Positions 1 to 64,000 of a DNA stretch of 64,000 nt are shown piece after piece. Source of the DNA: Acetobacteraceae bacterium (GTDB taxonomy: Bacteria; Pseudomonadota; Alphaproteobacteria; Acetobacterales; Acetobacteraceae); assembly GCA_030041255.1 (NCBI GenBank), contig JASHOF010000012.1:124001-188000 (forward strand), in the 5' to 3' direction. Position numbers and translations under genes: made by a program. Below the pieces are notes generated by a model. That model searched no databases. It was not told the origin of the DNA and worked only from the letters and a program-made list of their open reading frames with translations. Within the stretch, counting starts at the first letter, position 1, and each line of letters opens with the position of its first letter.

Positions 1-640
1 CGCCGTAGCCGACCGTGCTCATGGTGACGATCGCGTAATAGAGGGCCGTGAGGAGATCCGTGATCGGCGGGGCAAAGCTCGCCCCGAGCAGGAAGCTGCC
101 AAGTACCGCGTAGGCAAGCAGGGAAGCAACGCTGACGATCGCGAACAGCGTTGCCGAGGCGAGGCTGCTGCGGTTGAACCTGTGACTGAAGAGGAGCAGC
201 AGCGCGAGAACGCAGCCGTTGTAGATCAGCAGTCGCGCGTGGCTTTGGATTCCGCCACTCCAGCCGAGCGCGGCCAGAAGGAAGCTCGCGGTTGCGCTGA
301 TCAGTGCGATGACCCAGGCGAGCCTCGAGCGCCGCAAGAGGCCGAAAGACATCACGATCAGGAACGCCCCGATGACGGCACTCGGTGCACCGTCGATCAC
401 GGCGGCGATCGTGTCCGGCGAGGCGGTGAGCGGGGCATGGGCCGAGAGATGCGCGAACAGCGCGGCGCGGTGCGCGTGGCGGACCAGCAGCAGGCCCAGG
501 ATGAGGACCGCGAGGAACAGCGGCGAATGGGGAAACCAGAGATCGAGGCGGAGCCGCCGCTCTGCTGCCCGGAGAACCCGCTGCAGTCGCTCCCTGGTGC
601 CGAGGCGGAACGGCCGCGGCAAATTCTCCGAGCCCGTCAT
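1..640 (-). CDS. Voltage-gated-type potassium channel, C-terminus cut by window edge
   Basis: Reading the minus strand from an ATG at 640 gives an uninterrupted 213-residue frame that leaves the window at base 1. About five hydrophobic segments (roughly residues 40-53, 80-100, 105-122, 138-150 and 170-192) are followed by a pore helix and the K+ selectivity signature TMSTVGYG as the last residues visible. This is the 6TM Kch-like plan: an inner-membrane K+ channel with S1-S5, pore, S6 and usually a cytoplasmic NAD-binding RCK domain, which would lie outside the window. No strong ribosome-binding site precedes the ATG, so the start is uncertain. The channel call rests on the filter motif and topology; gating and the presence of an RCK domain cannot be seen. 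Confidence 0.8.
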   Translation of the reverse strand, partial: MTGSENLPRPFRLGTRERLQRVLRAAERRLRLDLWFPHSPLFLAVLILGLLLVRHAHRAALFAHLSAHAPLTASPDTIAAVIDGAPSAVIGAFLIVMSFGLLRRSRLAWVIALISATASFLLAALGWSGGIQSHARLLIYNGCVLALLLLFSHRFNRSSLASATLFAIVSVASLLAYAVLGSFLLGASFAPPITDLLTALYYAIVTMSTVGYG

Positions 641-732
641 CCCGGCCGGCCGGCACAACGCTCAGGAATGAACACGGATCGATGCCGTTGCCGGACCGCC
701 CGAGGGGTGAAGTCACTCAAGTCGGCAAGGGA

Positions 733-825
733 CTAATTCGTCGCGGCGATGCCGCCGCGCGCTTGGCGGGGCGATGGCGTCGCCGGAATACCTGCGAGTG
801 CGGCAGCAAGAAAGAGTTTGCGCAT
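733..825 (-). CDS. 30-codon ORF with signal-peptide-like start, probably a relic
   Basis: An ATG at 825 is preceded at proper spacing by AGGAGA (831-836 on the plus strand as its complement). It opens a 30-codon frame starting MRKLFLAAALAG, a typical signal-peptide N and H region, which then ends at TAG after a short Arg-rich stretch. Either this is the surviving 5' end of a secreted-protein gene whose body is lost, or a very small secreted peptide gene. It lies next to an amidase relic, which favours decay. Function unknown. Confidence 0.3.
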   Translation of the reverse strand: MRKLFLAAALAGIPATPSPRQARGGIAATN

Positions 826-888
826 GATTCTCTCCTGGGCGAGAGGATGCGGGCCGCACCCTTCATGCCATCGAAAAGTGCCGCCCCC

Positions 889-1110
889 GGTAACGCCGGC
901 GGCCGAGCCGCTGGAAGAGCCGCATTCGCTTGGCATATCGGCCGTGTCGAGCACGTCCTTGGCGCCGACCGGCAGCCCATGCAGCGGCCCGGGCAGCACC
1001 GCGGCAGCGCCACGCTCTGCTGCCGCATCGAACCAGACACCGGCAGTCGCTGTCAGCCCGGGTCAGCCTGGACGGATCCTGCATCCGAAGACTCCCGCTC
1101 TCCCCTGCGA
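889..1110 (-). pseudogene. Amidase (amidase signature family) relic
   Basis: The minus strand in one frame (1062 to 889) reads GPLHGLPVGAKDVLDTADMP followed by a Ser/Gly-rich GSSSGSAAG block. The first part matches the start of the amidase signature fold, including the catalytic Lys region (PVGxKD). The second matches the GGSSSGSAA catalytic Ser motif, which normally lies roughly 40 residues further on, so the DNA between was deleted. A TGA (1063-1065) stops the frame upstream and the sequence there continues recognisably only in another frame. Nothing amidase-like follows the Ser block. The gene is clearly dead and truncated at both ends. Confidence 0.65.
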
Positions 1111-1233
1111 GGCGGTGGCGCAGAAGGTGCCGTGCCGTTTCGGCTTGCACGATCCGGCGTGCCACCTGGCTTGCGTAGCGCTGATCGCCCTCCGTTCGCC
1201 GCCAGGCCGAGTCCAGTCCGGAGGAAGGACGCA

Positions 1234-1686
1234 TCAGCGGTCGATGCGTTCCTCCGGAACGGAACGCCGCTCCTTCACGTTGAAGCGCTCACTGTAGATC
1301 GGCCGTTCCGTCGTCGTCGGTCCGGGGTACTGGACGATCAGGATCTCGCCACCGGTTTTGGTATGCAACGCACCCTCGAAATGGGGATCGGGATGGAACA
1401 GCATCGTGCCCGGGCCATGCAGCTTGCCGTCGATCTCATATTCTCCGGACAGGATGTACCAGACCTGGGCGAAGCCGTGGTAGTGCTCCGGATGGTGCGC
1501 ACCGGGCTCGAGGCGCAGAATGCCGGCATTCGGCTCGGTCGGGCGTTCCGGCCGCGGGTGAAACAGCATCTTGCCGGTCTCGCCGGGCCAGCGGATGGTC
1601 TCCCATTGCATATCGTCGATGTGGCGGGTCTCGAATGGCAGGTGGTGTTGGCGTGACGCCTGGCGGGGAACCAGAGCCTCGGTCAT
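1234..1686 (-). CDS. Small cupin-domain protein
   Basis: A 150-residue single-domain cupin. The metal-binding motif 1 is seen around residues 63-77 (GAHHPEHYHGFAQVWYILSGE) with His, His and Glu ligands, and motif 2 near residues 90-105 (GPGTMLFHPDPHFEG). It probably folds as a beta barrel holding one metal ion. Its ATG overlaps the stop of the upstream XRE-cupin regulator gene by four bases, so the two are co-transcribed and translationally coupled, pointing away from the GMC oxidoreductase and ABC transporter genes. It may be a small-molecule sensor, isomerase or dioxygenase acting on the substrate of that pathway. The family gives no safe reaction. Confidence 0.75.
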   Translation of the reverse strand: MTEALVPRQASRQHHLPFETRHIDDMQWETIRWPGETGKMLFHPRPERPTEPNAGILRLEPGAHHPEHYHGFAQVWYILSGEYEIDGKLHGPGTMLFHPDPHFEGALHTKTGGEILIVQYPGPTTTERPIYSERFNVKERRSVPEERIDR

Positions 1687-2351
1687 GAGATTTCCTCCTT
1701 GGTTCGCGGCTTAGACTGATCTGGCCGCCGGCATGCTCCGCTGATCGGCATCCGCCACCAGTCGAGAGCTTCCGGTTCATGTTCGGGCTTCGCCACCGTC
1801 ATCAGGACATGCGCCTCGCCTCCGCCTGCCGCCTCTGCACGATGCGGCTGCTCCGAGGCGATGAAAATGCTGTCGCCGGCGCGAAGGTGGTGCCGTTCGC
1901 CGCCGGCAAAGAAAGCGATCTCTCCCGAGAGCACATAACAATGTTCCTGCCCCGGATGCGAGACCATGACACGCATCCGGTTCCGCTTCGGAAAAACCAG
2001 ATGAAAGACGGCGATGCGATCGCGCGGCGCGCCACCGACGATGCGATGCCAGCGATATCCCGTGCTTTCCAGTTCGGAGTCGCGATCAGCTTCGCTGCCG
2101 CGATGGACCGCGAGGACCGTTCGCTCCGGCTTCACGCTTTCTCCGAGCAGATCTTGCAGGCCGAGCCCGAGCCCGGCGGCGATCTTCACCAGATTCGCAA
2201 CCGAACTCGACGCTTCGCCGCGCTCGACGCGCGAGAGGAACGCCTCCGACAAGCCGGCACGCCCTGCGAGTGCGGCGAGCGTCATCGCACGGGCCGTGCG
2301 TGCCCGCCTGATCCCGGCGCCAATCCGCTCTGCAATCGCTTTGGCCTGCAT
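1683..2351 (-). CDS. XRE-family regulator with C-terminal cupin sensor
   Basis: 222 residues. An N-terminal helix-turn-helix of the lambda Cro/XRE type spans about residues 6-65 (LAALAGRAGLSEAFLSRVERG), and a cupin effector domain spans about 110-190 (SHPGQEHCYVLSGEIAFFAG...). This is the plan of PuuR-type regulators of amine and amino-acid catabolism. It is divergent from the GMC oxidoreductase and polyamine-type ABC genes, and the 119-bp gap between them carries a palindromic TTGC/GCAA site (2372-2398). It therefore probably represses both sides until the substrate or an intermediate binds the cupin. The substrate is unknown. Confidence 0.85.
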   Translation of the reverse strand: MQAKAIAERIGAGIRRARTARAMTLAALAGRAGLSEAFLSRVERGEASSSVANLVKIAAGLGLGLQDLLGESVKPERTVLAVHRGSEADRDSELESTGYRWHRIVGGAPRDRIAVFHLVFPKRNRMRVMVSHPGQEHCYVLSGEIAFFAGGERHHLRAGDSIFIASEQPHRAEAAGGGEAHVLMTVAKPEHEPEALDWWRMPISGACRRPDQSKPRTKEEIS

Positions 2352-2371
2352 CGGCCGAGGCTGGCAGGGAT

Positions 2372-2398
2372 TTGCATAAATAGCAAGTAACTTGCATT
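2372..2398. promoter_or_regulatory. Candidate operator of the XRE-cupin regulator
   Basis: Three half-sites overlap here. TTGC (2372-2375), seven bases, then GCAA (2383-2386) form one inverted repeat. GCAAGT-A-ACTTGC (2383-2395) is a perfect 13-bp palindrome. TTGCAT occurs twice, 21 bp apart. The block is AT-rich in a GC-rich genome and begins 21 bp upstream of the regulator start codon, between the divergent genes. The site is visible in sequence; its use as operator is inferred. Confidence 0.5.
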
Positions 2399-2470
2399 AA
2401 AGGCAACTCCGCCCCGACGGGGCAGCGGCCCCCTCCCGGCCGGCAAGGGCAAGGGCTATCAGCGACGATC

Positions 2471-4132
2471 ATGGCGGTTGACGAATGCGATTATGTGATC
2501 GTCGGTGCGGGATCGGCCGGATGCGTGCTGGCGGCGCGGCTGAGCGAGGACGGCCGCCATACCGTGCTGCTGCTGGAGAGGGGCGGTTCGGATCGCTCGA
2601 TGTGCATCCAGATGCCGGCGGCGCTGGCGATCCCGATCAACAGAGAGCGCTACAACTGGTTCTATGAAAGCGAGCCGGAGCCGGGACTAGACGGGCGGCG
2701 CATCGCCTGCCCGCGCGGCAAGGTCATCGGCGGCTCCTCCTCGATCAACGGCCTCGTCTATGTGCGCGGCAATCCGTTCGATTTCGATCGCTGGGAGGAA
2801 GAGGGGGCGCACGGCTGGGCCTATCGGGACGTGCTGCCCTATTTCCGCCGCGCCGAGACGCGCGCCGAAGGAGGCGATGCGTGGCGCGGCGGAGAAGGCC
2901 CTCTCAACACCTGCTGCGGCACGCTCTCGAACCCGCTCTGTCGGGCCTTCATCGAGGCCGGGCGACAGGCCGGCTATCCGCTGACCGAGGATATGAACGG
3001 CTTCCGGCAGGAAGGCTTCGGCCGGATGGACATGACCGTCCATCGCGGCGTGCGTGCCAGCGCGGCGAATGCCTATCTGCGGCCGGCGTTGCGGCGGCGC
3101 AACCTTTCGCTCCGCGCCGGGGCGCTGGTCAGCCGGATCGTCTTCGAAGGGCGGCTGGCGGTGGGTGTGCGGTACCACCGGGCGGGGCAGGAGCATGAGG
3201 CCCGGGCGCGGCGGGAGGTCATCCTCGCCGGCGGGCCGATCAACTCGCCGCAGCTTCTGAACCTTTCCGGTGTGGGGCCGGAGGCGGAGCTTCGCCGGCA
3301 CGGGATCGACGTGGTGCGGGATTTGCCAGGAGTGGGAGAAAACCTGCAGGACCATCTGGAATTCTATTTCCAGGTGGCGTGCCGCGAGCCGGTCACGCTC
3401 TATCCGACCCAGCGGCCGCTTGCGAAGATGATGATCGGAATCCGCTGGCTCTTGTTTCACGACGGGCCGGGCGCCAGCAATCATTTCGAGAGCGGTGGCT
3501 TCATCCGCAGCCGCGCCGGCGTGAGATATCCCGACCTCCAGTATCATTTTTTGCCGCTTGCCGTATCCTACGATGGCAGCACGCTGGTTTCGGAACACGC
3601 CTTCCAGGCCCATGTCGGGCCGATGCGCTCGAAGAGCCGCGGCGATGTCAGGCTCTGCTCCGCCGATCCCGCGGAGAAGCCGCAAATCCGCTTCAATTAT
3701 CTGGGCCACGAGGACGACAAGGTTGAGATGCGGGCAGCGGTTCGCCTGACACGCGAGATTTTCGCGCAAGCGGCGTTCGGCCGCTACCGTGGGCGGGAGA
3801 TTGCTCCGGGGGCAGAGGTGGTCTCCGACGAGGCGATCGACGCCTTCGTGCGGCAGAAGGTCGAGAGCGCCTACCATCCCTGCGGCACCTGCCGGATGGG
3901 CCGGGCGGAGGATGCAAGGGCGGTCGTGGATGCGGAGGCACGGGTGCTCGGGCTTGCGGGGCTGAGGGTGGTCGATTCCTCGATCATGCCCTCGATCACC
4001 ACCGGCAACCTCAACGCGCCGACGATCATGATCGCCGAGAAGGCGGCCGATGCCATCCTCGGCCGGCCGCCCCTTCCTCCCCTCGAGGTGCCGGTTTTTA
4101 CGGCTCCGGAGTGGCAGAGCCGGCAACGCTGA
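2471..4132 (+). CDS. GMC-family FAD oxidoreductase (choline dehydrogenase-like)
   Basis: 553 residues, the usual length for BetA/alcohol-dehydrogenase-like GMC enzymes. The FAD-binding dinucleotide fold is at the N-terminus (VIVGAGSAGCVLAARLSE, about residues 9-26). The GMC signature GKVIGGSSSINGLVYVRG is near residues 84-101. The C-terminal catalytic His lies in ESAYHPCGTCRMG, and the second active-site residue follows in the GNLNAPTIMIAEK block. These enzymes oxidise primary alcohols such as choline or hydroxy acids to aldehydes with FAD. It heads the presumed catabolic operon with the ABC importer starting at 4273, so its substrate is likely what that importer brings in. The exact substrate cannot be read. 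Confidence 0.85.
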   Translation: MAVDECDYVIVGAGSAGCVLAARLSEDGRHTVLLLERGGSDRSMCIQMPAALAIPINRERYNWFYESEPEPGLDGRRIACPRGKVIGGSSSINGLVYVRGNPFDFDRWEEEGAHGWAYRDVLPYFRRAETRAEGGDAWRGGEGPLNTCCGTLSNPLCRAFIEAGRQAGYPLTEDMNGFRQEGFGRMDMTVHRGVRASAANAYLRPALRRRNLSLRAGALVSRIVFEGRLAVGVRYHRAGQEHEARARREVILAGGPINSPQLLNLSGVGPEAELRRHGIDVVRDLPGVGENLQDHLEFYFQVACREPVTLYPTQRPLAKMMIGIRWLLFHDGPGASNHFESGGFIRSRAGVRYPDLQYHFLPLAVSYDGSTLVSEHAFQAHVGPMRSKSRGDVRLCSADPAEKPQIRFNYLGHEDDKVEMRAAVRLTREIFAQAAFGRYRGREIAPGAEVVSDEAIDAFVRQKVESAYHPCGTCRMGRAEDARAVVDAEARVLGLAGLRVVDSSIMPSITTGNLNAPTIMIAEKAADAILGRPPLPPLEVPVFTAPEWQSRQR

Positions 4133-4272
4133 CGGCGCCGGGCAGCGGGTTGCGGGACCCGTGGCCGGCCGCCAGGCAGGAGATGCACCGTAGGAAATGC
4201 GTCACGGGACGCGCGTTCCGGCCCCGGGGATTCGTGGTAAACGGACCCGGTCGATGATCGGGGAGGACAACG

Positions 4273-5397
4273 ATGCGCGACTTCAGGGCCACCGTTTCAG
4301 CTTGCGTGGGAAGGCGAGAGCTGATGCTCCTAGCCGGCGCCGGTGCTGCCGCCGGCCTCCTGCCGCGGGCGGCACGCGCCGCGAGTGCAACAGATGCCAC
4401 GCTGATCAAGGCGGCGCGGGCGGAAGGCGCCGTCAATACCATTGCCCTGCCGCCGGATTGGGCGAATTACGGCACCATCATCAGCACTTTCGAGAAGAAG
4501 TACGGTGTCCGGGTCAACAACGCGGCGCCGGACGACAGCTCGGCGCAGGAGCTGCAGTCGATCCGCTCGATGAAGGGCCAGTCGCGCGGGCCGGACGCGG
4601 TCGATGTCGGACTCTCGTTCGCGCTGATCGGCGTGAGCGAAGGCCTCTTCCGGCCCTACAAGGTGGCGACCTGGGACAGCATTCCGGACGCCATGAAAGA
4701 TGCGAACGGGCTGTGGTTCGGAGATTATTTCGGGCTGATATCGTTGGGCGTGAACCGCTCGGTCGCGAAGACGGCGCCGATGAGCTGGGCCGATCTCAAG
4801 AAGCCGGAATACAAGGGCATGGTGTCGCTGAATGGAAGCCCGCTCGGGGCCGGCGCCGCGTTCGGCGCGGTCATGGCGGCCGCGATCGCGAATGGCGGTT
4901 CGCTCGACGACATCATGCCGGGCATCCAGTTTTTTGCCGAGCTGGCAAAGCTCGGCAACTTCAACCCGACCTCCGCGACCGCGGCGAGCATCGTCTCCGG
5001 GCAGACACCGATCGTCGTCAACTGGGACTATCTCAATCTGGCGCAGGCGAAGAAATCGAAGGGGATGGTCGAGATCGACACCATCATCCCAGAGGGCGCG
5101 AAGCCCTATGGTGCGTTCTACTGCCAGGCGATCAGCAAGTATTCGCCGAACCCGCGGGCGGTGGAGTTGTGGGAGGAGTTCCTCTACTCGGATGCGGGAC
5201 AGATCCTGTTCCTGCAGGGCTTCGCACATCCGGCGCGCTTTGCCGACATGGTGAAGCGTGGCGCGATCTCCAAGGAGCTGATGGCCGATCTGCCGCCGGC
5301 GGCGCCCTACGGTGAGGCGCTATTCTCGAGCAACGACCAGAGCAAGAAGGCACAGGCCGCACTGGCCGCGAACTGGACGAAGATGGTCAAGGCGTGA
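4273..5397 (+). CDS. ABC transporter substrate-binding protein (PotD/iron-binding type)
   Basis: 374 residues. A Tat-like signal (GRRELMLLAGAGAAAGLLPRAARA, about residues 13-36) precedes a family-1 extracellular solute-binding fold. Similar proteins (PotD, FbpA, thiamine- and phosphonate-type binders) capture polyamines, ferric ion or organic anions in the periplasm. A ribosome-binding site (GGGGAGGAC) precedes the ATG. Its stop overlaps the GTG start of the first permease. With two permeases and an ATPase downstream and a GMC oxidoreductase upstream, it probably delivers an amine- or alcohol-type substrate. Ligand not determinable. Confidence 0.85.
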   Translation: MRDFRATVSACVGRRELMLLAGAGAAAGLLPRAARAASATDATLIKAARAEGAVNTIALPPDWANYGTIISTFEKKYGVRVNNAAPDDSSAQELQSIRSMKGQSRGPDAVDVGLSFALIGVSEGLFRPYKVATWDSIPDAMKDANGLWFGDYFGLISLGVNRSVAKTAPMSWADLKKPEYKGMVSLNGSPLGAGAAFGAVMAAAIANGGSLDDIMPGIQFFAELAKLGNFNPTSATAASIVSGQTPIVVNWDYLNLAQAKKSKGMVEIDTIIPEGAKPYGAFYCQAISKYSPNPRAVELWEEFLYSDAGQILFLQGFAHPARFADMVKRGAISKELMADLPPAAPYGEALFSSNDQSKKAQAALAANWTKMVKA

Positions 5398-6302
5398 GCC
5401 AGGCTGCCGCCGCAGCCGGCACACGAACGGGCACCCGTCCGGCCGGGTTTTTTGCCCGGTCGGGCGGCGCCTTGACGCTGATTTTTGTCGGACCGTTCCT
5501 TCTCTACGTCTCTGCCTTCCTGATTCTGCCGACGCTGATGCTGCTGGCGACCGCCTTCAGCGGCGCGCACGGATTCACCTGGCGCTATGTCGGCGAACTC
5601 GATCAGGCACAGACGCTGATCGCGTTCCGCAACTCGATCGAGCTTTCGGCGACCTCGGCCCTGGTCGGCCTCGTCATCGGGGCGCTCGCGGCCTATTTCG
5701 TGATGCGGCCGGGGATGCCGCGCGGCCTCCGCTCGCTGGTCACCACATTCAGCGCCGTTGCTGCCAATTTCGCCGGCGTGCCGCTGGCGTTCGCGTTCAT
5801 TGCGACGCTGGGCAGCCTCGGGGTGATCACGGTCTGGCTGAAGTCGATCGGGATCGACCTCTATGGCGCCGGGTTCCGGCTCTATTCGATCCTCGGGCTC
5901 GTCATCGTCTACGCCTATTTCCAGGTGCCGCTGATGATCATCGTGATCACGCCGGCGCTGGAGGCGCTGCGGAAACAGTGGCGGGAGGCGGCGGAGAACC
6001 TCGGTGCCTCGAGCATCGATTACTGGCGGTATGTCGGGCTGCCGATTTTGCTGCCGTCCTTGCTTTCGGCCTATATCCTGCTGTTCGGCAATGCGTTCTC
6101 GGCCTATGCGACACCCTACGCGATCTCTTCGGGGATCGTCGCACTGGTGCCGGTCGAGATCAGCAATGTGCTCTCGGGCAATGTCATGCTCTCACCCCAG
6201 ACCGGGGCGGCACTCGCCTTCGGGATGATTCTCGTCATGGTGGCGGTGATGGGGCTTTATGCGCTGATCGCCCGCCAGGTCGGACGCTGGGCGCGGCCAT
6301 GA
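5394..6302 (+). CDS. ABC transporter permease (PotB-like)
   Basis: 302 residues, about six membrane segments. The binding-protein-dependent permease EAA loop is seen near residues 195-215 (EALRKQWREAAENLGASSIDYW). GTG start, overlapping the stop of the substrate-binding protein gene (GTGA), as is usual in tightly coupled ABC operons. Its stop overlaps the next permease ATG. It forms the inner-membrane channel as a heterodimer with the 6299-7078 product. Confidence 0.85.
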   Translation: MSQAAAAAGTRTGTRPAGFFARSGGALTLIFVGPFLLYVSAFLILPTLMLLATAFSGAHGFTWRYVGELDQAQTLIAFRNSIELSATSALVGLVIGALAAYFVMRPGMPRGLRSLVTTFSAVAANFAGVPLAFAFIATLGSLGVITVWLKSIGIDLYGAGFRLYSILGLVIVYAYFQVPLMIIVITPALEALRKQWREAAENLGASSIDYWRYVGLPILLPSLLSAYILLFGNAFSAYATPYAISSGIVALVPVEISNVLSGNVMLSPQTGAALAFGMILVMVAVMGLYALIARQVGRWARP

Positions 6303-7078
6303 GAAAACGGCGCCGTTCCGAAACCGGGCCGAAAATCGGGCTCCTGCTGATCGGGCTCTATTTCCTGGTGCCGCTGGTCTCGACCGGCGCCTTCAGCTTC
6401 TGGGAGGGCGGCAACCGCTACGGGCTGCGTGCCTATATCGCGCTCGTGCACGAGCAGCAGCTCTGGCAAAGCCTCGGGCTGTCGCTCCGGCTCGCGATCG
6501 AGACGATCCTGGTCGGGCTGGTGATCCTGGTGCCGGCGGTGTTCTGGATGAACCTCCGCGTGCAGAGGCTCCGCGCGCTGTTCGACTTCGTCTCGGTATT
6601 GCCGTTCGTGGTGCCGCCGATCGCGCTGGTGGCCGGACTGACGGCGCTTTACAGGGGGCCTTCGTGGTTCGTCGGCACAGCCAACTATCTCGTCGTGCCG
6701 TACGTCATTCTCGCCCTTCCCTACACCTACCGGGCGCTCGAAGTGGGAATGCGGGCGCTCGATCTGCGCACCCTGACGGAGGCGGCGCAGAGCGTGGGAG
6801 CGGGCTGGCTCTCGATCATGTTCCGGGTGATCGTGCCCAATCTCTCGACGGCGCTGATCGGGGCGGCGCTGCTGACGATCGCGATCGTGATGGGTGAGTT
6901 CACGTTCGCGAACATCCTGCTGTTCAACACGTTTGCGGTCTATATCAACTATATCGGCCAGACTGCGGCGACCGAGGCGGCGGCGTTGACGCTGCTTTCG
7001 TTCCTGATCACCTGGCTTGCCATGCTGGGCGTGCTGCTGACCGGAAGGGGGCAGGTGCAGATCGGAGGGGCGCGCTGA
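6299..7078 (+). CDS. ABC transporter permease (PotC-like)
   Basis: 259 residues from an ATG that overlaps the upstream TGA (ATGA). The open frame extends much further upstream, but that part is the shadow of the first permease. Six predicted membrane segments; the EAA loop is LRTLTEAAQSVGAGWLSIMF near residues 155-174. It pairs with the preceding permease, and its TGA overlaps the ATG of the ATPase gene by one base. Confidence 0.85.
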   Translation: MRKRRRSETGPKIGLLLIGLYFLVPLVSTGAFSFWEGGNRYGLRAYIALVHEQQLWQSLGLSLRLAIETILVGLVILVPAVFWMNLRVQRLRALFDFVSVLPFVVPPIALVAGLTALYRGPSWFVGTANYLVVPYVILALPYTYRALEVGMRALDLRTLTEAAQSVGAGWLSIMFRVIVPNLSTALIGAALLTIAIVMGEFTFANILLFNTFAVYINYIGQTAATEAAALTLLSFLITWLAMLGVLLTGRGQVQIGGAR

Positions 7079-8139
7079 TGGGCTATCTCGAAGTCGAGGG
7101 AGTGGCGAAGAGCTTCGGCCCGGTGAAAGTGCTGAGCGATGTTTCGCTGGCGCTGGAAGAGGGCGAGTTCGTGTCCCTGCTCGGGCCTTCGGGATGCGGC
7201 AAGACGACGCTGCTCCGCATCGTTGCCGGGTTCGAGGAACCGGACCGGGGCACGGTCAGGCTGGCAGGGACGGAGATCACCGCCGAGCCGCCGGCGAAGC
7301 GGCAGATGGGGATGGTGTTCCAGGCCTACTCGCTGTTCCCGAACATGACGGCGGAGGAAAATATCCGTTTCGGGCTGAAGGTGCGGCGGGTCGATGCGAA
7401 TGAGCAGGCGGAGCGAGCGCGAGAGCTGCTGGAACTGGTCGGGCTTACGCAGCACCGGGGAAAATATCCGCACCAGCTTTCCGGCGGGCAGCAGCAGCGC
7501 GTGGCGCTGGCGCGGGCCCTGGCGATCCGCCCTCTGGCCCTGCTTCTCGACGAGCCGCTGTCGGCGCTCGATGCCAAGGTCCGGGTGCAGTTGCGCGAGG
7601 AGATCCGGCGCATCCAGCAGGAGACGAAGGTAACGACGATCTTCGTCACGCACGACCAGGAAGAGGCGCTCTCCATCTCGGATCGGGTGGTGGTGATGCA
7701 CCAGGGCCAGCTTTCGCAAGTGGGCACGCCGGCTGCGATCTATGGCGAGCCGGACAACATCTTCGTGGCGCGGTTCGTGGGTGCGGTGGCGGAGTTGCCG
7801 GCGGAGGTGGTGGACGGGAGGGAAGGAATCGTCGCGCTGTTCGGGCGGAAAGTGCGGGCCGCGCGGGCGCAGGGGATGGCGGCGGGCACACGCATCTACT
7901 TCCTGCTGCGTCCGGAGACGGTGCGGGTGGGACCGGAGGGCGCGAACGGCGGACTGGACGGGACGGTCGCCGGACGGACGTTCTTCGGTGCGCTGACCAG
8001 CCTCAGGATCGAGCTTGCCGATGGGCACGGCAGCGTGACGGCGGCGATGCCGAGCGACAAGGCGAGCGAACTGGCGCAGGGGACGCGCGTTTCGGTTTCC
8101 TGGGCGGACGATGCGCCGCGCATCCTGCGGCGGGAGTGA
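7078..8139 (+). CDS. ABC transporter ATP-binding protein (PotA/FbpC-like)
   Basis: 353 residues. Walker A GPSGCGKTT (about 38-46), Q-loop VFQAYSLFPN, signature LSGGQQQRVALARAL (about 134-148), Walker B LALLLDEPLSALD, and the H-loop in FVTHDQEEALS. The last ~110 residues form a TOBE/OB regulatory domain (IYFLLRPETVRVG), as in the CUT1/POPT importers. It energises the importer encoded just upstream. It is the last gene of the GMC-ABC unit; a 78-bp gap follows. Confidence 0.9.
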   Translation: MGYLEVEGVAKSFGPVKVLSDVSLALEEGEFVSLLGPSGCGKTTLLRIVAGFEEPDRGTVRLAGTEITAEPPAKRQMGMVFQAYSLFPNMTAEENIRFGLKVRRVDANEQAERARELLELVGLTQHRGKYPHQLSGGQQQRVALARALAIRPLALLLDEPLSALDAKVRVQLREEIRRIQQETKVTTIFVTHDQEEALSISDRVVVMHQGQLSQVGTPAAIYGEPDNIFVARFVGAVAELPAEVVDGREGIVALFGRKVRAARAQGMAAGTRIYFLLRPETVRVGPEGANGGLDGTVAGRTFFGALTSLRIELADGHGSVTAAMPSDKASELAQGTRVSVSWADDAPRILRRE

Positions 8140-8217
8140 GGCAACCGACGCCGTGCTCGTTGTGCATTTTTGCGGAAGCGTCTAAAAATCGACGCGCTTT
8201 ACGGAGGGGAGGCAAAC

Positions 8218-8916
8218 ATGGTCGTTGCGGTGACAGTAAACAACAGGAATGCGATCGGGCTGGTCGCGGTCTCCAGCATGCGCGGATTGTTCCACGATGC
8301 GCCGGGCGAAGGCCAGGGGAGCTTCTGGGGAAGCAGGCTTCTCAGCACCTTCACGATCTCCGAGCCGAAAGCCTGTATCGGTTATGCTTATAACGGACAT
8401 ACAGCGATGCTGGCGCGGGTCGACGGCACTGTCGCGGCCGTGGTCGGGTGGAATCCCAGCAGCTACATGACCGCGCAGGTGAAAACGATGGTCGCGAATG
8501 TGATGGGCACCAAGAACAGATTCACCTGCGAAGGGACGTGGTACAACGATGCAACGATGATCCACGACCCGACGGCGATCAGCGTTGAAATTCCGGTTAG
8601 CCAGGAGGATGCCAGGAAGTTTGGGGCCTCGATCAGCGGGCTCGTCGGTGGCACGGGTGTGGGAGGTGCCAACTTCGAGTACACATTCCTGCCGGCGGAG
8701 ATGGAAAGCAACAATCATCCGTTCGTCGGGCAATGCACGGAGCTTGCGGTGGTGGTGCTGTGCGCATGGCTGCACGAGTTCCGGAATCAGCCGGGCTGCA
8801 CGGAACTCAAGAATGCGCTCTTCAACATGGCGAACAGCCAGAACATGAACGAGAGAAACCTGCTGCAAGGCAAGATGATGCAGTTCATTTCGAACTGGAA
8901 CACCTCCCACCACTGA
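8218..8916 (+). CDS. Hypothetical protein, no recognised family
   Basis: 232 residues from the ATG at 8218, chosen because GGAGGGGAGG lies just upstream at good spacing; an in-frame TTG at 8170 would add 16 residues without such a site. No signal peptide or clear membrane span. The protein is rich in Asn, Met, Gly and Thr and poor in Arg for this genome. Five Cys (residues 53, 104, 173, 182, 194) cluster mostly in the last third, within HPFVGQCTELAVVVLCAWL and QPGCTEL. Composition differs from its neighbours and no motif was recognised, so it may be a narrowly distributed or recently acquired gene. It stands alone between the ABC operon and a GNAT gene. Confidence 0.6.
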   Translation: MVVAVTVNNRNAIGLVAVSSMRGLFHDAPGEGQGSFWGSRLLSTFTISEPKACIGYAYNGHTAMLARVDGTVAAVVGWNPSSYMTAQVKTMVANVMGTKNRFTCEGTWYNDATMIHDPTAISVEIPVSQEDARKFGASISGLVGGTGVGGANFEYTFLPAEMESNNHPFVGQCTELAVVVLCAWLHEFRNQPGCTELKNALFNMANSQNMNERNLLQGKMMQFISNWNTSHH

Positions 8917-8962
8917 CACCTCGCCGCCCGAGGGCAGGCATACAGAAAGAGGGGCAGCCGGG

Positions 8963-9451
8963 ATGCCACGCGGGAACGGGATCGAGGTGCGGGCCGTCGA
9001 GCGCGGGCATCATGCGGCCTGGCTGCCGCTGTGGCGCGGTTACCAGGCTTTTTACAAGATCGATATTCCGCCGGAAGTCTCGAACGTGACCTGGGCAAGG
9101 CTGCTCGATCCGGCGGAGCCGCTTGGCGGAGCGCTGGCCTGGCAGGGCTCTTCGGCGGTCGGCCTCGTGCATCACATCCGGCATCGCTCGTCCTGGACGG
9201 AGGGCGATTATTGCTACCTCCAGGACCTGTTCGTTGCGCCGGAGATACGGGGACAGGGGATCGGCCGGCGGCTGATCGACTACGTTTACGAAACCGCCGC
9301 CAGGGACGGATGCGTCAGGGTTTATTGGCTGACGCACGGGACGAACACGGTCGCGATGCGGCTTTACGACCGGATCGCGGAGCGGACCGGGTTCATCCAT
9401 TACCGCCGGAACCTGGCCGCCGACCTGCCGCAGCCCCGGAGCGAAGGATGA
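8963..9451 (+). CDS. GNAT-family N-acetyltransferase
   Basis: 162 residues. The acetyl-CoA pyrophosphate-binding motif A is visible at about 96-112 (LFVAPEIRGQGIGRRLI, i.e. R/QxxGxG/A). Motif B follows near 125-142 (WLTHGTNTVAMRLYDRIAERTGF). It transfers an acetyl group from acetyl-CoA to an amine of unknown identity. A GAGGGG ribosome-binding site precedes the ATG. It sits 46 bp after the orphan gene and 55 bp before trpG, with no functional link evident. Confidence 0.85.
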   Translation: MPRGNGIEVRAVERGHHAAWLPLWRGYQAFYKIDIPPEVSNVTWARLLDPAEPLGGALAWQGSSAVGLVHHIRHRSSWTEGDYCYLQDLFVAPEIRGQGIGRRLIDYVYETAARDGCVRVYWLTHGTNTVAMRLYDRIAERTGFIHYRRNLAADLPQPRSEG

Positions 9452-9506
9452 GCGGGTGTCGCGGACCCGCATTGACCCCGACGCGGAGGCTTCCCAGAAT
9501 GGCGCC

Positions 9507-10103
9507 ATGCTGCTCCTGATCGACAACTACGACAGCTTCACTTTCAACCTGGTGCACTTCCTGGGCGAGGTCGGCGGCACCTCCGAGGTGTGGCGGAACG
9601 ATGCGATCAGTGTGGAAGAGGCGCTGGCCAGCAAGCCGGAGGCGATCGTGCTGTCGCCGGGGCCTTGCACGCCGAACGAGGCGGGAATTTGCGTTCCGCT
9701 GATCCGCGCCGCGACGGGCAAGGTCCCGATTCTCGGCGTGTGCCTGGGGCACCAGGCGGTTGGCCAGGCGTTCGGGGGCACGATCGAGCGGGCGCCGGTG
9801 CCGATGCACGGCAAGACGAGCCGCATCTTTCATGACGGCAGCCCCCTGTTCGCCGGGGTCAAAAACCCGCTCGTCGCCACCCGCTATCACAGCTTGGTCG
9901 TTTCCCGCGCCACGCTGCCGGCCGAGCTTGCGGTATCCGCCTGGACGGAGGACGGAATCGTGATGGGTCTCAGGCACCGGGTGGCGCCCGTGTTCGGGGT
10001 ACAGTTCCACCCGGAGAGCATCGCCAGCGAGGAGGGACACGCGATCCTCGCCAATTTCCTGGCCGTCGTCCGCGGCGCCAACGCTCCCGCCAGGGCGGCC
10101 TGA
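9507..10103 (+). CDS. trpG: Anthranilate synthase component II / glutamine amidotransferase
   Basis: 198 residues from ATG 9507, where the protein starts MLLLIDNYDSFTFNLVHFL as in TrpG/PabA; the frame is open upstream to 9456 but that part has no homology. Class-I glutamine amidotransferase: nucleophile Cys in GVCLGHQAVGQAFGG (about residue 79), with His-Glu of the triad in FHPESI. It feeds ammonia from glutamine to TrpE (not in the window) for anthranilate, and could also serve 4-amino-4-deoxychorismate synthesis. It is followed 11 bp later by trpD, the start of a trpG-trpD-trpC-moaC-moeA run. Confidence 0.93.
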   Translation: MLLLIDNYDSFTFNLVHFLGEVGGTSEVWRNDAISVEEALASKPEAIVLSPGPCTPNEAGICVPLIRAATGKVPILGVCLGHQAVGQAFGGTIERAPVPMHGKTSRIFHDGSPLFAGVKNPLVATRYHSLVVSRATLPAELAVSAWTEDGIVMGLRHRVAPVFGVQFHPESIASEEGHAILANFLAVVRGANAPARAA

Positions 10104-10114
10104 GCGGCCCCACC

Positions 10115-11137
10115 GTGTTGTCAGGGCTGAAGCCTGTTCTCGCCCGCCTGGCGAATCGCGCCACGCTGAGCGAGCCGGAGGCGGAAGAGGCGTTCGGGAT
10201 CATCATGTCGGGAGAGGCGACACCGGCGCAGATCGCGGCCCTCCTGATGGCGATGCGGGTGCGGGGCGAGACGGTAGCGGAGATTGCCGGCGCGGTCAGG
10301 GCGATGCGCCGGCGCATGGTGGCGGTGGAGGCGCCGGCAGAGGCGATGGATGTCTGCGGCACCGGGGGTGATGCGGCCGGAACACTCAATGTCTCGACCG
10401 CGGTCACGTTCGTGGTGGCAGGCGCCGGCGTGCCGGTGGCCAAGCACGGCAACCGGGCGCTTTCCTCTCAGACCGGAGGAGCGGACGTGCTGGAGGCGCT
10501 CGGGGTCAAGATCGAGATCCCGTTTCCCCGTCTGGCGGAGGTGCTAAATGCTGCCGGCTCGGTGTTTCTTCTCGCGCCGCGCCATCACGCGGCGTTGCAT
10601 CATGCGGGGGGGCCGCGCCAGGAGATCGGGACGCGGACGATCTTCAACCTGCTCGGCCCGCTCGCCAACCCGGCGCGCGTCCGGCGCCAGCTTGTCGGCG
10701 TGTTTGCCCCGGAATGGGCGCGGCCGATGGCGGAAACACTCGGCCGGCTTGGCTCGGAGCGGGCATGGGTGGTGCACGGCCAGGGGCTCGACGAGCTGAC
10801 GCTGGCGGGTGAGAACCAGGTGGCGGCGCTGTCGGCGGACGGCATCCGGGAATTCGTGCTGACCCCGGAGGAGGCCGGGTTCGAGCGCGCGCCGGCTGAG
10901 GCCATCCGCGGCGGCAAGGCGGCGCGGAATGCGGCCGCGCTGGTGGCGATGCTGATGGACGAGCCGGGACCGTACCGGGATACCGTGCTGTTCAACGCGG
11001 GCGCGGCGCTGGTGGTGGCAGGGCACGCTTCGAACGTGCGTGCCGGGGTGGCGGAGGCGGCCGAGGTGGTGGCCTCGGGCCGGGCGCTGGCCGCGCTCGA
11101 GGCGCTGAGAAGCGAGAGCGCGAGGGCGGTCGGATGA
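10115..11137 (+). CDS. trpD: Anthranilate phosphoribosyltransferase
   Basis: 340 residues, normal length. GTG start 11 bp after trpG. The PRPP- and Mg-binding motif DVCGTGGDAAGTLNVST is at about 85-101, followed by VAKHGNRALSSQTGGADVLEALG. It converts anthranilate and PRPP to N-(5-phosphoribosyl)anthranilate, second step of the tryptophan branch. Its TGA overlaps the trpC ATG, so translation is coupled. Confidence 0.95.
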   Translation: MLSGLKPVLARLANRATLSEPEAEEAFGIIMSGEATPAQIAALLMAMRVRGETVAEIAGAVRAMRRRMVAVEAPAEAMDVCGTGGDAAGTLNVSTAVTFVVAGAGVPVAKHGNRALSSQTGGADVLEALGVKIEIPFPRLAEVLNAAGSVFLLAPRHHAALHHAGGPRQEIGTRTIFNLLGPLANPARVRRQLVGVFAPEWARPMAETLGRLGSERAWVVHGQGLDELTLAGENQVAALSADGIREFVLTPEEAGFERAPAEAIRGGKAARNAAALVAMLMDEPGPYRDTVLFNAGAALVVAGHASNVRAGVAEAAEVVASGRALAALEALRSESARAVG

Positions 11138-11946
11138 GCCCCGGGGTGGCGCCGGACGCGCTCGCGCGCATCTGCCAGGACACGCGGGCGGCGGTGGCCA
11201 GCGCGAAGGCCGAGACGAGCGTCGAGACGCTGAAGAGCCGGATTGGCGGCACAGAGGAAGGCACGCGGCGGTTCGGCCTGACGCTCAAGGAGCGGGTCGC
11301 GGAGGCAGGCTTCTCGTTGATCGCGGAGATCAAGAAGGCTTCTCCTTCGGCGGGGCTGATCCGGCCCGACTTCGATCCGGCGGCGCTGGCCCGTGCCTAC
11401 GAGGCAGGCGGTGCCACCTGCCTCTCCGTGCTCACTGACGCCCATTACTTCCAGGGCAGCCCGGTGCACCTGAAGGCGGCGCGGGCGGCGGTGCATCTGC
11501 CGGTGCTGCGGAAGGATTTCATTCTCGATCCGTGGCAGATCTATGAGAGCCGGGCCATGGGTGCCGACGCGATCCTCCTGATCATGGCGGCGCTGGAAGA
11601 CGAGGAGGCGCGAGAGCTGGAGGCGCTGGCGCGGGCCCTCGACATGGACGTGCTGGCGGAGGTGCACGAGCCCAGGGAACTCGAGCGGGCACTTGGGCTC
11701 GAGACGACATTGATCGGAATCAATAACCGTAATCTCAAGACGTTGGAAACAGATATCAATATCACATTGGAACTGGCGCCGCAGGTGCCACCCGATCGTT
11801 TCCTGGTCAGCGAGAGCGGGATCGCGAGCCATGACGATGTGCGGCGACTGGTGGCGGCGGGGTCGCATTGCTTCCTGGTGGGCGAAGGACTGATGCGCGA
11901 GAGGGACGTGGCGGCGGCAACGCGGCGGCTGCTCGGCGAGGAATGA
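11134..11946 (+). CDS. trpC: Indole-3-glycerol phosphate synthase
   Basis: 270 residues, a stand-alone (alpha/beta)8 barrel without a fused TrpF. Active-site stretches: [15 protein letters not shown] near residues 63-77 (catalytic Lys), [17 protein letters not shown] near 127-143, [12 protein letters not shown], and [11 protein letters not shown] followed by FLVGEGLMR. It makes indole-3-glycerol phosphate from CdRP. Start overlaps the trpD stop; its own stop overlaps the moaC ATG, an arrangement that links tryptophan and molybdenum cofactor genes in one transcript. Confidence 0.95.
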
Positions 11947-12422
11947 GCAAGGGGCTTACCCATCTCGACCACGCGGGCCGCGCCGCCATGGTCGATGTGG
12001 GCGGCAAGCAGGAGACCGAGCGGACGGCGACGGCTGGGGCGCGGGTCGTCATGCTGGCGGCCACGCTGGCGCGGATACTGGACGGAACGGCACCGAAGGG
12101 GGATGTACTGGCGGCGGCACGGATTGCCGGCATCATGGCGGCCAAGCGGACCGCCGAACTCATTCCACTTTGCCATCCGCTGGCGCTTTCTTCAGTGGCC
12201 ATAACACTTGCTGCGGACGAGGCCGGGCCGGCGGTGGAGATTGCGGCGACGGTGAAGACGAACGGGAAGACGGGGGTGGAGATGGAGGCGCTGACGGCGG
12301 CGGCGGTGGCGGCGCTGACCCTCTACGACATGCTGAAGTCGGTGGATCGGGGCATGCGGATCGAGGCACTCAGGCTGACCCACAAGGCGGGGGGCAAGTC
12401 CGGCGAGTATCGCGCGGCGTGA
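11943..12422 (+). CDS. moaC: Cyclic pyranopterin monophosphate synthase
   Basis: 159 residues starting [20 protein letters not shown], as in MoaC, from an ATG overlapping the trpC stop. The conserved PLCHPLAL block ([13 protein letters not shown]) and the C-terminal [10 protein letters not shown] catalytic stretch are both present. Works with MoaA to turn GTP into cyclic pyranopterin monophosphate, the first step of molybdenum cofactor synthesis. The cofactor is needed by the aldehyde dehydrogenase at 56-59 kb in this window. Confidence 0.95.
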
Positions 12423-12435
12423 GGCCAGGCAGCCG

Positions 12436-13641
12436 ATGCTGAGCGTCGAGGAAGCACGCGCGCGGATCCTGGCGCCACTCAGGCCGACGCCCGCGGAAGT
12501 CGTTTCGCTGGCCATGGCCTTCGGTCGTGTGAGCGCCGAGCCGATCGTGGCGCGGCGCACGCAACCGCCATGCGATGTTTCGGCCATGGACGGGTTTGCG
12601 CTGCGCACCGTGGACGGGAGGATGGGGGCGCGGCTCACGGTGATCGGCAGTGCGCCGGCCGGGCACCCGTTTGCCGGGCGCGTCGGGCCGGGCGAGACGG
12701 TGCGCGTCTTCACCGGCAGCGTGATGCCGCAAGGGACGGATGCGATCCTGCTGCAGGAGGATGCGAAGGACGAAGGATCATGCATCGTGATCGGCGAGGC
12801 GGTGCGAGACGGACAGCATATCCGGCGGGCCGGGCAGGATTTCTCGGAAGGCGTTGTGCTCGCCCCGGCTGGAAAGCGGTTGACGGCGCGCGATATCGGG
12901 CTTGTGGCGGCGGCGAATCATCCCTGGATCGCGGTGCGCCGGGCGCCGCGGGTGGCGATTCTTGCCACCGGCGACGAGATCGCGCTGCCAGGGGAGGTGC
13001 TGCCGCCGGGTGGGATCGTGAGTTCGAATGCGCATGCGCTGGGCGCGCTGGTCCGGGCCGGCGGTGGGGAGGCGATCCTGCTGCCGATCGTGCGGGATGA
13101 CGCGGCGGCGATCGCGGAGGCGGCCGCGGCGGCGCGGGGGATGGATCTCCTGGTGACGACCGGGGGAGCGAGCGTCGGGCAGTTCGACCTGGTGCAGGCG
13201 GGGCTCGGGCGGCTCGGCTTCGTGCTCGATTTCTGGAAGATCGCGATGCGGCCGGGCAAGCCGCTGATCGCCGGGCGCGTGGGCGAGGTGCCGATTCTCG
13301 GGCTGCCGGGGAATCCGGTGTCTGCGATGGTGTGTGCGATTCTGTTTCTGCTGCCCATGCTGGCGCGGCTCATGGGGCAGCAGGGCGAGACGCTGGCGAG
13401 CGAAGAGGCAAGGCTCGGCGCGGCGGTGGCGGCCAATGACGGACGGGCCGACCATCTCAGGGCCAGGCTTTCACGAGATGGCGCCGGGCGCCTGGTTGCG
13501 ACCGCGTTCCCGCGCCAGGATTCCTCGCTGATGCGGCTCCTGGCCGAGGCCGACGCCCTGATCGTGCGGCCGCCGCACGCCCCTGCCCTGCCCGCCGACG
13601 CGGCGGTTCCGGTGATCCGCCTGGATCGGCTTGGCATCTGA
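12436..13641 (+). CDS. moeA: Molybdopterin molybdenumtransferase
   Basis: 401 residues, family length. MoeA landmarks: SAMDGFALR at about 50-58, VFTGSVMPQGTDAI near 92-105, the MoCF_biosynth domain with LATGDEI, TTGGASVGQFD near 236-246, and the C-terminal domain with LGLPGNPVSAMV. Inserts molybdate into adenylylated molybdopterin. Thirteen bp after moaC, same operon. Confidence 0.95.
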   Translation: MLSVEEARARILAPLRPTPAEVVSLAMAFGRVSAEPIVARRTQPPCDVSAMDGFALRTVDGRMGARLTVIGSAPAGHPFAGRVGPGETVRVFTGSVMPQGTDAILLQEDAKDEGSCIVIGEAVRDGQHIRRAGQDFSEGVVLAPAGKRLTARDIGLVAAANHPWIAVRRAPRVAILATGDEIALPGEVLPPGGIVSSNAHALGALVRAGGGEAILLPIVRDDAAAIAEAAAAARGMDLLVTTGGASVGQFDLVQAGLGRLGFVLDFWKIAMRPGKPLIAGRVGEVPILGLPGNPVSAMVCAILFLLPMLARLMGQQGETLASEEARLGAAVAANDGRADHLRARLSRDGAGRLVATAFPRQDSSLMRLLAEADALIVRPPHAPALPADAAVPVIRLDRLGI

Positions 13642-13659
13642 AGTGACGGCGAGAATCGC

Positions 13660-13712
13660 TTGACGCGGCTTCCGCGCGCGCTTTAGAAGCCAACAGGGTT
13701 GCCGGTTTGTTC
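13660..13712 (+). promoter_or_regulatory. lexA promoter with candidate LexA box
   Basis: TTGACG (13660-13665), 16 bp, TTTAGA (13682-13687) make a plausible sigma-70 promoter. GTTG-N7-GTTC (13698-13712) lies at the expected transcription start and differs by one base from GTTC-N7-GTTC, the direct-repeat LexA box known for Alphaproteobacteria. The layout fits autorepression of lexA. Motifs are seen; function is inferred. Confidence 0.55.
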
Positions 13713-13764
13713 CGATCGCGCCGGGCCGGCCACCGAGGGCGGCCGCGAAAGGGTTGGATCCTAC

Positions 13765-14490
13765 ATGCTCACGCGCAAGCAGCACGAGCTTCTGGTCTTC
13801 ATCGACCGGCATCTCAAGACGTCGGGTTTTTCGCCGAGCTTCGAGGAAATGAAGGAGGCCCTGCAGCTCAAATCGAAGTCGGGGGTGCATCGGCTGATCT
13901 CGGCGTTGGAGGAGCGGGGGTTTCTGCGGCGGCGGCGGCACCGCGCAAGGGCGCTCGAGGTGCTGCGCCTGCCGGCGGAGACGGCGCAGCGCTCCTCCCT
14001 CGCGCTCAGGGCCGAGGGACGCGGCGAGGCGGGAGGGTTTCAGCCGAACGTGATCCGCGGCGATTTCACCGGCCGCCTGCCGGGGGTGCGAGCCGCCGGC
14101 GAGGCGGGCGCGGTGCAAATTCCACTCTATGGGCGGATTGCGGCGGGCCTGCCGATCGAGGCGCTACGCGATTCCGGCACCCAGGTAGAGGTGCCGCTGG
14201 CCATGCTGAGCAGTGGCGAGCATTACGCGCTCGAGGTCGCCGGGGATTCGATGGTCGAGGCCGGCATCCTGGACGGCGATACAGCGGTGATCCGCAAGGC
14301 TGAAACGGCGGAGAACGGGCAGATCGTGGTGGCACTCGTGGACGAGGCGGAGGTGACGCTCAAGCGGCTGCGCCGGCGCGGCCAGTCGATCGCGCTGGAG
14401 CCCGCGAATCCGCGCTACGAGGTCAGGCTTTTGCCGGCCGAGCGAGTGAAGGTGCAGGGCCGGTTGGTGGCGCTTCTTCGCCGTTACTGA
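13765..14490 (+). CDS. lexA: SOS repressor LexA
   Basis: 241 residues from ATG 13765 ([17 protein letters not shown]); an in-frame TTG at 13699 lies inside the candidate LexA box and is unlikely. N-terminal winged helix (1-65), a long linker typical of alphaproteobacterial LexA, then the S24 autoprotease domain. The Ala-Gly cleavage bond is at 127-128 (RIAAG). The catalytic Ser is 162 (GDSMVEAG) and the catalytic Lys 200 (VTLKRL). RecA-stimulated self-cleavage lifts repression of DNA-repair genes. Its stop overlaps by seven bases the convergent lipoprotein gene. Confidence 0.95.
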
Positions 14491-14987
14491 GGCGGCGTGG
14501 CCGGCGAACTTGTTCCGGCAGCAGGCGGGGCGATCGGGGTCTCGGTAACCGCAGTCGAGCCGGCCTGACTGGACCCGACCTGGTTCGGTGCGAGGGGATC
14601 CGTTCCAACCTGGTTCTGGCCGACCGGGTTCGACCCGGCCGGATTCGGGCTGAGAGGAATGGGTTGCTGGCCAGCCGGGGCGGGCTGATTGGCGGCCGGC
14701 ATCGGACCGGGTGGCTCGGAGGTGGCCCCGGCCCCGGAGTTGTTCCAGGGCGGGCTGCCGAGATTGAGTTTCTCGGGACTCGTGTTGACGGCGGTGAGCG
14801 CGCCGGCGCCGGCGCCGAGCGCAGCCCCGATCACCACCCCGACCGGGCCACCGACGATCCCGATGGCGCCGCCGGTGGCAGCACCGGTGGCCATGCCCCC
14901 TTCGGTGCGGCCGGGTTGCGACGTCCCGCAACCGCCGAGCAGGCCGACGAGGCCGATCATGGGGCCGATCATCAGAATGGAGCGCAT
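14484..14987 (-). CDS. Small Pro/Asn-rich lipoprotein with glycine-zipper segment
   Basis: 167 residues. The signal sequence ends in a lipobox LLGGC with the modified Cys at position 20. A Gly/Ala-rich glycine-zipper-like segment follows (about 30-65: [22 protein letters not shown]). The rest is a low-complexity tail rich in Pro, Asn, Gln and Ser, with imperfect repeats of NPVGQNQVG type. Likely an outer-membrane lipoprotein. The frame continues upstream to 15332, but the lipobox fixes the start at 14987. Function unknown. Confidence 0.7.
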
Positions 14988-15165
14988 TCCTGTTCTCCCC
15001 GAGTCGCGGACGGATTCTATACCGGATCCACTGGGGCCGGTGCGACGTATTGCAAGTGGCGGGCACGGCTTGAACGGTTCATTCTGGCGGGCGACAATCC
15101 ACACCCCACCCGCTGCTTTCGACCGGGCGATCCTGTCCCGGCCCGGAGAGCCATGAGGATCTGCA

Positions 15166-16461
15166 ATGCAAAACCCACCTCGCCATCCCGAAACGCTTGC
15201 CTTGCACGCCGGCTGGCGTGCGGATCCGGAAACCGGCTCGGTCGCCGTGCCGATCCACCAGACGACCTCGTACCAGTTCAAAAGCCCCGAGCATGCGGCG
15301 AACCTGTTCGCGCTGAAGGAGCTTGGGAACATCTATACGCGGATCATGAACCCGACGACGGCGGTGCTCGAGGAGCGGCTGGCGGCGATCGAAGGTGGGG
15401 TTGCCGCGCTCGCCACCGCCTCGGGCCAGGCGGCCACGGCGTTCTCGGTGCAGAACCTCGCCCGCGCCGGGGACAACATCGTTTCCTCGACGGATTTGTA
15501 CGGCGGCACCTGGAACATGTTCGCCAACACGCTGAAGGACCAGGGAATCGAGGTCCGCTTCGTCGATCCGGCGGATCCCGAGAATTTCCGCCGCGCGACC
15601 GACGCAAAAACCCGCGCCTATTACGCGGAGACGCTGCCGAATCCGAAGCTTTCGGTGTTTCCGATCGGCGAGGTGGCGGCGATCGGCCGGCCGCTCGGCA
15701 TTCCGCTGATCATGGACAATACGGCGGCGCCGATCATCTGCCGGCCGCTCGACCATGGCGCGGCCGTGGTGATGTATTCGACAACGAAATATATCGGCGG
15801 GCACGGCAATTCGATCGGCGGCGCGGTGGTGGACGGGGGGAATTTCGACTGGGCTTCGCACAAGGAGCGCCAGCCGCTGCTGAACACGCCGGATCCGAGC
15901 TATCATGGCGCGGTGTGGACCGAGGCGGTGAAACCGCTTGGGCCGATCGCCTACATCATCCGCATGCGGGTGGTGCTGCTGCGCGATCTCGGCGCGGCGC
16001 TTTCGCCCTTCAACGCGTTCCTGATCATCCAGGGCCTGGAAACGCTGCCGCTGCGCATCGAGCGGCATTGCGCGAATACCGAGAAGGTGGCGACGTTCCT
16101 GGCCGGGCGCAAAGGGGTGACCCGCGTCATCCATCCCCGCTACAACGGTGCGGCGGCAAAAGCGCTGGCGGAGCGTTACCTCAGCGGCGGCTTTGGCGGG
16201 CTGCTCGGCTTCGAGCTGGCGGGCGGGATGGAGGCGGGCAAGCGCTTCATCTCGGCGCTGAAGATGTTTTATCACGTCGCCAATATCGGCGACGCGAGGA
16301 GCCTCGCCATCCACCCGGCATCGACGACGCACTCGCAGCTTTCGCCGGCCGAGCAGGCCGCGACCGGCGTGTCGGATGGATATGTGCGGCTTTCGATCGG
16401 CATCGAGCATATCGACGACATCCTGGCCGACATCGAGCAGGCGCTCGAGCAGGCGAGCTGA
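15166..16461 (+). CDS. metY: O-acetylhomoserine aminocarboxypropyltransferase (sulfhydrylase)
   Basis: 431 residues, the length of MetY rather than shorter MetB/MetC. Cys/Met-metabolism PLP fold: FALKELGNIYTRIMNPTTAVLEERLA at the N-terminus, and the PLP Lys in MYSTTKYIGGHG (about residue 209). The C-terminal half ends with LAIHPASTTHSQL, diagnostic for this family. Forms homocysteine from O-acetylhomoserine and sulfide. First gene of a long same-strand run. The upstream 178 bp was checked for a SAM riboswitch without a convincing core. Confidence 0.9.
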   Translation: MQNPPRHPETLALHAGWRADPETGSVAVPIHQTTSYQFKSPEHAANLFALKELGNIYTRIMNPTTAVLEERLAAIEGGVAALATASGQAATAFSVQNLARAGDNIVSSTDLYGGTWNMFANTLKDQGIEVRFVDPADPENFRRATDAKTRAYYAETLPNPKLSVFPIGEVAAIGRPLGIPLIMDNTAAPIICRPLDHGAAVVMYSTTKYIGGHGNSIGGAVVDGGNFDWASHKERQPLLNTPDPSYHGAVWTEAVKPLGPIAYIIRMRVVLLRDLGAALSPFNAFLIIQGLETLPLRIERHCANTEKVATFLAGRKGVTRVIHPRYNGAAAKALAERYLSGGFGGLLGFELAGGMEAGKRFISALKMFYHVANIGDARSLAIHPASTTHSQLSPAEQAATGVSDGYVRLSIGIEHIDDILADIEQALEQAS

Positions 16462-16495
16462 GCGGGGCGCGGGCATCGCTGGAGAAAAGCGTTCG

Positions 16496-17170
16496 ATGAT
16501 TCGCTGGTTTTTCCTCGCTCTCCTGCTTCTGCCCACAGCGGCGTCGGCACGGCCGGTCGTTCTGGAGCTCTACACCTCCGAAGCATGCTCCGACTGCCCG
16601 CCCGCCGATCGATTGCTCGGACGACTGAAGACCGCGGAGAAGGATCTGCTGGCGCTCGACCTGCACGTCACATACTTCAATGATACCGGCTGGACGGATC
16701 CCTACTCGCTGAACGCGGCGACCGAACGGCAGGAATGGTATGCGCGGATCGGACGATCCGGGGAGGTGTACACTCCCGAGGCGGTGGTGGACGGGAAAAC
16801 AGAGCTCGTCGGGTCGGATCGGCCGGATATTGTCCGCGCGATTGCTGAAGCGCGCCGCGTCGCGGCACGGGATGCGGTACCGCTCACGATGACGGTGGCA
16901 GGAGACAGGGTTCGGGTAGCGGTAGGCCGCGGCAGCGGCGTGGCGCGCATCTGGCTGTTCGGGTTCGACGACCTGCACACGACCCATATCGGCGGCGGCG
17001 AGAATATCGGCGCCACCCTCACCGAAGTGAACGTGGTCCGTTCGATGACGTCGCTCGGCACCTGGAACGGCGGCGGGGCAAGCTTCGGCGCGGTGCGGCC
17101 GCTGGGCGAACATCTGGCGGTGGTGCTGCAGAAGGATGATGGAAGCATTCTCGGCGCCGCAGCGGATTGA
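16496..17170 (+). CDS. Secreted DUF1223 thioredoxin-like protein
   Basis: 224 residues from ATG 16496 with GGAGAAAAG upstream. Signal peptide MIRWFFLALLLLPTAASA, then a DUF1223 domain with a CxxC in a thioredoxin-like position (ELYTSEACSDCPPADRLL, Cys at about 32 and 35). Family members are periplasmic and of unknown function; the CxxC suggests a disulfide or redox role. It starts 34 bp after metY, and its 3' end overlaps the next gene by 35 bp. Confidence 0.8.
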   Translation: MIRWFFLALLLLPTAASARPVVLELYTSEACSDCPPADRLLGRLKTAEKDLLALDLHVTYFNDTGWTDPYSLNAATERQEWYARIGRSGEVYTPEAVVDGKTELVGSDRPDIVRAIAEARRVAARDAVPLTMTVAGDRVRVAVGRGSGVARIWLFGFDDLHTTHIGGGENIGATLTEVNVVRSMTSLGTWNGGGASFGAVRPLGEHLAVVLQKDDGSILGAAAD

Positions 17171-18005
17171 GGGACGCGAGGCGTTCTCTGCGCCCCTGCT
17201 CGCCGCCAAGGAGTACGGCGCGCCATCGGTGTTCCAGGTGCGGAATCTTCTGCGCGAGGCGCGGCGGCAGAAGCGGCTTGCCGAAGCGCCGGTCCCGCCC
17301 ATCTGCCTGCTCGACCCGGACGGCGACGTGGTGCGCCGCTTGAGCGACAGCGGTCGCGGCGAGCGGAGCCCGAACTGGGCCTGCTATCACACGGATCTGG
17401 TCGCGTTCAGGCATGCCGGGAAGAGCATGGGTGCCATCGGGCGCGCCGTGGGCGCCGCGTTCGCGGTGCTGGTGGCGGAACAACTCTTCGCTTCGGGCTG
17501 CGAACTTTTGGTGAGCGTGACCTCTGCCGGCCGCCTGGCACCGGCTGAGCCGGATGCAAACTTCATGCTGATCGAGCGGGCGCTGCGCGACGAGGGCACC
17601 AGCTATCACTATATGGCGCCGGCGCCGTTCTCCCGGATCGAGCCGGCGTTGGGCGAGGCGGTAGGAGGGGCGCTCGATCGGTGCGGGCGTAAGGTTCTCC
17701 GTGGCGGCACCTGGACCACCGATGCACCGTTCCGCGAGACGGAGGGCGCGATTGCGCGGGCGCAGGGGCTCGGGCTGATCGGCGTCGAGATGGAGGCGGC
17801 AGCGCTCTATGCGTTCGCCACTGCGCGCGCCCGCCCGGTGATCTGTTTCGCGCATCTGACCAATGAAATGGCGCAGGTGGCGGGCGATTTCGAGAAAGGC
17901 GAGGACGAGGGACTAGAGGGCGTGCTGGCGATTCTGGCCGCCTGCGGGGCGGCGTGGGAAGGGCTTGGGGACGGGCTCGATCACCGGAAAGAAGAGGAGC
18001 GTTGA
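17136..18005 (+). CDS. Nucleoside phosphorylase family protein
   Basis: 289 residues, PNP/UDP phosphorylase fold. Visible marks are a phosphate-binding Ser/Gly region (LLVSVTSAGRL near 127-137) and the nucleoside-binding IGVEMEAAALYAFA near 213-226 (Met-Glu contacts ribose). An acidic residue near 246 (LTNEMAQV) would sit by the base. It probably cleaves a nucleoside to base and ribose-1-phosphate. Substrate unknown. Two ATGs open the frame; it overlaps the DUF1223 gene by 35 bp. It is longer than the hopanoid phosphorylase HpnG and lacks its N-terminal pattern, so that name is not used. Confidence 0.8.
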   Translation: MMEAFSAPQRIEGREAFSAPLLAAKEYGAPSVFQVRNLLREARRQKRLAEAPVPPICLLDPDGDVVRRLSDSGRGERSPNWACYHTDLVAFRHAGKSMGAIGRAVGAAFAVLVAEQLFASGCELLVSVTSAGRLAPAEPDANFMLIERALRDEGTSYHYMAPAPFSRIEPALGEAVGGALDRCGRKVLRGGTWTTDAPFRETEGAIARAQGLGLIGVEMEAAALYAFATARARPVICFAHLTNEMAQVAGDFEKGEDEGLEGVLAILAACGAAWEGLGDGLDHRKEEER

Positions 18006-18008
18006 GCG

Positions 18009-18620
18009 ATGCCGCCCGATCCCGTTCACGATGCGATCGTGTTTCTGACCAAGGGCGACTACCTTGCTGCCGGCAACCGATTGTTCATCGTCGCCTACTG
18101 GGTTTTACTGGCGGTCGCGGTGGTCGGGGCGCTGGCTGCCTGGCGGCGGGATCGCGGGCAGCGCGGCACGCGGGCGCTCGGCCTCCTGGCTCTCCGCGTG
18201 CTCACGGGGACGATGTGGTGGGAGCAATCGCTGTGGAAGATTCCGCCGCATTTCGGCGGATTGGTCTACTGGATGAAAGAGGAGGTTGCGCACGCTGCGG
18301 TGCCGCTGCAGGCGACGCTGGTGCGGGTTGTCGTGCTGCCGAATATCGGCCTTTTCGGACCCCTCGTTTATGCGATCGAGGCGCTGATCGGGGCCTCGCT
18401 GATCATCGGGCTGTTCACACGGCTCGGCGCCATCCTCGGGATCCTGATGGCGCTCAATCTGTGGCTTGGCCTCTATTCGGCACCCGGGGAATGGCCTTGG
18501 ACCTATTTCTTCCTGATCACCATCATGGGCCTCTACTGCATCGATCCGCCGGGGCGGGTGCTGGGATGGGATGCGTTGAGGCGGCGGGCGGGTGCGGGCC
18601 GCATCGGCATCCTTGGCTGA
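18009..18620 (+). CDS. DoxX/DoxD-like membrane protein
   Basis: 203 residues with about five hydrophobic segments. It contains the DoxX-type pattern of an early LGLLALRVLTGTMWWEQSLWKIP stretch and later repeats of small-residue helices (ALIGASLIIGLFTRLGAILGILMALNLWL). Relatives include the thiosulfate:quinone oxidoreductase subunit DoxD and many uncharacterised inner-membrane proteins. Starts four bp after the nucleoside phosphorylase stop and overlaps the next frame. In this cluster it may move electrons or lipids for the glycosyltransferases; that is a guess. Confidence 0.75.
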   Translation: MPPDPVHDAIVFLTKGDYLAAGNRLFIVAYWVLLAVAVVGALAAWRRDRGQRGTRALGLLALRVLTGTMWWEQSLWKIPPHFGGLVYWMKEEVAHAAVPLQATLVRVVVLPNIGLFGPLVYAIEALIGASLIIGLFTRLGAILGILMALNLWLGLYSAPGEWPWTYFFLITIMGLYCIDPPGRVLGWDALRRRAGAGRIGILG

Positions 18621-19356
18621 CCAATCCGAGCCGCCGGCATCGCGGATAGCGATGGCGGTGATGGCCAAGGCACCGCGCGAAGGGGTGGTGAAGACGCGGC
18701 TGACACCGCCCTTTGCTCCAGCGGCGGCGGTTGCGCTCAGCGAGAGCTTTCTTGCCGATGTGACGGAGAAGATTCGCGAGGCGGCGCGGGCGGCGCCGAT
18801 CAGCCCCTTCGTCGCCTACGCGCCGGCCGGGGCGGAGGCCCGTTTTGCGGGCGTTGTCGCGCCGGGAACACGGTTCGTGCTGGCGGATGGCGAGGCGATC
18901 AGAGAGGCCGGCATCTCCGGGATCGGACGCGGCCTTTTCCAGGCGACAGCGAGCCTGCTCGGAAACGGTTTCGCCGGCGCCTGCATGGTGAGCGCGGACG
19001 CCCCGAGCCTGCCGGTCGCGGTGCTTTCCGAGGCGGCCCTGGCCTTGGCGCGCGAAGGAGACCGGATGGTGCTCGGGCCGGCAGAGGACGGCGGCTATTA
19101 TCTGATCGGGCTGAAGGCGCTCCATCGGAGGATATTCCAGGACATCGCCTGGAGCAGCGCCACGGTGGCGAAAGAGACCGCGGCACGGGCGCGGGAGATC
19201 GGGCTGCCGGTGGTCCTGTTGCGTTATTGGTACGATGTCGATGACGAGGCTACGCTGCGCCGCCTCTCTGGCGCCCTCGATGCCGGAACGGAACGGGCGC
19301 CGGCGACCAAAGCGTGCCTGGCGCGGCTTGGGGTTGTGGGCCAGGAAACCGAATGA
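18592..19356 (+). CDS. TIGR04282/DUF2064-type glycosyltransferase
   Basis: Up to 254 residues. The N-terminal strand MAVMAKAPREGVVKTRLTPPF matches the nucleotide-binding start of the DUF2064/TIGR04282 family, which is related to GT-A nucleotidyl and glycosyl transferases. The DxD-like SADAPSLPV and GPAEDGGYYLIG motifs follow. The GTG at 18592 gives the full frame; TTG 18613 or ATG 18652 are alternatives, the last leaving only a very short first strand. It overlaps the DoxX gene, and its stop overlaps the GT87-like ATG. Donor and acceptor unknown. Confidence 0.8.
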   Translation: MRAASASLADQSEPPASRIAMAVMAKAPREGVVKTRLTPPFAPAAAVALSESFLADVTEKIREAARAAPISPFVAYAPAGAEARFAGVVAPGTRFVLADGEAIREAGISGIGRGLFQATASLLGNGFAGACMVSADAPSLPVAVLSEAALALAREGDRMVLGPAEDGGYYLIGLKALHRRIFQDIAWSSATVAKETAARAREIGLPVVLLRYWYDVDDEATLRRLSGALDAGTERAPATKACLARLGVVGQETE

Positions 19357-20714
19357 AACGCAGAGGGCGGACGGGGGTTTTTGCCTTAGTCCTGATCGGG
19401 ATCGGGCTGATCGGGCTCAATGCTGCGGCTCTCGGGCTGCATCTACCGGGCCAGCACGGGATCGGATCGGATCAGCTTCTTCGTCGATTCGTCTGGCTGA
19501 TGATGCTGGAGATGGCGCTGTACGCGGCGGCGGTCGTGATCGTGCTGCGGGCGGCACTGCCGGCGCACTGCCTGGTCCTGATACTGGGCGGAGCGATTCT
19601 GATGCGCGGGCCTTTGCTGCTCAGCCCGCCTTTTCTGTCCACCGATCTCTATCGCTATGTCTGGGACGGAAGGGTGCAGAACGAGGGAATCAATCCCTAT
19701 CGCTACCGGCCGGATGCGCCGGCGCTCGCCGGTCTCCGCGAGCGGACGATCTATCCGGGCATCAACCGCAAGGACACGGCGCGGACCATTTATCCGCCAT
19801 TTGCGGAGGCGATGTATGCGCTGGCGGCGAGGCTGAGCCCGACCTTGCTCGGGATGAAGGCGGTGATGACGGGGTTCGACCTGGTTGCCATCGCGGCCCT
19901 GCTTTCTCTGTTGCGGCGGGCCGGCCAGCCCCTGGCGAGAATCCTCATCTATGCGTGGCAGCCTGTGCCGATCTGGGAGTTCGCGGGCAACGGCCATGTC
20001 GACGCGATCGTCGCCGGCGCGGTGGCAGTGGCGTTGCTTGCGGCGGCGGCAGGCCGGCCGGCTGCATCGGCGGCTGCCTGGGCGGCTTCGGTGCTCGCCA
20101 AGTTCCTGCCGGCGGTGCTGTTGCCGGCGCTGTGGCGACCGCGCGGGTGGACGTTTCCCGTGCTGTCGGCAGCGATTGTCGTTGCTTTCTATGCGGCCTA
20201 CGCGAGTACCGGATGGCGTGTGCTCGGCTTTCTGCCGGGCTATGTCCGCGAGGAGGGCATCACGAACGGGCTCGGCATCTTCTATCTGGAGATACTGGGG
20301 AGGCTGGTCCGGCTGCCGCCGTTCGCGGGGCGGGTTTATCTTGTTGTCATGGCGATCGTGCTGGCGGGGCTCGGGTTTGCGATCTGGCGGCGGGCGCTGC
20401 CGGAGGACGCGGCGCCGCGCACGCGTGAGATGGCCGCCGATGCCGGGCTGCTTGCAACGGCGCTGATGCTGATCCTGACGCCGCACTATCCCTGGTATTT
20501 CGCCTGGCTGCTGGTGCCGCTGTGCATTGCCCCTTCCGCGGCTCAGCTCTATCTCCCGGCGGCAAGCTTCCTGCTTTATCTCGACCCGATTCATACCGAT
20601 CCGCTGTGGCCGGCGCTGATCTATGGCCCGTTCGCGGCCCTCGCGTGCATCGAGCTTGCCTGGCGGCGGCTCAATCGCGAACCGGGCGCTCTCGTCCGAA
20701 GGGCGATCGGATGA
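19353..20714 (+). CDS. GT87-like polyprenyl-sugar-dependent membrane glycosyltransferase
   Basis: 453 residues, about ten membrane helices. An acidic periplasmic loop after the first helices carries the probable catalytic region (STDLYRYVWDGRVQNEGINPYRY, near residues 98-120), as in GT-C/GT87 mannosyltransferases that use lipid-linked sugars. Start ATG overlaps the upstream TGA (ATGA); its own TGA overlaps the radical SAM ATG. With the cytosolic glycosyltransferases either side it could assemble a glycolipid or glycoconjugate on the periplasmic face. Confidence 0.75.
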   Translation: MKRRGRTGVFALVLIGIGLIGLNAAALGLHLPGQHGIGSDQLLRRFVWLMMLEMALYAAAVVIVLRAALPAHCLVLILGGAILMRGPLLLSPPFLSTDLYRYVWDGRVQNEGINPYRYRPDAPALAGLRERTIYPGINRKDTARTIYPPFAEAMYALAARLSPTLLGMKAVMTGFDLVAIAALLSLLRRAGQPLARILIYAWQPVPIWEFAGNGHVDAIVAGAVAVALLAAAAGRPAASAAAWAASVLAKFLPAVLLPALWRPRGWTFPVLSAAIVVAFYAAYASTGWRVLGFLPGYVREEGITNGLGIFYLEILGRLVRLPPFAGRVYLVVMAIVLAGLGFAIWRRALPEDAAPRTREMAADAGLLATALMLILTPHYPWYFAWLLVPLCIAPSAAQLYLPAASFLLYLDPIHTDPLWPALIYGPFAALACIELAWRRLNREPGALVRRAIG

Positions 20715-21757
20715 ACACGACGATCGATCCCAGGCGTTATTTCGAGGCGGTCGCGAAGGAGCGCGGGAGGCTGGCGGAAGCGCCGCCGGTCTGCCTCTAT
20801 CTCGAGGTCACCAATCGCTGCAACCTGCTCTGCGAGACCTGCCCGCGCACGTTCGAGGCGCTCGAGCCGCCGGCGGACATGAGCTACGAACTTTTCCTCC
20901 GCATCGTCGATCAGGTAGCGGACCTCAAGCGCGCGGTGCTGCACGGAGTGGGAGAGCCGATGCTGGTGCGCGGGCTGCCGCGGATGATCCGCACCCTCAA
21001 GGAGCGTGGGGTTTATGTTCTTTTCAATACCAACGGAACGCTGCTCTCGCCGAGAGAGAGAGAGTGGCTGGTCGAAAGCCGGCTCGATGAGCTGAGGGTT
21101 TCGCTGGATGCGGCGGATCCGGCGAGCTTCCGCAAGGTGCGCGGGCGGGACTTTTTTGCCCGCATCGTCCGCAACGTTTCCGCGTTCGTCGAGTTCCAGA
21201 AACGGGCCGGCGCGGCAAAGCCAGCCGTTTCGCTGTGGCTCACGGGGCTTCGCGAGACGATCGCCGGGCTGCCCCGGTTCGTCCAGCTTGCAGCGGACAT
21301 GGGGGTGCGGGAAGTCTATTTGCAGCGGCTGGTGTTCGACGAGACCGGGCGCGGCCTGGCGCGGCCGGACCAGGCGCTGTTCGACCGGCTTCGCGCCGAG
21401 GACAATGCAGCGATCGGCGAGGCGACGGCGCTTGCTTCCAGGCTTGGCGTCAGGCTCGACGCGTCGGGGGCGACGGAGCCGGGCCTCAGCCTCAGGCGCG
21501 GGAACGACAGCGCACCGTGGTCGGCCTGCCGACGGCCGTGGTCGCTGATGTATTTCACGGCGAACGGGCGGGCACTTCCCTGCTGCATCGCGCCGTTCGC
21601 GGCGCGCGATCATGCCGCCTACACACTGGGCGATGCGACGAAGGAGACGCTTGCCGAAATCTGGAACGGCCCGGCCTACCAAGAATTTCGTGCCGCCTTG
21701 CTGGGTCCCGCACCGCCCCTGCCATGCCGGAACTGCGGCCTGCGCTGGAGCCTGTGA
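20711..21757 (+). CDS. Radical SAM/SPASM-domain protein
   Basis: 348 residues from ATG 20711. The radical SAM cluster is C-x3-C-x2-C in RCNLLCETCPRT (about residues 36-44), and a TIM-barrel core follows. The C-terminal third is Cys-rich in the SPASM/twitch manner: a Cys in WSACRRPWS, CC in ALPCCIAPF, and CRNCGL at the end, enough for an auxiliary Fe-S cluster. SPASM proteins often modify peptides or sugars. Here the gene is overlapped by sugar-transferase genes on both sides, so a saccharide or lipid-sugar substrate is more likely than a peptide; no precursor peptide gene is visible nearby. Substrate unknown. Confidence 0.85.
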   Translation: MNTTIDPRRYFEAVAKERGRLAEAPPVCLYLEVTNRCNLLCETCPRTFEALEPPADMSYELFLRIVDQVADLKRAVLHGVGEPMLVRGLPRMIRTLKERGVYVLFNTNGTLLSPREREWLVESRLDELRVSLDAADPASFRKVRGRDFFARIVRNVSAFVEFQKRAGAAKPAVSLWLTGLRETIAGLPRFVQLAADMGVREVYLQRLVFDETGRGLARPDQALFDRLRAEDNAAIGEATALASRLGVRLDASGATEPGLSLRRGNDSAPWSACRRPWSLMYFTANGRALPCCIAPFAARDHAAYTLGDATKETLAEIWNGPAYQEFRAALLGPAPPLPCRNCGLRWSL

Positions 21758-22461
21758 ACGCGACCGCACGCACGGCGGTCGTCATCCCGACACTCGACGA
21801 GGCGGAGACGATCGCGGCGGTGATCGGCGAAATTCCGCGCGCGATGGCGGTCGAGATCATCGTCGCCGACGGCGGCAGCCGCGACGGGACAGCCGAAGTG
21901 GCGCGGCGGGCGGGAGCGCGGGCGATCGCGGTCGGCGGGCCGGGGTATGGGCGAGCCTGCCAGGCGGGAGCGGAAGCGGCCGTTGCACGGGCCGACATCA
22001 TTGCATTCATCGACGGGGACGGGGCGGACAGGGGTGATCTGCTGGGGCGGCTGGTCGGCCCGATCGCAGCGGGGACGCATGATTTCGTGCTCGCCTCGCG
22101 CACCCGGGGCGAACGCGAGCCGGGGGCGATGCTCTGGCACCAGGTGCTGGCGGGACGGCTGGTCGGGGCGGTGATCGCTGCGCGGACGGGTGTGCGCTAC
22201 AGCGACATGTGCGCCTTTCGCGCGATCCGGCGCGATGCGCTGGCGGCACTCGAGATGCGGGAGACGGGTTATGGCTGGAATGTCGAGATGCAAATCCGCG
22301 CCGCGCTGGCAGGGCTCAGGGTACTCGAGGTGCCGATGCCCTGTCGGCGGCGCGCCGGCGGACGCTCGAAGGTTGCGGGTTCCCTGAGCGGGACCATCCG
22401 GGCGGGAGCGCGCATCCTGTTTGCCGTGTGGCGGCTGGCGGGGAGGGCCAGCCGCGTCTGA
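21754..22461 (+). CDS. Family 2 glycosyltransferase (dolichyl-phosphate sugar synthase-like)
   Basis: 235 residues from GTG 21754, which overlaps the radical SAM stop (GTGA); an in-frame ATG at 21724 would add ten residues. GT-A fold: VVIPTLDEAETI at the start, IVADGGSRDGT, and the metal-binding IDGDGAD near 84-90. The C-terminal RAIRRDAL...GYGWNVEMQIRA segment is typical of DPM1/DPG synthase-like transferases. Probably loads a sugar onto polyprenyl phosphate, which the GT87-like enzyme encoded two genes upstream could then use. Confidence 0.82.
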   Translation: MNATARTAVVIPTLDEAETIAAVIGEIPRAMAVEIIVADGGSRDGTAEVARRAGARAIAVGGPGYGRACQAGAEAAVARADIIAFIDGDGADRGDLLGRLVGPIAAGTHDFVLASRTRGEREPGAMLWHQVLAGRLVGAVIAARTGVRYSDMCAFRAIRRDALAALEMRETGYGWNVEMQIRAALAGLRVLEVPMPCRRRAGGRSKVAGSLSGTIRAGARILFAVWRLAGRASRV

Positions 22462-22554
22462 GGGTCCGCGGGAGGAAGCTTGTGTACTGCGATGCGGGCG
22501 CGTATGGGCATCTCCTCCCTGCACGCCGGAGGGCGGGCCAGATGGAGCAGAGGC

Positions 22555-23766
22555 ATGGATTTCGAAGCGTTCTTCCGAAGCGAGCTGGATGGCCTGCGCA
22601 AGGATGGGCGCTATCGGTATTTTGCCGAACTCGAGCGCCTGGCGGGGAAATTCCCGGCCGCACTCAGGCATGACAGCAGCGGGTGCGCGCCGGTCACGGT
22701 CTGGTGCTCCAATGATTATCTCGGCATGGGCCAGCATCCGGCAGTGCTCAAGGCAATGCACGAGGCGCTGGAGCGGTACGGCGCCGGGGCCGGAGGAACG
22801 CGCAACATCGCCGGCACGAGCCCAGGGCACGTAGCGCTCGAAGCCGAGTTGGCGGCGCTGCACGGGAAGGAGGCAGCCCTGCTGTTCGGCTCGGGATACG
22901 TGGCGAACTGGACGACGCTTGCCACGCTGGCCGCGCGCGTGCCGGGGATGGTAGTGGTTTCCGATTCCGCCAATCACGCCTCGATGATCGAGGGGATCCG
23001 GCACAGCCGCGCCGAGCGGCGCATTTTCGCGCACAATGACGCCACGGATCTGCGCCGGCAGCTCGCGGCAATCGCCCCCGGGCGGCCGAAGCTGGTGGCA
23101 TTCGAATCGGTCTATTCGATGGATGGAGATATTGCGCCACTCGGGAAATTCCTCGATATAGCAGAGGAGTTCGACGCCCTGACCTATTGCGACGAAGTGC
23201 ATGCGGTCGGGCTTTATGGCGCCGGCGGTGGCGGGATCGCCGAGCGCGAAGGGCTCGCGGATCGGATCGGGGTGATCGAGGGAACGCTCGCCAAGGCGTT
23301 CGGAGTGATCGGGGGTTACATCGCGGGCTCGGCTGCGCTCTGTGACTTCGTGCGCAGCTTTGCTTCCGGCTTCATTTTCACGACCTCGCTGCCGCCGGCG
23401 ATCGCCGCAGGAGCGCTGGCGGCGGTGCGGCACGTGAGGGATGCCGGTGCGTTGCGCGAAAGGCTGCACGAGCGGGTGGCAACGGTGCGGCAAAGGCTCG
23501 ACGCGGCCGGCGTGCCGCACCTGCGTAATCCGAGCCATATCGTGCCGGTGCCGGTGGGCGATGCGGCGCTCTGTAAGCGGATTTCGGATCTGCTGGTGCA
23601 GGAGCACGGCATCTATGTGCAGCCGATCAATTACCCGACGGTGCCGCGCGGCACGGAGCGGCTCCGGATCACGCCCTCGCCGCTGCATTCGGACGCCGAC
23701 ATCGAGAATCTGGCGGCAGCACTTTCGGCGATCTGGTCGGCGCTCGATCTGAGGCGGGCGGCATAA
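22555..23766 (+). CDS. hemA: 5-aminolevulinate synthase
   Basis: 403 residues from ATG 22555 ([20 protein letters not shown]), normal for bacterial ALAS. Alpha-oxoamine synthase fold: [13 protein letters not shown] near 50-62, [13 protein letters not shown] near 76-88, [12 protein letters not shown] near 211-222. The PLP-binding Lys is about residue 247 in EGTLAKAFG. Condenses glycine and succinyl-CoA to 5-aminolevulinate, so the organism makes heme by the C4 (Shemin) route typical of Alphaproteobacteria. Last gene of the run starting at metY; convergent with the ClC gene 15 bp away. Confidence 0.93.
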
Positions 23767-23781
23767 CGCAACGCCGGCACT

Positions 23782-25734
23782 CTACTCGCCGGAGAGCTGG
23801 CGGCGCTGGCGCTCCAGTTCTTCGCTGTAGCGGCGGAGTGCATATTGCTCGGTCAGGAGCCCGATCACCCGCTTGCTTCTGAGGTCATCGACGACGGCGA
23901 GCGCGTCGGACTCCGCCTGTTCGAAGATCGTGGCCGCCTCTTTCACCGTCATCTGCGGCAACAGCATCGCATTCCGGCAATGCAGGATTTCTGAAAGGCG
24001 CCAGACCTCGAGCGGTGTCGCATGCGCCTCGGCTACGAGGACGATTCCGGCATAGGCGTCCTCATCATCCACGGCCACGACCCGCTGCGTACTGCCGGGC
24101 GGGAATTCGCGGCGGAATTCGCTGACGGTGGTATCGGCACGGACGGTGCGCACCTCGCGCCGCATCATTCGCATCACTGTCAGGTTGCGCATCCAGCCGA
24201 TATCGACCGCGCTTCTGATCACCTCGCCGCGCAGGTGGAATCGCCAGGTGGCGAAATTATAGCCGAACAGCCGGCGCGTCGTCAGTGCGGCAATCACCGA
24301 GGAGGCGAGCACGGCCGCCGTCAGCGGCAGGCTGCCGGTGGTCTCCAGCGCCAGGAATGCCATCGTCAGCGGTCCGCCGACAACGGTCGCGGCAAGCGCG
24401 CTCATTCCGACCACCATCCCCACTGTCGAGGACATCACTTCTACCGGCGTGACGAGCACGAGCAGCCCGGCATAGAGCTTGCCCACCAGGGCGCCGAGAA
24501 AGAGCGAGGCGAAGAACAGACCACCGCGAAAGCCCGAGCCGATCGAGATCGACGTCGCCGCCGCCTTCATCACCATCATCAGCGCGACGAAGGAAAGCGC
24601 GAACGGAACGCCGAACACCACCGGCAGCGCTGCATGCCCGGAGGACATCACGTGCGGCGTCACCACCCCGAAGCTGCCAACCAGCAGTCCGCCGATGGTC
24701 GGGCGCAGCCATGCCGGGACGCCGCTCTTACGGAACAGCGATTCGGTGAGCGTCGCGCCCCGCATGACCAGGATGCCGGTCATCGCGCACAGCAAGCCGA
24801 GCCCGACGATCGGCAGGTAATCGATGGTCGGGATGGTACTGGGGATGATGACTTCGAGCGGCGGCGGCGCAACCCCGAGCGCCTGCTCGATCAGGACCGC
24901 CACCACCGAGGCCACCATCACCGGCGCCAGTGTCACGATCGAGTAGGTACCGATGATCAGCTCGAAGCCATAGAAGGCGCCGGTGAGCGGCGCATTGAAA
25001 GCGCCGCCGATTGCCGCCCCCGCGCCGCAGCCGACCAGGAGGCGGAAATCGCTCCGCCGCACGCGAAACATCCGCCCGAGATAGGAGCCGATGGCGCCGC
25101 CGATCTGCGCATAGCCCGACTCCATTCCAACCGATGCGCCGACACCGTTGGAGAGAATCGTCTGGCCGCTCATGATCAGGCTGTCGGTGAGCGACATGCG
25201 CCCCCCATGCAGCGCATTCGCCTCGATCGGATCGACGATCCGGCCCGGGCGGTAACGGGCCAGGACGAGGCCGATCAGGCCGAAAGCGAGCCCGCCGAGC
25301 GAGGGCACGAGAAGCGCATTCAGGTGCGGGATCTCGCTTACCCCGGAGAGGTGCGCATCTCCCGGCAGATCGAACAGAATGTGATGCATGAACTGGGCGA
25401 TGATTTCCATCACGACGACACCGAGCCCGGCCAGGGCGCCGATCGCGGCCGCGAGAGCGACGAGCCACAGCTCGTCGGCGCGCACCAACGCCCGCAACCT
25501 CTGCGGAGCATGGAGCACGATGTCGCCGAGATGGCGGTGCGGGCGCGCCGTCGTGTCGTCTGATTTCCGCTGCAGGAACGCCCCTCCCGCCGCCCAGGCT
25601 TTGTCCGGGGCAACCGGTGTGGGGATGCCCCCCGGCCGCGCCCGGGCCGGCGCGGCCCGGGCTGCCGTGGCAGGTGACTGTACTCTGCGCCGTTCTCCAG
25701 GCACAAGGAGGCTGCCGGGTTTTTGCCCGTTCAT
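23782..25734 (-). CDS. ClC-family chloride channel/antiporter with CBS domains
   Basis: 650 residues from ATG 25734; the frame stays open to 26004, but that part overlaps the divergent promoter and gntR. About residues 75-500 form the ClC membrane core, with ASVGMESGYAQIGGAIGS holding the gating Glu region and GSGFRGGLFFASLFLGALVGK the second half-site. The last ~130 residues contain a pair of CBS-like segments ending LAVVDDLRSKRVIGLL. The usual GSGIP and GREGP filter sequences are altered (GMESG here), so ion choice may differ from chloride. May serve in acid or anion homeostasis. Confidence 0.85.
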   Translation of the reverse strand: MNGQKPGSLLVPGERRRVQSPATAARAAPARARPGGIPTPVAPDKAWAAGGAFLQRKSDDTTARPHRHLGDIVLHAPQRLRALVRADELWLVALAAAIGALAGLGVVVMEIIAQFMHHILFDLPGDAHLSGVSEIPHLNALLVPSLGGLAFGLIGLVLARYRPGRIVDPIEANALHGGRMSLTDSLIMSGQTILSNGVGASVGMESGYAQIGGAIGSYLGRMFRVRRSDFRLLVGCGAGAAIGGAFNAPLTGAFYGFELIIGTYSIVTLAPVMVASVVAVLIEQALGVAPPPLEVIIPSTIPTIDYLPIVGLGLLCAMTGILVMRGATLTESLFRKSGVPAWLRPTIGGLLVGSFGVVTPHVMSSGHAALPVVFGVPFALSFVALMMVMKAAATSISIGSGFRGGLFFASLFLGALVGKLYAGLLVLVTPVEVMSSTVGMVVGMSALAATVVGGPLTMAFLALETTGSLPLTAAVLASSVIAALTTRRLFGYNFATWRFHLRGEVIRSAVDIGWMRNLTVMRMMRREVRTVRADTTVSEFRREFPPGSTQRVVAVDDEDAYAGIVLVAEAHATPLEVWRLSEILHCRNAMLLPQMTVKEAATIFEQAESDALAVVDDLRSKRVIGLLTEQYALRRYSEELERQRRQLSGE

Positions 25735-25845
25735 CGCAACGAGTTGAGCCTTCGAGGTGCGGCCGGCCCATGGCGCGCCGGCTTCGTTTGGTGACGGCCT
25801 CTTGGGGGGCGGATCCGGGATGAGGAGCCGGTAATCCGATAGGAT

Positions 25846-25874
25846 TTTGCATGCAATAGCGGCTGCCTTATACT
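25846..25874 (+). promoter_or_regulatory. gntR promoter with overlapping palindromic operator
   Basis: TTTGCA (25846-25851), 17 bp, TATACT (25869-25874) form a sigma-70-like promoter. The perfect palindrome TTGCATGCAA (25847-25856) covers its -35 box. The predicted transcription start lies within a few bases of the gntR ATG at 25883, so the message would be nearly leaderless. Overlap of palindrome and -35 suggests autorepression. A near copy is found before the transporter operon (26816). Confidence 0.5.
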
Positions 25875-25882
25875 GGCGGGTC

Positions 25883-26701
25883 ATGAGCAGACGGATTCCG
25901 GCCCAAAGTGGCAATGGCCCGGCGACGGTGCCCGACAGGCCGGCCCAACGACGGCGCGGCGCGGCCGACGAGGCCGTGTACCGGGCGCTGGTGGAAGCGA
26001 TCACCGATCATCGCCTGCCCCCCGGCACACCGCTCCCGGAAGATCGGCTTGCTTCCGCTTTCGGCTACAGCCGCTCGGTGATCCGACAGGCCTTGCAGTT
26101 GGTGGCGCACGACCGGCTGGTGGAGCAACGGCCGAACCATACGGCTGCCGTGGCCCGCCCCGCCTACGAGGAAGCGCGCGACGTATTTGCGGCCCGCATA
26201 TTGCTGGAAGTGCCGCTGGTCGCTGAGACGGCGCGGCGTGCGGGCGAAGCGGATCTGGCTCTCCTGGAGCACAACCTGGCTCAGGAGCGGGGCGCCATCG
26301 AGGCCGGAGACCGGCACGGCCAACTGCGTCTTTCGGGCGAATTTCATCGCTTCATCGCATCCCTCGCCGGCAACCGCGTGGCGGCGCGCTTCGTCGGCCA
26401 GCTCGTTTCGCGGAGCGCACTGATTCTCGCGCTCTACGAACCGGCGGGGCGACCGAGCTGCGCGGCGGCCGATCATGCCGCCCTGCTGGCGGCGATGGCC
26501 GCCCACGACCCTGCCACGGCTCAGAGTTGCATGGCTCAGCACCTCGAGAGCCTGGCAGAGAACCTGGCGCCGGCACCGAAGCCGGGCCCGATCGATTTCC
26601 GGGCCTTGTTCGCGCCGCGGCCGGCGGCGACCCCGCCGCGACCGAGAGGCGTCCGTCTCCGGCGCAGCGCTACGCCGCGCCAGGCAGGCGTTCGCGGCTG
26701 A
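25883..26701 (+). CDS. GntR-family (FCD subfamily) transcriptional regulator
   Basis: 272 residues from ATG 25883. Winged helix at about 30-100 (VYRALVEAITDHRLPPGTPLPEDRLASAFGYSRSVIRQALQLVAHDRLVEQRPN). The FCD effector domain follows at about 105-235, with the metal-ligand pattern FHRFIASLAGN and a later His in ADHAALLAAM. The Arg/Pro-rich tail of ~40 residues has no clear role. It lies directly upstream of the liv-type importer and hydantoinase genes, so it is the likely regulator of that uptake and catabolism unit, with the nucleobase- or amino-acid-derived substrate as effector. Confidence 0.85.
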   Translation: MSRRIPAQSGNGPATVPDRPAQRRRGAADEAVYRALVEAITDHRLPPGTPLPEDRLASAFGYSRSVIRQALQLVAHDRLVEQRPNHTAAVARPAYEEARDVFAARILLEVPLVAETARRAGEADLALLEHNLAQERGAIEAGDRHGQLRLSGEFHRFIASLAGNRVAARFVGQLVSRSALILALYEPAGRPSCAAADHAALLAAMAAHDPATAQSCMAQHLESLAENLAPAPKPGPIDFRALFAPRPAATPPRPRGVRLRRSATPRQAGVRG

Positions 26702-26815
26702 CGACTGCCGGAACGGTTGCGCGTGGTTGCGGCGTCCGGGGCGAATCTTGACCAGGCGTCGCTGCCGGACCTGTCGGCGATCTCACGACAACTGGAGGCC
26801 TGCATGCCTGCCAAA

Positions 26816-26825
26816 TCGCATGCAA
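26816..26825. promoter_or_regulatory. Second candidate GntR operator
   Basis: TCGCATGCAA differs by one base from the TTGCATGCAA palindrome over the gntR -35 box and lies 108 bp before the start of the substrate-binding protein gene. A related CTGCATGCCT is 16 bp upstream (26800-26809) and TGCATACC follows a little downstream. Clustered sites in this 231-bp gap fit control of the transporter by the adjacent regulator. Confidence 0.35.
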
Positions 26826-26932
26826 TCTCTCGCCGATCTGCATACCATCTTGTGCGACCCCGGCCGGTGTGCTAAGCGTCCCGGAGCAGCGGACACTCCC
26901 CGACAAGGCGAATCACGGGAACGGAGGAAAAC

Positions 26933-28141
26933 ATGTCCACTTCCATCAGGATCGGGCGGCGCACGGTACTGGCGGGCGCCGGTGGGGCGGCGGTCGCAGC
27001 GACGCTGGGGCGGCCGGCGATCGCCGCCACCAAGACCTTCACGGTCGGCGTACTCGGCGTCCTGAGCGGCCCGGATGCCGCCTGGGGGCTGGTCAACAAG
27101 TACTGCGCAACCGCCACCGCCAACATGTACAACGCTGCGGGCGGCTTCCCGATCGGCGATGACAAGTATCACCTCGAGGTCGTGCCGGCCGACACGGAGC
27201 TTGATCCGAAAATCGCGGTTGCCGGGGCCGAGAAGCTGACCCAGCAGCTTGGCCTGCGCTACGTCATCGGGCCGAATACGGATACCGGTGCGCTCTCGGT
27301 CGCGCCGGTGATGAATCGCAGCAACACGATCTTCATTCCCTATGCGTTCAGCAGGCAGCTGTATACGCCGCCCGCCGAGAACGCGATTCTCGGCATGATC
27401 GCCTCCTACGAAGCAGGCCCGATCATCTACAAATACCTGATGCAAAAGCGCGGCGTGAAGTCGATTTCCTTCCTCGCCTCCAACGAGCCCGATGCGCTCG
27501 ACCAGCAGAAACAGGGCGTCGCAGCCGCCAGGAAGCTCAATCTGAAAATCCTCTCCGCTGATGCCACCTACCAGCCCAGCGCCACCGATTTCTTCGCCGT
27601 ACTGTCGCCGCTGGTCAGGCAGAAGCCGGATCTGATCGTGTTTTCCGGCGTCGCCCCGGCCACCGCCCCGCTGCTGATCAAGGCGGCGCGCCAACTGGGC
27701 TACAAGGGCCAGTTGTCAACGGAGACCGCGCAGAACATCAAGATCCTGCAGCAGGGGGCCGGCAAATATGCCGAAGGCTTCATCTCCGTCGGCGGCGCCT
27801 CCACGCCTGCCATCGAGTCCGATTATATGACGCGCTTCGCCAAGGAATATCAAAAAGTCGCCGGCGAATGGGACGACGAAGCCGGAACGAAGGTCTACGC
27901 GCTGGAGATGATCCTCCGCACCATCGCCAAGGCCGGGCCGAAGGCGCTCACCGACACCACCGCCTTCAAGGCCGAGATGGACAGCTTCGAAATCGCCAAT
28001 CCTTTCATGAAGGATCACCCGCCGCTGCGCTATGTCGGGACGGGGTATTTCCAGCAGAAGCGGCAGATCGGGGTGCCGCTGGTGGTGAACGAAGTGAAGA
28101 ACGGATCCTTCCAGACGCTTTTCGTGGGCTTCGTCTCCTGA
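26933..28141 (+). CDS. Branched-chain-amino-acid-type ABC substrate-binding protein
   Basis: 402 residues. Twin-arginine signal (GRRTVLAGAGGAAVAATLGRPAIAA, Arg at 8-9) and a type-1 periplasmic binding fold (LivK/HAAT family) beginning KTFTVGVLGVLSGPDAAWG. Such proteins bind amino acids, amides, urea or aromatic acids. Given the hydantoinase genes downstream, an amide, pyrimidine-derived or hydantoin-like ligand is plausible. A hairpin (28148-28170) follows the stop and may keep this gene's expression above that of the permeases. Confidence 0.87.
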   Translation: MSTSIRIGRRTVLAGAGGAAVAATLGRPAIAATKTFTVGVLGVLSGPDAAWGLVNKYCATATANMYNAAGGFPIGDDKYHLEVVPADTELDPKIAVAGAEKLTQQLGLRYVIGPNTDTGALSVAPVMNRSNTIFIPYAFSRQLYTPPAENAILGMIASYEAGPIIYKYLMQKRGVKSISFLASNEPDALDQQKQGVAAARKLNLKILSADATYQPSATDFFAVLSPLVRQKPDLIVFSGVAPATAPLLIKAARQLGYKGQLSTETAQNIKILQQGAGKYAEGFISVGGASTPAIESDYMTRFAKEYQKVAGEWDDEAGTKVYALEMILRTIAKAGPKALTDTTAFKAEMDSFEIANPFMKDHPPLRYVGTGYFQQKRQIGVPLVVNEVKNGSFQTLFVGFVS

Positions 28142-28147
28142 ATTGCG

Positions 28148-28170
28148 GGCGCCGGCAACAAGCCGGCGCC
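28148..28170 (+). terminator. Hairpin between binding protein and permease genes
   Basis: GGCGCCGGC, loop AACAA, GCCGGCGCC: a perfect 9-bp GC stem seven bases after the binding-protein stop, without a T tract. Such intercistronic hairpins commonly stabilise the 5' message or partly terminate, giving excess binding protein over membrane subunits. Confidence 0.55.
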
Positions 28171-28195
28171 ATCTCTCCGGGATCCGGCTCCGGAC

Positions 28196-29056
28196 ATGAC
28201 CCAGATTTTGATCGACGGCTGCGTGCTCTCGGCCAATTACGCGCTGATCGCACTCGGGATCACGCTGATATTCAGCATCATCAACCTGCTCAATTTCGCC
28301 CATGGCGAGTTGTTCATGGTCGGCGCCTTCATGGTCTATTACGTCTATGGGGTGTTCCATCTGCCCTTCGTCGCCGGGCTCGTCGTCGCCGCGCTGGTCA
28401 CCGCCGTGATTGGCGCCCTCTTCGAGAAGTTCTTTTTCGCCCCGGTGATGCGCTCCTCGACGCGCGAGGAGAACTCCATGCTGCTCGCGGTCGGCACCGC
28501 GCTCCTCCTGGACAGCGTGGCGCTGTTCGCCTTCGGGCACGAACAGCGCGGTGTGCCGGACGTGATCCCGGGCGTGATGCAGATCGCCGGCGGCTTCCTG
28601 CCGTATCAGCGGCTTCTCGTGCTGGTGGTCTCACTCGTGCTGGTCGGCGTGCTGTTGTGGTTCGTGCAATATACACGTCCCGGACGGGCGATGCGGGCGC
28701 TCGCGCAGGACCGCGACGCGGCGCGCCTGATGGGCGTCAATGTGGAGCGGACCTCCATGCTCGGCTTCGCGATCGGCGCCGCCCTCGCGGGGCTCGCGGG
28801 CGGCCTTCTGGTGACCGTCCAGGGTATCAGTGCCGGGGCCGGCCCGGCGATTTCGATCAAGGCCTTCATCATGATCATGATCGGCGGCGCCGGCGTGGTC
28901 GGCGGCGCCCTGCTGGGTGCCGTGGTCCTGGGGTTTGCCGAATCGATCGGCTACTCGCTGCTTCCGGGATCTGAAACCTATCTTCTGATCTTCGTCGCAC
29001 TGATCCTGTTCCTGATCATCCGGCCGCAGGGGATCATGGGACACCCATGGGGCTGA
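28196..29056 (+). CDS. LivH-like ABC permease
   Basis: 286 residues, about eight membrane helices, starting MTQILIDGCVLSANYALIALGITLIFSIINLLNFAHGELF, a typical LivH opening. The conserved cytoplasmic loop TRPGRAMRALAQDRDAARLMGVNVERTSML is near residues 160-190. Forms the inner-membrane pore with the LivM-like protein. Its stop lies ten bases inside the next gene. Confidence 0.88.
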   Translation: MTQILIDGCVLSANYALIALGITLIFSIINLLNFAHGELFMVGAFMVYYVYGVFHLPFVAGLVVAALVTAVIGALFEKFFFAPVMRSSTREENSMLLAVGTALLLDSVALFAFGHEQRGVPDVIPGVMQIAGGFLPYQRLLVLVVSLVLVGVLLWFVQYTRPGRAMRALAQDRDAARLMGVNVERTSMLGFAIGAALAGLAGGLLVTVQGISAGAGPAISIKAFIMIMIGGAGVVGGALLGAVVLGFAESIGYSLLPGSETYLLIFVALILFLIIRPQGIMGHPWG

Positions 29057-30042
29057 CCCGGCAAGGAAGCGGTGTGAATGCGGCGACGGGCGGAGCAGCG
29101 CGCATGCTTGCCCATACCGCTCTGGGATTTGCCGCCCTTGCCGTGCTGTTCCTGCTGATCCTGCCCGCCCTCTTTGCCGGCAACGGCTACTGGCTGACGG
29201 TGCTCGGCAACGCAGCCCTGCTGGCCTTCGCCAGCCTCGGCGTGTGGCTCACCTTCTCGATCGGCCGCATCAACATCGCGCAGGGCGCTTTCGCGCTGAT
29301 CGGCGGTTATGTCACCGCTATTCTCGACACCCGGTACGGGTTTTCGTTCTTCGCTTCACTGCCGCTCGCGGGGATCATCGCGGGGCTGGTGGGCTACGCC
29401 GTCGGCTGGCCGATTCTCCGGCTGAAGGGTGTTTATTTTGCGATGATCACCCTGGTCCTGACCGAAGTCGCGACCTATGCCTTCCTGAACGGCGGCAGCT
29501 TCACCAACGCCGCCTCCGGCATCACCGACATTCCCCGCCCCCGCCTGCTCGCGACTTCGCTCGATCTTTATCTCGCCTCCGCCGTGCTGCTTCTGATCGG
29601 CGTCGTCATCGTCTGGCGCTTTCACATCTCCCCGGTCGGTGCGGTGTTTCGCGCCATGCGCCAGGGGGAGGAACTGGCCGCCTCGCTCGGAATCGACATC
29701 GCCCGCTACCGGCTCCTGGCCTTCGTCGTCTCCTCCGGCATGGGGGGAATCGCGGGGGCGATGTTCGCGGCCGTGCAGCAGAATGTCTTTCCGACCTCCT
29801 ATTCGGTCAATGACAGCATCAACTTCATGCTCTACTGCTTCCTGGGCGGGCTCGAGTGGGTGGTCGGCCCGGTAGTCGGTTCCTTCCTGCTGATCGTCGT
29901 CTTCCAGCTTCTGTCGGCGATTCAGCGCTTTCAGGTTCTCCTCTATGCCATCCTGATGATCGTCGTGATGCTGTTCCTGCCGAACGGCATCCTGAGCCTG
30001 CCGCGCGTCGTCTCCGGCTGGCGGAACAGGCGCGCCGCATGA
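29047..30042 (+). CDS. LivM-like ABC permease
   Basis: 331 residues with roughly nine membrane helices. LivM-type features are VLGNAALLAFASLGVWLTFSIGRINIAQGAFALIGGY near the N-terminus and the loop VGAVFRAMRQGEELAASLGIDIARYRLLAF near 195-225. Overlaps the LivH gene by ten bp; its stop overlaps the ATPase ATG. Confidence 0.87.
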   Translation: MGLTRQGSGVNAATGGAARMLAHTALGFAALAVLFLLILPALFAGNGYWLTVLGNAALLAFASLGVWLTFSIGRINIAQGAFALIGGYVTAILDTRYGFSFFASLPLAGIIAGLVGYAVGWPILRLKGVYFAMITLVLTEVATYAFLNGGSFTNAASGITDIPRPRLLATSLDLYLASAVLLLIGVVIVWRFHISPVGAVFRAMRQGEELAASLGIDIARYRLLAFVVSSGMGGIAGAMFAAVQQNVFPTSYSVNDSINFMLYCFLGGLEWVVGPVVGSFLLIVVFQLLSAIQRFQVLLYAILMIVVMLFLPNGILSLPRVVSGWRNRRAA

Positions 30043-30815
30043 GCCTTTTGGAGATCGATCACCTGACACGCCGGTTCGGCGGCCTGCTGGCGGTGAACGA
30101 CGTCTCCTTCCGCGTCGAGGAAGGGGAAATACTTTCGGTCATCGGCCCCAACGGGGCCGGCAAATCGACACTGTTCAAGCTGGTTGCGGGCTTTCTCAGG
30201 CCCTCGAGTGGTACCATCCGCTTTGCCGGTCAGCGGATCGACGGCATGAAGCCGCACGCGATCGCCGCGCGGGGCCTGGTGCGCACCTTCCAGGAGAGCA
30301 CCGTGTTTCGCGAGATGACGGCGCTCGAGAACGTCGTCGTCGCGCATCATCTGCGCCGCCGGGCCGGGGATTTCGCCACCCTGATCGCAACCGGCCGGGC
30401 GCGCGCGGAACAGGCGGAATGCGTGCGCGATGCCGATGCCATCCTGGATCGGCTCGGACTCTCTCACGTGCGCGGCGAACGTGCGCGCAATCTGCCGCAT
30501 GGCCATTTGCGGGCCCTCGGTGTCGCCATCGCGCTGGCGGCACGCCCGCGGATCGTGCTGCTGGACGAACCGTTCGCGGGCATGAACTCGGAGGAGACGC
30601 ACCAGGCGGTGGAAATGGTGCGCGGCGTGCGTGCCCAGGGTGTGACGGTGGTTCTGGTCGAGCACGACATGGGCGCGGTGATGCGGCTCAGTGACCGCAT
30701 CGTCGTGCTGAATTTCGGGACCATGATCGCGACCGGCACGCCAGCCGCGATCCAGGAAGACCCGGCGGTGATCGATGCCTATCTCGGCCGTGCCGACGAT
30801 GTGGTCGGGCTCTAG
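30039..30815 (+). CDS. LivG-like ABC ATP-binding protein
   Basis: 258 residues from ATG 30039. Walker A GPNGAGKSTLF (about 38-48) and Walker B RIVLLDEPFAGMN. The signature loop is weak: ARNLPHGHLRALGVAIAL stands where LSYGxQR is expected, so the usual Ser-Gly-Gly pattern is replaced by LPHGHLRA. Switch His in VLVEHDMGAV. One of the two ATPases of the Liv-type importer. After its stop the operon is interrupted by 238 bp of hairpins and a repeat before the second ATPase. Confidence 0.85.
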   Translation: MSLLEIDHLTRRFGGLLAVNDVSFRVEEGEILSVIGPNGAGKSTLFKLVAGFLRPSSGTIRFAGQRIDGMKPHAIAARGLVRTFQESTVFREMTALENVVVAHHLRRRAGDFATLIATGRARAEQAECVRDADAILDRLGLSHVRGERARNLPHGHLRALGVAIALAARPRIVLLDEPFAGMNSEETHQAVEMVRGVRAQGVTVVLVEHDMGAVMRLSDRIVVLNFGTMIATGTPAAIQEDPAVIDAYLGRADDVVGL

Positions 30816-30868
30816 TGTGCCGACTCCAACGCTTGATACCGTAGGATGCACCCTAGTGGTCGGCACAC
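30815..30868. repeat. Long-loop inverted repeat after livG
   Basis: GTGTGCCGAC (30815-30824) and GTCGGCACAC (30859-30868) are perfect 10-bp inverted repeats enclosing 34 bp. The left arm begins at the last base of the livG-like stop codon. It could be a terminator-like stem or the ends of a very small decayed element. Confidence 0.45.
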
Positions 30869-30903
30869 ACCTCTTTATTTTCAGTGGCCTGCTAATCCCC
30901 TTT

Positions 30904-30928
30904 CGTTTGCTGCCGGCGGCAGCAAACG
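30904..30928. repeat. Perfect 25-bp palindrome
   Basis: CGTTTGCTGCCG-G-CGGCAGCAAACG: two 12-bp arms around one central base, in the gap between the two Liv ATPase genes. It would form a very stable cruciform or stem. No T tract follows. Role unknown. Confidence 0.6.
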
Positions 30929-30943
30929 TCGGGGGCAGGACAC

Positions 30944-31048
30944 GAGAGCGTGTTCAGGTTGACTGAACACGCTCTCCTTTGTCTGACCGGGCGGATCGAC
31001 GCACTCCCGGATCGCTTCGCGATGCCAGTCAGGCGCGATCCGCTCTAG
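30944..31048 (+). repeat. Intergenic repeat, copy A (upstream of livF)
   Basis: About 104 bp. It begins with a hairpin of perfect 14-bp arms (30944-30957 and 30963-30976, loop GTTGA). A segment with internal dyads follows (GGATCGC/GCGAT-type and an outer GCGGAT/ATCCGC pairing), ending in CGCTCTAG just before the livF-like start. Copy B beyond livF is the same sequence inverted, with nine mismatches in the 73 bp after the hairpin. It resembles REP/BIME-like structured repeats. It lies so close to livF that it must form its 5' leader. Confidence 0.75.
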
Positions 31049-31053
31049 CCCCG

Positions 31054-31773
31054 ATGCTGCTCTCGATCCGCAACCTCGTCGTCCGCTATGACCGCGTGCT
31101 GGCGGTACACGAGGCATCGCTCGCCTGCGAGGAAGGCGGCTGCATCGCGCTGATCGGGGCCAACGGTGCCGGAAAATCCTCCACTTTGCGCGCCATTACC
31201 GGTCTGGTTCGGCCCAGTGCCGGCGAAATCACCTTCGCCGGCGAGCGCATCGACCGCCTCGGCCCGGCGGCGATCGTCGCCCGCGGCGTCTCCATGGTGC
31301 CCGAAGGGCGACGCGTCTTCCCGTTGATGAGCGTGCGTGACAACCTGATGATGGGCGCCCACCTGCGCCGCGACGAAGCGGCGATCAGGGCCGATCTTGC
31401 CAGGCTGCTCGACCGGTTTCCGCGACTCGCCGAACGGATCGGCCAGCAGGCCGGCACGCTTTCCGGCGGCGAACAGGAAATGCTGGTGGTCGCGCGTGCC
31501 CTGATGGCACGGCCGAAACTCCTGCTGCTGGACGAGCCCTCGCTCGGCCTTGCCCCGATGGTGGTGCGCGACATCGCCTTCCTGATCCGTTCGATCAACC
31601 AGGACGACAAGGTGAGCGTGGTCCTGGTGGAACAGAATTCACGCATGGCATTGCGCATCTCCGACCACGCCTACGTGCTGGAGACCGGACGTGTCGCACT
31701 CAGCGGCCCGTCGCACGAACTGGCCGCGGACGACCATGTGCGGCGCCTCTATCTCGGCGTCGGTGCCGAGTAG
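31054..31773 (+). CDS. LivF-like ABC ATP-binding protein
   Basis: 239 residues from ATG 31054; the frame is open to 30979, but that part is the repeat. Walker A GANGAGKSSTLR (about 34-45), Q-loop region VSMVPEGRRVFPLMSV typical of LivF, signature LSGGEQEMLVVARALM, Walker B LLLLDEPSLGLAP. Second ATPase of the importer. Unlike the other genes of the unit it is separated by 238 bp upstream and 268 bp downstream, each gap containing an inverted copy of one structured repeat, so the gene could in principle be flipped by recombination. No strong ribosome-binding site is visible. Confidence 0.87.
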   Translation: MLLSIRNLVVRYDRVLAVHEASLACEEGGCIALIGANGAGKSSTLRAITGLVRPSAGEITFAGERIDRLGPAAIVARGVSMVPEGRRVFPLMSVRDNLMMGAHLRRDEAAIRADLARLLDRFPRLAERIGQQAGTLSGGEQEMLVVARALMARPKLLLLDEPSLGLAPMVVRDIAFLIRSINQDDKVSVVLVEQNSRMALRISDHAYVLETGRVALSGPSHELAADDHVRRLYLGVGAE

Positions 31774-31860
31774 CCGGGGCAGAGGATGGCGCGGCCGTTT
31801 CTCCCATGCTGCCTGGAGGCGGATGCGCCGGGCGCGCCGATCGGATCTGAAAATCGCATC

Positions 31861-31965
31861 TTAGAGCGGATCGCGCTTGACTGGAATCGCGAAGCGATCC
31901 AGGAGCGCATGAATCCGCTCGGTCAGACAAAGGAGAGCGTGTTCAGGTTGACTGAACACGCTCTG
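31861..31965 (-). repeat. Intergenic repeat, copy B (downstream of livF, inverted)
   Basis: Inverted copy of the 30944-31048 repeat. Its hairpin arms (31934-31946 and 31952-31964) are 13 bp, and the loop is GTTGA on the plus strand as in copy A, i.e. the loop is not inverted relative to the arms. The rest reads TTAGAGCGGATCGCGC... on the plus strand. It sits 77 bp before the hydantoinase start. Confidence 0.75.
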
Positions 31966-32041
31966 GGTGTGGCCCGCATCGATCCCGGACCGCCGGGGCG
32001 GGCAGGCCCGGTGGCATCCTGAAACGCGGAAGGTTCATTGC

Positions 32042-33487
32042 ATGATCGATTTCGATCTGGTGGTACGCGGGGGTACTGTCGTCACCGGCACTGACACGAT
32101 GCGCGCCGATCTCGGCATTCGTGCCGGCCGCATCGCTGCCATCGCGGAGAAGATCGAGGGCAGAGCGACGCTGGATGCCGGCGGCTTGCTGGTGCTGCCC
32201 GGAGGTGTCGATTCGCATTGCCATATCGAACAGTTGCGGGCCGGCGGCGGGGCTGACGAGGAAACATGGGAGAGCGGCAGCCGCTCCTGCTTCGCGGGCG
32301 GCACCACCTCCGTGATCACGTTCTCGACCCAGTTCAAGGGTGGCGGGATCCTGGAACCGCTCGCCGCGTATCGCAAGCGCGCCGGCCGGGCGATGGTGGA
32401 TTACAGCTTCCACCAGATCATCACCGATCCTACGGACGCGGTGGTATGGAAGGAGATCCCGGAGATCGTCGGTGACGGCATTCGCAGCCTCAAGGTGTTC
32501 CTCACCTACGACGCCATGCATCTGGACGACCGGCAATACCTGCGTGTGCTGGCCGCCGCCCGGCGCAACGGCGCCCTGGTCACCGTGCATTGCGAGAACT
32601 ACGAGGCCATTCGCTGGCGGACCGAGGCGTTGCTCGCCGACGGGAAGGCCGCGCCGAAATACCATAGCTGGTCGCGGCCGCGGATGATCGAGCGGGAGGC
32701 GACGCAGCGCGCCATTGCGCTCGCCGAACTGGTGGACCAGCCGATCCAGGTGTTCCATGTTTCATGTGCCGAGGTGGCGAAGGAGATTGCGCGGGCACAG
32801 GCGAGAGGACTCAAGGTCTGGGGCGAGACCTGCCCGCAGTACCTGGCGCTCACCGCGGCCGACATGGACCGGCCTGGCTTCGAGGGGGCCAAGTTCATGT
32901 GCAGCCCGGCGCCGCGTGACGCGGCGGACCATGCCGGGGTGTGGGACATGGTGCGCCGTGGCGTGCTCGATGTGGTCAGTTCCGACCATTCCGGCTTCCG
33001 TTACGAAGGGACGCGCGGCAAGCGCGCGAACGGGGCGGATGCGAGTTTTCGCGATATTCCGAATGGCGTTCCCGGCCTCGCGACGCGGCTGCCGATCCTG
33101 TTCAGCGAGGGGGTCGTCGCGGGCCGGATCGATATCAACCAGTTCGTGCGCCTGATTGCCACGACGCCGGCCAAACTCTTCGGCCTCTATCCGCAGAAGG
33201 GCAGCATCGCGGTCGGCGCGGATGCCGACCTCGTGCTGTGGGACGCGACCAGGCAGGTGACGCTCAGCAATGGGCTGCTGCAGCAGGCGATCGATTACAC
33301 GCCCTACGAGGGCATGCAGGTGACGGGCTGGCCGGTTGCGACGCTGCGCCGCGGCGAGGTGGTGATGCGCGACGGGCGGGTGCAGGCCGAGCCGGGCAGC
33401 GGGCGCTTCCTGCCGCGTGGCCCCTACGAGGCCGCGAAGCCGCGCGGCGTGCTGCCCGACGGGTTCGACGCCAGCCGTTTCGCCTGA
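32042..33487 (+). CDS. Hydantoinase/dihydropyrimidinase-type cyclic amidohydrolase
   Basis: 481 residues from ATG 32042. Amidohydrolase landmarks: the first metal motif is GGVDSHCHIEQ (HxH, about 59-61), with Cys where most relatives have Thr. The bridging carboxylated Lys is in SLKVFLTYD (about 155), His ligands are in TVHCEN and FHVSC, and the catalytic Asp is in VSSDHSGF. These enzymes open cyclic ureides such as hydantoins and dihydropyrimidines to N-carbamoyl acids. The next gene encodes an N-carbamoyl-amino-acid-type amidohydrolase, the natural second step. Preceded by a Liv-type importer. Confidence 0.88.
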   Translation: MIDFDLVVRGGTVVTGTDTMRADLGIRAGRIAAIAEKIEGRATLDAGGLLVLPGGVDSHCHIEQLRAGGGADEETWESGSRSCFAGGTTSVITFSTQFKGGGILEPLAAYRKRAGRAMVDYSFHQIITDPTDAVVWKEIPEIVGDGIRSLKVFLTYDAMHLDDRQYLRVLAAARRNGALVTVHCENYEAIRWRTEALLADGKAAPKYHSWSRPRMIEREATQRAIALAELVDQPIQVFHVSCAEVAKEIARAQARGLKVWGETCPQYLALTAADMDRPGFEGAKFMCSPAPRDAADHAGVWDMVRRGVLDVVSSDHSGFRYEGTRGKRANGADASFRDIPNGVPGLATRLPILFSEGVVAGRIDINQFVRLIATTPAKLFGLYPQKGSIAVGADADLVLWDATRQVTLSNGLLQQAIDYTPYEGMQVTGWPVATLRRGEVVMRDGRVQAEPGSGRFLPRGPYEAAKPRGVLPDGFDASRFA

Positions 33488-33523
33488 GTTTGGCCCCGGT
33501 TCATCCTGGCGAGGAGAACAGCG

Positions 33524-34798
33524 ATGATCGCTCCGAATGACGCGACCCACGGTTCGGGACGAACTGCGGGTGAGGTGGTCATGGCGCGGCTGGATGAGCT
33601 GGCGTGCTTTTCGGCCGAACCGGGCGCTCTGACCCGCCTTTACCTCTCCACCGAACACAAGGCGGCCGCCCTCAGAGTGCAGGCCTGGATGCAGGAAGCC
33701 GGCATGGATGCCGAGATCGACGCGGCAGGCAACGTCGTCGGCCGTTACGAGGGCCTGGGGCCGGGCCTCCCGGCCGTGCTCCTCGGCTCCCACATCGATA
33801 CCGTGCGCAACGCCGGCAGGTACGACGGCTGCTTCGGCGTCATCGCCGCGATCGAGGCGGTGGCGAATCTCAAGCAGGCGCGCGAGCGCCTGCCCTTTGC
33901 GATCGAAGTCATTGCGTTCGGCGAGGAGGAGGGGGTCCGGTTTCCGGTGGCGCTGACCACCTCGCGCGCCGTTGCCGGAACGCTCGACAGGGCGGCGCTG
34001 GATGCGTTGGACGCCGATGGGATCAGCATCCGCGAAGCGCTGCAGCGGTTCGGCTGCAATCCGTCCGGGATCGCGAGCGTGGCGCGCCGGCGACCGGACG
34101 TGCTGGCCTATGTCGAATTGCACATCGAGCAGGGCCCTGTACTCGAGGCCGAGGGCCTGCCGGTCGGCGTCGTGACCGCGATCGCGGCGGCGGCGCGGTT
34201 TACGGGCGAGGTCACCGGCATGGCCGGCCACGCGGGAACCGTTCCAATGGCGCTGCGCCGCGATGCACTGGCCGCGGCGGCGGAAATGATCCTCGCCATC
34301 GAACGGGTCGGGCGTTCGACGGAGGACCTCGTTGCCACTGTCGGCAGGATCGAAGCGATCCCGGGAGCGGTCAACGTGGTGCCGGGCGGGGCGCGTTTCA
34401 CTCTTGATGTCAGAGGCCCGAGCGAGGCGGTGCGCGATGCCGGCGTGGCGCACATCGAACGGGAGCTGAAAGCGATCGCCGGGAGGCGCACTGTTTCCGT
34501 ACAGCTCTCGCATTCCTACGAGGAGGCCGCCGCCATCTGCGCGCCGTGGCTCGTGGACCAGCTTGCTGCCGCAGTGGAGCGAAACGGCATCGCGCCCAGG
34601 AGACTGCCGAGCGGTGCCGGACACGACGGACTTGCGATGGTCTCGCTCTGCCCGGTCGGCATGCTGTTCGTGCGTTGCGCGGGGGGCATCAGTCACCACC
34701 CGGCAGAGGCGATCACGAGCGAGGACGCCGAGATCGCGATCCGCGTGCTGATCGATTTTCTGCGCCATTTCGCCTCGCCCGGCGGCAGCGCTGACTGA
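33524..34798 (+). CDS. Zn-dependent N-carbamoyl amino acid / allantoate-type amidohydrolase (M20)
   Basis: 424 residues. M20/amidase-hydantoinase-carbamoylase motifs: His and Asp ligands in LLGSHIDTVRNAGRYDGCFG (about 86-105), the catalytic Glu pair in AFGEEEGVRF (about 131-140), a ligand His in VELHIEQGP, and a dimerisation-domain MAGHAGTVPM. Hydrolyses N-carbamoyl-amino acids or beta-ureido acids to the free amino acid, CO2 and ammonia. A GAGGAGAAC site precedes the ATG, 36 bp after the hydantoinase, so the two form a pathway pair. Confidence 0.88.
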   Translation: MIAPNDATHGSGRTAGEVVMARLDELACFSAEPGALTRLYLSTEHKAAALRVQAWMQEAGMDAEIDAAGNVVGRYEGLGPGLPAVLLGSHIDTVRNAGRYDGCFGVIAAIEAVANLKQARERLPFAIEVIAFGEEEGVRFPVALTTSRAVAGTLDRAALDALDADGISIREALQRFGCNPSGIASVARRRPDVLAYVELHIEQGPVLEAEGLPVGVVTAIAAAARFTGEVTGMAGHAGTVPMALRRDALAAAAEMILAIERVGRSTEDLVATVGRIEAIPGAVNVVPGGARFTLDVRGPSEAVRDAGVAHIERELKAIAGRRTVSVQLSHSYEEAAAICAPWLVDQLAAAVERNGIAPRRLPSGAGHDGLAMVSLCPVGMLFVRCAGGISHHPAEAITSEDAEIAIRVLIDFLRHFASPGGSAD

Positions 34799-34822
34799 TG
34801 ATCGCGGCAAGGAGGCACGAGC

Positions 34823-36058
34823 ATGAGCGACAGCGCCGGCCGGGCGATCACGAGGTTCCTGGACGGTCAGCAGGAAGCGCAAACGCGGTTCCTGGCCGAA
34901 CTTGTCAAATGCCCGTCCGATAACCCGCCCGGCGACTGCGCCGCCCATGCCGGGCGCGCTGCCAGGCTGCTCGAAGAACTCGGGCTCGAGGTGGAGCGCC
35001 ACCCCGTCCCTGATGCGGCGGTGAAGGCAAACGGCATGGTCAGCGCCACCAACCTCGTCATCCGCAAGCGATTTGGCGACGGCCCGGTGATCGCACTCAA
35101 CGCCCACGGCGACGTCGTTCCGCCGGGCAGCGGATGGACCCGTGATCCTTACGGCGCGGAGGTCATTGACGGTTGGATGTACGGGCGCGGTGTCGCGGTC
35201 TCGAAATCCGATTTCGCGACCTATACCTGGAGCCTGCTCGCCCTCCAGCAGGCCGGAGTGCCGCTGGGGGGCACGGTCGAGCTGCATTTCACCTACGACG
35301 AGGAGGCGGGCGGCAATATCGGCCCAGGTTTCCTGATGCGCGAAGGAATCAGCAAGCCCGACCTCGTTGTCGGTGCGGGTTTCTCCTACGCCGTCGTCAC
35401 GGCACACAATGGCTGCCTGCACCTCGAAGTACAGGTGGACGGGAAATCGGCGCACGCCGCGATGCCGTATACCGGCATCGATGCCCTCGAAGCCGCCAAT
35501 CACCTGCTCTCCTCCCTCTATGCCTGGAGGAAGACACTCACCCGCCGGCTTTCCGATGTGCCGGGTATCGGCAACCCGCAACTGACCGTCGGGCTCATCA
35601 AGGGCGGCATCAACACCAATGTCGTTCCCGACCGGGTCAGCTTCCGGCTTGATCGTCGTATGATTCCCGAAGAGAAACCACCCGAGGTCGAGGCGGAGTT
35701 GCGGGCGGTGATCGACGGGGCAGCCGCTGCCTTCCCGGATGCCAAAGTTACAGTGCGTCGCATCCTGCTCGTCGAGCCGCTGGCGCCGCTCGCCAAGGGC
35801 CGGCGGTTGAGCGAATTGCTCGCACACCATGCAACCCGCATCATGGGCGAACCGGTGGGAGCCAAGGGCGTGCCGCTCTACACCGACGCGCCGCACTATT
35901 CCGCCCGCAGCACCCCGGTCGTGCTCTACGGCGCCGGGCCGCATACGATCGAGGAGGCCAATGCGCACCGCGCCGACGAGCGCCTTCCGTTGGCGGATCT
36001 GCATCGGGCCACAAAGGTCGTGGCGCTGACATTGCTCGATCTTTTGCGCGGAGCCTGA
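34823..36058 (+). CDS. M20-family metallohydrolase (ArgE/DapE-like)
   Basis: 411 residues. First metal His-Asp in ALNAHGDVVPPG (His 95, Asp 97), catalytic/metal Glu-Glu at 160-161 (YDEEAGG), dimerisation domain with GKSAHAAMPYTG. Odd point: the bridging Asp of the usual GRGAADMKG motif is replaced; the sequence reads GRGVAVSKSD (121-130), with Val at 126 and an Asp four residues later. Either a subfamily with a shifted ligand or an altered metal site. AAGGAGG precedes the ATG, 24 bp after the carbamoylase. Probably removes an acyl or formyl group in the same catabolic route. Confidence 0.82.
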   Translation: MSDSAGRAITRFLDGQQEAQTRFLAELVKCPSDNPPGDCAAHAGRAARLLEELGLEVERHPVPDAAVKANGMVSATNLVIRKRFGDGPVIALNAHGDVVPPGSGWTRDPYGAEVIDGWMYGRGVAVSKSDFATYTWSLLALQQAGVPLGGTVELHFTYDEEAGGNIGPGFLMREGISKPDLVVGAGFSYAVVTAHNGCLHLEVQVDGKSAHAAMPYTGIDALEAANHLLSSLYAWRKTLTRRLSDVPGIGNPQLTVGLIKGGINTNVVPDRVSFRLDRRMIPEEKPPEVEAELRAVIDGAAAAFPDAKVTVRRILLVEPLAPLAKGRRLSELLAHHATRIMGEPVGAKGVPLYTDAPHYSARSTPVVLYGAGPHTIEEANAHRADERLPLADLHRATKVVALTLLDLLRGA

Positions 36059-36538
36059 GGTGGCTCTGCGGAACAGCATCTTGTGGGCCCGTTGGTCCGA
36101 TGCGGCTGGCGCTCTGCGATGACAGGACGGCGGATACGAATTGCCGGGGCGGGACATCGGGGCCGCCGGCAGCGAGTGTAGCCACGAAGCGGGGGACCGG
36201 TCGATCGGGGCGCGAGCACGAGGGGGGCGGAAGCGCCGTGCCCTGAGCCGAGCGGGATTCGCCGCTGCGTGACACGGGCGGCAAAAAATCTGAAACGGTT
36301 AACCTTTACCCACAATCAGTGCATTGGATGCGCATCGGTAGCCGATCGTCGCAACCGAGCCGGGCATGAAGACTCGTTAAAATGCTTATGGTTGCATAGT
36401 TCCCTTGTGTGTTCTTATTTTGTTCCGGCCAACATTGCCTTGTTTGGGATTTCTCACGAATTCTTTCGCAACTGCGCGTTATGCTTGCAGTTCCGGCCGG
36501 TGCGCCGGCATTCGTCAAATCATCAAGGAGCCCCTCTC
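36059..36538. other. 480-bp gap with AT-rich region upstream of the rpfF-like gene
   Basis: The first ~230 bp are GC-rich and show no coding pattern. From about 36290 to 36500 the sequence becomes markedly AT-richer than the rest of the window, with AAAAAA, TTAAAA and several T-rich runs, then AAGGAG just before the 36539 ATG. This fits a strong or heavily regulated promoter region for the rpfF-like gene. No single sigma-70 promoter stood out and no repeat or RNA was recognised. Confidence 0.4.
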
Positions 36539-37525
36539 ATGACCTCTCTGCCCCGGAATGTCGAAGTCCTCGAGCCCCGGGATTCCGTGCTCGTTTCGAA
36601 GGCCTCGGAGCTGCTCAGCCCGAGAACCCGTGCCGGCAACCTGTTCCCCACCGAGGTGGCCCGCCAGGCATACGAGAATCTCGAAGTGCGGCTTGACGCG
36701 GATGCCGCGACTTTCTGGTGCTACATGAATCCGACCGGCAGGCCGAGCTTCACCCCGCCAATGCTCAGGGACATCACACGGATGCAGCATTCGGTGAAGC
36801 GGATGTTTGATGCGGCCGGCGGTGACGGCGAGCCTCCGTTCCGCTATTTCGTTTTTGCGTCGCGCACGCCGGGAATTTACAGCCTGGGCGGAGATCTCGG
36901 GTTCTTCATCGAGCATATTCGCCAGGGCGATCGGGCGGCGATGACCCGCTATGCGCATTACGCGATCGAGGCGGTGTATCGCAATTCCGCCCAGTTCCAC
37001 GTCCCCGTCGTGACGATCGGGCTGGTGCAGGGTGATGCGCTCGGTGGCGGGTTCGAATGCGCGATGTCGCTCAACCTGATGGTTGCGGAAAAGAGCGCGA
37101 AGATGGGCCTGCCGGAGATCCTGTTCAACCTGTTCCCGGGCATGGGTGCGTACAGCTTCCTGACCCGTCGGCTCGATGTGCAGCGGGCGGAGAAGCTGAT
37201 CACGAGCGGGTGCATCTATTCGGCTGCAGAACTGCACGAGATGGGAATTGTCGACGTGCTGGCCGAGGACGGATGCGGCGAGTCCGCCGTTCGCGAGTAC
37301 ATCGCAACCAACCGGTGCAAGTGGAATGCGCATTATGCGATGTTCCAGGCGCGCCAGCGGGTGCGGCCGATTACGCTCGAAGAATTGCGCGACGTGGTTG
37401 ACATCTGGGTGGATGCCGCGCTGCGCCTGCCGGAGTCCGATCTCAGGAAGATGGAGCGGCTGGTGGCCTCCCAGGACCGGCGGATGGCGGCACTCAGGCG
37501 CGTGCCGGAGAGTGCCGTTGCGTGA
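36539..37525 (+). CDS. rpfF: RpfF-like DSF (cis-2-enoic fatty acid signal) synthase of the crotonase family
   Basis: 328 residues from ATG 36539 with AAGGAG upstream. Crotonase fold with the RpfF pattern throughout: YSLGGDLGFFIEHIRQGDR (114-132), LVQGDALGGGFECAM (162-176), MGLPEILFNLFPGMGAYSF (189-207). The catalytic Glu residues of RpfF correspond to Glu173 (GGGFE) and Glu193 (GLPE), both present. The N-terminus is about 35 residues longer than in Xanthomonas RpfF. RpfF acts as dehydratase and thioesterase on 3-hydroxyacyl-ACP to release diffusible signal factor. Convergent with a PAS-GGDEF-EAL gene, the domain type that senses this signal in Burkholderia and Cronobacter. Product chain length unknown. 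Confidence 0.85.
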   Translation: MTSLPRNVEVLEPRDSVLVSKASELLSPRTRAGNLFPTEVARQAYENLEVRLDADAATFWCYMNPTGRPSFTPPMLRDITRMQHSVKRMFDAAGGDGEPPFRYFVFASRTPGIYSLGGDLGFFIEHIRQGDRAAMTRYAHYAIEAVYRNSAQFHVPVVTIGLVQGDALGGGFECAMSLNLMVAEKSAKMGLPEILFNLFPGMGAYSFLTRRLDVQRAEKLITSGCIYSAAELHEMGIVDVLAEDGCGESAVREYIATNRCKWNAHYAMFQARQRVRPITLEELRDVVDIWVDAALRLPESDLRKMERLVASQDRRMAALRRVPESAVA

Positions 37526-37891
37526 TCAGAATGAAATCGCGAGGCAAACAGGTACCGCTGACATGGATGGATGACAGCGGCCCCTTGGCCGGCCGCTTCG
37601 CTAAGACGCCCGGTCCTGGTCCTTCTTTCACGGAGGGAGGGGCGGCGTTGCCTCGCGCCTCCGGTGCGTATCCTGGCGGAGAGGGTTGAGGTGAAGGTGG
37701 GTCACACACCCGGGAAGGTTGCGAGCGGGGAGCGGACAAAAACTGCCCGCCTGCCCGTCGCGGTTCCTGGGCCGAGGTGCCAGGGCGCCGATGCAGAGCG
37801 TGGAGCCGGCGGGGCAACCCTGGAAGATCGGCGCGACCCGGGGCGAGCGCAAGTGACAGCCCTTGCCGGGACCGGGCGCGGAGAGGACGGC
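37526..37891. other. 366-bp convergent gap after rpfF
   Basis: Lies between two convergent genes. An inverted repeat AGCGGCC (37576-37582) / GGCCGCT (37591-37597) with loop CCTTGGCC may act as a weak two-way terminator. The remainder is GC-rich with purine-rich stretches (e.g. near 37625-37690). Open frames there have no recognisable product. Nothing else is supported. Confidence 0.35.
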
Positions 37892-40117
37892 TCAGCGAGG
37901 CTCCTCGGCGAGGATGGCGGGCTCGGCTACCGAACGCGCTTCGTGGGGCTGCCCGGGCTGGAACGCGTCCTGGCGCGCCAGGAGGGAAAGCGGGTCAGCC
38001 GCGAGTAGAGGGGCGATTTCCGCCGCGGGCAATGGCCGGGCGAGATAGAATCCCTGCAGTTCATCACAGTCCTCGGCCGCGAGCTGGCAGAACTGCTCGG
38101 CAGTTTCTACGCCCTCGGCAAGGGCGCGGGCGCCGAGGCTGTGGGCGAGGTTGATGATGGCGCGAACGATGGCGGCATCCGCCCGGCTGGTCATCAGGGG
38201 GCCGACGAAGCTCTGATCGATTTTCAGGCGATGTACCGGGAACATCTTCAGGTAGGTCAGTGAGGAATAGCCGGTGCCGAAATCGTCGATTGCGAAGCGG
38301 ACCCCGAGCTCGTAGAGCTCGCTGAGGTCACGGGCCATGGTTTCGATATTCGCCATCACGACCCGTTCCGTGAGCTCGAGCTCCAGATTGCCGGGATCGA
38401 GGCCGCTTTCATCGAGGGCGGAGAGGATGAGATCCCTGACATTCTGCTTACGGAATTGCTCGGATGAGAGATTGACGGCGATCCTCATCCGTGCCCGCTC
38501 GGTGCCGAACCAGGCCCGGGCCTGGCGACAGGATTCGCGGAGCACCCATTCGTTGATGGGAACGATCAGCCCGGACTCCTCGGCGAGGGAGAGGAACTCG
38601 GCGGGCAATACGACGCCCTGGCCGGGACGGTTCCAGCGCAGCAGCGATTCGATGCCGACGATGCGCCGCGAACCGATTTCGAACTGCGGCTGGTAATAGA
38701 GTTCGAACTCCTGTCGCTGCAGGGCGAGGTTCAATTCGGATTCGAGTGCAATCAGGCCTTTCGCGCGGCGACGCATCTCGTCCACGAAGCAGCAATAATC
38801 GTCCCGGCCGGAGGCCTTGGCGCGATACATCGCGAGATCCGCGTTGCGCAGCAGGTCATCCGCCGTGGTGGCATCGCGCGGGCAGAGCGTGATGCCGACC
38901 GAGGCGGTTGCCTTGAGCTCGTGGCGCTCGAAGAAGAAGGGCTGGCGCATTGCCTCGATCACCCGCCGGGCAAGTGCGATCGCGTCCTCCTCGCCGGCGA
39001 TATCCGGTTGCACGATCGCGAATTCGTCTCCGCCAAGGCGGGCGACGATATCGCTGCCCCTGACCGAGGCACTGAGGCGGGTTGCGACGACCTTGAGGAA
39101 CTGGTCACCGACATGGTGGCCGAAAGCGTCGTTCACCGACTTGAAGCGATCGAGGTCGATGAAGTGCAGCGCCAGCATCCCACCCGTGGCCTCGATTCTT
39201 TTCAGCTCGATATCGAGACGCTCCGCAAGGAGAGTGCGGTTGGGAAGGTTGATCAGGGTGTCGTAGTGCGCGAGGTGGTGCAGGCGCTCTTCGGCGCGCT
39301 TGCGGTCGGTGATGTCGAGCGAGGTGGTGAGTACCCCGCTCACGCTGCCATCCGCATTGCGGAGCGGAGATTTCGAAGTGACGAAATAGCGGCGCCTGCC
39401 GTCGTGGCCGGTGATCTCGTCCTCGAACTCCGGAATCGCTTCGCCGGTGGCGGCGACCATCGCGTCGAGTTCGCGGCTTTTCACGGCATAGGCGTCGCCG
39501 AACAAGGAGGAGAGATCACGCCCGGCCAGGGAAGTCGGATCGGAGCCAGCGAAGCGGGCGAGGCAGACATTGGTGAAGATCAGCCGGCCTTCGATGTCGG
39601 AGGCGCTGATCATGGCCGGCACGGTGTCGATGACCTGGATCAATCGTTCGTGATTGTCCCGCAGCATCTGCACCTTGGCCTGCTCGCTCGACTGCAGGCG
39701 GCGCTCGAGCGCGCGTGCCCAGCGGCGCAGCACCACCTGCTGGCGGCGCATCTTCAGCAGGTTCTTGGCGCGGGTCAGGAACTCGACATGGTCGACCGGG
39801 CTGAGCAGAAAGTCGGTGGCACCGGACCGCAGGGCAACGATCCGGAAGTCGTAATCGTCGTGCACGGTGATGATGATGACCGGGACCTCGCCGCCGTCGG
39901 GCAGGAGGCGCAGCGCACGGGTCATTTCCGCGCCATCCATGAGCGGCATTTTGAAATCGGCGATCACGAGGTCGGGCATGGTCTTTTCCGCCTCGGCGAG
40001 CGCGCTGGCGGGATCGGCGAAAGAGACGACCTTGCAGTTGGCGCCGATCGACTGGGCAAGGCGCGAGTAGATGCGCCGGTTCGTGGAAAGGTCGTCGACG
40101 ATGAAGATCAGCGGCAT
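37892..40117 (-). CDS. REC-PAS-GGDEF-EAL c-di-GMP signalling protein
   Basis: 741 residues from ATG 40117; the frame starts 20 residues earlier, but the receiver begins here. Receiver 1-120: acidic pair DD at 8-9, phospho-acceptor Asp54, Thr84, but Ser106 where the invariant Lys of KP is expected. Helical linker, PAS about 150-272, GGDEF about 280-440 with GGDEF at 362-366 and the product-inhibition RxxD at 353-356. EAL about 455-705 with ESL (490-492) for EAL, and NLSS, LTER, DDFGTGYSSL, LKIDQ and AEGVET intact. Both synthesis and hydrolysis of c-di-GMP look possible. Its position beside rpfF suggests the PAS could sense the fatty-acid signal. Confidence 0.9.
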   Translation of the reverse strand: MPLIFIVDDLSTNRRIYSRLAQSIGANCKVVSFADPASALAEAEKTMPDLVIADFKMPLMDGAEMTRALRLLPDGGEVPVIIITVHDDYDFRIVALRSGATDFLLSPVDHVEFLTRAKNLLKMRRQQVVLRRWARALERRLQSSEQAKVQMLRDNHERLIQVIDTVPAMISASDIEGRLIFTNVCLARFAGSDPTSLAGRDLSSLFGDAYAVKSRELDAMVAATGEAIPEFEDEITGHDGRRRYFVTSKSPLRNADGSVSGVLTTSLDITDRKRAEERLHHLAHYDTLINLPNRTLLAERLDIELKRIEATGGMLALHFIDLDRFKSVNDAFGHHVGDQFLKVVATRLSASVRGSDIVARLGGDEFAIVQPDIAGEEDAIALARRVIEAMRQPFFFERHELKATASVGITLCPRDATTADDLLRNADLAMYRAKASGRDDYCCFVDEMRRRAKGLIALESELNLALQRQEFELYYQPQFEIGSRRIVGIESLLRWNRPGQGVVLPAEFLSLAEESGLIVPINEWVLRESCRQARAWFGTERARMRIAVNLSSEQFRKQNVRDLILSALDESGLDPGNLELELTERVVMANIETMARDLSELYELGVRFAIDDFGTGYSSLTYLKMFPVHRLKIDQSFVGPLMTSRADAAIVRAIINLAHSLGARALAEGVETAEQFCQLAAEDCDELQGFYLARPLPAAEIAPLLAADPLSLLARQDAFQPGQPHEARSVAEPAILAEEPR

Positions 40118-40182
40118 GGGCCTTCTCACCCGGTCACGCGGCGGCCCTCGGCCTCCGCCGCGGGACGATCTAACCAACTCCG

Positions 40183-40213
40183 TGATAGCTTTACGCGGCG
40201 TAAATTTCTATCA
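40183..40213. promoter_or_regulatory. Nested dyad upstream of the GGDEF-EAL gene
   Basis: Inner arms TTTACGC-G-GCGTAAA (40190-40204) are flanked by TGATAG (40183-40188) and CTATCA (40208-40213), one and three bases away. It lies 66 bp upstream of the GGDEF-EAL start and 61 bp after the argG stop (both genes on the minus strand). It may be an operator, or a terminator stem for argG; no T tract follows on the minus strand. Confidence 0.4.
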
Positions 40214-40274
40214 TTCGTTGTCCGGGGGCGTGCCCGGCCGGTAGGAACCTCGGGCCAGCGGCCGGACAGCGGGA

Positions 40275-41504
40275 TCAGAGGGCGCCGCCGCGGCGGCCGG
40301 CCATGGCGCCAAGGCGCAGCCTGAGGGCGTTCAGCCTGATGAAGCCCTGGGCATCTGCCTGGTTGTAGGCGCCGGCATCTTCCTCGAATGTAACAACGCG
40401 AAGGGAATAGAGGCTGTTCGGGCTTTCGCGGCCGATCACCCCGACGTTGCCCTTGTAGAGCTTGAGCCGGACCCGTCCGGTCACGGATTTCTGACTTTCA
40501 TCGATCAGCGCCTGGAGCATCCGCCGCTCCGGGCTGAACCAGAAGCCGTTGTAGATGAGCTCGGCATAGCGGGGCATCAGGCCGTCCTTGAGATGCGCGG
40601 CCTCGCGATCGAGCGTGATCGATTCGATGCCACGATGCGCGGCGTAGAGGATCGTCCCGCCAGGCGTTTCATAGATGCCGCGCGACTTCATGCCGACGAA
40701 ACGATTCTCGACCAGATCGAGCCGGCCGATGCCATTGGCGCGGCCGAGTTCATTGAGGCGGGCCAGGAGACGGGCGGGCGAGAGCCGCTCGCCGTCGATG
40801 GCGATGGGATCGCCGTGCTCGAAGTCGACGCTGATCACGCTTGCGCGATCCGGGGCGTCCTCCGGGCGGATGGTGCGCTGGTAGACGATCTCGTCCGCCT
40901 CGACCGCCGGGTCTTCGAGGATTTTGCCCTCCGAGGAGGAATGAAGGAGATTGGCATCGACCGAGAACGGCGCTTCGCCGCGTCTGTCGCGCGTGATGGG
41001 AATCTGGTTGGCTTCGGCGAACTCGAGCAGGCGCGAGCGGGATGTGAGATCCCATTCCCGCCATGGTGCGATCACCTTCACGTCCGGCTTGAGCGCATAA
41101 TAGGCGAGCTCAAAGCGGACCTGATCGTTGCCCTTGCCGGTGGCGCCGTGAGCGACCGCATCCGCGCCGACCTCTTCGGCGATCTCGATCTGGCGCTGGG
41201 CGATGAGTGGGCGCGCGATCGAGGTGCCGAGCAGATACTGGCCCTCGTAGAGGGCATTGGCGCGGAACATGGGGAAGACGAAGTCGGCCACGAATTTTTC
41301 TCGTAGATCTTCCATGAAGACCTGCCTGACGCCCAAAAGCTCGGCCTTGCGGCGCGCGGGGGCGAGTTCTTCGCCCTGGCCGAGATCGGCGGTGAAGCTG
41401 ACGACCTCGCAGCGGTAGGTGTTCTGCAGCCAACGCAGGATCACGCTGGTGTCGAGCCCGCCGGAGTAGGCGAGCACCACTTTTTTGACATCCTTCACGC
41501 GCAT
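40275..41504 (-). CDS. argG: Argininosuccinate synthase
   Basis: 409 residues from ATG 41504 ([23 protein letters not shown]); the frame is open to 41900, but that part overlaps the divergent hpnN gene. The ATP pyrophosphatase P-loop SGGLDTS is at about 14-20, with [13 protein letters not shown] near 122-134 and the YETPGGTIL stretch. Joins citrulline and aspartate with ATP to form argininosuccinate in arginine synthesis. Divergent from hpnN with 163 bp between, containing a small GCCGCCC-TGA-GGGCGGC stem (41541-41557). Confidence 0.95.
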
Positions 41505-41667
41505 GTCGAAGCCCTCACCGAGACGAAAGCGAAGTAACAAGCCGCCCTGAGGGCGGCAAGCATCCGCAGCTCCGGGCGAAAAACCGAGCCATGCGATGGC
41601 GGCGGTTGCGAAGCGGGGCGAAATCGGCTTTCTCCGCCCAACCCGTGCCGGAGGAACGAAATCCCGG

Positions 41668-44328
41668 ATGACACTTGCCTTGCTGCTGGCAGAGCTGGTC
41701 GATCGCGTACGCCGGCATGCCGCCATTGTTGTGACGATCGGCGTGCTGGCGGGCGTGCTGGGCGGCCTCTTTGCGCTCACGCACATCGGGATCATCACCG
41801 ACACCGATGAAATGTTCCCGAAGAGCCTTTCCTGGCGGCAGCGACAGATCGCTTTCGAGCATGCTTTCCCGCAATTCCAGGGACTTCTTGTCGTCGTCAT
41901 CCGCTCGTCCGTGCCGGAGGCGCAAGCGGCGACGGCGCAGGCGCTGGTCGCGCGGCTGGCAGCGGATCAGGCCCATTTCGTCAGTGCGAGCGATCCGGCG
42001 GCGCTTCCCTTTTTCGGCACCGAAGGGCTGCTGTTCCTCTCCGAGGCCAAGCTCCGCCCGCTCTTGGATCGGCTGATCAGTGCCCAGCCGTTGCTCGGCC
42101 AGCTCGTCAGCGACCCGACGGGGCGGGGAATTTTCGCCGCGCTGTCGCTGATGGCGATCGGCCTGAAGCACGGCGGGCTCGATCTCGCGCCTTATCATTC
42201 CGCTTTGATCGCCATTCACCGCACGATCGCGGCGGCGCTTGCGGGCCGTGCCGAACCGCTTTCGTGGCTTTCGCTGCTTTCCGGGCCGGTGGCGGAGGAA
42301 GCCGGCGGCAGCCGGATCGTGCTGGTGCGGCCGAAGCTCGATTTTTCGGCGCTGGAGCCCGGGGCAGCGGCAACACGGGCGCTGCGCCTTGCCATCAGCG
42401 GGCTGCCGCTGGTGCGCGAGGGCCTGGTGACATATGGCATCACCGGGCAGGTCGCGCTCTCGGACCAGCAGTTCGCGAGCGTTGCGGAAGGTGCCGTTGC
42501 CGGGGCGATCGGCACCCTGGTGCTGGTGACGCTCTGGCTGTTCCTGGCGCTTCGTTCCTGGCGAATCGTGGTTCCGGTGGTGCTGACGCTGCTGCTGGGG
42601 CTCGCCCTCACCACCTGCTTCGCGGCGCTTGCCGTCGGCCAACTCAACCTCGTCTCGGTTGCCTTTGCCATTCTTTTCGTCGGACTGGCGGTTGATTTCG
42701 CGATCCAGTTTGCGGTCCGGTTTCGCGAGCATCGACAGGGGAGCGACGCCGCGGCTGCGCTTGCCGAGACGGCGGCAACGGCGGGCGGACAGATTCTGCT
42801 GGCGGCACTCGGCACGGCGGCCGGCTTCCTGGCCTTCGTGCCGACCCAGTTCCAGGGAGTGGCGGAACTGGGCCTGATCGCCGGGGTCGGGATGCTGATC
42901 GCCTTCGTCTGCACCATCGCGTTCCTGCCGGCGGCAATCAGCCTGTTCCGCCCGCCTGGCGAGCCGGCCGAGGTCGGCTTTGCCGTATTGGGGAAGGTTG
43001 AGCGGGCGTTCAAACCGCACACCAGGGCGACGCTCGGGGTATTCGCCGCGCTGGCGGTGCTCGGGCTCGCCGTGCTGCCGCAGATTACCTTCGATGGCGA
43101 CCCGCTGGATACGATGAACCCGCGATCGGAGGCGGTGATCGAACTGCGCCGGTTGATGCAGAATCCGGTGACCAATCCCTACAGCGCCGAGGTGCTGGCG
43201 CCGAACGTGGCGGCGGCGGGGCAGATTGCCGCAGCCCTCGGCCGCCAGCCGGGTGTGGACACCGTGCTCTCGGTGCAGAGCTTCGTGCCGAAGAACCAGG
43301 GGCCGAAGCTGGCGATGATCGCGGATACGACCGACATCCTGGCCCCTACCCTATCGGCCAGCGGGAGGACGGCGCCGGTGACGGCGGCCGAATTGCGGCT
43401 GGCGGTGAAAACGGCGCTCGGCTCGTTTGCGGAAGCGGCGCCGCAGGTTGCGGCGGACCCACCCTTCGCGGCGCTGGCGAGCGACCTCAAGGCACTGGAA
43501 GCTGCGCCCGACGCGACTCTCATAGCGGCGAGTGAATCGCTGACCGAATTTCTTCCCGCGCAGCTTGCGCGTCTCAAGGCAGCGCTCTCGGCAGAGCCGG
43601 TGATGCTGGCCAGGCTCCCTCACGCGCTGACGCGTGACTGGGTGCTGCCGGACGGACGCGCGCGCGTGCAGGCGGTCGCCGAGCCAGGCGAGCGGAGCAG
43701 CCAGGGGCTCGCGCGGTTCGTGGCTGCCGTGCAGAAGGTTGCCCCGGATGCGGCGGGCCCGGCGATGAATATCGTCGGCAGCGCACGGGTCATCGTCGGC
43801 GCTTTCCGCACCGCGGCGATCGGGGCCCTGATCGCGATCGCGCTTATCCTGGGCCTCGCGTTGCGACGGCCGAGGGACGTGGCGCTGGTCATGGCGCCGC
43901 TCCTGCTTTCCGGCCTGCTGACCGCGCTCGTGATCGTGAGGCTGCCGCTGCCGCTCAATTTCGCGAACATCATCGCGCTGCCGCTGCTGCTTGGCGTCGG
44001 CGTTTCGTTCAACGTGTATTTCGTGATGAACTGGCGCGCCGGTGTGCGCCTTTTCCTCGGCACGGCGACTGCGCGAGCGATCCTTTTTTCGGCGCTGACG
44101 ACCGGAACGGCGTTCGGCTCGCTTGCCCTTTCGGAAGACCGGGGCACGGCGAGCATGGGCGAACTGCTGCTGTTCAGTCTCGGCGCGACCCTGATCGCGA
44201 CGTTTGTCTTCGTGCCGGCGCTGCTCTTCGCGCTGACGCCGGAGGAGGAGAGGGTACCCTCTCGCGACCAGGCGGTGCTGGTCGGCGCGGACGATGAACG
44301 GGCCGACGATGCCGGGCGGCGAAGCTGA
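41668..44328 (+). CDS. hpnN: Hopanoid-associated RND transporter HpnN
   Basis: 886 residues from ATG 41668 (GGAGGAA upstream). MMPL/RND plan: a first membrane helix (about 20-40), a large periplasmic loop, a block of helices near 270-410 ([19 protein letters not shown]...), a second helix near 460, a second loop, and a last block near 710-870. HpnN moves hopanoids from the inner to the outer membrane in Rhodopseudomonas and Burkholderia. The other hpn genes lie just downstream on the opposite strand, supporting the name over a generic MMPL protein. Confidence 0.85.
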
Positions 44329-44489
44329 CACGACCGCCTGGTGTCCTGCCCCCGAAGTTCACGACGGTGTTCGGAGCCCCGGCCGACGTGACGTTGTCGG
44401 AACTGGCCCTGGAAGCGTTCTTCCCGGCCAATGCGGAGACCAAGGAGAAGCTCGGCCGGCTCGCTGCAGGCAGGGCTGCCGGGACCTGA
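44325..44489 (+). CDS. Short coding-like frame after hpnN, no standard start
   Basis: This frame runs to TGA 44487-44489 and translates to PPKFTTVFGAPADVTLSEL, then ALEAFFPANAETKEKLGRLA. It has GC-rich third positions and a natural amino-acid mix, unlike the competing frames. No ATG, GTG or TTG opens it before that segment; only CTG codons (44325, 44346) are available. It is a small protein with an unusual start or the tail of a gene whose 5' end was lost. Function unknown. Confidence 0.35.
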   Translation: MTRPPGVLPPKFTTVFGAPADVTLSELALEAFFPANAETKEKLGRLAAGRAAGT

Positions 44490-44562
44490 GGCGGGACGCT
44501 CGCGCGGTTGTCAACCTGCGGGTAGCGCAGGCGCGGCATAATGCAACCCGGAGGCCGACGGT

Positions 44563-44859
44563 ATGTTGCGCGTCGCTATGATCCCGGCGGTGCTGCTGCT
44601 GGCTGCGACCGCTGTCTGGGCTGAGCCGGGGCAGGAGTTGATGCTGGAGTTGAACCTCGGCGGCCTGCCGGGCGTGCCGCGGGGCGTGAACGGTCAGATT
44701 TTCGTGCCGGTGCCGGCCACTCCGCCGGCGCCGCAGGGAGTGGCGCCGGCGACGGCCGGAGACGTGTTGCACGGCCCGCCGGGCGACGTGCTGCATGGGC
44801 CGCCGGGCGACCCGCTGACCGGGCGTCCGCCGCCCTCCCCGGACATCATCCCGCCGTAG
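44563..44859 (+). CDS. Small secreted Pro/Gly-rich protein, antisense to the hpnK 3' end
   Basis: 98 residues. CGGAGG lies nine bases before the ATG. Signal peptide MLRVAMIPAVLLLAATAVWA, then a short mature protein beginning EPGQELMLELNLGG and ending in a repeat of GDVLHGPP units (GDVLHGPPGDVLHGPPGDPL) in a Pro-rich tail. The last ~165 bp overlap the 3' end of hpnK on the other strand. Signal peptide and ribosome-binding site argue that it is real; function unknown. Confidence 0.55.
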   Translation: MLRVAMIPAVLLLAATAVWAEPGQELMLELNLGGLPGVPRGVNGQIFVPVPATPPAPQGVAPATAGDVLHGPPGDVLHGPPGDPLTGRPPPSPDIIPP

Positions 44860-45707
44860 CCGGGCAGGATCTCGGCAACGGAAACGAGCGCCAGCGCCAC
44901 CGTCGGGTCGAGGAGAGTGGCCAGTTCCGCCTCTTGCCGATAGGCGGGCATGAGTTTTTCGAGCAGCGGATCGCGCCGCACGGCCGGGTGGAAGTAGAGC
45001 TCGGAAAGGCCCGCCGGCAGGTGCGGGGCGAGCGCGATGATGCGTTCCCTGGTCATTCGTCCGGACCAGGCGAGCCCGAAGACATGATCCGGCGCATTCA
45101 TTCCTGCCTCGGACACACGCCGGCGCAGCCGGTCGGTCCAAAGGGCGAGTGTGCGTGCGGAAAGAGCAACGTTTCTGTCGCACGCGGAAAGCACTGCGGG
45201 GGGCTCGGTTGGCACCCTGACGGCGGTGAGGCCGAAGCTCCGGCCGATTTCGATCATGAGGCGACCGACAGTCGGATGCAGGTGCATGTGCTTGTGCGCA
45301 TCCGCATGCTCGAGTGGAAGCCCGGTTGCGGCGAAGGCGGCAAACTGGGAGTGGATTTCGCGCGCTAGCTGGCGGCGAACGGAAGGGCGGAAGAAATAGC
45401 GGAGGCCGAGGCGGAGCTGGCCCGAGGGGAACCAGCCCTGCTCGTCCACCAGCTCCGGGATTTGTTCCCGTGGCAGCACGCCGGGTCCTTCGATGAGCAC
45501 GAGATGCAGTCCGACCCGCAGGCGTGGCAGGCGCCTGGCGCGGGCGATGGCGTCTTCGACGGCGGGTCCTGCCACCATCAGGCTGGCCGCGCCGAGGATG
45601 CCTTCCTTGTGCGCCCGTTCGACGGCTTCGTTCACCGCGAGCGAAAGACCAAAATCATCGGCAGTCAGGACGACCTGCCGGGAAAGGCGGGCCGAAGCGG
45701 GTGGCAC
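44694..45707 (-). CDS. hpnK: Hopanoid N-acetylglucosamine deacetylase HpnK (YdjC-like)
   Basis: 337 residues, GTG start five bases after the hpnJ stop. YdjC/ChbG fold: VVLTADDFGLSLAVNEAV near residues 11-28 with metal-binding Asp residues, and HADAHKHMHLHP near 133-144 with His ligands. HpnK removes acetate from the GlcNAc-bacteriohopanetetrol made by HpnI. The conserved domain seems to end near residue 290; the last ~45 residues (Gly/Ser/Pro/Cys-rich) are encoded antisense to the small secreted protein gene and look like a read-through extension. Confidence 0.87.
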   Translation of the reverse strand: MPPASARLSRQVVLTADDFGLSLAVNEAVERAHKEGILGAASLMVAGPAVEDAIARARRLPRLRVGLHLVLIEGPGVLPREQIPELVDEQGWFPSGQLRLGLRYFFRPSVRRQLAREIHSQFAAFAATGLPLEHADAHKHMHLHPTVGRLMIEIGRSFGLTAVRVPTEPPAVLSACDRNVALSARTLALWTDRLRRRVSEAGMNAPDHVFGLAWSGRMTRERIIALAPHLPAGLSELYFHPAVRRDPLLEKLMPAYRQEAELATLLDPTVALALVSVAEILPGYGGMMSGEGGGRPVSGSPGGPCSTSPGGPCNTSPAVAGATPCGAGGVAGTGTKI

Positions 45708-45712
45708 CGGTG

Positions 45713-47140
45713 TCAGGCGGCCTTGTGGCGCTCGCGCAGGAAGTGGAAGAATTCGATGCCTTCGCGCAGGCGGCGGACGGCCATTTCCGGACTCTGGACC
45801 ATTTCGCCCAGGATCGAGGCGATCTTCGAGGCACGGAAATAGAAGCGACGATAAAATGTTTCGACGCTTTCGAAGATCTCCGTGTGCGAGAGATGGGCGT
45901 AGGAGAGCGGCGCGATCTGGATGCCATGCTCGTCCACGAGTTCGGCGTGTTGGGCGTCGAGCCAGCCGTTCTCGAGCGCCTGGCGGTAGAGGAAAGTGCC
46001 CGGATAGGGAGCGGCGAGAGAAACCTGGAGCGTGTGCGGGTTAATTTCTGTAGCGAAACGAATTGTCTCTTCGATTGTCTCCTTCGTTTCGCCGGGCAGG
46101 CCAAGGATGAAGGTGCCGTGGATGCGGATGCCGAGCCGGTGGCAGTCCTGCGTGAAGCGCCTGGCGACCTCGATGCGCATGCCCTTCTTGATGTTGTGGA
46201 GAATCTGCTGGTTGCCGCTTTCGTAGCCGACGAGGAGGAGGCGGAGGCCGTTGTCCTTGAGAATCTTCAGCGTCTCGCGCGGCACGTTGGCCTTGGCGTT
46301 GCAGGACCAGGTGACACCGAGGCGGCCGAGTTCGTGCGCGATCTCCTCGGCACGGGGCAGGTTGTCGGTGAACGTGTCGTCGTCGAAGAAGAATTCCCGC
46401 ACCTGCGGGAAATAGCGCTTGGCGAGGCGAATCTCCTCGGCCACGTGGCCGGGGCTGCGCACGCGGTAGCGGTGTCCACCGACGGTCTGCGGCCAGAGGC
46501 AGAAGGTGCAGCGCGATTTGCAGCCGCGGCCCGTGTAGAGGGAAATGTAAGGGTGCAGGAGGTAGCCGATGAAATAATTCTCGATTGCGAGATCGCGCTT
46601 GTAGACCTCGGTGACGAACGGAAGCTGATCCATGTCCTCGAGGATCGCGCGGTCAGGGTTGTGGGCAATGCTGCCGTCCGGGCGACGCCAGGACAGGCCG
46701 TCGATGGCAGCCAGCGGACGGCCGTCCGCAACCTCCTTGATGGTGAAGTCGAACTCGGCACGGGCGACGAAATCGACAGCGCGGCTTGCCGCCAGGCTTT
46801 CTTCTGGCTGCACGGCGACCTTGGCGCCGACGAAGCCGATGCGCAGGCGGGGTTCGGCCGCTTTCAGCGCTTCTGCGACCTTGACATCGGCGGCGAAAGA
46901 AGGGGTCGAGGTGTGGATGACGCAAAGATCGTAGCCGGCGGCCTCGCGCAGCACCTGGGGCAGGCGAATGCGCGCCGGCGGGGCATCGATCAGACGGCTG
47001 TTCGGAACCAGCGCGGCGGGCTGGGCGAGCCAGGTCGGATACCAGAAGGAGCGGATTTCACGCCGCGCCTGATAGCGCGAGCCGGCGCCGCCGTCGAAGC
47101 CGTCAAAGGACGGCGGATGCAGGAACAGCGTCTTCATCAT
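45713..47140 (-). CDS. hpnJ: Hopanoid radical SAM protein HpnJ
   Basis: 475 residues; two tandem ATGs (47140, 47137) overlap the hpnI stop. An N-terminal B12-binding-like domain (about 1-165) precedes the radical SAM core with C-x3-C-x2-C in GRGCKSRCTFCLWPQ (about 205-212). The SAM-binding barrel follows to ~410. HpnJ converts the hopanoid glucosamine into the ring-contracted cyclitol ether after HpnI and HpnK, and gene order hpnI-hpnJ-hpnK here matches that pathway. Cytosolic or membrane-associated. Confidence 0.9.
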   Translation of the reverse strand: MMKTLFLHPPSFDGFDGGAGSRYQARREIRSFWYPTWLAQPAALVPNSRLIDAPPARIRLPQVLREAAGYDLCVIHTSTPSFAADVKVAEALKAAEPRLRIGFVGAKVAVQPEESLAASRAVDFVARAEFDFTIKEVADGRPLAAIDGLSWRRPDGSIAHNPDRAILEDMDQLPFVTEVYKRDLAIENYFIGYLLHPYISLYTGRGCKSRCTFCLWPQTVGGHRYRVRSPGHVAEEIRLAKRYFPQVREFFFDDDTFTDNLPRAEEIAHELGRLGVTWSCNAKANVPRETLKILKDNGLRLLLVGYESGNQQILHNIKKGMRIEVARRFTQDCHRLGIRIHGTFILGLPGETKETIEETIRFATEINPHTLQVSLAAPYPGTFLYRQALENGWLDAQHAELVDEHGIQIAPLSYAHLSHTEIFESVETFYRRFYFRASKIASILGEMVQSPEMAVRRLREGIEFFHFLRERHKAA

Positions 47141-48309
47141 CGGCCGGGGAGTCCTTTTTGGGGCGCGTGGGAAAGGCTTCCGCCACCCGGGCGCCCGGCG
47201 CGCAGCATCAGCCCTCGCCATTCTACGCGCCTGCCGGCGTAGCTGACCAGAAGAACGGCGAAGGAATACAGGTCGCGGAGCGGAACGAGCCAGACGGGAA
47301 GCACGGGCACAAGGCCGAGCGCGCGGTCGATTCCGCGGGCAATTGCGGCGCGGGTCGCCCAGGCGATGAGGAAGAGCCCGATGGACCACGGTGCAGCGGC
47401 CGAGGCGGCCAGGGCCGCGAGGGCAATGGCCAGCGGATAGCGCAGCGCCGAGAGGGCGAATCCGGCCGGCGCGAGCAGGCGGATGGTGCGCCCCCAGCGC
47501 ACCTCGTGGCGGAAGAGCGCAGAGAAAGTCTGCTCGGGCACGGTGGTTGCCGGGACGGTCGCGGCCAGGCTGACGGCAAGGCCGAGGGCGAGGACGCGGC
47601 GGCCGAGCACGGCATCGTCGGCGAGTTCGGATTGGAGAGCGGAAAACCCGCCGGAGCGCGCCAGGGTCTCGCGCGTGAGGGCGAGAGTGGCGCCGAGCGC
47701 GTCCTGGCGGCCCAGCGCGCGCGCGATCAGGGCATCGGGGAGGAAGCCGTGCGTGATCTGGCTTGCACCAAGCCGCGCCGGCCAGCCCGGGACGCCGGGA
47801 AGGCCGGTATAGAGAGTAGTGACGAGGCCGGTCGAGGGCGCCTCGAGGGCGGCGGCGAGGGCGTCGAGATAGCCGGCAGGCGCGTGCACGTCAGCGTCGG
47901 CGATGACCAGATGGTCGTACTTCGCCGCCGGCAACATGGAGATCAGGTTGCCGATCTTGCGATTCGGGGAGGAAGATGCGCCGCCGGCCACGACGGCGAT
48001 GTCGGCGCCCGGGAAACGGGCGGCAATGCGGCGGGCAACGGGGAGTGCGGAATCGCCGGCGTCCGTGGCGCCGAGCACGATCTGGAACCCGGGATAGTCC
48101 TGCTCGCAGAGGGAGGCGAGCGCCTCTTCGAGGAGCGGCTCGTCACCGGCGAGCGGCTTCAGCACCGAAAACGGCGGGCGGGCGTTTGGGCGAGGCCCAG
48201 GGGGACCGAGGCGGCGGCGGGCGAAACGGCGGACCAGGAAGTAGCCGGCCAGTACCTCGGCCAGGCCGATGATGGCGAGGAGGCCGAGCAGACGCGCAAC
48301 GAGGCTCAT
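47137..48309 (-). CDS. hpnI: Hopanoid glycosyltransferase HpnI (ceramide glucosyltransferase-like)
   Basis: 390 residues from ATG 48309. One N-terminal membrane helix, then a GT21-type domain: PFSVLKPLAGDEPLLEEAL near 46-64, DADVHAPAGY near 138-147, and the QxxRW-like RHEVRWGRTIR near 268-278. Several C-terminal helices follow. It transfers N-acetylglucosamine to bacteriohopanetetrol, the first of three steps to the cyclitol ether. The stop overlaps the hpnJ start. Confidence 0.88.
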   Translation of the reverse strand: MSLVARLLGLLAIIGLAEVLAGYFLVRRFARRRLGPPGPRPNARPPFSVLKPLAGDEPLLEEALASLCEQDYPGFQIVLGATDAGDSALPVARRIAARFPGADIAVVAGGASSSPNRKIGNLISMLPAAKYDHLVIADADVHAPAGYLDALAAALEAPSTGLVTTLYTGLPGVPGWPARLGASQITHGFLPDALIARALGRQDALGATLALTRETLARSGGFSALQSELADDAVLGRRVLALGLAVSLAATVPATTVPEQTFSALFRHEVRWGRTIRLLAPAGFALSALRYPLAIALAALAASAAAPWSIGLFLIAWATRAAIARGIDRALGLVPVLPVWLVPLRDLYSFAVLLVSYAGRRVEWRGLMLRAGRPGGGSLSHAPQKGLPGR

Positions 48310-48340
48310 TGGCGCGCGGTCCGCCGCGAGGGAAGGCGCA

Positions 48341-48970
48341 TCAGGAAAGGGCGCCGCCTGAGAGGGTTGCGACCTTCTTGCGCAGTGCCGCGACGAGCGC
48401 CGCGGCGCCACCGGAAGCAAGGAAGGAGTTGAAGTCGGAGCGCTGCACGGCGACCTGGCTGATGGTGCCGTCGAGCAGGACGTCCACGGCCTGCCAGGCG
48501 GTGCCGTTCTGGAGCATCACGTAGTCGATTCGGTTGGGCTTGCCGCTGCGCGGGATGATGTGCGTTGTCACGACCTGCCGGCTGCCGACGGCGCGCAGAT
48601 CCGGGAGGATGCGGAATTGCTGGCCGTCGTAGCTGTTGAAGTTCGCGACGTAACTGGCGACGGTGTAGCGGCGGAAGACGGCGAGCAGGTCCTGTTGCTC
48701 TGCCGGCTTGAGTTGGTCCCAGCCGAACCCGACCGTGATGGCGACGATCCGCGGCAGGTCGAAGACCTTCATGACCACGGGTTCGAGCATGGCGAAGCGC
48801 CTGGCGAAGGGTGTTGCATCGCCGGCCTTCATCACGGCGATCAAGCCATCGTCGAGAGCGGCGATGGGCGCCGAGACGGCGGCGAAATCTGCTGCCGCAG
48901 AGGCCGCTGCCGGCGCGAAGAGGGCGGCGAGCGCGGCCGAAAGAAGGAGCCTCCGATCAGGCAGCATCAT
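48341..48970 (-). CDS. hpnM: MlaC/HpnM-like periplasmic lipid-binding protein
   Basis: 209 residues from the first of two ATGs (48970/48967), overlapping the dxs stop by 14 bp. Signal peptide ([21 protein letters not shown]), then an MlaC/Ttg2D domain ([46 protein letters not shown]). MlaC carries lipids between membranes; HpnM is the version linked to hopanoid loci. Position between dxs and hpnI supports that name. Ligand not proven. Confidence 0.8.
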
Positions 48971-50897
48971 GGGGCGAAGTGAGCCTGAGCCGGGCGGGGC
49001 GGGCATCCTGGCCGAGCGCCTCGATCACGGCGGCAACGATGTCGCGGGCGGTGAGGCCTGCTTCGGCAAGCTGCGCCTTCGGGGAATCGTGGTCGATGAA
49101 GCGATCGGGCATGGTCATTGGCCGCATCTTGAGGCCACGATCGAGCAGGCCACGGCGGGCGAGGTGATGCATCACTGCCGCACCGAAGCCGCCGGCCGCG
49201 GCTTCCTCGATCGTGACCAGGACCGCGTGCTCCCGCGCCAGGCGTTCGATCAGCCGGTGATCGAGCGGCTTGGCGAAGCGGGCATCGGCAACGGTGGCCG
49301 GCAGCCCGCGCGAGGAGAGCTCTTCGGCGGCGCGCATGGCATCGGCGAGACGGGGGCCGAGCGAGAGGATGGCGACTTTGCCGCCTTCGCGGAGGATGCG
49401 GCCGCGGCCGATCGGCAGCACCTGGCCTTGGGCAGGCAACTGCACGCCAAATCCTTCCCCGCGGGGATAGCGAATCGCCGAAGGGCCGTCATCGATGGCG
49501 GCGGCGGTGGCGACCATGTGCACCAATTCTGCCTCATCGGCGGCGGCCATCACGGTGAAGCCGGGGAGGCAGCCGAGATAGCAGATATCGAAGCTGCCGG
49601 CGTGGGTGGCACCGTCGGCGCCGACCAGGCCGGCGCGGTCGATCGCGAACCGAACCGGCAGTCCCTGGATGGCGACGTCGTGCACCACCTGATCGTAGGC
49701 GCGCTGGAGGAAGGTCGAGTAGATGGCGGCAAATGGCTTCATGCCTTCTGTTGCCATGCCGGCACAGAAGGTCACGGCGTGCTGCTCGGCGATGCCGACG
49801 TCGAAGCAGCGCTCGGGGAAGCGGTTGGCGAAGCGGTCGAGGCCGGTGCCGGAGGGCATGGCGGCGGTGACGGCGACGATCGCGGGATCACGCTCGGCTT
49901 CAGCGATCAGCGCATCGGCGAAGACGCGCGTATAGGTTGGTGGGCCAGGCGGGCCCTTGGCCTGCTCGCCGGTGACGACGTTGAACTTGGAGACGCCGTG
50001 GTACTTGTCGGCCGAGGCTTCGGCCGGAAGATACCCTTTGCCCTTTTTCGTTACGATATGTAGCAGGATCGGGCCCCGTTCCTCGGCCTCGCGAACGTTG
50101 CGCAGGATGGGTAACAAATGGTCGAGATTGTGGCCGTCGATCGGGCCGACGTAATAGAAGCCGAGTTCCTCGAAAAGTGTACCGCCGGTCAGGATATTGC
50201 GCGCGAAGGTTTCGGCACGCTTGGCGGTGCGCTCGATCTGGCGGGGGAAGGCGCGGGCCATGCGCGCACCGAGTTCACGGAGATTGAGGAAGGGACGCGA
50301 GGAGATCAGGCGGGAGAGATAGGCGCTCATCGCACCGACGGGGGGTGCGATCGACATGTCGTTGTCGTTGAGGATGACGAGCAGGCGCGAGCGCATCGCG
50401 CCGGCATTGTTGAGCGCCTCGTAGGCCATGCCGGCACTCATCGCGCCGTCGCCGATGACAGCGACGACGTGACGATCCTTCTCGCCCTTGAGATCGCGCG
50501 CGACGGCCATGCCGAGGCTGGCGGAGATCGAGGTCGAGGAATGGGCGGCACCGAAGGGGTCGTATTCGCTTTCGGCGCGCCGGGTGAAGCCGGACAGGCC
50601 GCCGCCCTGGCGCAACGTGCGGATGCGATCGCGCCGGCCGGTGAGAATTTTGTGGGGATAGGCTTGGTGGCCGACGTCCCAGACGAGACGGTCGCGCGGC
50701 GTGTCGAAGACGGCATGCAGGGCGACCGTGAGTTCGACCACTCCGAGCGAGGCGCCGAGATGGCCACCGGTGGTGGAGACGACGTCGATCGTCTCGGCAC
50801 GCAGCTCGGCGGCCAGGGCCTTGAGCTGCTCGGCAGAAAAGTTGCGGAGGTCCTGGGGGAAGTTCACCCGATCGAGAAGCGGTGTGCTGGCCGCCAT
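48957..50897 (-). CDS. dxs: 1-deoxy-D-xylulose-5-phosphate synthase
   Basis: 646 residues from ATG 50897. Thiamine-diphosphate motif [18 protein letters not shown] near 150-167 (Ser-Ala where Thr-Gly is common), HxxTxD-like N-terminal [18 protein letters not shown], and a transketolase C-terminal domain with [10 protein letters not shown]. Condenses pyruvate and glyceraldehyde-3-phosphate, the entry and control step of the MEP isoprenoid pathway that supplies squalene for hopanoids. First gene of a minus-strand operon dxs-hpnM-hpnI-hpnJ-hpnK; divergent from ispH. Confidence 0.95.
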
Positions 50898-51093
50898 ATC
50901 GCCCTCGCCCTCTGTTTGCGGCCGGCTGCCGCCAGTGACCTGCCGGCGCCGCCGATTCACCTCAAGACCCTACTCCTGGGCAGAGTTTCATGCCATAGCA
51001 AGCGGATGGCGGGCGGCAACCAGTGGTAGTCCGGCGGTCGCGTGCGGGGCCTGGAGGTGGCCTGACCGGTCTCGGGCTCGGATGGAGGGGTGC

Positions 51094-52026
51094 ATGTTGC
51101 GCGTGATCCTGGCTCAGCCGCGGGGGTTCTGCGCGGGCGTGGAGCGAGCGATCGAGATCGTCGAGCGGGCGCTCAAGAAATTCGGGCCGCCGATCTATGT
51201 GCGGCATGAGATCGTGCACAACCGCTATGTGGTCGATGATCTCAGGACGCGCGGCGCGGTGTTCGTGGACGAGCTTTCGGAAGTGCCGCGGGGCGCACGC
51301 ACGATTTTCAGCGCCCACGGCGTTGCCCGGATGGTGCAGGACGAGGCGGCACGGCGCGACCTGCCGGTGATCGATGCCACCTGCCCGCTGGTCGCCAAGG
51401 TACACAACCAGGGTCGCCGTTATGCGGCCCAGGGGCGGGAGATCGTGCTGGTCGGCCATGCGGGACACGCAGAAGTAGAGGGCACGATCGGCCAGATCCC
51501 CGGCAAAGTGCACCTGGTGCAGACGGTCGAGGACGTGGCCAGGCTCGCCGTTTCCGACCCCACGAAGCTCGCCTATGTGACGCAGACGACACTCTCGGTC
51601 GATGATACGCGGAGCATCATTGCCGCGCTCGAGGCGCGGTTCCCCGGGATCGTCGGGCCGGACGTCAGGGATATCTGCTACGCGACGCAGAACCGCCAGC
51701 AGGCGGTGCGCGACTTGGCGCGGCAGGTGGACCTGATCCTGGTGGTCGGCTCGCGCAACAGTTCGAATTCCAACCGGCTGCGGGAGATCGGTGCCGAACT
51801 TGGCAGGCCGAGCTACCTGATCGACGATGCTTCGGACCTTGATCCGGCCTGGTTTGGCGGGGTGAGCACGGTCGGCCTCACCGCCGGCGCCTCGGCGCCG
51901 GAGATGCTGGTGCAGGGCGTGCTTGACGGCCTGAGGCAGGTGGATGAGATCGAGGTTTCGATGATGGACGGGGTGGCGGAGGATGTACGTTTCCGCTTTC
52001 CCGCCGAAGTTGCTGAAGTGGCTTGA
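51094..52026 (+). CDS. ispH: 4-hydroxy-3-methylbut-2-enyl diphosphate reductase
   Basis: 310 residues from ATG 51094 (GGAGGGG upstream). The three Cys that hold the 4Fe-4S cluster are seen in [11 protein letters not shown] (about 12), [11 protein letters not shown] (about 96) and [10 protein letters not shown] (about 192); the catalytic Glu is in the TQTTLSVDD region. Last MEP step, giving IPP and DMAPP. Reads divergently from dxs and is 57 bp upstream of hpnH, so both ends of the pathway are tied to hopanoid genes. Confidence 0.95.
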
Positions 52027-52083
52027 CGTTGCAATCCCTGGCCGACAACCGGGGGTAGAGAACGGAGGGGGCAGGAATTCGCC

Positions 52084-53220
52084 ATGGGGGTGCCGCTGAA
52101 CCAGATGGTACGGGTTGGCGCCTATGTCGTCCGCCAGCATCTGGCCGGGCGGCGGCGCTATCCGCTGGTGCTGATGCTGGAGCCGCTCTTCCGCTGCAAT
52201 CTTGCCTGCGCAGGCTGCGGGAAGATCGATTACCCGGCGGCGATTCTCAATCAGAGGTTGTCGCCTGAAGAATGCTTCGCCGCGGTCGAGGAGTGCGGCG
52301 CGCCGGTGGTGGCGATCGCCGGCGGCGAGCCGCTGTTACACAAGGAACTGCCGGAGATCGCCGAAGGAATCCTGGCGCGGGGAAAATTCGTCTATCTCTG
52401 CACCAATGCGCTCTTGATGGAGAAGCGGCTCGATCGCTTCCGTCCACACAAGAACTTCGCCTTCGATGTGCATCTCGACGGCGATCAGGAGATGCATGAT
52501 CGCTCGGTCTGCCAGGAAGGCGTCTATGAGCGGGCGGTCGCGGCGATCAAGGCGGCCAAGGCGAAGGGCTTCCGCGTCTGCATCAACACGACGCTGTTCG
52601 ACGGGGCGGATCCGGCGCGGGTTGCCGATTTCCTCGACGAGGTCAAGAAGATCGGGCTGGACGGGGTGATGATTTCCCCCGGCTATGCGTACGAGCGGGC
52701 GCCGGATCAGCAGCATTTCCTCAACCGGCGCAAGGCGAAGGAACTGTTCCGCGAGATTTTCCGCCGCGGCCGCGGCAAGGGCTGGAAGTTCAACCAGTCT
52801 GCGCTGTTCCTCGATTTCCTGGCCGGCAACCAGCGCTATCGCTGCACGCCCTGGGGCAAGCCGACGCGCAATGTGTTCGGCTGGCAGCGACCCTGCTACC
52901 TGCTGGGCGAGGGTTACGCGCGCACCTTCCGCGAGCTGATGGAGACGACGGACTGGGATCGCTACGGCACCGGCAATTATGAGAAATGCGCCGACTGCAT
53001 GGTGCATTCAGGTTACGAAGCAACGGCGGTCAGCGACGCGGTGGCGCATCCCCTGAAGGCGTTGCGAGTGGCGCTGAGAGGTCCGCGGACCGAAGGCGAG
53101 ATGGCGGAGGAGATTCCGCTCGAGAACCAGCGCCCCGCCGAGCGCGTGTTCAGCCGCCATGTCGAGCAGGCGATGGCGCGACTGGCCGCGGGCAAGAAGC
53201 TGGCCGACGCCGCGGACTGA
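52084..53220 (+). CDS. hpnH: Adenosylhopane synthase, radical SAM protein HpnH
   Basis: 378 residues, family length. Radical SAM cluster C-x3-C-x2-C in FRCNLACAGCGKIDYP (about residues 39-46), IAGGEPLLHKEL, and conserved Cys-containing C-terminal part (YEKCADCMVHSGYEATAV). HpnH joins a 5'-deoxyadenosyl unit to diploptene, giving adenosylhopane, the first step of C35 hopanoids. HpnG, which would act next, and the squalene-hopene cyclase are not in this window. Confidence 0.93.
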   Translation: MGVPLNQMVRVGAYVVRQHLAGRRRYPLVLMLEPLFRCNLACAGCGKIDYPAAILNQRLSPEECFAAVEECGAPVVAIAGGEPLLHKELPEIAEGILARGKFVYLCTNALLMEKRLDRFRPHKNFAFDVHLDGDQEMHDRSVCQEGVYERAVAAIKAAKAKGFRVCINTTLFDGADPARVADFLDEVKKIGLDGVMISPGYAYERAPDQQHFLNRRKAKELFREIFRRGRGKGWKFNQSALFLDFLAGNQRYRCTPWGKPTRNVFGWQRPCYLLGEGYARTFRELMETTDWDRYGTGNYEKCADCMVHSGYEATAVSDAVAHPLKALRVALRGPRTEGEMAEEIPLENQRPAERVFSRHVEQAMARLAAGKKLADAAD

Positions 53221-53282
53221 CGGCGCGGCGCAGAAATTGCGGAGGCCGTAGAGGGATCGCCGCGCGCGCCGGCGAGGGCAGC

Positions 53283-53563
53283 GGCGATCCAGCCGCTGCG
53301 GACATGCGCTGCTACGGCCGGGTTCTCGCAGCGAAGGGTGGGGATGTCGAGCGGGTTATCGACAAAACACTTCCCGAGTTCGATCGGATGCTCGTGGACC
53401 TGCTTCGTGTCGAAGCTGCTCCACAGGCTTGGCGCGACGCTACGATGGCGCAGTCGAACTTGGTGCCGGTGAGGCCGAGTTCGTCCCTGAGCACCCAGAG
53501 CAGCGGCACCGCCGGGGCGCCATCATAGCTGTCGCTTCGTCCATTGACCTGAAGCGTGACCTA
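53283..53563 (-). pseudogene. Degraded second copy of the Mo/2Fe-2S aldehyde dehydrogenase genes
   Basis: From 53563 down, the minus strand matches the first ~38 codons of the small-subunit gene at 59041 ([17 protein letters not shown] is identical), but the start codon position holds TAG. Near 53440 it jumps, in another frame, to an internal stretch of the large-subunit gene (about 57130-56975): [19 protein letters not shown] then RCENPA, against SPIELGMGVVDNPFDIPNL, RCENPA. Similarity ends after the GWI segment near 53283. A deletion fused two gene parts of a former duplicate locus. Confidence 0.8.
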
Positions 53564-53578
53564 TCTCCCTCCAGGCGT

Positions 53579-53611
53579 AAAAAAGAGCGGCTGGCTTCAC
53601 GCCAGCCGCTC
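53579..53611 (-). terminator. Rho-independent terminator of the PQQ dehydrogenase gene
   Basis: On the minus strand an 11-bp perfect stem GAGCGGCTGGC / GCCAGCCGCTC with a 5-nt loop is followed by six T. It starts 29 bp after the stop codon of the dehydrogenase. A related stem without the T tract lies at 59067-59089 upstream of the small-subunit gene. Confidence 0.9.
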
Positions 53612-53639
53612 CGACACTCACAAGCTCGGTCCGCTGACC

Positions 53640-55415
53640 TTAGTTGACCCTGGTCGCGGCCGGATTGATGGCGAAAATCCCGATTTCGTCGCCAAAGTTG
53701 AGACCCAGTTTCTTCATGAGGATGTTATTGCCATTCGCAGCGTTGCCCCCCGCTGCAACCGCCACATACTGCCGGCCATCGACCATGTAGGTCACTGGCG
53801 ACGCCAGCACCCCGGAACCCATCTGGAAATGCCAGAGCTTTTCGCCGGTCGTCGCGTTGAAGGCATTGAAATTGCCGTCGAACTCGCCGGCGAAGACCAA
53901 ATTGCCCCCGGTGGCCATCACGCCCCCGAGCATCGGGTAGTTCGAATGATATTGCCATTCGATCTTGCCGGTGTTGACGTCGATGCCGGAAAGCGTTCCC
54001 GAAGGCTCGATCGCGCCGGCGGTGTTCGAGGCCGTCGTGCCGACATCCGGCTCGCCGAGTTCCATCGGTCCGTCGGGGGTAATCGGCTGGAGGACGCCGC
54101 CGAGACGCACATGACCGATCACTGTCTCGTCAGTGTGTCCCTTATACTGCCAGGACTCGTTCGTGCCCTGGACGTACATGAGGCCGGTCTTCGGTGAATA
54201 GGCCTCAGGCGACCATTCGTTGCCGCCTTGCGCCCCCGGATAGATATTGACGTACCCGTTGAGGGGAAGCTGGGTCCACATGTTGGCGCTCTGCATCACG
54301 AAAGGCTGGGACTTCCTGATGAGCTCCCCGGTTTGCCGGTCGACGATGTAGAGTTGCCCCACTTTGCTGGCCTCGGCGGCGGCCGGGACTTCCTGACCCT
54401 GGTCGTTCTTGACGTTCAGCAGAACCACCGGCGCCATCGCGTCATAGTCCCAGACATCGTGCGGAGTTTGCTGGTACCACCAGGCGAGCTTGCCGGTCTT
54501 CGCGTCCACCGCAACGATCGAATCCGAATAGGCGTTGGCGCCAAGCCGGACCGAGCCGTCGTCGTCGGGATTCGGGTTGCCGGTGGCGAAGATGAGGAGC
54601 CCCCGGGCCGTGTCGACGGCCGGCGTATTCCACATCGAGGCACCGCCGGTCTTCCAGGAATCGCCGCTCCAGGTATCGCCGCCCGGCTGGCCGGGGGCGG
54701 CGGTGGTGTAGAAGCGCCAGACTTCCTTGCCGGTGTTGGCGTCGTACGCAGCCACGAAGTCCCGGGTCGGGAATTCGGCGCCGGAGGTCCCGATGAAGAC
54801 CTTGCCGTCGTACACCTGCGGCGCCATGGTGATCGAGAAGGCGGCGCGCGCATCGGCCACCTGGATGTTCCACTCGACCTGCCCGGTGTACGCATTCAGT
54901 GCGATCAGGTGCGCGTCAAGCGTGGCCAGGAAGACCTTGCCATCGACGACCGCGACGCCGCGGCTCTCGGGACCACAGCAAAGAGTATTGTATCCCAGAT
55001 CGGCGGTATAGGACCAAAGCTCCTTACCGTTGGTCGCATCATAGGCGATCACGTGATCCCAAGGCGTCGAGATGAACATGATCCCGTTGTCGATGATCGG
55101 GCTCACCTCGTAGCTCCCCGTGACGCCGGTCTGGATGATCGCGACCGGGATCAGCGAGGCGGCGTTGCTGGTGTTGATCTGATCGAGCGGCGAGTAGCGC
55201 TGATTGTCGTACGTGCGTCCGTACAGCATCCAGTTGTTCGGGTTCTGGTCGGCACCAAGCAAATCCTGCCAGGTGATATCGACATTCACCGGGATCGGTG
55301 CGGCCACACCGCGTGGGCCGGCAGTTGCCTGCTGCCCGTACGCTACGCCGCTGCCGATACACACCATCAGTGCGAGCAGGCTGCTACCTGCCAGCGTTTT
55401 TGCTCTGAACATCAT
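53640..55415 (-). CDS. PQQ-dependent alcohol dehydrogenase (methanol/ethanol family), lanthanide-type metal site
   Basis: 591 residues, with a signal peptide (cut near AYG-QQ, residue ~27) and an eight-bladed propeller with repeated W-motifs. PQQ-stacking vicinal disulfide Cys146-Cys147 (NTLCCGPES). Metal ligands by pattern: Glu214 (SGAEF), Asn280 (ATGNPNPD), catalytic Asp323 in PHDVWDYDAM. Residue +2, Asp325, is the extra Asp that marks lanthanide-using XoxF/PedH-type enzymes, whereas calcium enzymes have Ala, Ser or Thr there. It lacks a C-terminal heme domain, so electrons should pass to the cytochrome c encoded 72 bp upstream. GGAGGGAAC before two ATGs. Oxidises alcohols in the periplasm. 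Confidence 0.88.
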   Translation of the reverse strand: MMFRAKTLAGSSLLALMVCIGSGVAYGQQATAGPRGVAAPIPVNVDITWQDLLGADQNPNNWMLYGRTYDNQRYSPLDQINTSNAASLIPVAIIQTGVTGSYEVSPIIDNGIMFISTPWDHVIAYDATNGKELWSYTADLGYNTLCCGPESRGVAVVDGKVFLATLDAHLIALNAYTGQVEWNIQVADARAAFSITMAPQVYDGKVFIGTSGAEFPTRDFVAAYDANTGKEVWRFYTTAAPGQPGGDTWSGDSWKTGGASMWNTPAVDTARGLLIFATGNPNPDDDGSVRLGANAYSDSIVAVDAKTGKLAWWYQQTPHDVWDYDAMAPVVLLNVKNDQGQEVPAAAEASKVGQLYIVDRQTGELIRKSQPFVMQSANMWTQLPLNGYVNIYPGAQGGNEWSPEAYSPKTGLMYVQGTNESWQYKGHTDETVIGHVRLGGVLQPITPDGPMELGEPDVGTTASNTAGAIEPSGTLSGIDVNTGKIEWQYHSNYPMLGGVMATGGNLVFAGEFDGNFNAFNATTGEKLWHFQMGSGVLASPVTYMVDGRQYVAVAAGGNAANGNNILMKKLGLNFGDEIGIFAINPAATRVN

Positions 55416-55487
55416 CCCTGTTCCCTCCTGTCGAGTTTAGCCACCGGCGAGCAAGGGCCGAAGCACGGCCCAGGCGTCGCCCCTCAG

Positions 55488-55928
55488 TCAGTGTTGCGGT
55501 TCGATCTTGATCGCTTTCAGCTCCTCGTCGTTGGCGGTGAGTTCATTCGGACCCGAGGCATAGCCGTTCACTGCGAGGAAGTACGCCATCAGGTCGAGAT
55601 ATTGAGTCTTTGTCAGGCTGCCCGGGGCGGTCAGCGGCATGTGGGTGGACATGAAGTGGTAGAAGTATTCGGCGGTGACCTGCTGAAACTGCGAAACGCT
55701 CAGGAATTCTTTGCCCGCGAGGGCAGGACCCACTCCGCCTTGCAGATGATCGCCGTGGCAGATCGCGCAGGTCTGGTTGAAGATGGCCCGCCCCGCTGCT
55801 GCTTGCGCTTTCGTATAGTCGCCTTTTGGTGGAGGGGGATTTCCTTGCGCAAACGCGGCTGCCGATGCGCTCGGAAGGAGAAGACCCACGGCCAGGACGG
55901 TTAGCAGTCCCTTTACACACGACAGCAT
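55488..55928 (-). CDS. Periplasmic cytochrome c
   Basis: 146 residues from ATG 55928. Signal peptide ending ASAAAFAQ, then a single class-I cytochrome c domain with CAICH (about residues 56-60) as heme site and a C-terminal Met in a HMPLT stretch as likely sixth ligand. First gene of a two-gene unit with the PQQ dehydrogenase; probably its electron acceptor, passing electrons to a terminal oxidase. Downstream of the aldehyde dehydrogenase operon, which may use it too. Confidence 0.88.
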   Translation of the reverse strand: MLSCVKGLLTVLAVGLLLPSASAAAFAQGNPPPPKGDYTKAQAAAGRAIFNQTCAICHGDHLQGGVGPALAGKEFLSVSQFQQVTAEYFYHFMSTHMPLTAPGSLTKTQYLDLMAYFLAVNGYASGPNELTANDEELKAIKIEPQH

Positions 55929-56067
55929 CCTCAGTCTCGCCGACCCCCCCGTTGCCGTTCCCCTGCAAAATCCAGATTTCGAAATACTTGCAAAACCAAT
56001 CGAACCAGGTCTGGAAACGGTGCTGTCTTGCAAAGCCGCCAAATCCGCGCGCCAGCATTCTTTGCCG

Positions 56068-56096
56068 TCGTTACGGCACAAAGTCCAGCCTGTCAA
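56068..56096 (-). promoter_or_regulatory. Promoter of the cytochrome c / PQQ dehydrogenase unit
   Basis: On the minus strand: TTGACA (56096-56091), 17 bp, TAACGA (56073-56068). The element GTGCCGTAAC covering the -10 box and the GGTTGAC at the -35 box recur at 59276-59304 before the aldehyde dehydrogenase genes. Leader to the cytochrome start about 135 nt. Confidence 0.6.
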
Positions 56097-56217
56097 CCCG
56101 CGGTCTAAGCGTCGTCTGTGCAGTTGTGCAGCAATTTATGCAGCAGAGCCGGTCGTGCCAAGCGGCCGGGGGCTGCGGCCCGCTCCGGAGTCAGGGCAGC
56201 GGTCCGCAGCCGGCATT

Positions 56218-56251
56218 GCCGCGCGCGCCTCCCGTCGGAGGCGCGCGCGGC
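56218..56251 (-). terminator. Strong hairpin after the aldehyde dehydrogenase large-subunit gene
   Basis: Perfect 15-bp stem GCCGCGCGCGCCTCC (56218-56232) / GGAGGCGCGCGCGGC (56237-56251) with a 4-nt loop, six bases after the stop codon. No T tract, but the stem stability and location fit the end of the aldehyde dehydrogenase transcript. The rest of the 329-bp gap to the cytochrome gene holds the 56068-56096 promoter. Confidence 0.75.
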
Positions 56252-56257
56252 TTCAGT

Positions 56258-58579
56258 TCAGGTTGCGAGTTGGTTGCCGATCGGCAGGTTCCGAATGCGC
56301 TTGCCGGTGGCGGCGAAGATCGCATTGCAGAGCGCCGGGGCGAACGGAGCAAGGGGCGGCTCGCCGACGCCGCTCGAGGGGATGTTCAAATCGGCCGGCA
56401 CGATGTGCACGCCGACCTTGAGCGGCACCTCGGTGATGCGCGCCAGCAGGAAGTCGTGGAAGTTGCTCTGCTGGGCGCGTCCGTTCTTGAAGGTCATCTC
56501 CGAGTTCTTGGCAAGCGCGGTGCCCATGACCGCGCCGCCTTCGCAAAGCGCGCGGATTCGTTCCGGATTGATATAGAACCCGCAATCGATGGCGGTTTCC
56601 ACGCGCGGGATGCTGAGGTTGCCCTTATCGTCCACCGCGACCTCCACGGCGGTGGCGATGTAGCTCAGGAAGCAGCGGTGCCCGGCCACGCCGAGACCGT
56701 GCCCTTTCGGCAGGCTGCGGCCCCAGCCGATCTTGTCGGTGGCAATTTCGACGACGCGGCTGAGCCGCCCGGTCTCGATCGGCCACGTCTCGACCGGATC
56801 TCCATAGTTCCAGAAGTCCTTGACCCCGCGGAAGGTGCGCGGGTCGAGGGTGCGCGCCGGCCCGATCATCTCGAGCAGCATGTCGCGCTGGTCGCGCCCG
56901 AGCGCGGCGGCGATCTCCCCCACCATCGACTGGATCGCGAAGGCGTGCGGGATGTTCGAGACGACACGGAACCACCCGATGCGGACATGCGCCTTGGCGG
57001 CCGGGTTCTCGCAGCGCAAGTTCGGGATATCGAACGGATTGTCGACAACTCCCATGCCGAGCTCGATCGGCGACTGGTGATCGTAGTCGTTCTTGAACGT
57101 GCTCATCAGGCTTGGCGCGCAGGTGCGATGCCGCCAGGCGACGACCTTGCCGTCCTTGTCCACGCCGGCATCGATGCGTTCCACCGAGACGGTGTGGTAG
57201 GTGTCGTGCTGAAGGTCGTCCTCGCGCGTCCAGACGACCTTGATCGGCTGACCGGTCGCCTTGGAGAGCAAGGCTGCCTCGATCACATAATCATAACAGG
57301 ACTTGCGTCCGAACGCCCCACCCATCAGCAACGGGTAGATCGTGACGTTTTCGCGGGCGATGCCGAGCGCCTTGGCGACGTCGGTCTGGCAGTCGCCCGG
57401 CCACTGGCATGAGACGTAGGCCACGCACTTGCCGTCGGCGACATGCGCGGTGGCGGTCGGCGGCTCCATGCTGGCATGCGCCAGATGCGGCAGGTAGTAG
57501 GTCGCCGAGATCACCTTGGCGGCGGACTTGAGGGCCCCCTCGGCATCGCCGTCATCGCGCACGACGAGGCCGGGCTTGGTGACCGCCTCTTCCATCTGGG
57601 CCCTGTAGGCGACGGAATCGTAGGAGGCGTTCGGCCCGTCGTCCCAGACCACCTTGAGCTTCTCGCGCCCCTTGATCGCGGAGCCGGTACTGCGGGCGAT
57701 CACCGCAACGCCGCCAAGCGGCTGGAATGCCAGGGGGAACGGCGAGGTCGCGAGGGTGACGACCTTCTCCACACCCGGCACCTTGAGGGTTTCGCTGGCA
57801 TCGTAGGAGACGACCTTGCCGCCGACCACCGGCGGGTGGGCGATGACGGCGAATTTCATGCCGGGCATTTTGGCGTCGAGCCCGTAGGTCGCCTTGCCCA
57901 TCGTGATGTCGCGCAGATCGACGATCTGAATCGCGCCGGTGCCGATATAGCGGAAATCGCGCGGATCCTTGAAACGAAGCGCTTCGACGGGCGGCACCGC
58001 CAGCGCGCTCGCGGCCTTGGCGAGTGCGCCATAGCCCACGACTTCGCTGGTGACGAGATTCACCACCTCGTGGTTCTGGGCCCGCACGGAGCTGACATCG
58101 ATCTCCCAGCGGGCGGCGGCGGCCTGCTCGAGCATCATGCGCATCGCAGCGCCGCATTGGCGCATCGGCCAGAAAAAATGGCGCACGCTGCGCGAGCCGT
58201 CGGTGTCCTGGTTGCCGTACTTGATGTTGTCCCCGGGAGCCTGCTCGACGCGCACCTGCGACCAGTCGGCCTCCATCTCGTCGGCAACGACCATCGGCAG
58301 GCTGGTGCGAATGCCGGTGCCCATCTCGGCACGGCTGGCGAGGATCGTGACGACCCCCGAGGAATCGATGGCGATGAAGACATGCGGGTTGTTGACCGTG
58401 CCGCCGGTCATCAGGTCGGCCCCGGTCTTCCAGGCCGAGGCGGCCCGCGCGGCGCCGGGAAGGAAGCTGGTTCCGATCACCAGCGTGCCGGCCGAGACGA
58501 GGCCCTTCAGCACGAAACGCCGGCTCAGGTTAACGACCGTACCCGGCTGGATCAGAGCGGATTCGAACATGTGGGTCAT
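56258..58579 (-). CDS. Molybdopterin-binding aldehyde dehydrogenase, large subunit (IorB/AldH-like)
   Basis: 773 residues. Tat signal SRRFVLKGLVSAGTLVIGTSFLPGAARA near 19-46. Xanthine-oxidase-family molybdopterin domains follow: SRAEMGTGIRTSLPM near 82-96, GGAFGRKSCYDYV near 413-425, and the catalytic Glu in SSGVGEPPLAPFAPAL near the C-terminus. This layout (signal, no FAD domain) is that of IorB and the membrane aldehyde dehydrogenase large subunits of acetic acid bacteria. Starts three bp after the small-subunit stop. With the alcohol dehydrogenase it would take alcohols to acids in the periplasm. Exact substrate unknown. Confidence 0.87.
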   Translation of the reverse strand: MTHMFESALIQPGTVVNLSRRFVLKGLVSAGTLVIGTSFLPGAARAASAWKTGADLMTGGTVNNPHVFIAIDSSGVVTILASRAEMGTGIRTSLPMVVADEMEADWSQVRVEQAPGDNIKYGNQDTDGSRSVRHFFWPMRQCGAAMRMMLEQAAAARWEIDVSSVRAQNHEVVNLVTSEVVGYGALAKAASALAVPPVEALRFKDPRDFRYIGTGAIQIVDLRDITMGKATYGLDAKMPGMKFAVIAHPPVVGGKVVSYDASETLKVPGVEKVVTLATSPFPLAFQPLGGVAVIARSTGSAIKGREKLKVVWDDGPNASYDSVAYRAQMEEAVTKPGLVVRDDGDAEGALKSAAKVISATYYLPHLAHASMEPPTATAHVADGKCVAYVSCQWPGDCQTDVAKALGIARENVTIYPLLMGGAFGRKSCYDYVIEAALLSKATGQPIKVVWTREDDLQHDTYHTVSVERIDAGVDKDGKVVAWRHRTCAPSLMSTFKNDYDHQSPIELGMGVVDNPFDIPNLRCENPAAKAHVRIGWFRVVSNIPHAFAIQSMVGEIAAALGRDQRDMLLEMIGPARTLDPRTFRGVKDFWNYGDPVETWPIETGRLSRVVEIATDKIGWGRSLPKGHGLGVAGHRCFLSYIATAVEVAVDDKGNLSIPRVETAIDCGFYINPERIRALCEGGAVMGTALAKNSEMTFKNGRAQQSNFHDFLLARITEVPLKVGVHIVPADLNIPSSGVGEPPLAPFAPALCNAIFAATGKRIRNLPIGNQLAT

Positions 58580-58582
58580 GGC

Positions 58583-59041
58583 TCAGACTCCCGCCGTGGC
58601 AAGCAGGATTGCTTCGTTGATTCGCTGGTAGCAGCCGCAGCGGCAGATATTGCCGTTCATGGCGGTCAGGATCTCGTCCTGGCTCGGTTTCGGCGTTTTT
58701 GCCAGAAGAGCAGCCGCATTCATGATCTGCCCGGCGTGACAGTAGCCGCACTGCGGTGCGCTGGCCTCCCGCCAGGCGACCTGCACCGGATGATTGCCGT
58801 TGCCGGTGGGGTCGAGCCCCTCGATCGTCACCACCTCCTTCCCGCTCGCCTGCTCGGCCGTGAGCAGGCAGGAGCGGGCAGCGGCACCATCGATATGCAC
58901 CGTGCAGGCACCGCACAGCCCGATGCCACAGCCGAACTTGGTCCCGGTGAGGCCGAGTTCGTCCCTGAGCACCCAGAGCAGCGGTACTGAGGGGTCTCCA
59001 TCATAACTGTAAGTTCGTCCATTGACCTGAAGCGTGACCAT
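58583..59041 (-). CDS. Aldehyde dehydrogenase small subunit with two 2Fe-2S clusters
   Basis: 152 residues from ATG 59041 (GGAGGGAAC upstream); the frame is open further up but without similarity. N-terminal ferredoxin fold with [11 protein letters not shown] and a later Cys (cluster II), then the four-helix domain with [13 protein letters not shown] and [11 protein letters not shown] (cluster I next to the molybdopterin). Passes electrons from the large subunit to cytochrome c. It has no signal of its own and presumably is exported with the Tat-tagged large subunit. A dead copy of its 5' end is at 53446-53563. Confidence 0.9.
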
Positions 59042-59275
59042 AGTTCCCTCCGAGCGAAAGGCTTGCGCGGCTGGAACCAAGCCAGCCGCTCGATGACACA
59101 GCAACTCCCCCGCGCTTCGCTTGGCCGGAATAGTGCGCGGGGTGACGGCGAAGGGCGCGGTTTTGTCGCGGAGGTCGAGGCCGGGAATCCGAGATACGGA
59201 TGTTGCTTCCGTAGGGCGCACTCCCTTCCGCCGCGACCGTAACAAGCGACCGGCCGTCTCCTTCATTACTTCACA
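59042..59275 (-). other. Leader of the aldehyde dehydrogenase operon with terminator-like stem
   Basis: About 230 bp separate the promoter at 59276-59304 from the small-subunit start. Close to the gene, GCGGCTGG (59067-59074) / CCAGCCGC (59082-59089) form a stem. The surroundings (CCCTCC...GCCAGCCGCTCG) align with the PQQ dehydrogenase terminator region at 53567-53620. The stem is therefore probably inherited from a lost upstream dehydrogenase gene. No other feature seen. Confidence 0.45.
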
Positions 59276-59304
59276 TTGTTACGGCACGCAGTGCGGCAGG
59301 TCAA
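59276..59304 (-). promoter_or_regulatory. Promoter of the aldehyde dehydrogenase operon
   Basis: On the minus strand: TTGACC (59304-59299), 17 bp, TAACAA (59281-59276). GGTTGAC, the 17-bp spacing and GTGCCGTAAC are shared with the promoter at 56068-56096, pointing to common control of alcohol and aldehyde oxidation. Confidence 0.55.
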
Positions 59305-59402
59305 CCAGCAGATGGCGGCGGCCGGTTCCGGAACCGTGGCCTTGCGACCTGCCGGCGCGAAAGTGCGACCAAGGCCAGTGGGTTCGCTCGAAGGTCAATC
59401 AT

Positions 59403-60026
59403 TCAGGTGCGGGGCTTTGCTGCCACGAGGTCGATGAGGGCGGACAGTCCGTCGTGGCCGCTGCCCTCGTGGATCACCGAGTCATGCGCTTGCAAGCGGA
59501 GAATGGCGAGGTCGGAAAAGGCCTCGCGCAGAAGCGATTCGGTATAAAGGTTCCCGGGTGTGGAAGGACCGCCGGTTCCATAGGCGACCTGCTCCGGACG
59601 GTAGCCCTGGAGCAGGAGCAGGCCGCCCGGCTTCAGGGCTATTTTCATCCGCTCGAAGATGCGGGCGCGCTCAGGCGGGTCGAAGACCTGCATGAAGACG
59701 CCGACCAGGAGATCGAATTTTCCCAGCGGCCAGTCCCAGTGGTTGAGATCGGCGAGGATCGTCTTGATGGCGACACCGAAGCGGGCGGCGAGCCGTTTGG
59801 CTTTCGCAATGCCGACCGGGGAAAAATCGACGCTCGTCACCGAGAGGCCCTGGCGGGCGAGCCAGACCCCGTTACGCCCTTCGCCGTCAGCGAGCACAAG
59901 TGCTTTCCAGCCGGGGCGGAGGCGCTTCGTTTCGGCGAGGAGGAAGGCGTTCGGCGCCGTGCCAAAAAGATAGTCTTCCGAGTTGTAACGGGTATTCCAG
60001 CGGGCGAGGTGGGGATCTTCGCTCAT
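59403..60026 (-). CDS. Class I SAM-dependent methyltransferase (TehB-like)
   Basis: 207 residues. Rossmann-type SAM fold: motif I as ALVLADGEGRNGVWLARQG near 43-61 (Glu-Gly-Arg-Asn rather than GxGxG), motif II SVDFSPVGIAKAK near 65-77, ILADLNHWDWPLGKFDLLVGVF near 90-111, and LKPGGLLLLQGY near 131-142. Resembles TehB and thiopurine-type methyltransferases. Start overlaps the rppH stop by four bp, last gene of the envC-ctpA-yibQ-rppH unit. Substrate unknown. Confidence 0.85.
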   Translation of the reverse strand: MSEDPHLARWNTRYNSEDYLFGTAPNAFLLAETKRLRPGWKALVLADGEGRNGVWLARQGLSVTSVDFSPVGIAKAKRLAARFGVAIKTILADLNHWDWPLGKFDLLVGVFMQVFDPPERARIFERMKIALKPGGLLLLQGYRPEQVAYGTGGPSTPGNLYTESLLREAFSDLAILRLQAHDSVIHEGSGHDGLSALIDLVAAKPRT

Positions 60027-60535
60027 GCACCAGGCTCGGAGACGGCGAAACGGGCGAAGGAGATGACGAGGGTTTCGTAGATCGACCGTTTGAAGCTGGC
60101 GGCGAGGGCGGGAAGCTCCGGGAGGGGGGTCCAGCGCCAGGCGTCGAACTCGGGATGCGGGTCGCGGTCGAGCCGGATGTCGCGATCGACGCCAAGGAAG
60201 CGAAGCGCGAACCAGCGCTGGCGCTGGCCGCGATAATGCCCGCCGAGTGCGATGCCAAGCAGTTCCGGCGGCAGGTCGTAGGTGAGCCAGTCCGGATGCT
60301 CCCCGACGACGCGGAAGCGATCGGTGCCGATCTCCTCGGCGAGTTCGCGCAGCACGGCGAGGCGTGGCTCTTCGTTCCCATCAATCCCGCCCTGCGGAAG
60401 CTGCCAGCCGCCGGGGGCGCCTTCGGCGTTGGGCAGATCGGCGCGGCGGGCGACCAGGACGAGCCCGGCGCGGTTGAACAACACCGCGCCCACATTCGGG
60501 CGCAAGGGCAGCGATTCGGATTCGGGACGGCTCAT
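60023..60535 (-). CDS. rppH: RNA pyrophosphohydrolase (Nudix)
   Basis: 170 residues from ATG 60535. Nudix box GGIDGNEEPRLAVLRELAEEIG (about 49-70) in a protein starting LRPNVGAVLFNRAGLVLVARRAD and containing WQLPQGGI, diagnostic for RppH/IalA. It removes pyrophosphate from mRNA 5' ends and so starts decay; it may also hydrolyse dinucleoside polyphosphates. One base separates it from the upstream yibQ-like gene. Confidence 0.92.
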   Translation of the reverse strand: MSRPESESLPLRPNVGAVLFNRAGLVLVARRADLPNAEGAPGGWQLPQGGIDGNEEPRLAVLRELAEEIGTDRFRVVGEHPDWLTYDLPPELLGIALGGHYRGQRQRWFALRFLGVDRDIRLDRDPHPEFDAWRWTPLPELPALAASFKRSIYETLVISFARFAVSEPGA

Positions 60536-60536
60536 T

Positions 60537-61598
60537 TCATGGCCTGGCGGGTTTGGCGGGTGGGGCGGGATGATGGATGAGAACCGTGATCGGGGCGAGC
60601 ACGAAGCCGGCATCGGGCAACGTTTCGGCCCAGTCGGTAATGAGCTCGACCGTGCGTGGACCAGGCCAGCCGACGAGGCCGACGGCGCTTTGATGCGCGC
60701 GGGCGATCGCTTCGAGCTTCCGGAGGTTGGCCTTGATCGTCGGCTCGATGGGTGGCTGGTCGATGATGATGTCAACCGTCCTGCCGCTGGCGAGAGCGGG
60801 ATCGGGCTTGCCGGGACGCGGGTCGATGTAGAGCAGACCGCGCGCGGCAAGCCGGCGCTCGAGGGTGGCGAGCAGGTCGGGTGCGGCGGCGAAGCGTTCG
60901 CCGTAGAGGCCGTCCATGGCGCCGGTCGCGCCGACATAGCCCTCGATCCGCGACAGCGCCCAGTCGAGGTGGCGAAGGTTCTTCCCCGCTGCGGCGCCGA
61001 CCAGGAGCGACTCATCTCCGGCATCGTTGAGGGGAAAACCCTCCGGTTCGAGCGGCAGGGAGATGAGGAATTCGTGCCCCTTGCTGCGGGCGAGGCTGAG
61101 CAGGTCGGCCGGGTCGGGGGCGTAGGGGGAGAAGGCGAGAGTGACGGCACCGGGCAGGTTTTCGATGGCGGTCCGGCTCTCCTCGTTGGAGAGCCCGATG
61201 CCGGCGATCAGGAGCCCGATGCGGGGTCGCGGATCGGATTGGTTGAAGCTGCCGGCGTAGGCCACCATGGGGGTGAGGCCGTCGGCGCCGACGCGAGGCA
61301 GGAGGGCCTTGGGGTCCTCGGGGGAGGGTTCGAGCAGGGCGGGGTTCGGAGGCGCAATCGGGCGGCTCGGCTGCGGCGGGATCGGATGCTGAGGCGGCGC
61401 CGGTGTGGTGGGGGTGGCGGCAGCCTCGGCGACAGCGGCGGCCGCGTGCAGGATTGGCTTTTTGGGTGGGGTCGGCGGCGGGCCAAGCCATTGCAGCACC
61501 GCCGCGCCACCACCGAGCACGATCACGAGCGCGGTCCAGAAGCGTGCGAGCGCGCGGGCGGCAGCGGAAGGTGCTGCCGCCGCGCCCCGATGCGCCAC
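60537..61598 (-). CDS. Divergent polysaccharide deacetylase (YibQ-like)
   Basis: 353 residues. One N-terminal membrane anchor (about 18-38), a Pro/Ala-rich linker (~45-95), then a divergent polysaccharide deacetylase domain beginning RIGLLIAGIGLSNEESRTAIENLPGAVTLAFSPYAPD and including GAMDGLYGERF and LLYIDPRPGK. Family members of this group lie beside envC and ctpA in many Proteobacteria and are thought to act in the envelope. Two bases after the ctpA-like stop. Catalytic metal residues are not clearly conserved. Confidence 0.83.
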   Translation of the reverse strand: MAHRGAAAAPSAAARALARFWTALVIVLGGGAAVLQWLGPPPTPPKKPILHAAAAVAEAAATPTTPAPPQHPIPPQPSRPIAPPNPALLEPSPEDPKALLPRVGADGLTPMVAYAGSFNQSDPRPRIGLLIAGIGLSNEESRTAIENLPGAVTLAFSPYAPDPADLLSLARSKGHEFLISLPLEPEGFPLNDAGDESLLVGAAAGKNLRHLDWALSRIEGYVGATGAMDGLYGERFAAAPDLLATLERRLAARGLLYIDPRPGKPDPALASGRTVDIIIDQPPIEPTIKANLRKLEAIARAHQSAVGLVGWPGPRTVELITDWAETLPDAGFVLAPITVLIHHPAPPAKPARP

Positions 61599-61600
61599 GC

Positions 61601-63010
61601 TCAGCGGGTCGTAGCGGTGTTCTGCGCCGCCATTGCCTGCGCGACCTTCAGCGCCTGCTGCAACTGGAAATCGGTGGCGGGGTTGGCGGGATCGAAGGCG
61701 GGCCAGCCGACCGGCGGCTTGGCCGGGATTTCCTTTACGACCGGCGGCAGATCGGTACGCGTCGGCGGCGGCGAGCTGGTCGGAACGCCACCGGTATTGG
61801 AGAGCGTGTTGTTGAGGTCGGTCTCGTGCTCCGGCCCGAATTGCGGTTCCTCGGTACGGGATTCGGCGACCTTGACGTCAGGAATGATGCCGAGACCCTG
61901 GATCGAACGCCCGGACGGCGTGTAGTAGCGGGCCGTCGTGAGGCGGATCGCACCGTTGTCGCCGGGCAGGGGAATCACGGTCTGCACCGAGCCTTTGCCG
62001 AAGGTCCGCTCGCCGAGAATGACCGCGCGGCGGTTGTCCTGCAACGCGCCGGAGACGATCTCGGCGGCGGAGGCGGTGCCATCATTGACGAGCACGACGA
62101 GCGGCGCGTTGCCGATCGTGTCGTTGCCGGCGGAGGCATCCCAACGCTGGTCGTCGGAAGCGTGGCGGCCGCGTGTGGAGACGATCTCGCCCTCAGGCAT
62201 GAAATCGTTGGCCACCGCGACGGCCTGGTCGAGCAGCCCGCCCGGATTGTTGCGCAGATCGAGAACGTAGCCCTTGATCGCGCCGTGCGATTGCTGCTTC
62301 AGGCTGGCGATCGCCTTGCGGATTCCGGCACTTGCCGTCTCGTCGAATTCCGCAAGACGGATATAGGCGATATTGCCGAACAGCTTCTGATGCACGATCT
62401 GGATGTGCACGACTTCGCGCGTCAGTTTGACCTCGATCGGCGTGTCGACGCCTTCGCGCTTGATGGTGAGGGTGATCGTACTGCCCGGCGGGCCGCGCAT
62501 ACGGTTGACGGCAGTGTTGAGCGAGAGGCCCTGAACGGTCTTGCCGTCGAGGGCGACGATCAGGTCGCCCGACTTGATACCGGCCTTGGCCGCCGGCGTG
62601 CCGTCGATCGGGGTGACCACCTTGATGAAACCCTGCGCATCCTCGGTCACCTCGAGGCCAAGGCCGCCGAACTGGCCGTTGGTCTGCACCTGCATGTCCT
62701 TGTACTGGGACGGGTCCATATAGTCGCTATGCGGATCGAGCCCGCTCAGCATGCCATTGAGGGCATTGTAGATCAGCGTCTTCGAGGTGACCGGGTCGAC
62801 GTAATCGGCGCGGACGCGCTCGAACACGTCGCCGAAGAGGCTGAGCAGGCGATAGGTATCGCTCTGATCGGAGGTATCCTCGTTCTGGGCGAGGGCCGAG
62901 GGAATGCCGAGGCCCGGACCGAGAATGTGGGTGAGGAGCCCTGCTGCCGGCAGCGCCGCCAGCCCCGCCGCGAACGCGCCACTCACGAGCAAACCGTTGC
63001 GAAACTTCAT
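61601..63010 (-). CDS. ctpA: Carboxyl-terminal processing protease (S41)
   Basis: 469 residues from ATG 63010. Signal peptide or anchor (LLVSGAFAAGLAALPAAGLL), PDZ domain near 95-180 (GGLGLEVTEDAQGFIKVVTPIDGTPAAKAGIKSGD), and protease core with catalytic Ser in NDGTASAAEIVSGAL (about 312) and Lys in GERTFGKGSVQT (about 337). A ~90-residue Pro/Thr-rich tail follows. Periplasmic; with an EnvC-type neighbour it may control peptidoglycan hydrolases. Same operon as the yibQ-like and rppH genes. Confidence 0.9.
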   Translation of the reverse strand: MKFRNGLLVSGAFAAGLAALPAAGLLTHILGPGLGIPSALAQNEDTSDQSDTYRLLSLFGDVFERVRADYVDPVTSKTLIYNALNGMLSGLDPHSDYMDPSQYKDMQVQTNGQFGGLGLEVTEDAQGFIKVVTPIDGTPAAKAGIKSGDLIVALDGKTVQGLSLNTAVNRMRGPPGSTITLTIKREGVDTPIEVKLTREVVHIQIVHQKLFGNIAYIRLAEFDETASAGIRKAIASLKQQSHGAIKGYVLDLRNNPGGLLDQAVAVANDFMPEGEIVSTRGRHASDDQRWDASAGNDTIGNAPLVVLVNDGTASAAEIVSGALQDNRRAVILGERTFGKGSVQTVIPLPGDNGAIRLTTARYYTPSGRSIQGLGIIPDVKVAESRTEEPQFGPEHETDLNNTLSNTGGVPTSSPPPTRTDLPPVVKEIPAKPPVGWPAFDPANPATDFQLQQALKVAQAMAAQNTATTR

Positions 63011-63114
63011 TATTCCAATCCTTCCCTGGCGCCGTTCGCCAGCCGGGCGCCTCGATTCGCGGCCGCAGCGTCGGATCGGGCGGACCATAACATAGAGTGC
63101 GATTGCCGCGCCTC

Positions 63115-64000
63115 CTATCCCCGACCGCGCAACCACGGCAACGGGTTTATGACCTCCCGCCCGCGATGCAACTCAAGATAGAGGGTCGGGCGCGGTCCTG
63201 GCGAGCCCGGATCCCATTCCGCCATGACGCCCAGGGCCTGCCCCGCAACGACCGCGGCGCCAGCGGCGACGAGCAGGGTCTGCATGCCGGCGAGGACGAA
63301 GCGATAGCCGCCACCGCAATCGAGGATCACCAGGCGACCATAGCTGCGGAAGGGGGCGGCGAATTCGACGCTGCCGGCGCAAGGCGCGAGCACGTGGGCG
63401 CCGGGGGCCGTCTGGTAGCGGATACCGGCGGCGGGGCCGGCGGGAGTGGGCGCCCCGTAGCCGCTGACGAGCACGCCGGCGACCGGCGCGCCGGTGGCGT
63501 GGGGTGGTGGTGCGGGGGGCGTCTCGGGAAGGGGCGGAGGGGGAATTGCGGGGCGTGCGAGGGCGAGCTGCTCACGCTGGCGGGCCAAGGCGGCCTGCTG
63601 GGCCGCCCGGGCCGCACGGGCGGCCTCCGCCTGGCGGGTGGCCTCGGCGATGGCGGCGATCGCACCTTCGAGTGTCTTCGCCTGTGCCGCGGCGGATGCG
63701 GCGGCCGCTTCGGCGGCGGCCTGCTGGCCCATCGCGGCCTGTTCGACGCTGCGGGTAGCAGCGATCTCCTGGTCGAGTTGCGCCGCTTCAGCCGCCTGCT
63801 CGGCCTCGGCGGCCTTCAGTTTTGTCTTCGCCGCCGCGATCTTCGCGGCGAGTTCGTCGACACCCTTCTCTTCCGCGCGCAGGGCCTTGGCCTCGCGCTC
63901 GAATCCGGCGGCGATCGCCTGCAAAACCAGCACTCCGCGCAGGGCATCTTCGGGCGCGGCAGGAACAGCCAGCAGCGTGGCAGCAGGATACATCGAAAGC
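63115..64000 (-). CDS. EnvC-like M23 murein hydrolase activator, 5' end beyond window
   Basis: The frame enters from the right edge and ends at 63115. A coiled coil rich in Ala, Glu and Gln covers most of the visible N-terminal part (KGVDELAAKIAAAKTKLKAAEAEQA... up to ~residue 145). A Pro-rich hinge follows, then a LytM/M23 domain: VSGYGAP, GAHVLAPCAGSVEFAAPFRSYGRLVILDCG, LYLELHRG. The zinc-binding HxH is not complete (LELHRGRE present, the first His/Asp site replaced by GYGAP), as in EnvC, which activates amidases rather than cutting peptidoglycan itself. First visible gene of the envelope operon. Confidence 0.83.
   Translation of the reverse strand, partial: LSMYPAATLLAVPAAPEDALRGVLVLQAIAAGFEREAKALRAEEKGVDELAAKIAAAKTKLKAAEAEQAAEAAQLDQEIAATRSVEQAAMGQQAAAEAAAASAAAQAKTLEGAIAAIAEATRQAEAARAARAAQQAALARQREQLALARPAIPPPPLPETPPAPPPHATGAPVAGVLVSGYGAPTPAGPAAGIRYQTAPGAHVLAPCAGSVEFAAPFRSYGRLVILDCGGGYRFVLAGMQTLLVAAGAAVVAGQALGVMAEWDPGSPGPRPTLYLELHRGREVINPLPWLRGRG

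Follow-up and report, generated by a model that had tools for sequence, protein, structure and literature searches.

A candidate DSF-type RpfF/RpfC phosphorelay with an unlinked sensor and a GGDEF-EAL response regulator in Acetobacteraceae

Two convergent genes in a draft Acetobacteraceae genome probably provide the synthase and response regulator for a DSF-type phosphorelay of the RpfF/RpfC/RpfG layout, in which the sensor is unlinked and an EAL output replaces the HD-GYP domain, a reading to which we give a probability of about 0.75. The two genes, rpfF on the plus strand and the gene of a REC-PAS-GGDEF-EAL regulator on the minus strand, are both intact and lie 366 bp apart in the window, by which we mean the whole stretch of 64,000 nucleotides analysed (G000:C34:124001-188000). 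We favour an RpfC-type phosphorelay over a sensor-less RpfF/RpfR pair because of the position of the regulator in its tree, the rpfC gene found at the centre of the locus in the sister species G001, and the unlinked RpfC of the window genome itself. The domains of the regulator and its convergent orientation had been described in the original prediction and were confirmed here, as was the suggestion of an acetic-acid-bacterium relative: the public loci that resemble that of the window are labelled Acetobacteraceae bacterium JOPF011, near-identical with a protein identity of 98%, and Proteobacteria bacterium YP4.bin76, with one of 82%.

The rpfF gene (36539-37525, plus strand), identified from its open reading frame, its motifs, a structure search and a tree, encodes a DSF-synthase-like crotonase of 328 residues. 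Its frame can be extended upstream to a GTG at 36269, but the ATG at 36539 is the likelier start because it is preceded by a ribosome-binding-site-like AAGGAG (36525-36530, plus strand; read from the sequence). The RpfF pattern and the pair of catalytic glutamates previously noted in this crotonase are indeed present, with LGGDL at residues 116-120, GGGFE at 169-173, MGLPE at 189-193 and FPGMGAYSF, and in an alignment with the RpfF of Xcc Glu173 (codon 37055-37057, plus strand) and Glu193 (codon 37115-37117, plus strand) correspond to Glu141 and Glu161. Two glycines of the window protein (P0001) are matched as well, so that G118, G170, E173 and E193 stand for G86, G138, E141 and E161 of Xcc RpfF, the roles of which are given in PMC9040811.

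When solved structures were searched with the window protein, the RpfF or RpfF-like entries 7zq7, 3m6m, 6dgn and 5fus came out on top, with E-values of 1e-49 or better, and the next match was an ordinary hydratase (3e-14); this similarity to solved RpfF is enough to establish the fold. Its best NCBIfam match was the broad crotonase/enoyl-CoA hydratase family model NF006452 (369 bits), while the RpfF equivalog NF053515 gave 212.7 bits, below the cut-off of 550. Since control RpfFs also score under 550 (370 for a second xanthomonad-type RpfF and 180-182 for RpfR-partnered RpfFs, against 580 for a xanthomonad RpfF), this threshold is drawn too tightly to settle membership. A phylogeny of the crotonase against RpfFs and ordinary hydratases, which had been proposed as a check, placed it among alphaproteobacterial RpfFs, mostly from rpfC-bearing loci, with the xanthomonad RpfFs and the RpfR-partnered RpfFs forming separate groups; in this tree the hydratase branches are very long and the deep order of the groups is poorly supported. 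By sequence the window crotonase is assigned to the RpfF family.

The regulator gene (37892-40117, minus strand) encodes 741 residues, and its product is the RpfG-position partner of RpfC in relatives. The protein consists of a receiver domain (residues 4-116; 39770-40108) with its phospho-acceptor Asp in VIADFKMP, a PAS domain (residues 164-274; 39296-39628), a GGDEF domain (residues 283-439; 38801-39271) with an intact GGDEF and an upstream RxxD, and an EAL domain (residues 461-695; 38033-38737) with an ESL signature and the other usual EAL motifs, all on the minus strand, the receiver Asp and the GGDEF, RxxD and EAL motifs having been judged by inspection. RpfR proteins carry an N-terminal RpfF-interacting region followed by PAS, GGDEF and EAL domains, without a receiver, and the neighbour of rpfF had been taken for a variant of RpfR in which a receiver substitutes for that N-terminus. 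This part of the original prediction is not supported, since in a tree of GGDEF-EAL proteins the window regulator grouped with the rpfC-linked regulators of relatives, with moderate support (87), and the RpfR proteins (L166-L168), like the other EAL proteins of the genome, fell outside its group. With its receiver at residues 4-116 and its place outside the RpfR group, the regulator was rejected as an RpfR; the sequence comparisons indicate that it is orthologous to the rpfC-linked regulators of relatives.

No HD-GYP (HD_5) protein was detected in the whole window genome, which encodes four EAL proteins, and the REC-EAL regulator is therefore the only RpfG-like candidate seen. By our own count, the regulator is of the GGDEF-EAL type at about 46 of 55 loci in the family, consists of REC-PAS only at about eight, and is REC-PAS-GAF-PAS at one. 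Outside Acetobacteraceae, Pfam assignments gave a REC-PAS-histidine kinase at L052-L054 and a REC-HD-GYP protein at L033, L034, L164 and L181.

The gene order in G001 is rpfF-rpfC-regulator-argG, and argG adjoins the regulator gene in the window too. The gene between rpfF and the regulator in G001 encodes a protein of 839 residues whose input domain precedes HisKA, HATPase, REC and Hpt, which is the architecture of RpfC, and an equivalent gene adjoins rpfF across the family, in Aureimonas and in other alphaproteobacteria. The cultured Aureimonas altamirensis DSM 21988 (L030) is one relative that has the complete cluster. This locus lacks rpfC in the window's species and in G004, its nearest relative, and the 366 bp from 37526 to 37891 mark the place where it sits in G001 and most relatives. 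No convincing remnant of rpfC was found in this gap, where one 30-residue match (E 0.001) was obtained with a single relative only. An assembly gap was rejected as the cause of the missing rpfC, since the 366-bp interval and the unlinked gene are found again in G004, which was assembled separately.

A single RpfC is encoded in the window genome, on contig C79 (ORF L091:7684-10281, minus strand; 837 residues from the likely ATG). The earlier statement that neither an RpfC nor an HD-GYP gene lies nearby is thus true within the window, and for HD-GYP genome-wide, but RpfC is present elsewhere. The unlinked rpfC is located in the alaS region (alaS being recognised by sequence only), between a cytochrome P450 gene and a short-chain dehydrogenase gene, and contig C19 of G004 shows the same arrangement. 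Its product has the domains HisKA-HATPase-REC-Hpt, with several transmembrane-like segments, and keeps R-A-D-T-E-H, the H-box, the receiver Asp and an Hpt-like AHAVCSGA motif. DSF sensing by Xcc RpfC needs R15, D17, S18, E19 and Q22, with Thr accepted at position 18 (PMC5391125); the RpfC of the window genome retains R, D, the allowed T and E, and has Met for Q22. Relatives carry R-P-D-S-E-H or close variants at the N-terminus, some lineages having diverged there.

In the RpfC tree this protein grouped with the RpfCs of G001 and G002 with a support of 100, which shows it to be inherited vertically within the genus, and the same sister position led us to reject a foreign origin of the gene. Between G000 and G001 identity amounts to 58% for RpfC, 82% for RpfF and 89% for the regulator, and since RpfC is both unlinked and only 58% identical to its counterpart, the relay could have drifted. 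As read from these loci, rpfC alone moved away in the window's species and G004.

How widely the two proteins occur together was surveyed in 397 genomes of the family, counting RpfC by its input domain. RpfF was present in 92 genomes, the RpfC input domain in 91 and both in 84, so that RpfC accompanies RpfF in 84 of the 92 RpfF-positive genomes, against 7 of the 305 RpfF-negative ones (Fisher p ~1e-67); by genus, 31 have both, 3 RpfF only, 4 RpfC only and 64 neither (p ~2e-18), both p-values ignoring relatedness above the level used (genome or genus). RpfC was not detected in 8 RpfF-positive genomes of the family, and in G387 RpfF and the regulator occur together with no RpfC found.

Where both genes are present, they lie within 8 kb of each other in 66 of the 84 genomes and apart in 18, some of these being contig-end cases; in G105, 204 kb separate them on one contig. 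Where rpfC is unlinked in the other genera whose loci were read, a REC-PAS-GGDEF-EAL gene stands beside rpfC and rpfF is elsewhere, and because the regulator stays with rpfC when rpfF separates, we regard it as the partner of RpfC. Only in the window's genus, among the loci examined, is rpfC parted from both partners. Conservation of the gene pair had been suggested as a second check. The two genes are paired again throughout the family and also in alphaproteobacteria outside it, as a rule with rpfC between them or next to them, and the association is therefore not due to chance. The link between DSF and c-di-GMP put forward in the original prediction is the best reading of the locus.

The scheme that we propose builds on what the sequences contain, namely the gene families, the intact motifs, the orthology of the regulator to rpfC-linked regulators, the co-occurrence of RpfF and RpfC and the relocation of rpfC, and it takes the signal made, its sensing, the phosphotransfer and the direction of the c-di-GMP change from Xanthomonas. 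By this analogy RpfF would make a cis-2-unsaturated fatty acid (cis-2-enoic acid), and the membrane hybrid kinase RpfC would sense the acid via a short N-terminal R-x-D-T-E-H segment and its transmembrane input domain. RpfC would then hand phosphate on (His-Asp-His) to the receiver domain of the regulator, and the regulator would change c-di-GMP turnover, most likely through raised phosphodiesterase activity of the EAL output that stands where RpfG has HD-GYP. The relay would probably lower c-di-GMP, and RpfC may possibly hold RpfF in check by binding it, as it does in Xanthomonas. A dual input is an elaboration that we regard as unlikely: the receiver would be phosphorylated by RpfC and the fatty acid also bound at the PAS domain, extracellular and intracellular signals meeting on one GGDEF-EAL enzyme, and in relatives the same RpfC-coupled REC-PAS part would have been refitted with a histidine kinase, GAF-PAS or no output.

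The arrangement could also be read as an RpfF/RpfR-type system in which the PAS domain of the regulator senses the fatty acid directly, RpfC is unneeded and the receiver replaces the RpfF-interacting N-terminus of RpfR. RpfFR loci likewise have rpfF convergent with a PAS-GGDEF-EAL gene, plasmids of Methylobacterium and Sphingomonas pair rpfF convergently with a GGDEF-EAL protein lacking REC, and rpfC is gone from this locus in the window genome. We nevertheless consider this reading quite improbable, as the orthology of the regulator lies with rpfC-linked regulators, its receiver Asp is present, the RpfRs fall elsewhere in the GGDEF-EAL tree, the genome has retained an RpfC, and in other genomes of the family a separated regulator goes with rpfC and not with rpfF. 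Much the same low probability applies to decay or rewiring after the move of rpfC, which would leave RpfF constitutive or in another role and the regulator answering another kinase; the exceptional separation of rpfC in the window's genus, the lowest conservation of RpfC among the three proteins between G000 and G001, and the pairing in G387 would fit such a history, but G000 and G004, assembled separately, each have intact copies of rpfF, rpfC and the regulator gene, and the functional motifs have been retained.

That the crotonase is an ordinary enoyl-CoA hydratase and a chance neighbour of an unrelated c-di-GMP gene is hardly credible. The loose name of its best NCBIfam match, 'crotonase/enoyl-CoA hydratase family protein', would allow this, yet known RpfFs match the same model, the window protein is far nearer to RpfF than to any hydratase in the search of solved structures, and the gene association is conserved across the family.

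Novelty is claimed provisionally, since our literature search covered open-access papers, with subscription papers outside its scope. In these papers neither DSF work nor RpfF/RpfC was described for Acetobacteraceae, nor was any GGDEF-EAL regulator coupled to RpfC, and the acidophile and review papers deal only with other genera or with AHL systems. A 2015 review presents RpfC/RpfG and RpfR as the two core DSF designs (PMC4504480), in a survey of acidophiles including Acidiphilium, Leptospirillum and Acidithiobacillus were the only genera reported to have complete DSF systems (PMC9040811), and a review of acetic acid bacteria treats AHL systems (PMC7889782). The new element would be the RpfC design with a GGDEF-EAL output, where the literature read here pairs RpfC with RpfG (HD-GYP) and describes RpfR as PAS-GGDEF-EAL. 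This design appears in about a quarter of the sampled Acetobacteraceae and in some other alphaproteobacteria, the output domain varying between lineages, and its presence suggests that DSF-type signalling occurs in this large environmental family, for which AHL signalling is what the papers found describe. Several genera keep both rpfF and rpfC but apart from each other, which amounts to a natural experiment on which partners are functionally tied together.

Among known systems, the plasmid pairs of Methylobacterium and Sphingomonas share with the window an alphaproteobacterial rpfF convergent with a GGDEF-EAL gene, and differ in having no receiver domain and no rpfC in the annotated flanks. 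The rpfFCG genes of Leptospirillum likewise join rpfF with rpfC and a regulator outside the xanthomonads (PMC8357829), but with an HD-GYP RpfG and co-directional genes (PMC8357829; Nitrospirota locus L033). With the RpfF/RpfR system of Burkholderia and Cronobacter the locus shares the convergence of rpfF and a PAS-GGDEF-EAL gene (PMC4504480), whereas the window regulator has an N-terminal receiver and a GGDEF-EAL part outside the RpfR group, and its genome contains RpfC. The RpfF/RpfC/RpfG system of Xanthomonas differs in its HD-GYP output, where the window regulator has PAS-GGDEF-EAL, in the position of rpfC, which in the window's species is on another contig, neither adjoining rpfF nor operonic with the regulator gene, and in residue Q22 of RpfC, which is Met here. 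The xanthomonad loci L163-L165, so called from gene content and because L164 lies close to the Xcc RpfF structure, have R-P-D-S-E-H-G-Q and the same convergent layout, with a REC-HD-GYP regulator at L164 (Pfam). Common to Xanthomonas and the system described here are an RpfF with both catalytic glutamates, the domain order of RpfC with its R-x-D-S/T-E sensor segment and, in the relatives of the window's species, an rpfF gene convergent with an operon of the regulator gene and rpfC.

Upstream of rpfF, the window carries three co-directional genes (31967-36058) that are present in both the window species and its nearest relative, G004. They look like one hydantoinase/dihydropyrimidinase and two M20-type amidohydrolases, and genes resembling these were not found in the flank of the sister species, G001.

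In loci L052, L053 and L054 the regulator linked to RpfC has the architecture REC-PAS-histidine kinase; such a protein would lengthen the relay by one further regulator. A complete alphaproteobacterial rpfF-rpfC-regulator locus, together with a second RpfC-sensor-like ORF, was present in a record labelled Mycobacterium sp. KBS0706 (L027, NZ_VCCH02000095.1), probably reflecting a wrong label or contamination.

RpfF also occurred in genomes or loci where RpfC was not detected. One such genome, G185 of the Acetobacteraceae, has two RpfF copies (at L127 and L201), and at L127 rpfF is convergent with the gene for a PAS hybrid histidine kinase, a possible alternative sensor. Another, G387, has a regulator frame (L109:3605-7714) that continues for 650 aa past the EAL domain, reaching the end of rpfF; Pfam gave no match in this extension. 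A deletion or sequence errors possibly lie behind this arrangement. In Tenacibaculum (Bacteroidota), loci L037-L041 hold RpfF-family genes (34-37% identity), near which RpfC, REC-PAS and GGDEF-EAL had no match.

Finally, on large plasmids of Methylobacterium radiotolerans (L212), Sphingomonas parapaucimobilis (L213) and Methylobacterium sp. NMS14P (L214), a receiver-less GGDEF-EAL gene is convergent with rpfF, and no rpfC is annotated near rpfF. These pairs are RpfR-like, in alphaproteobacteria, RpfR being the receiver-less PAS-GGDEF-EAL partner of RpfF in Burkholderia and Cronobacter.
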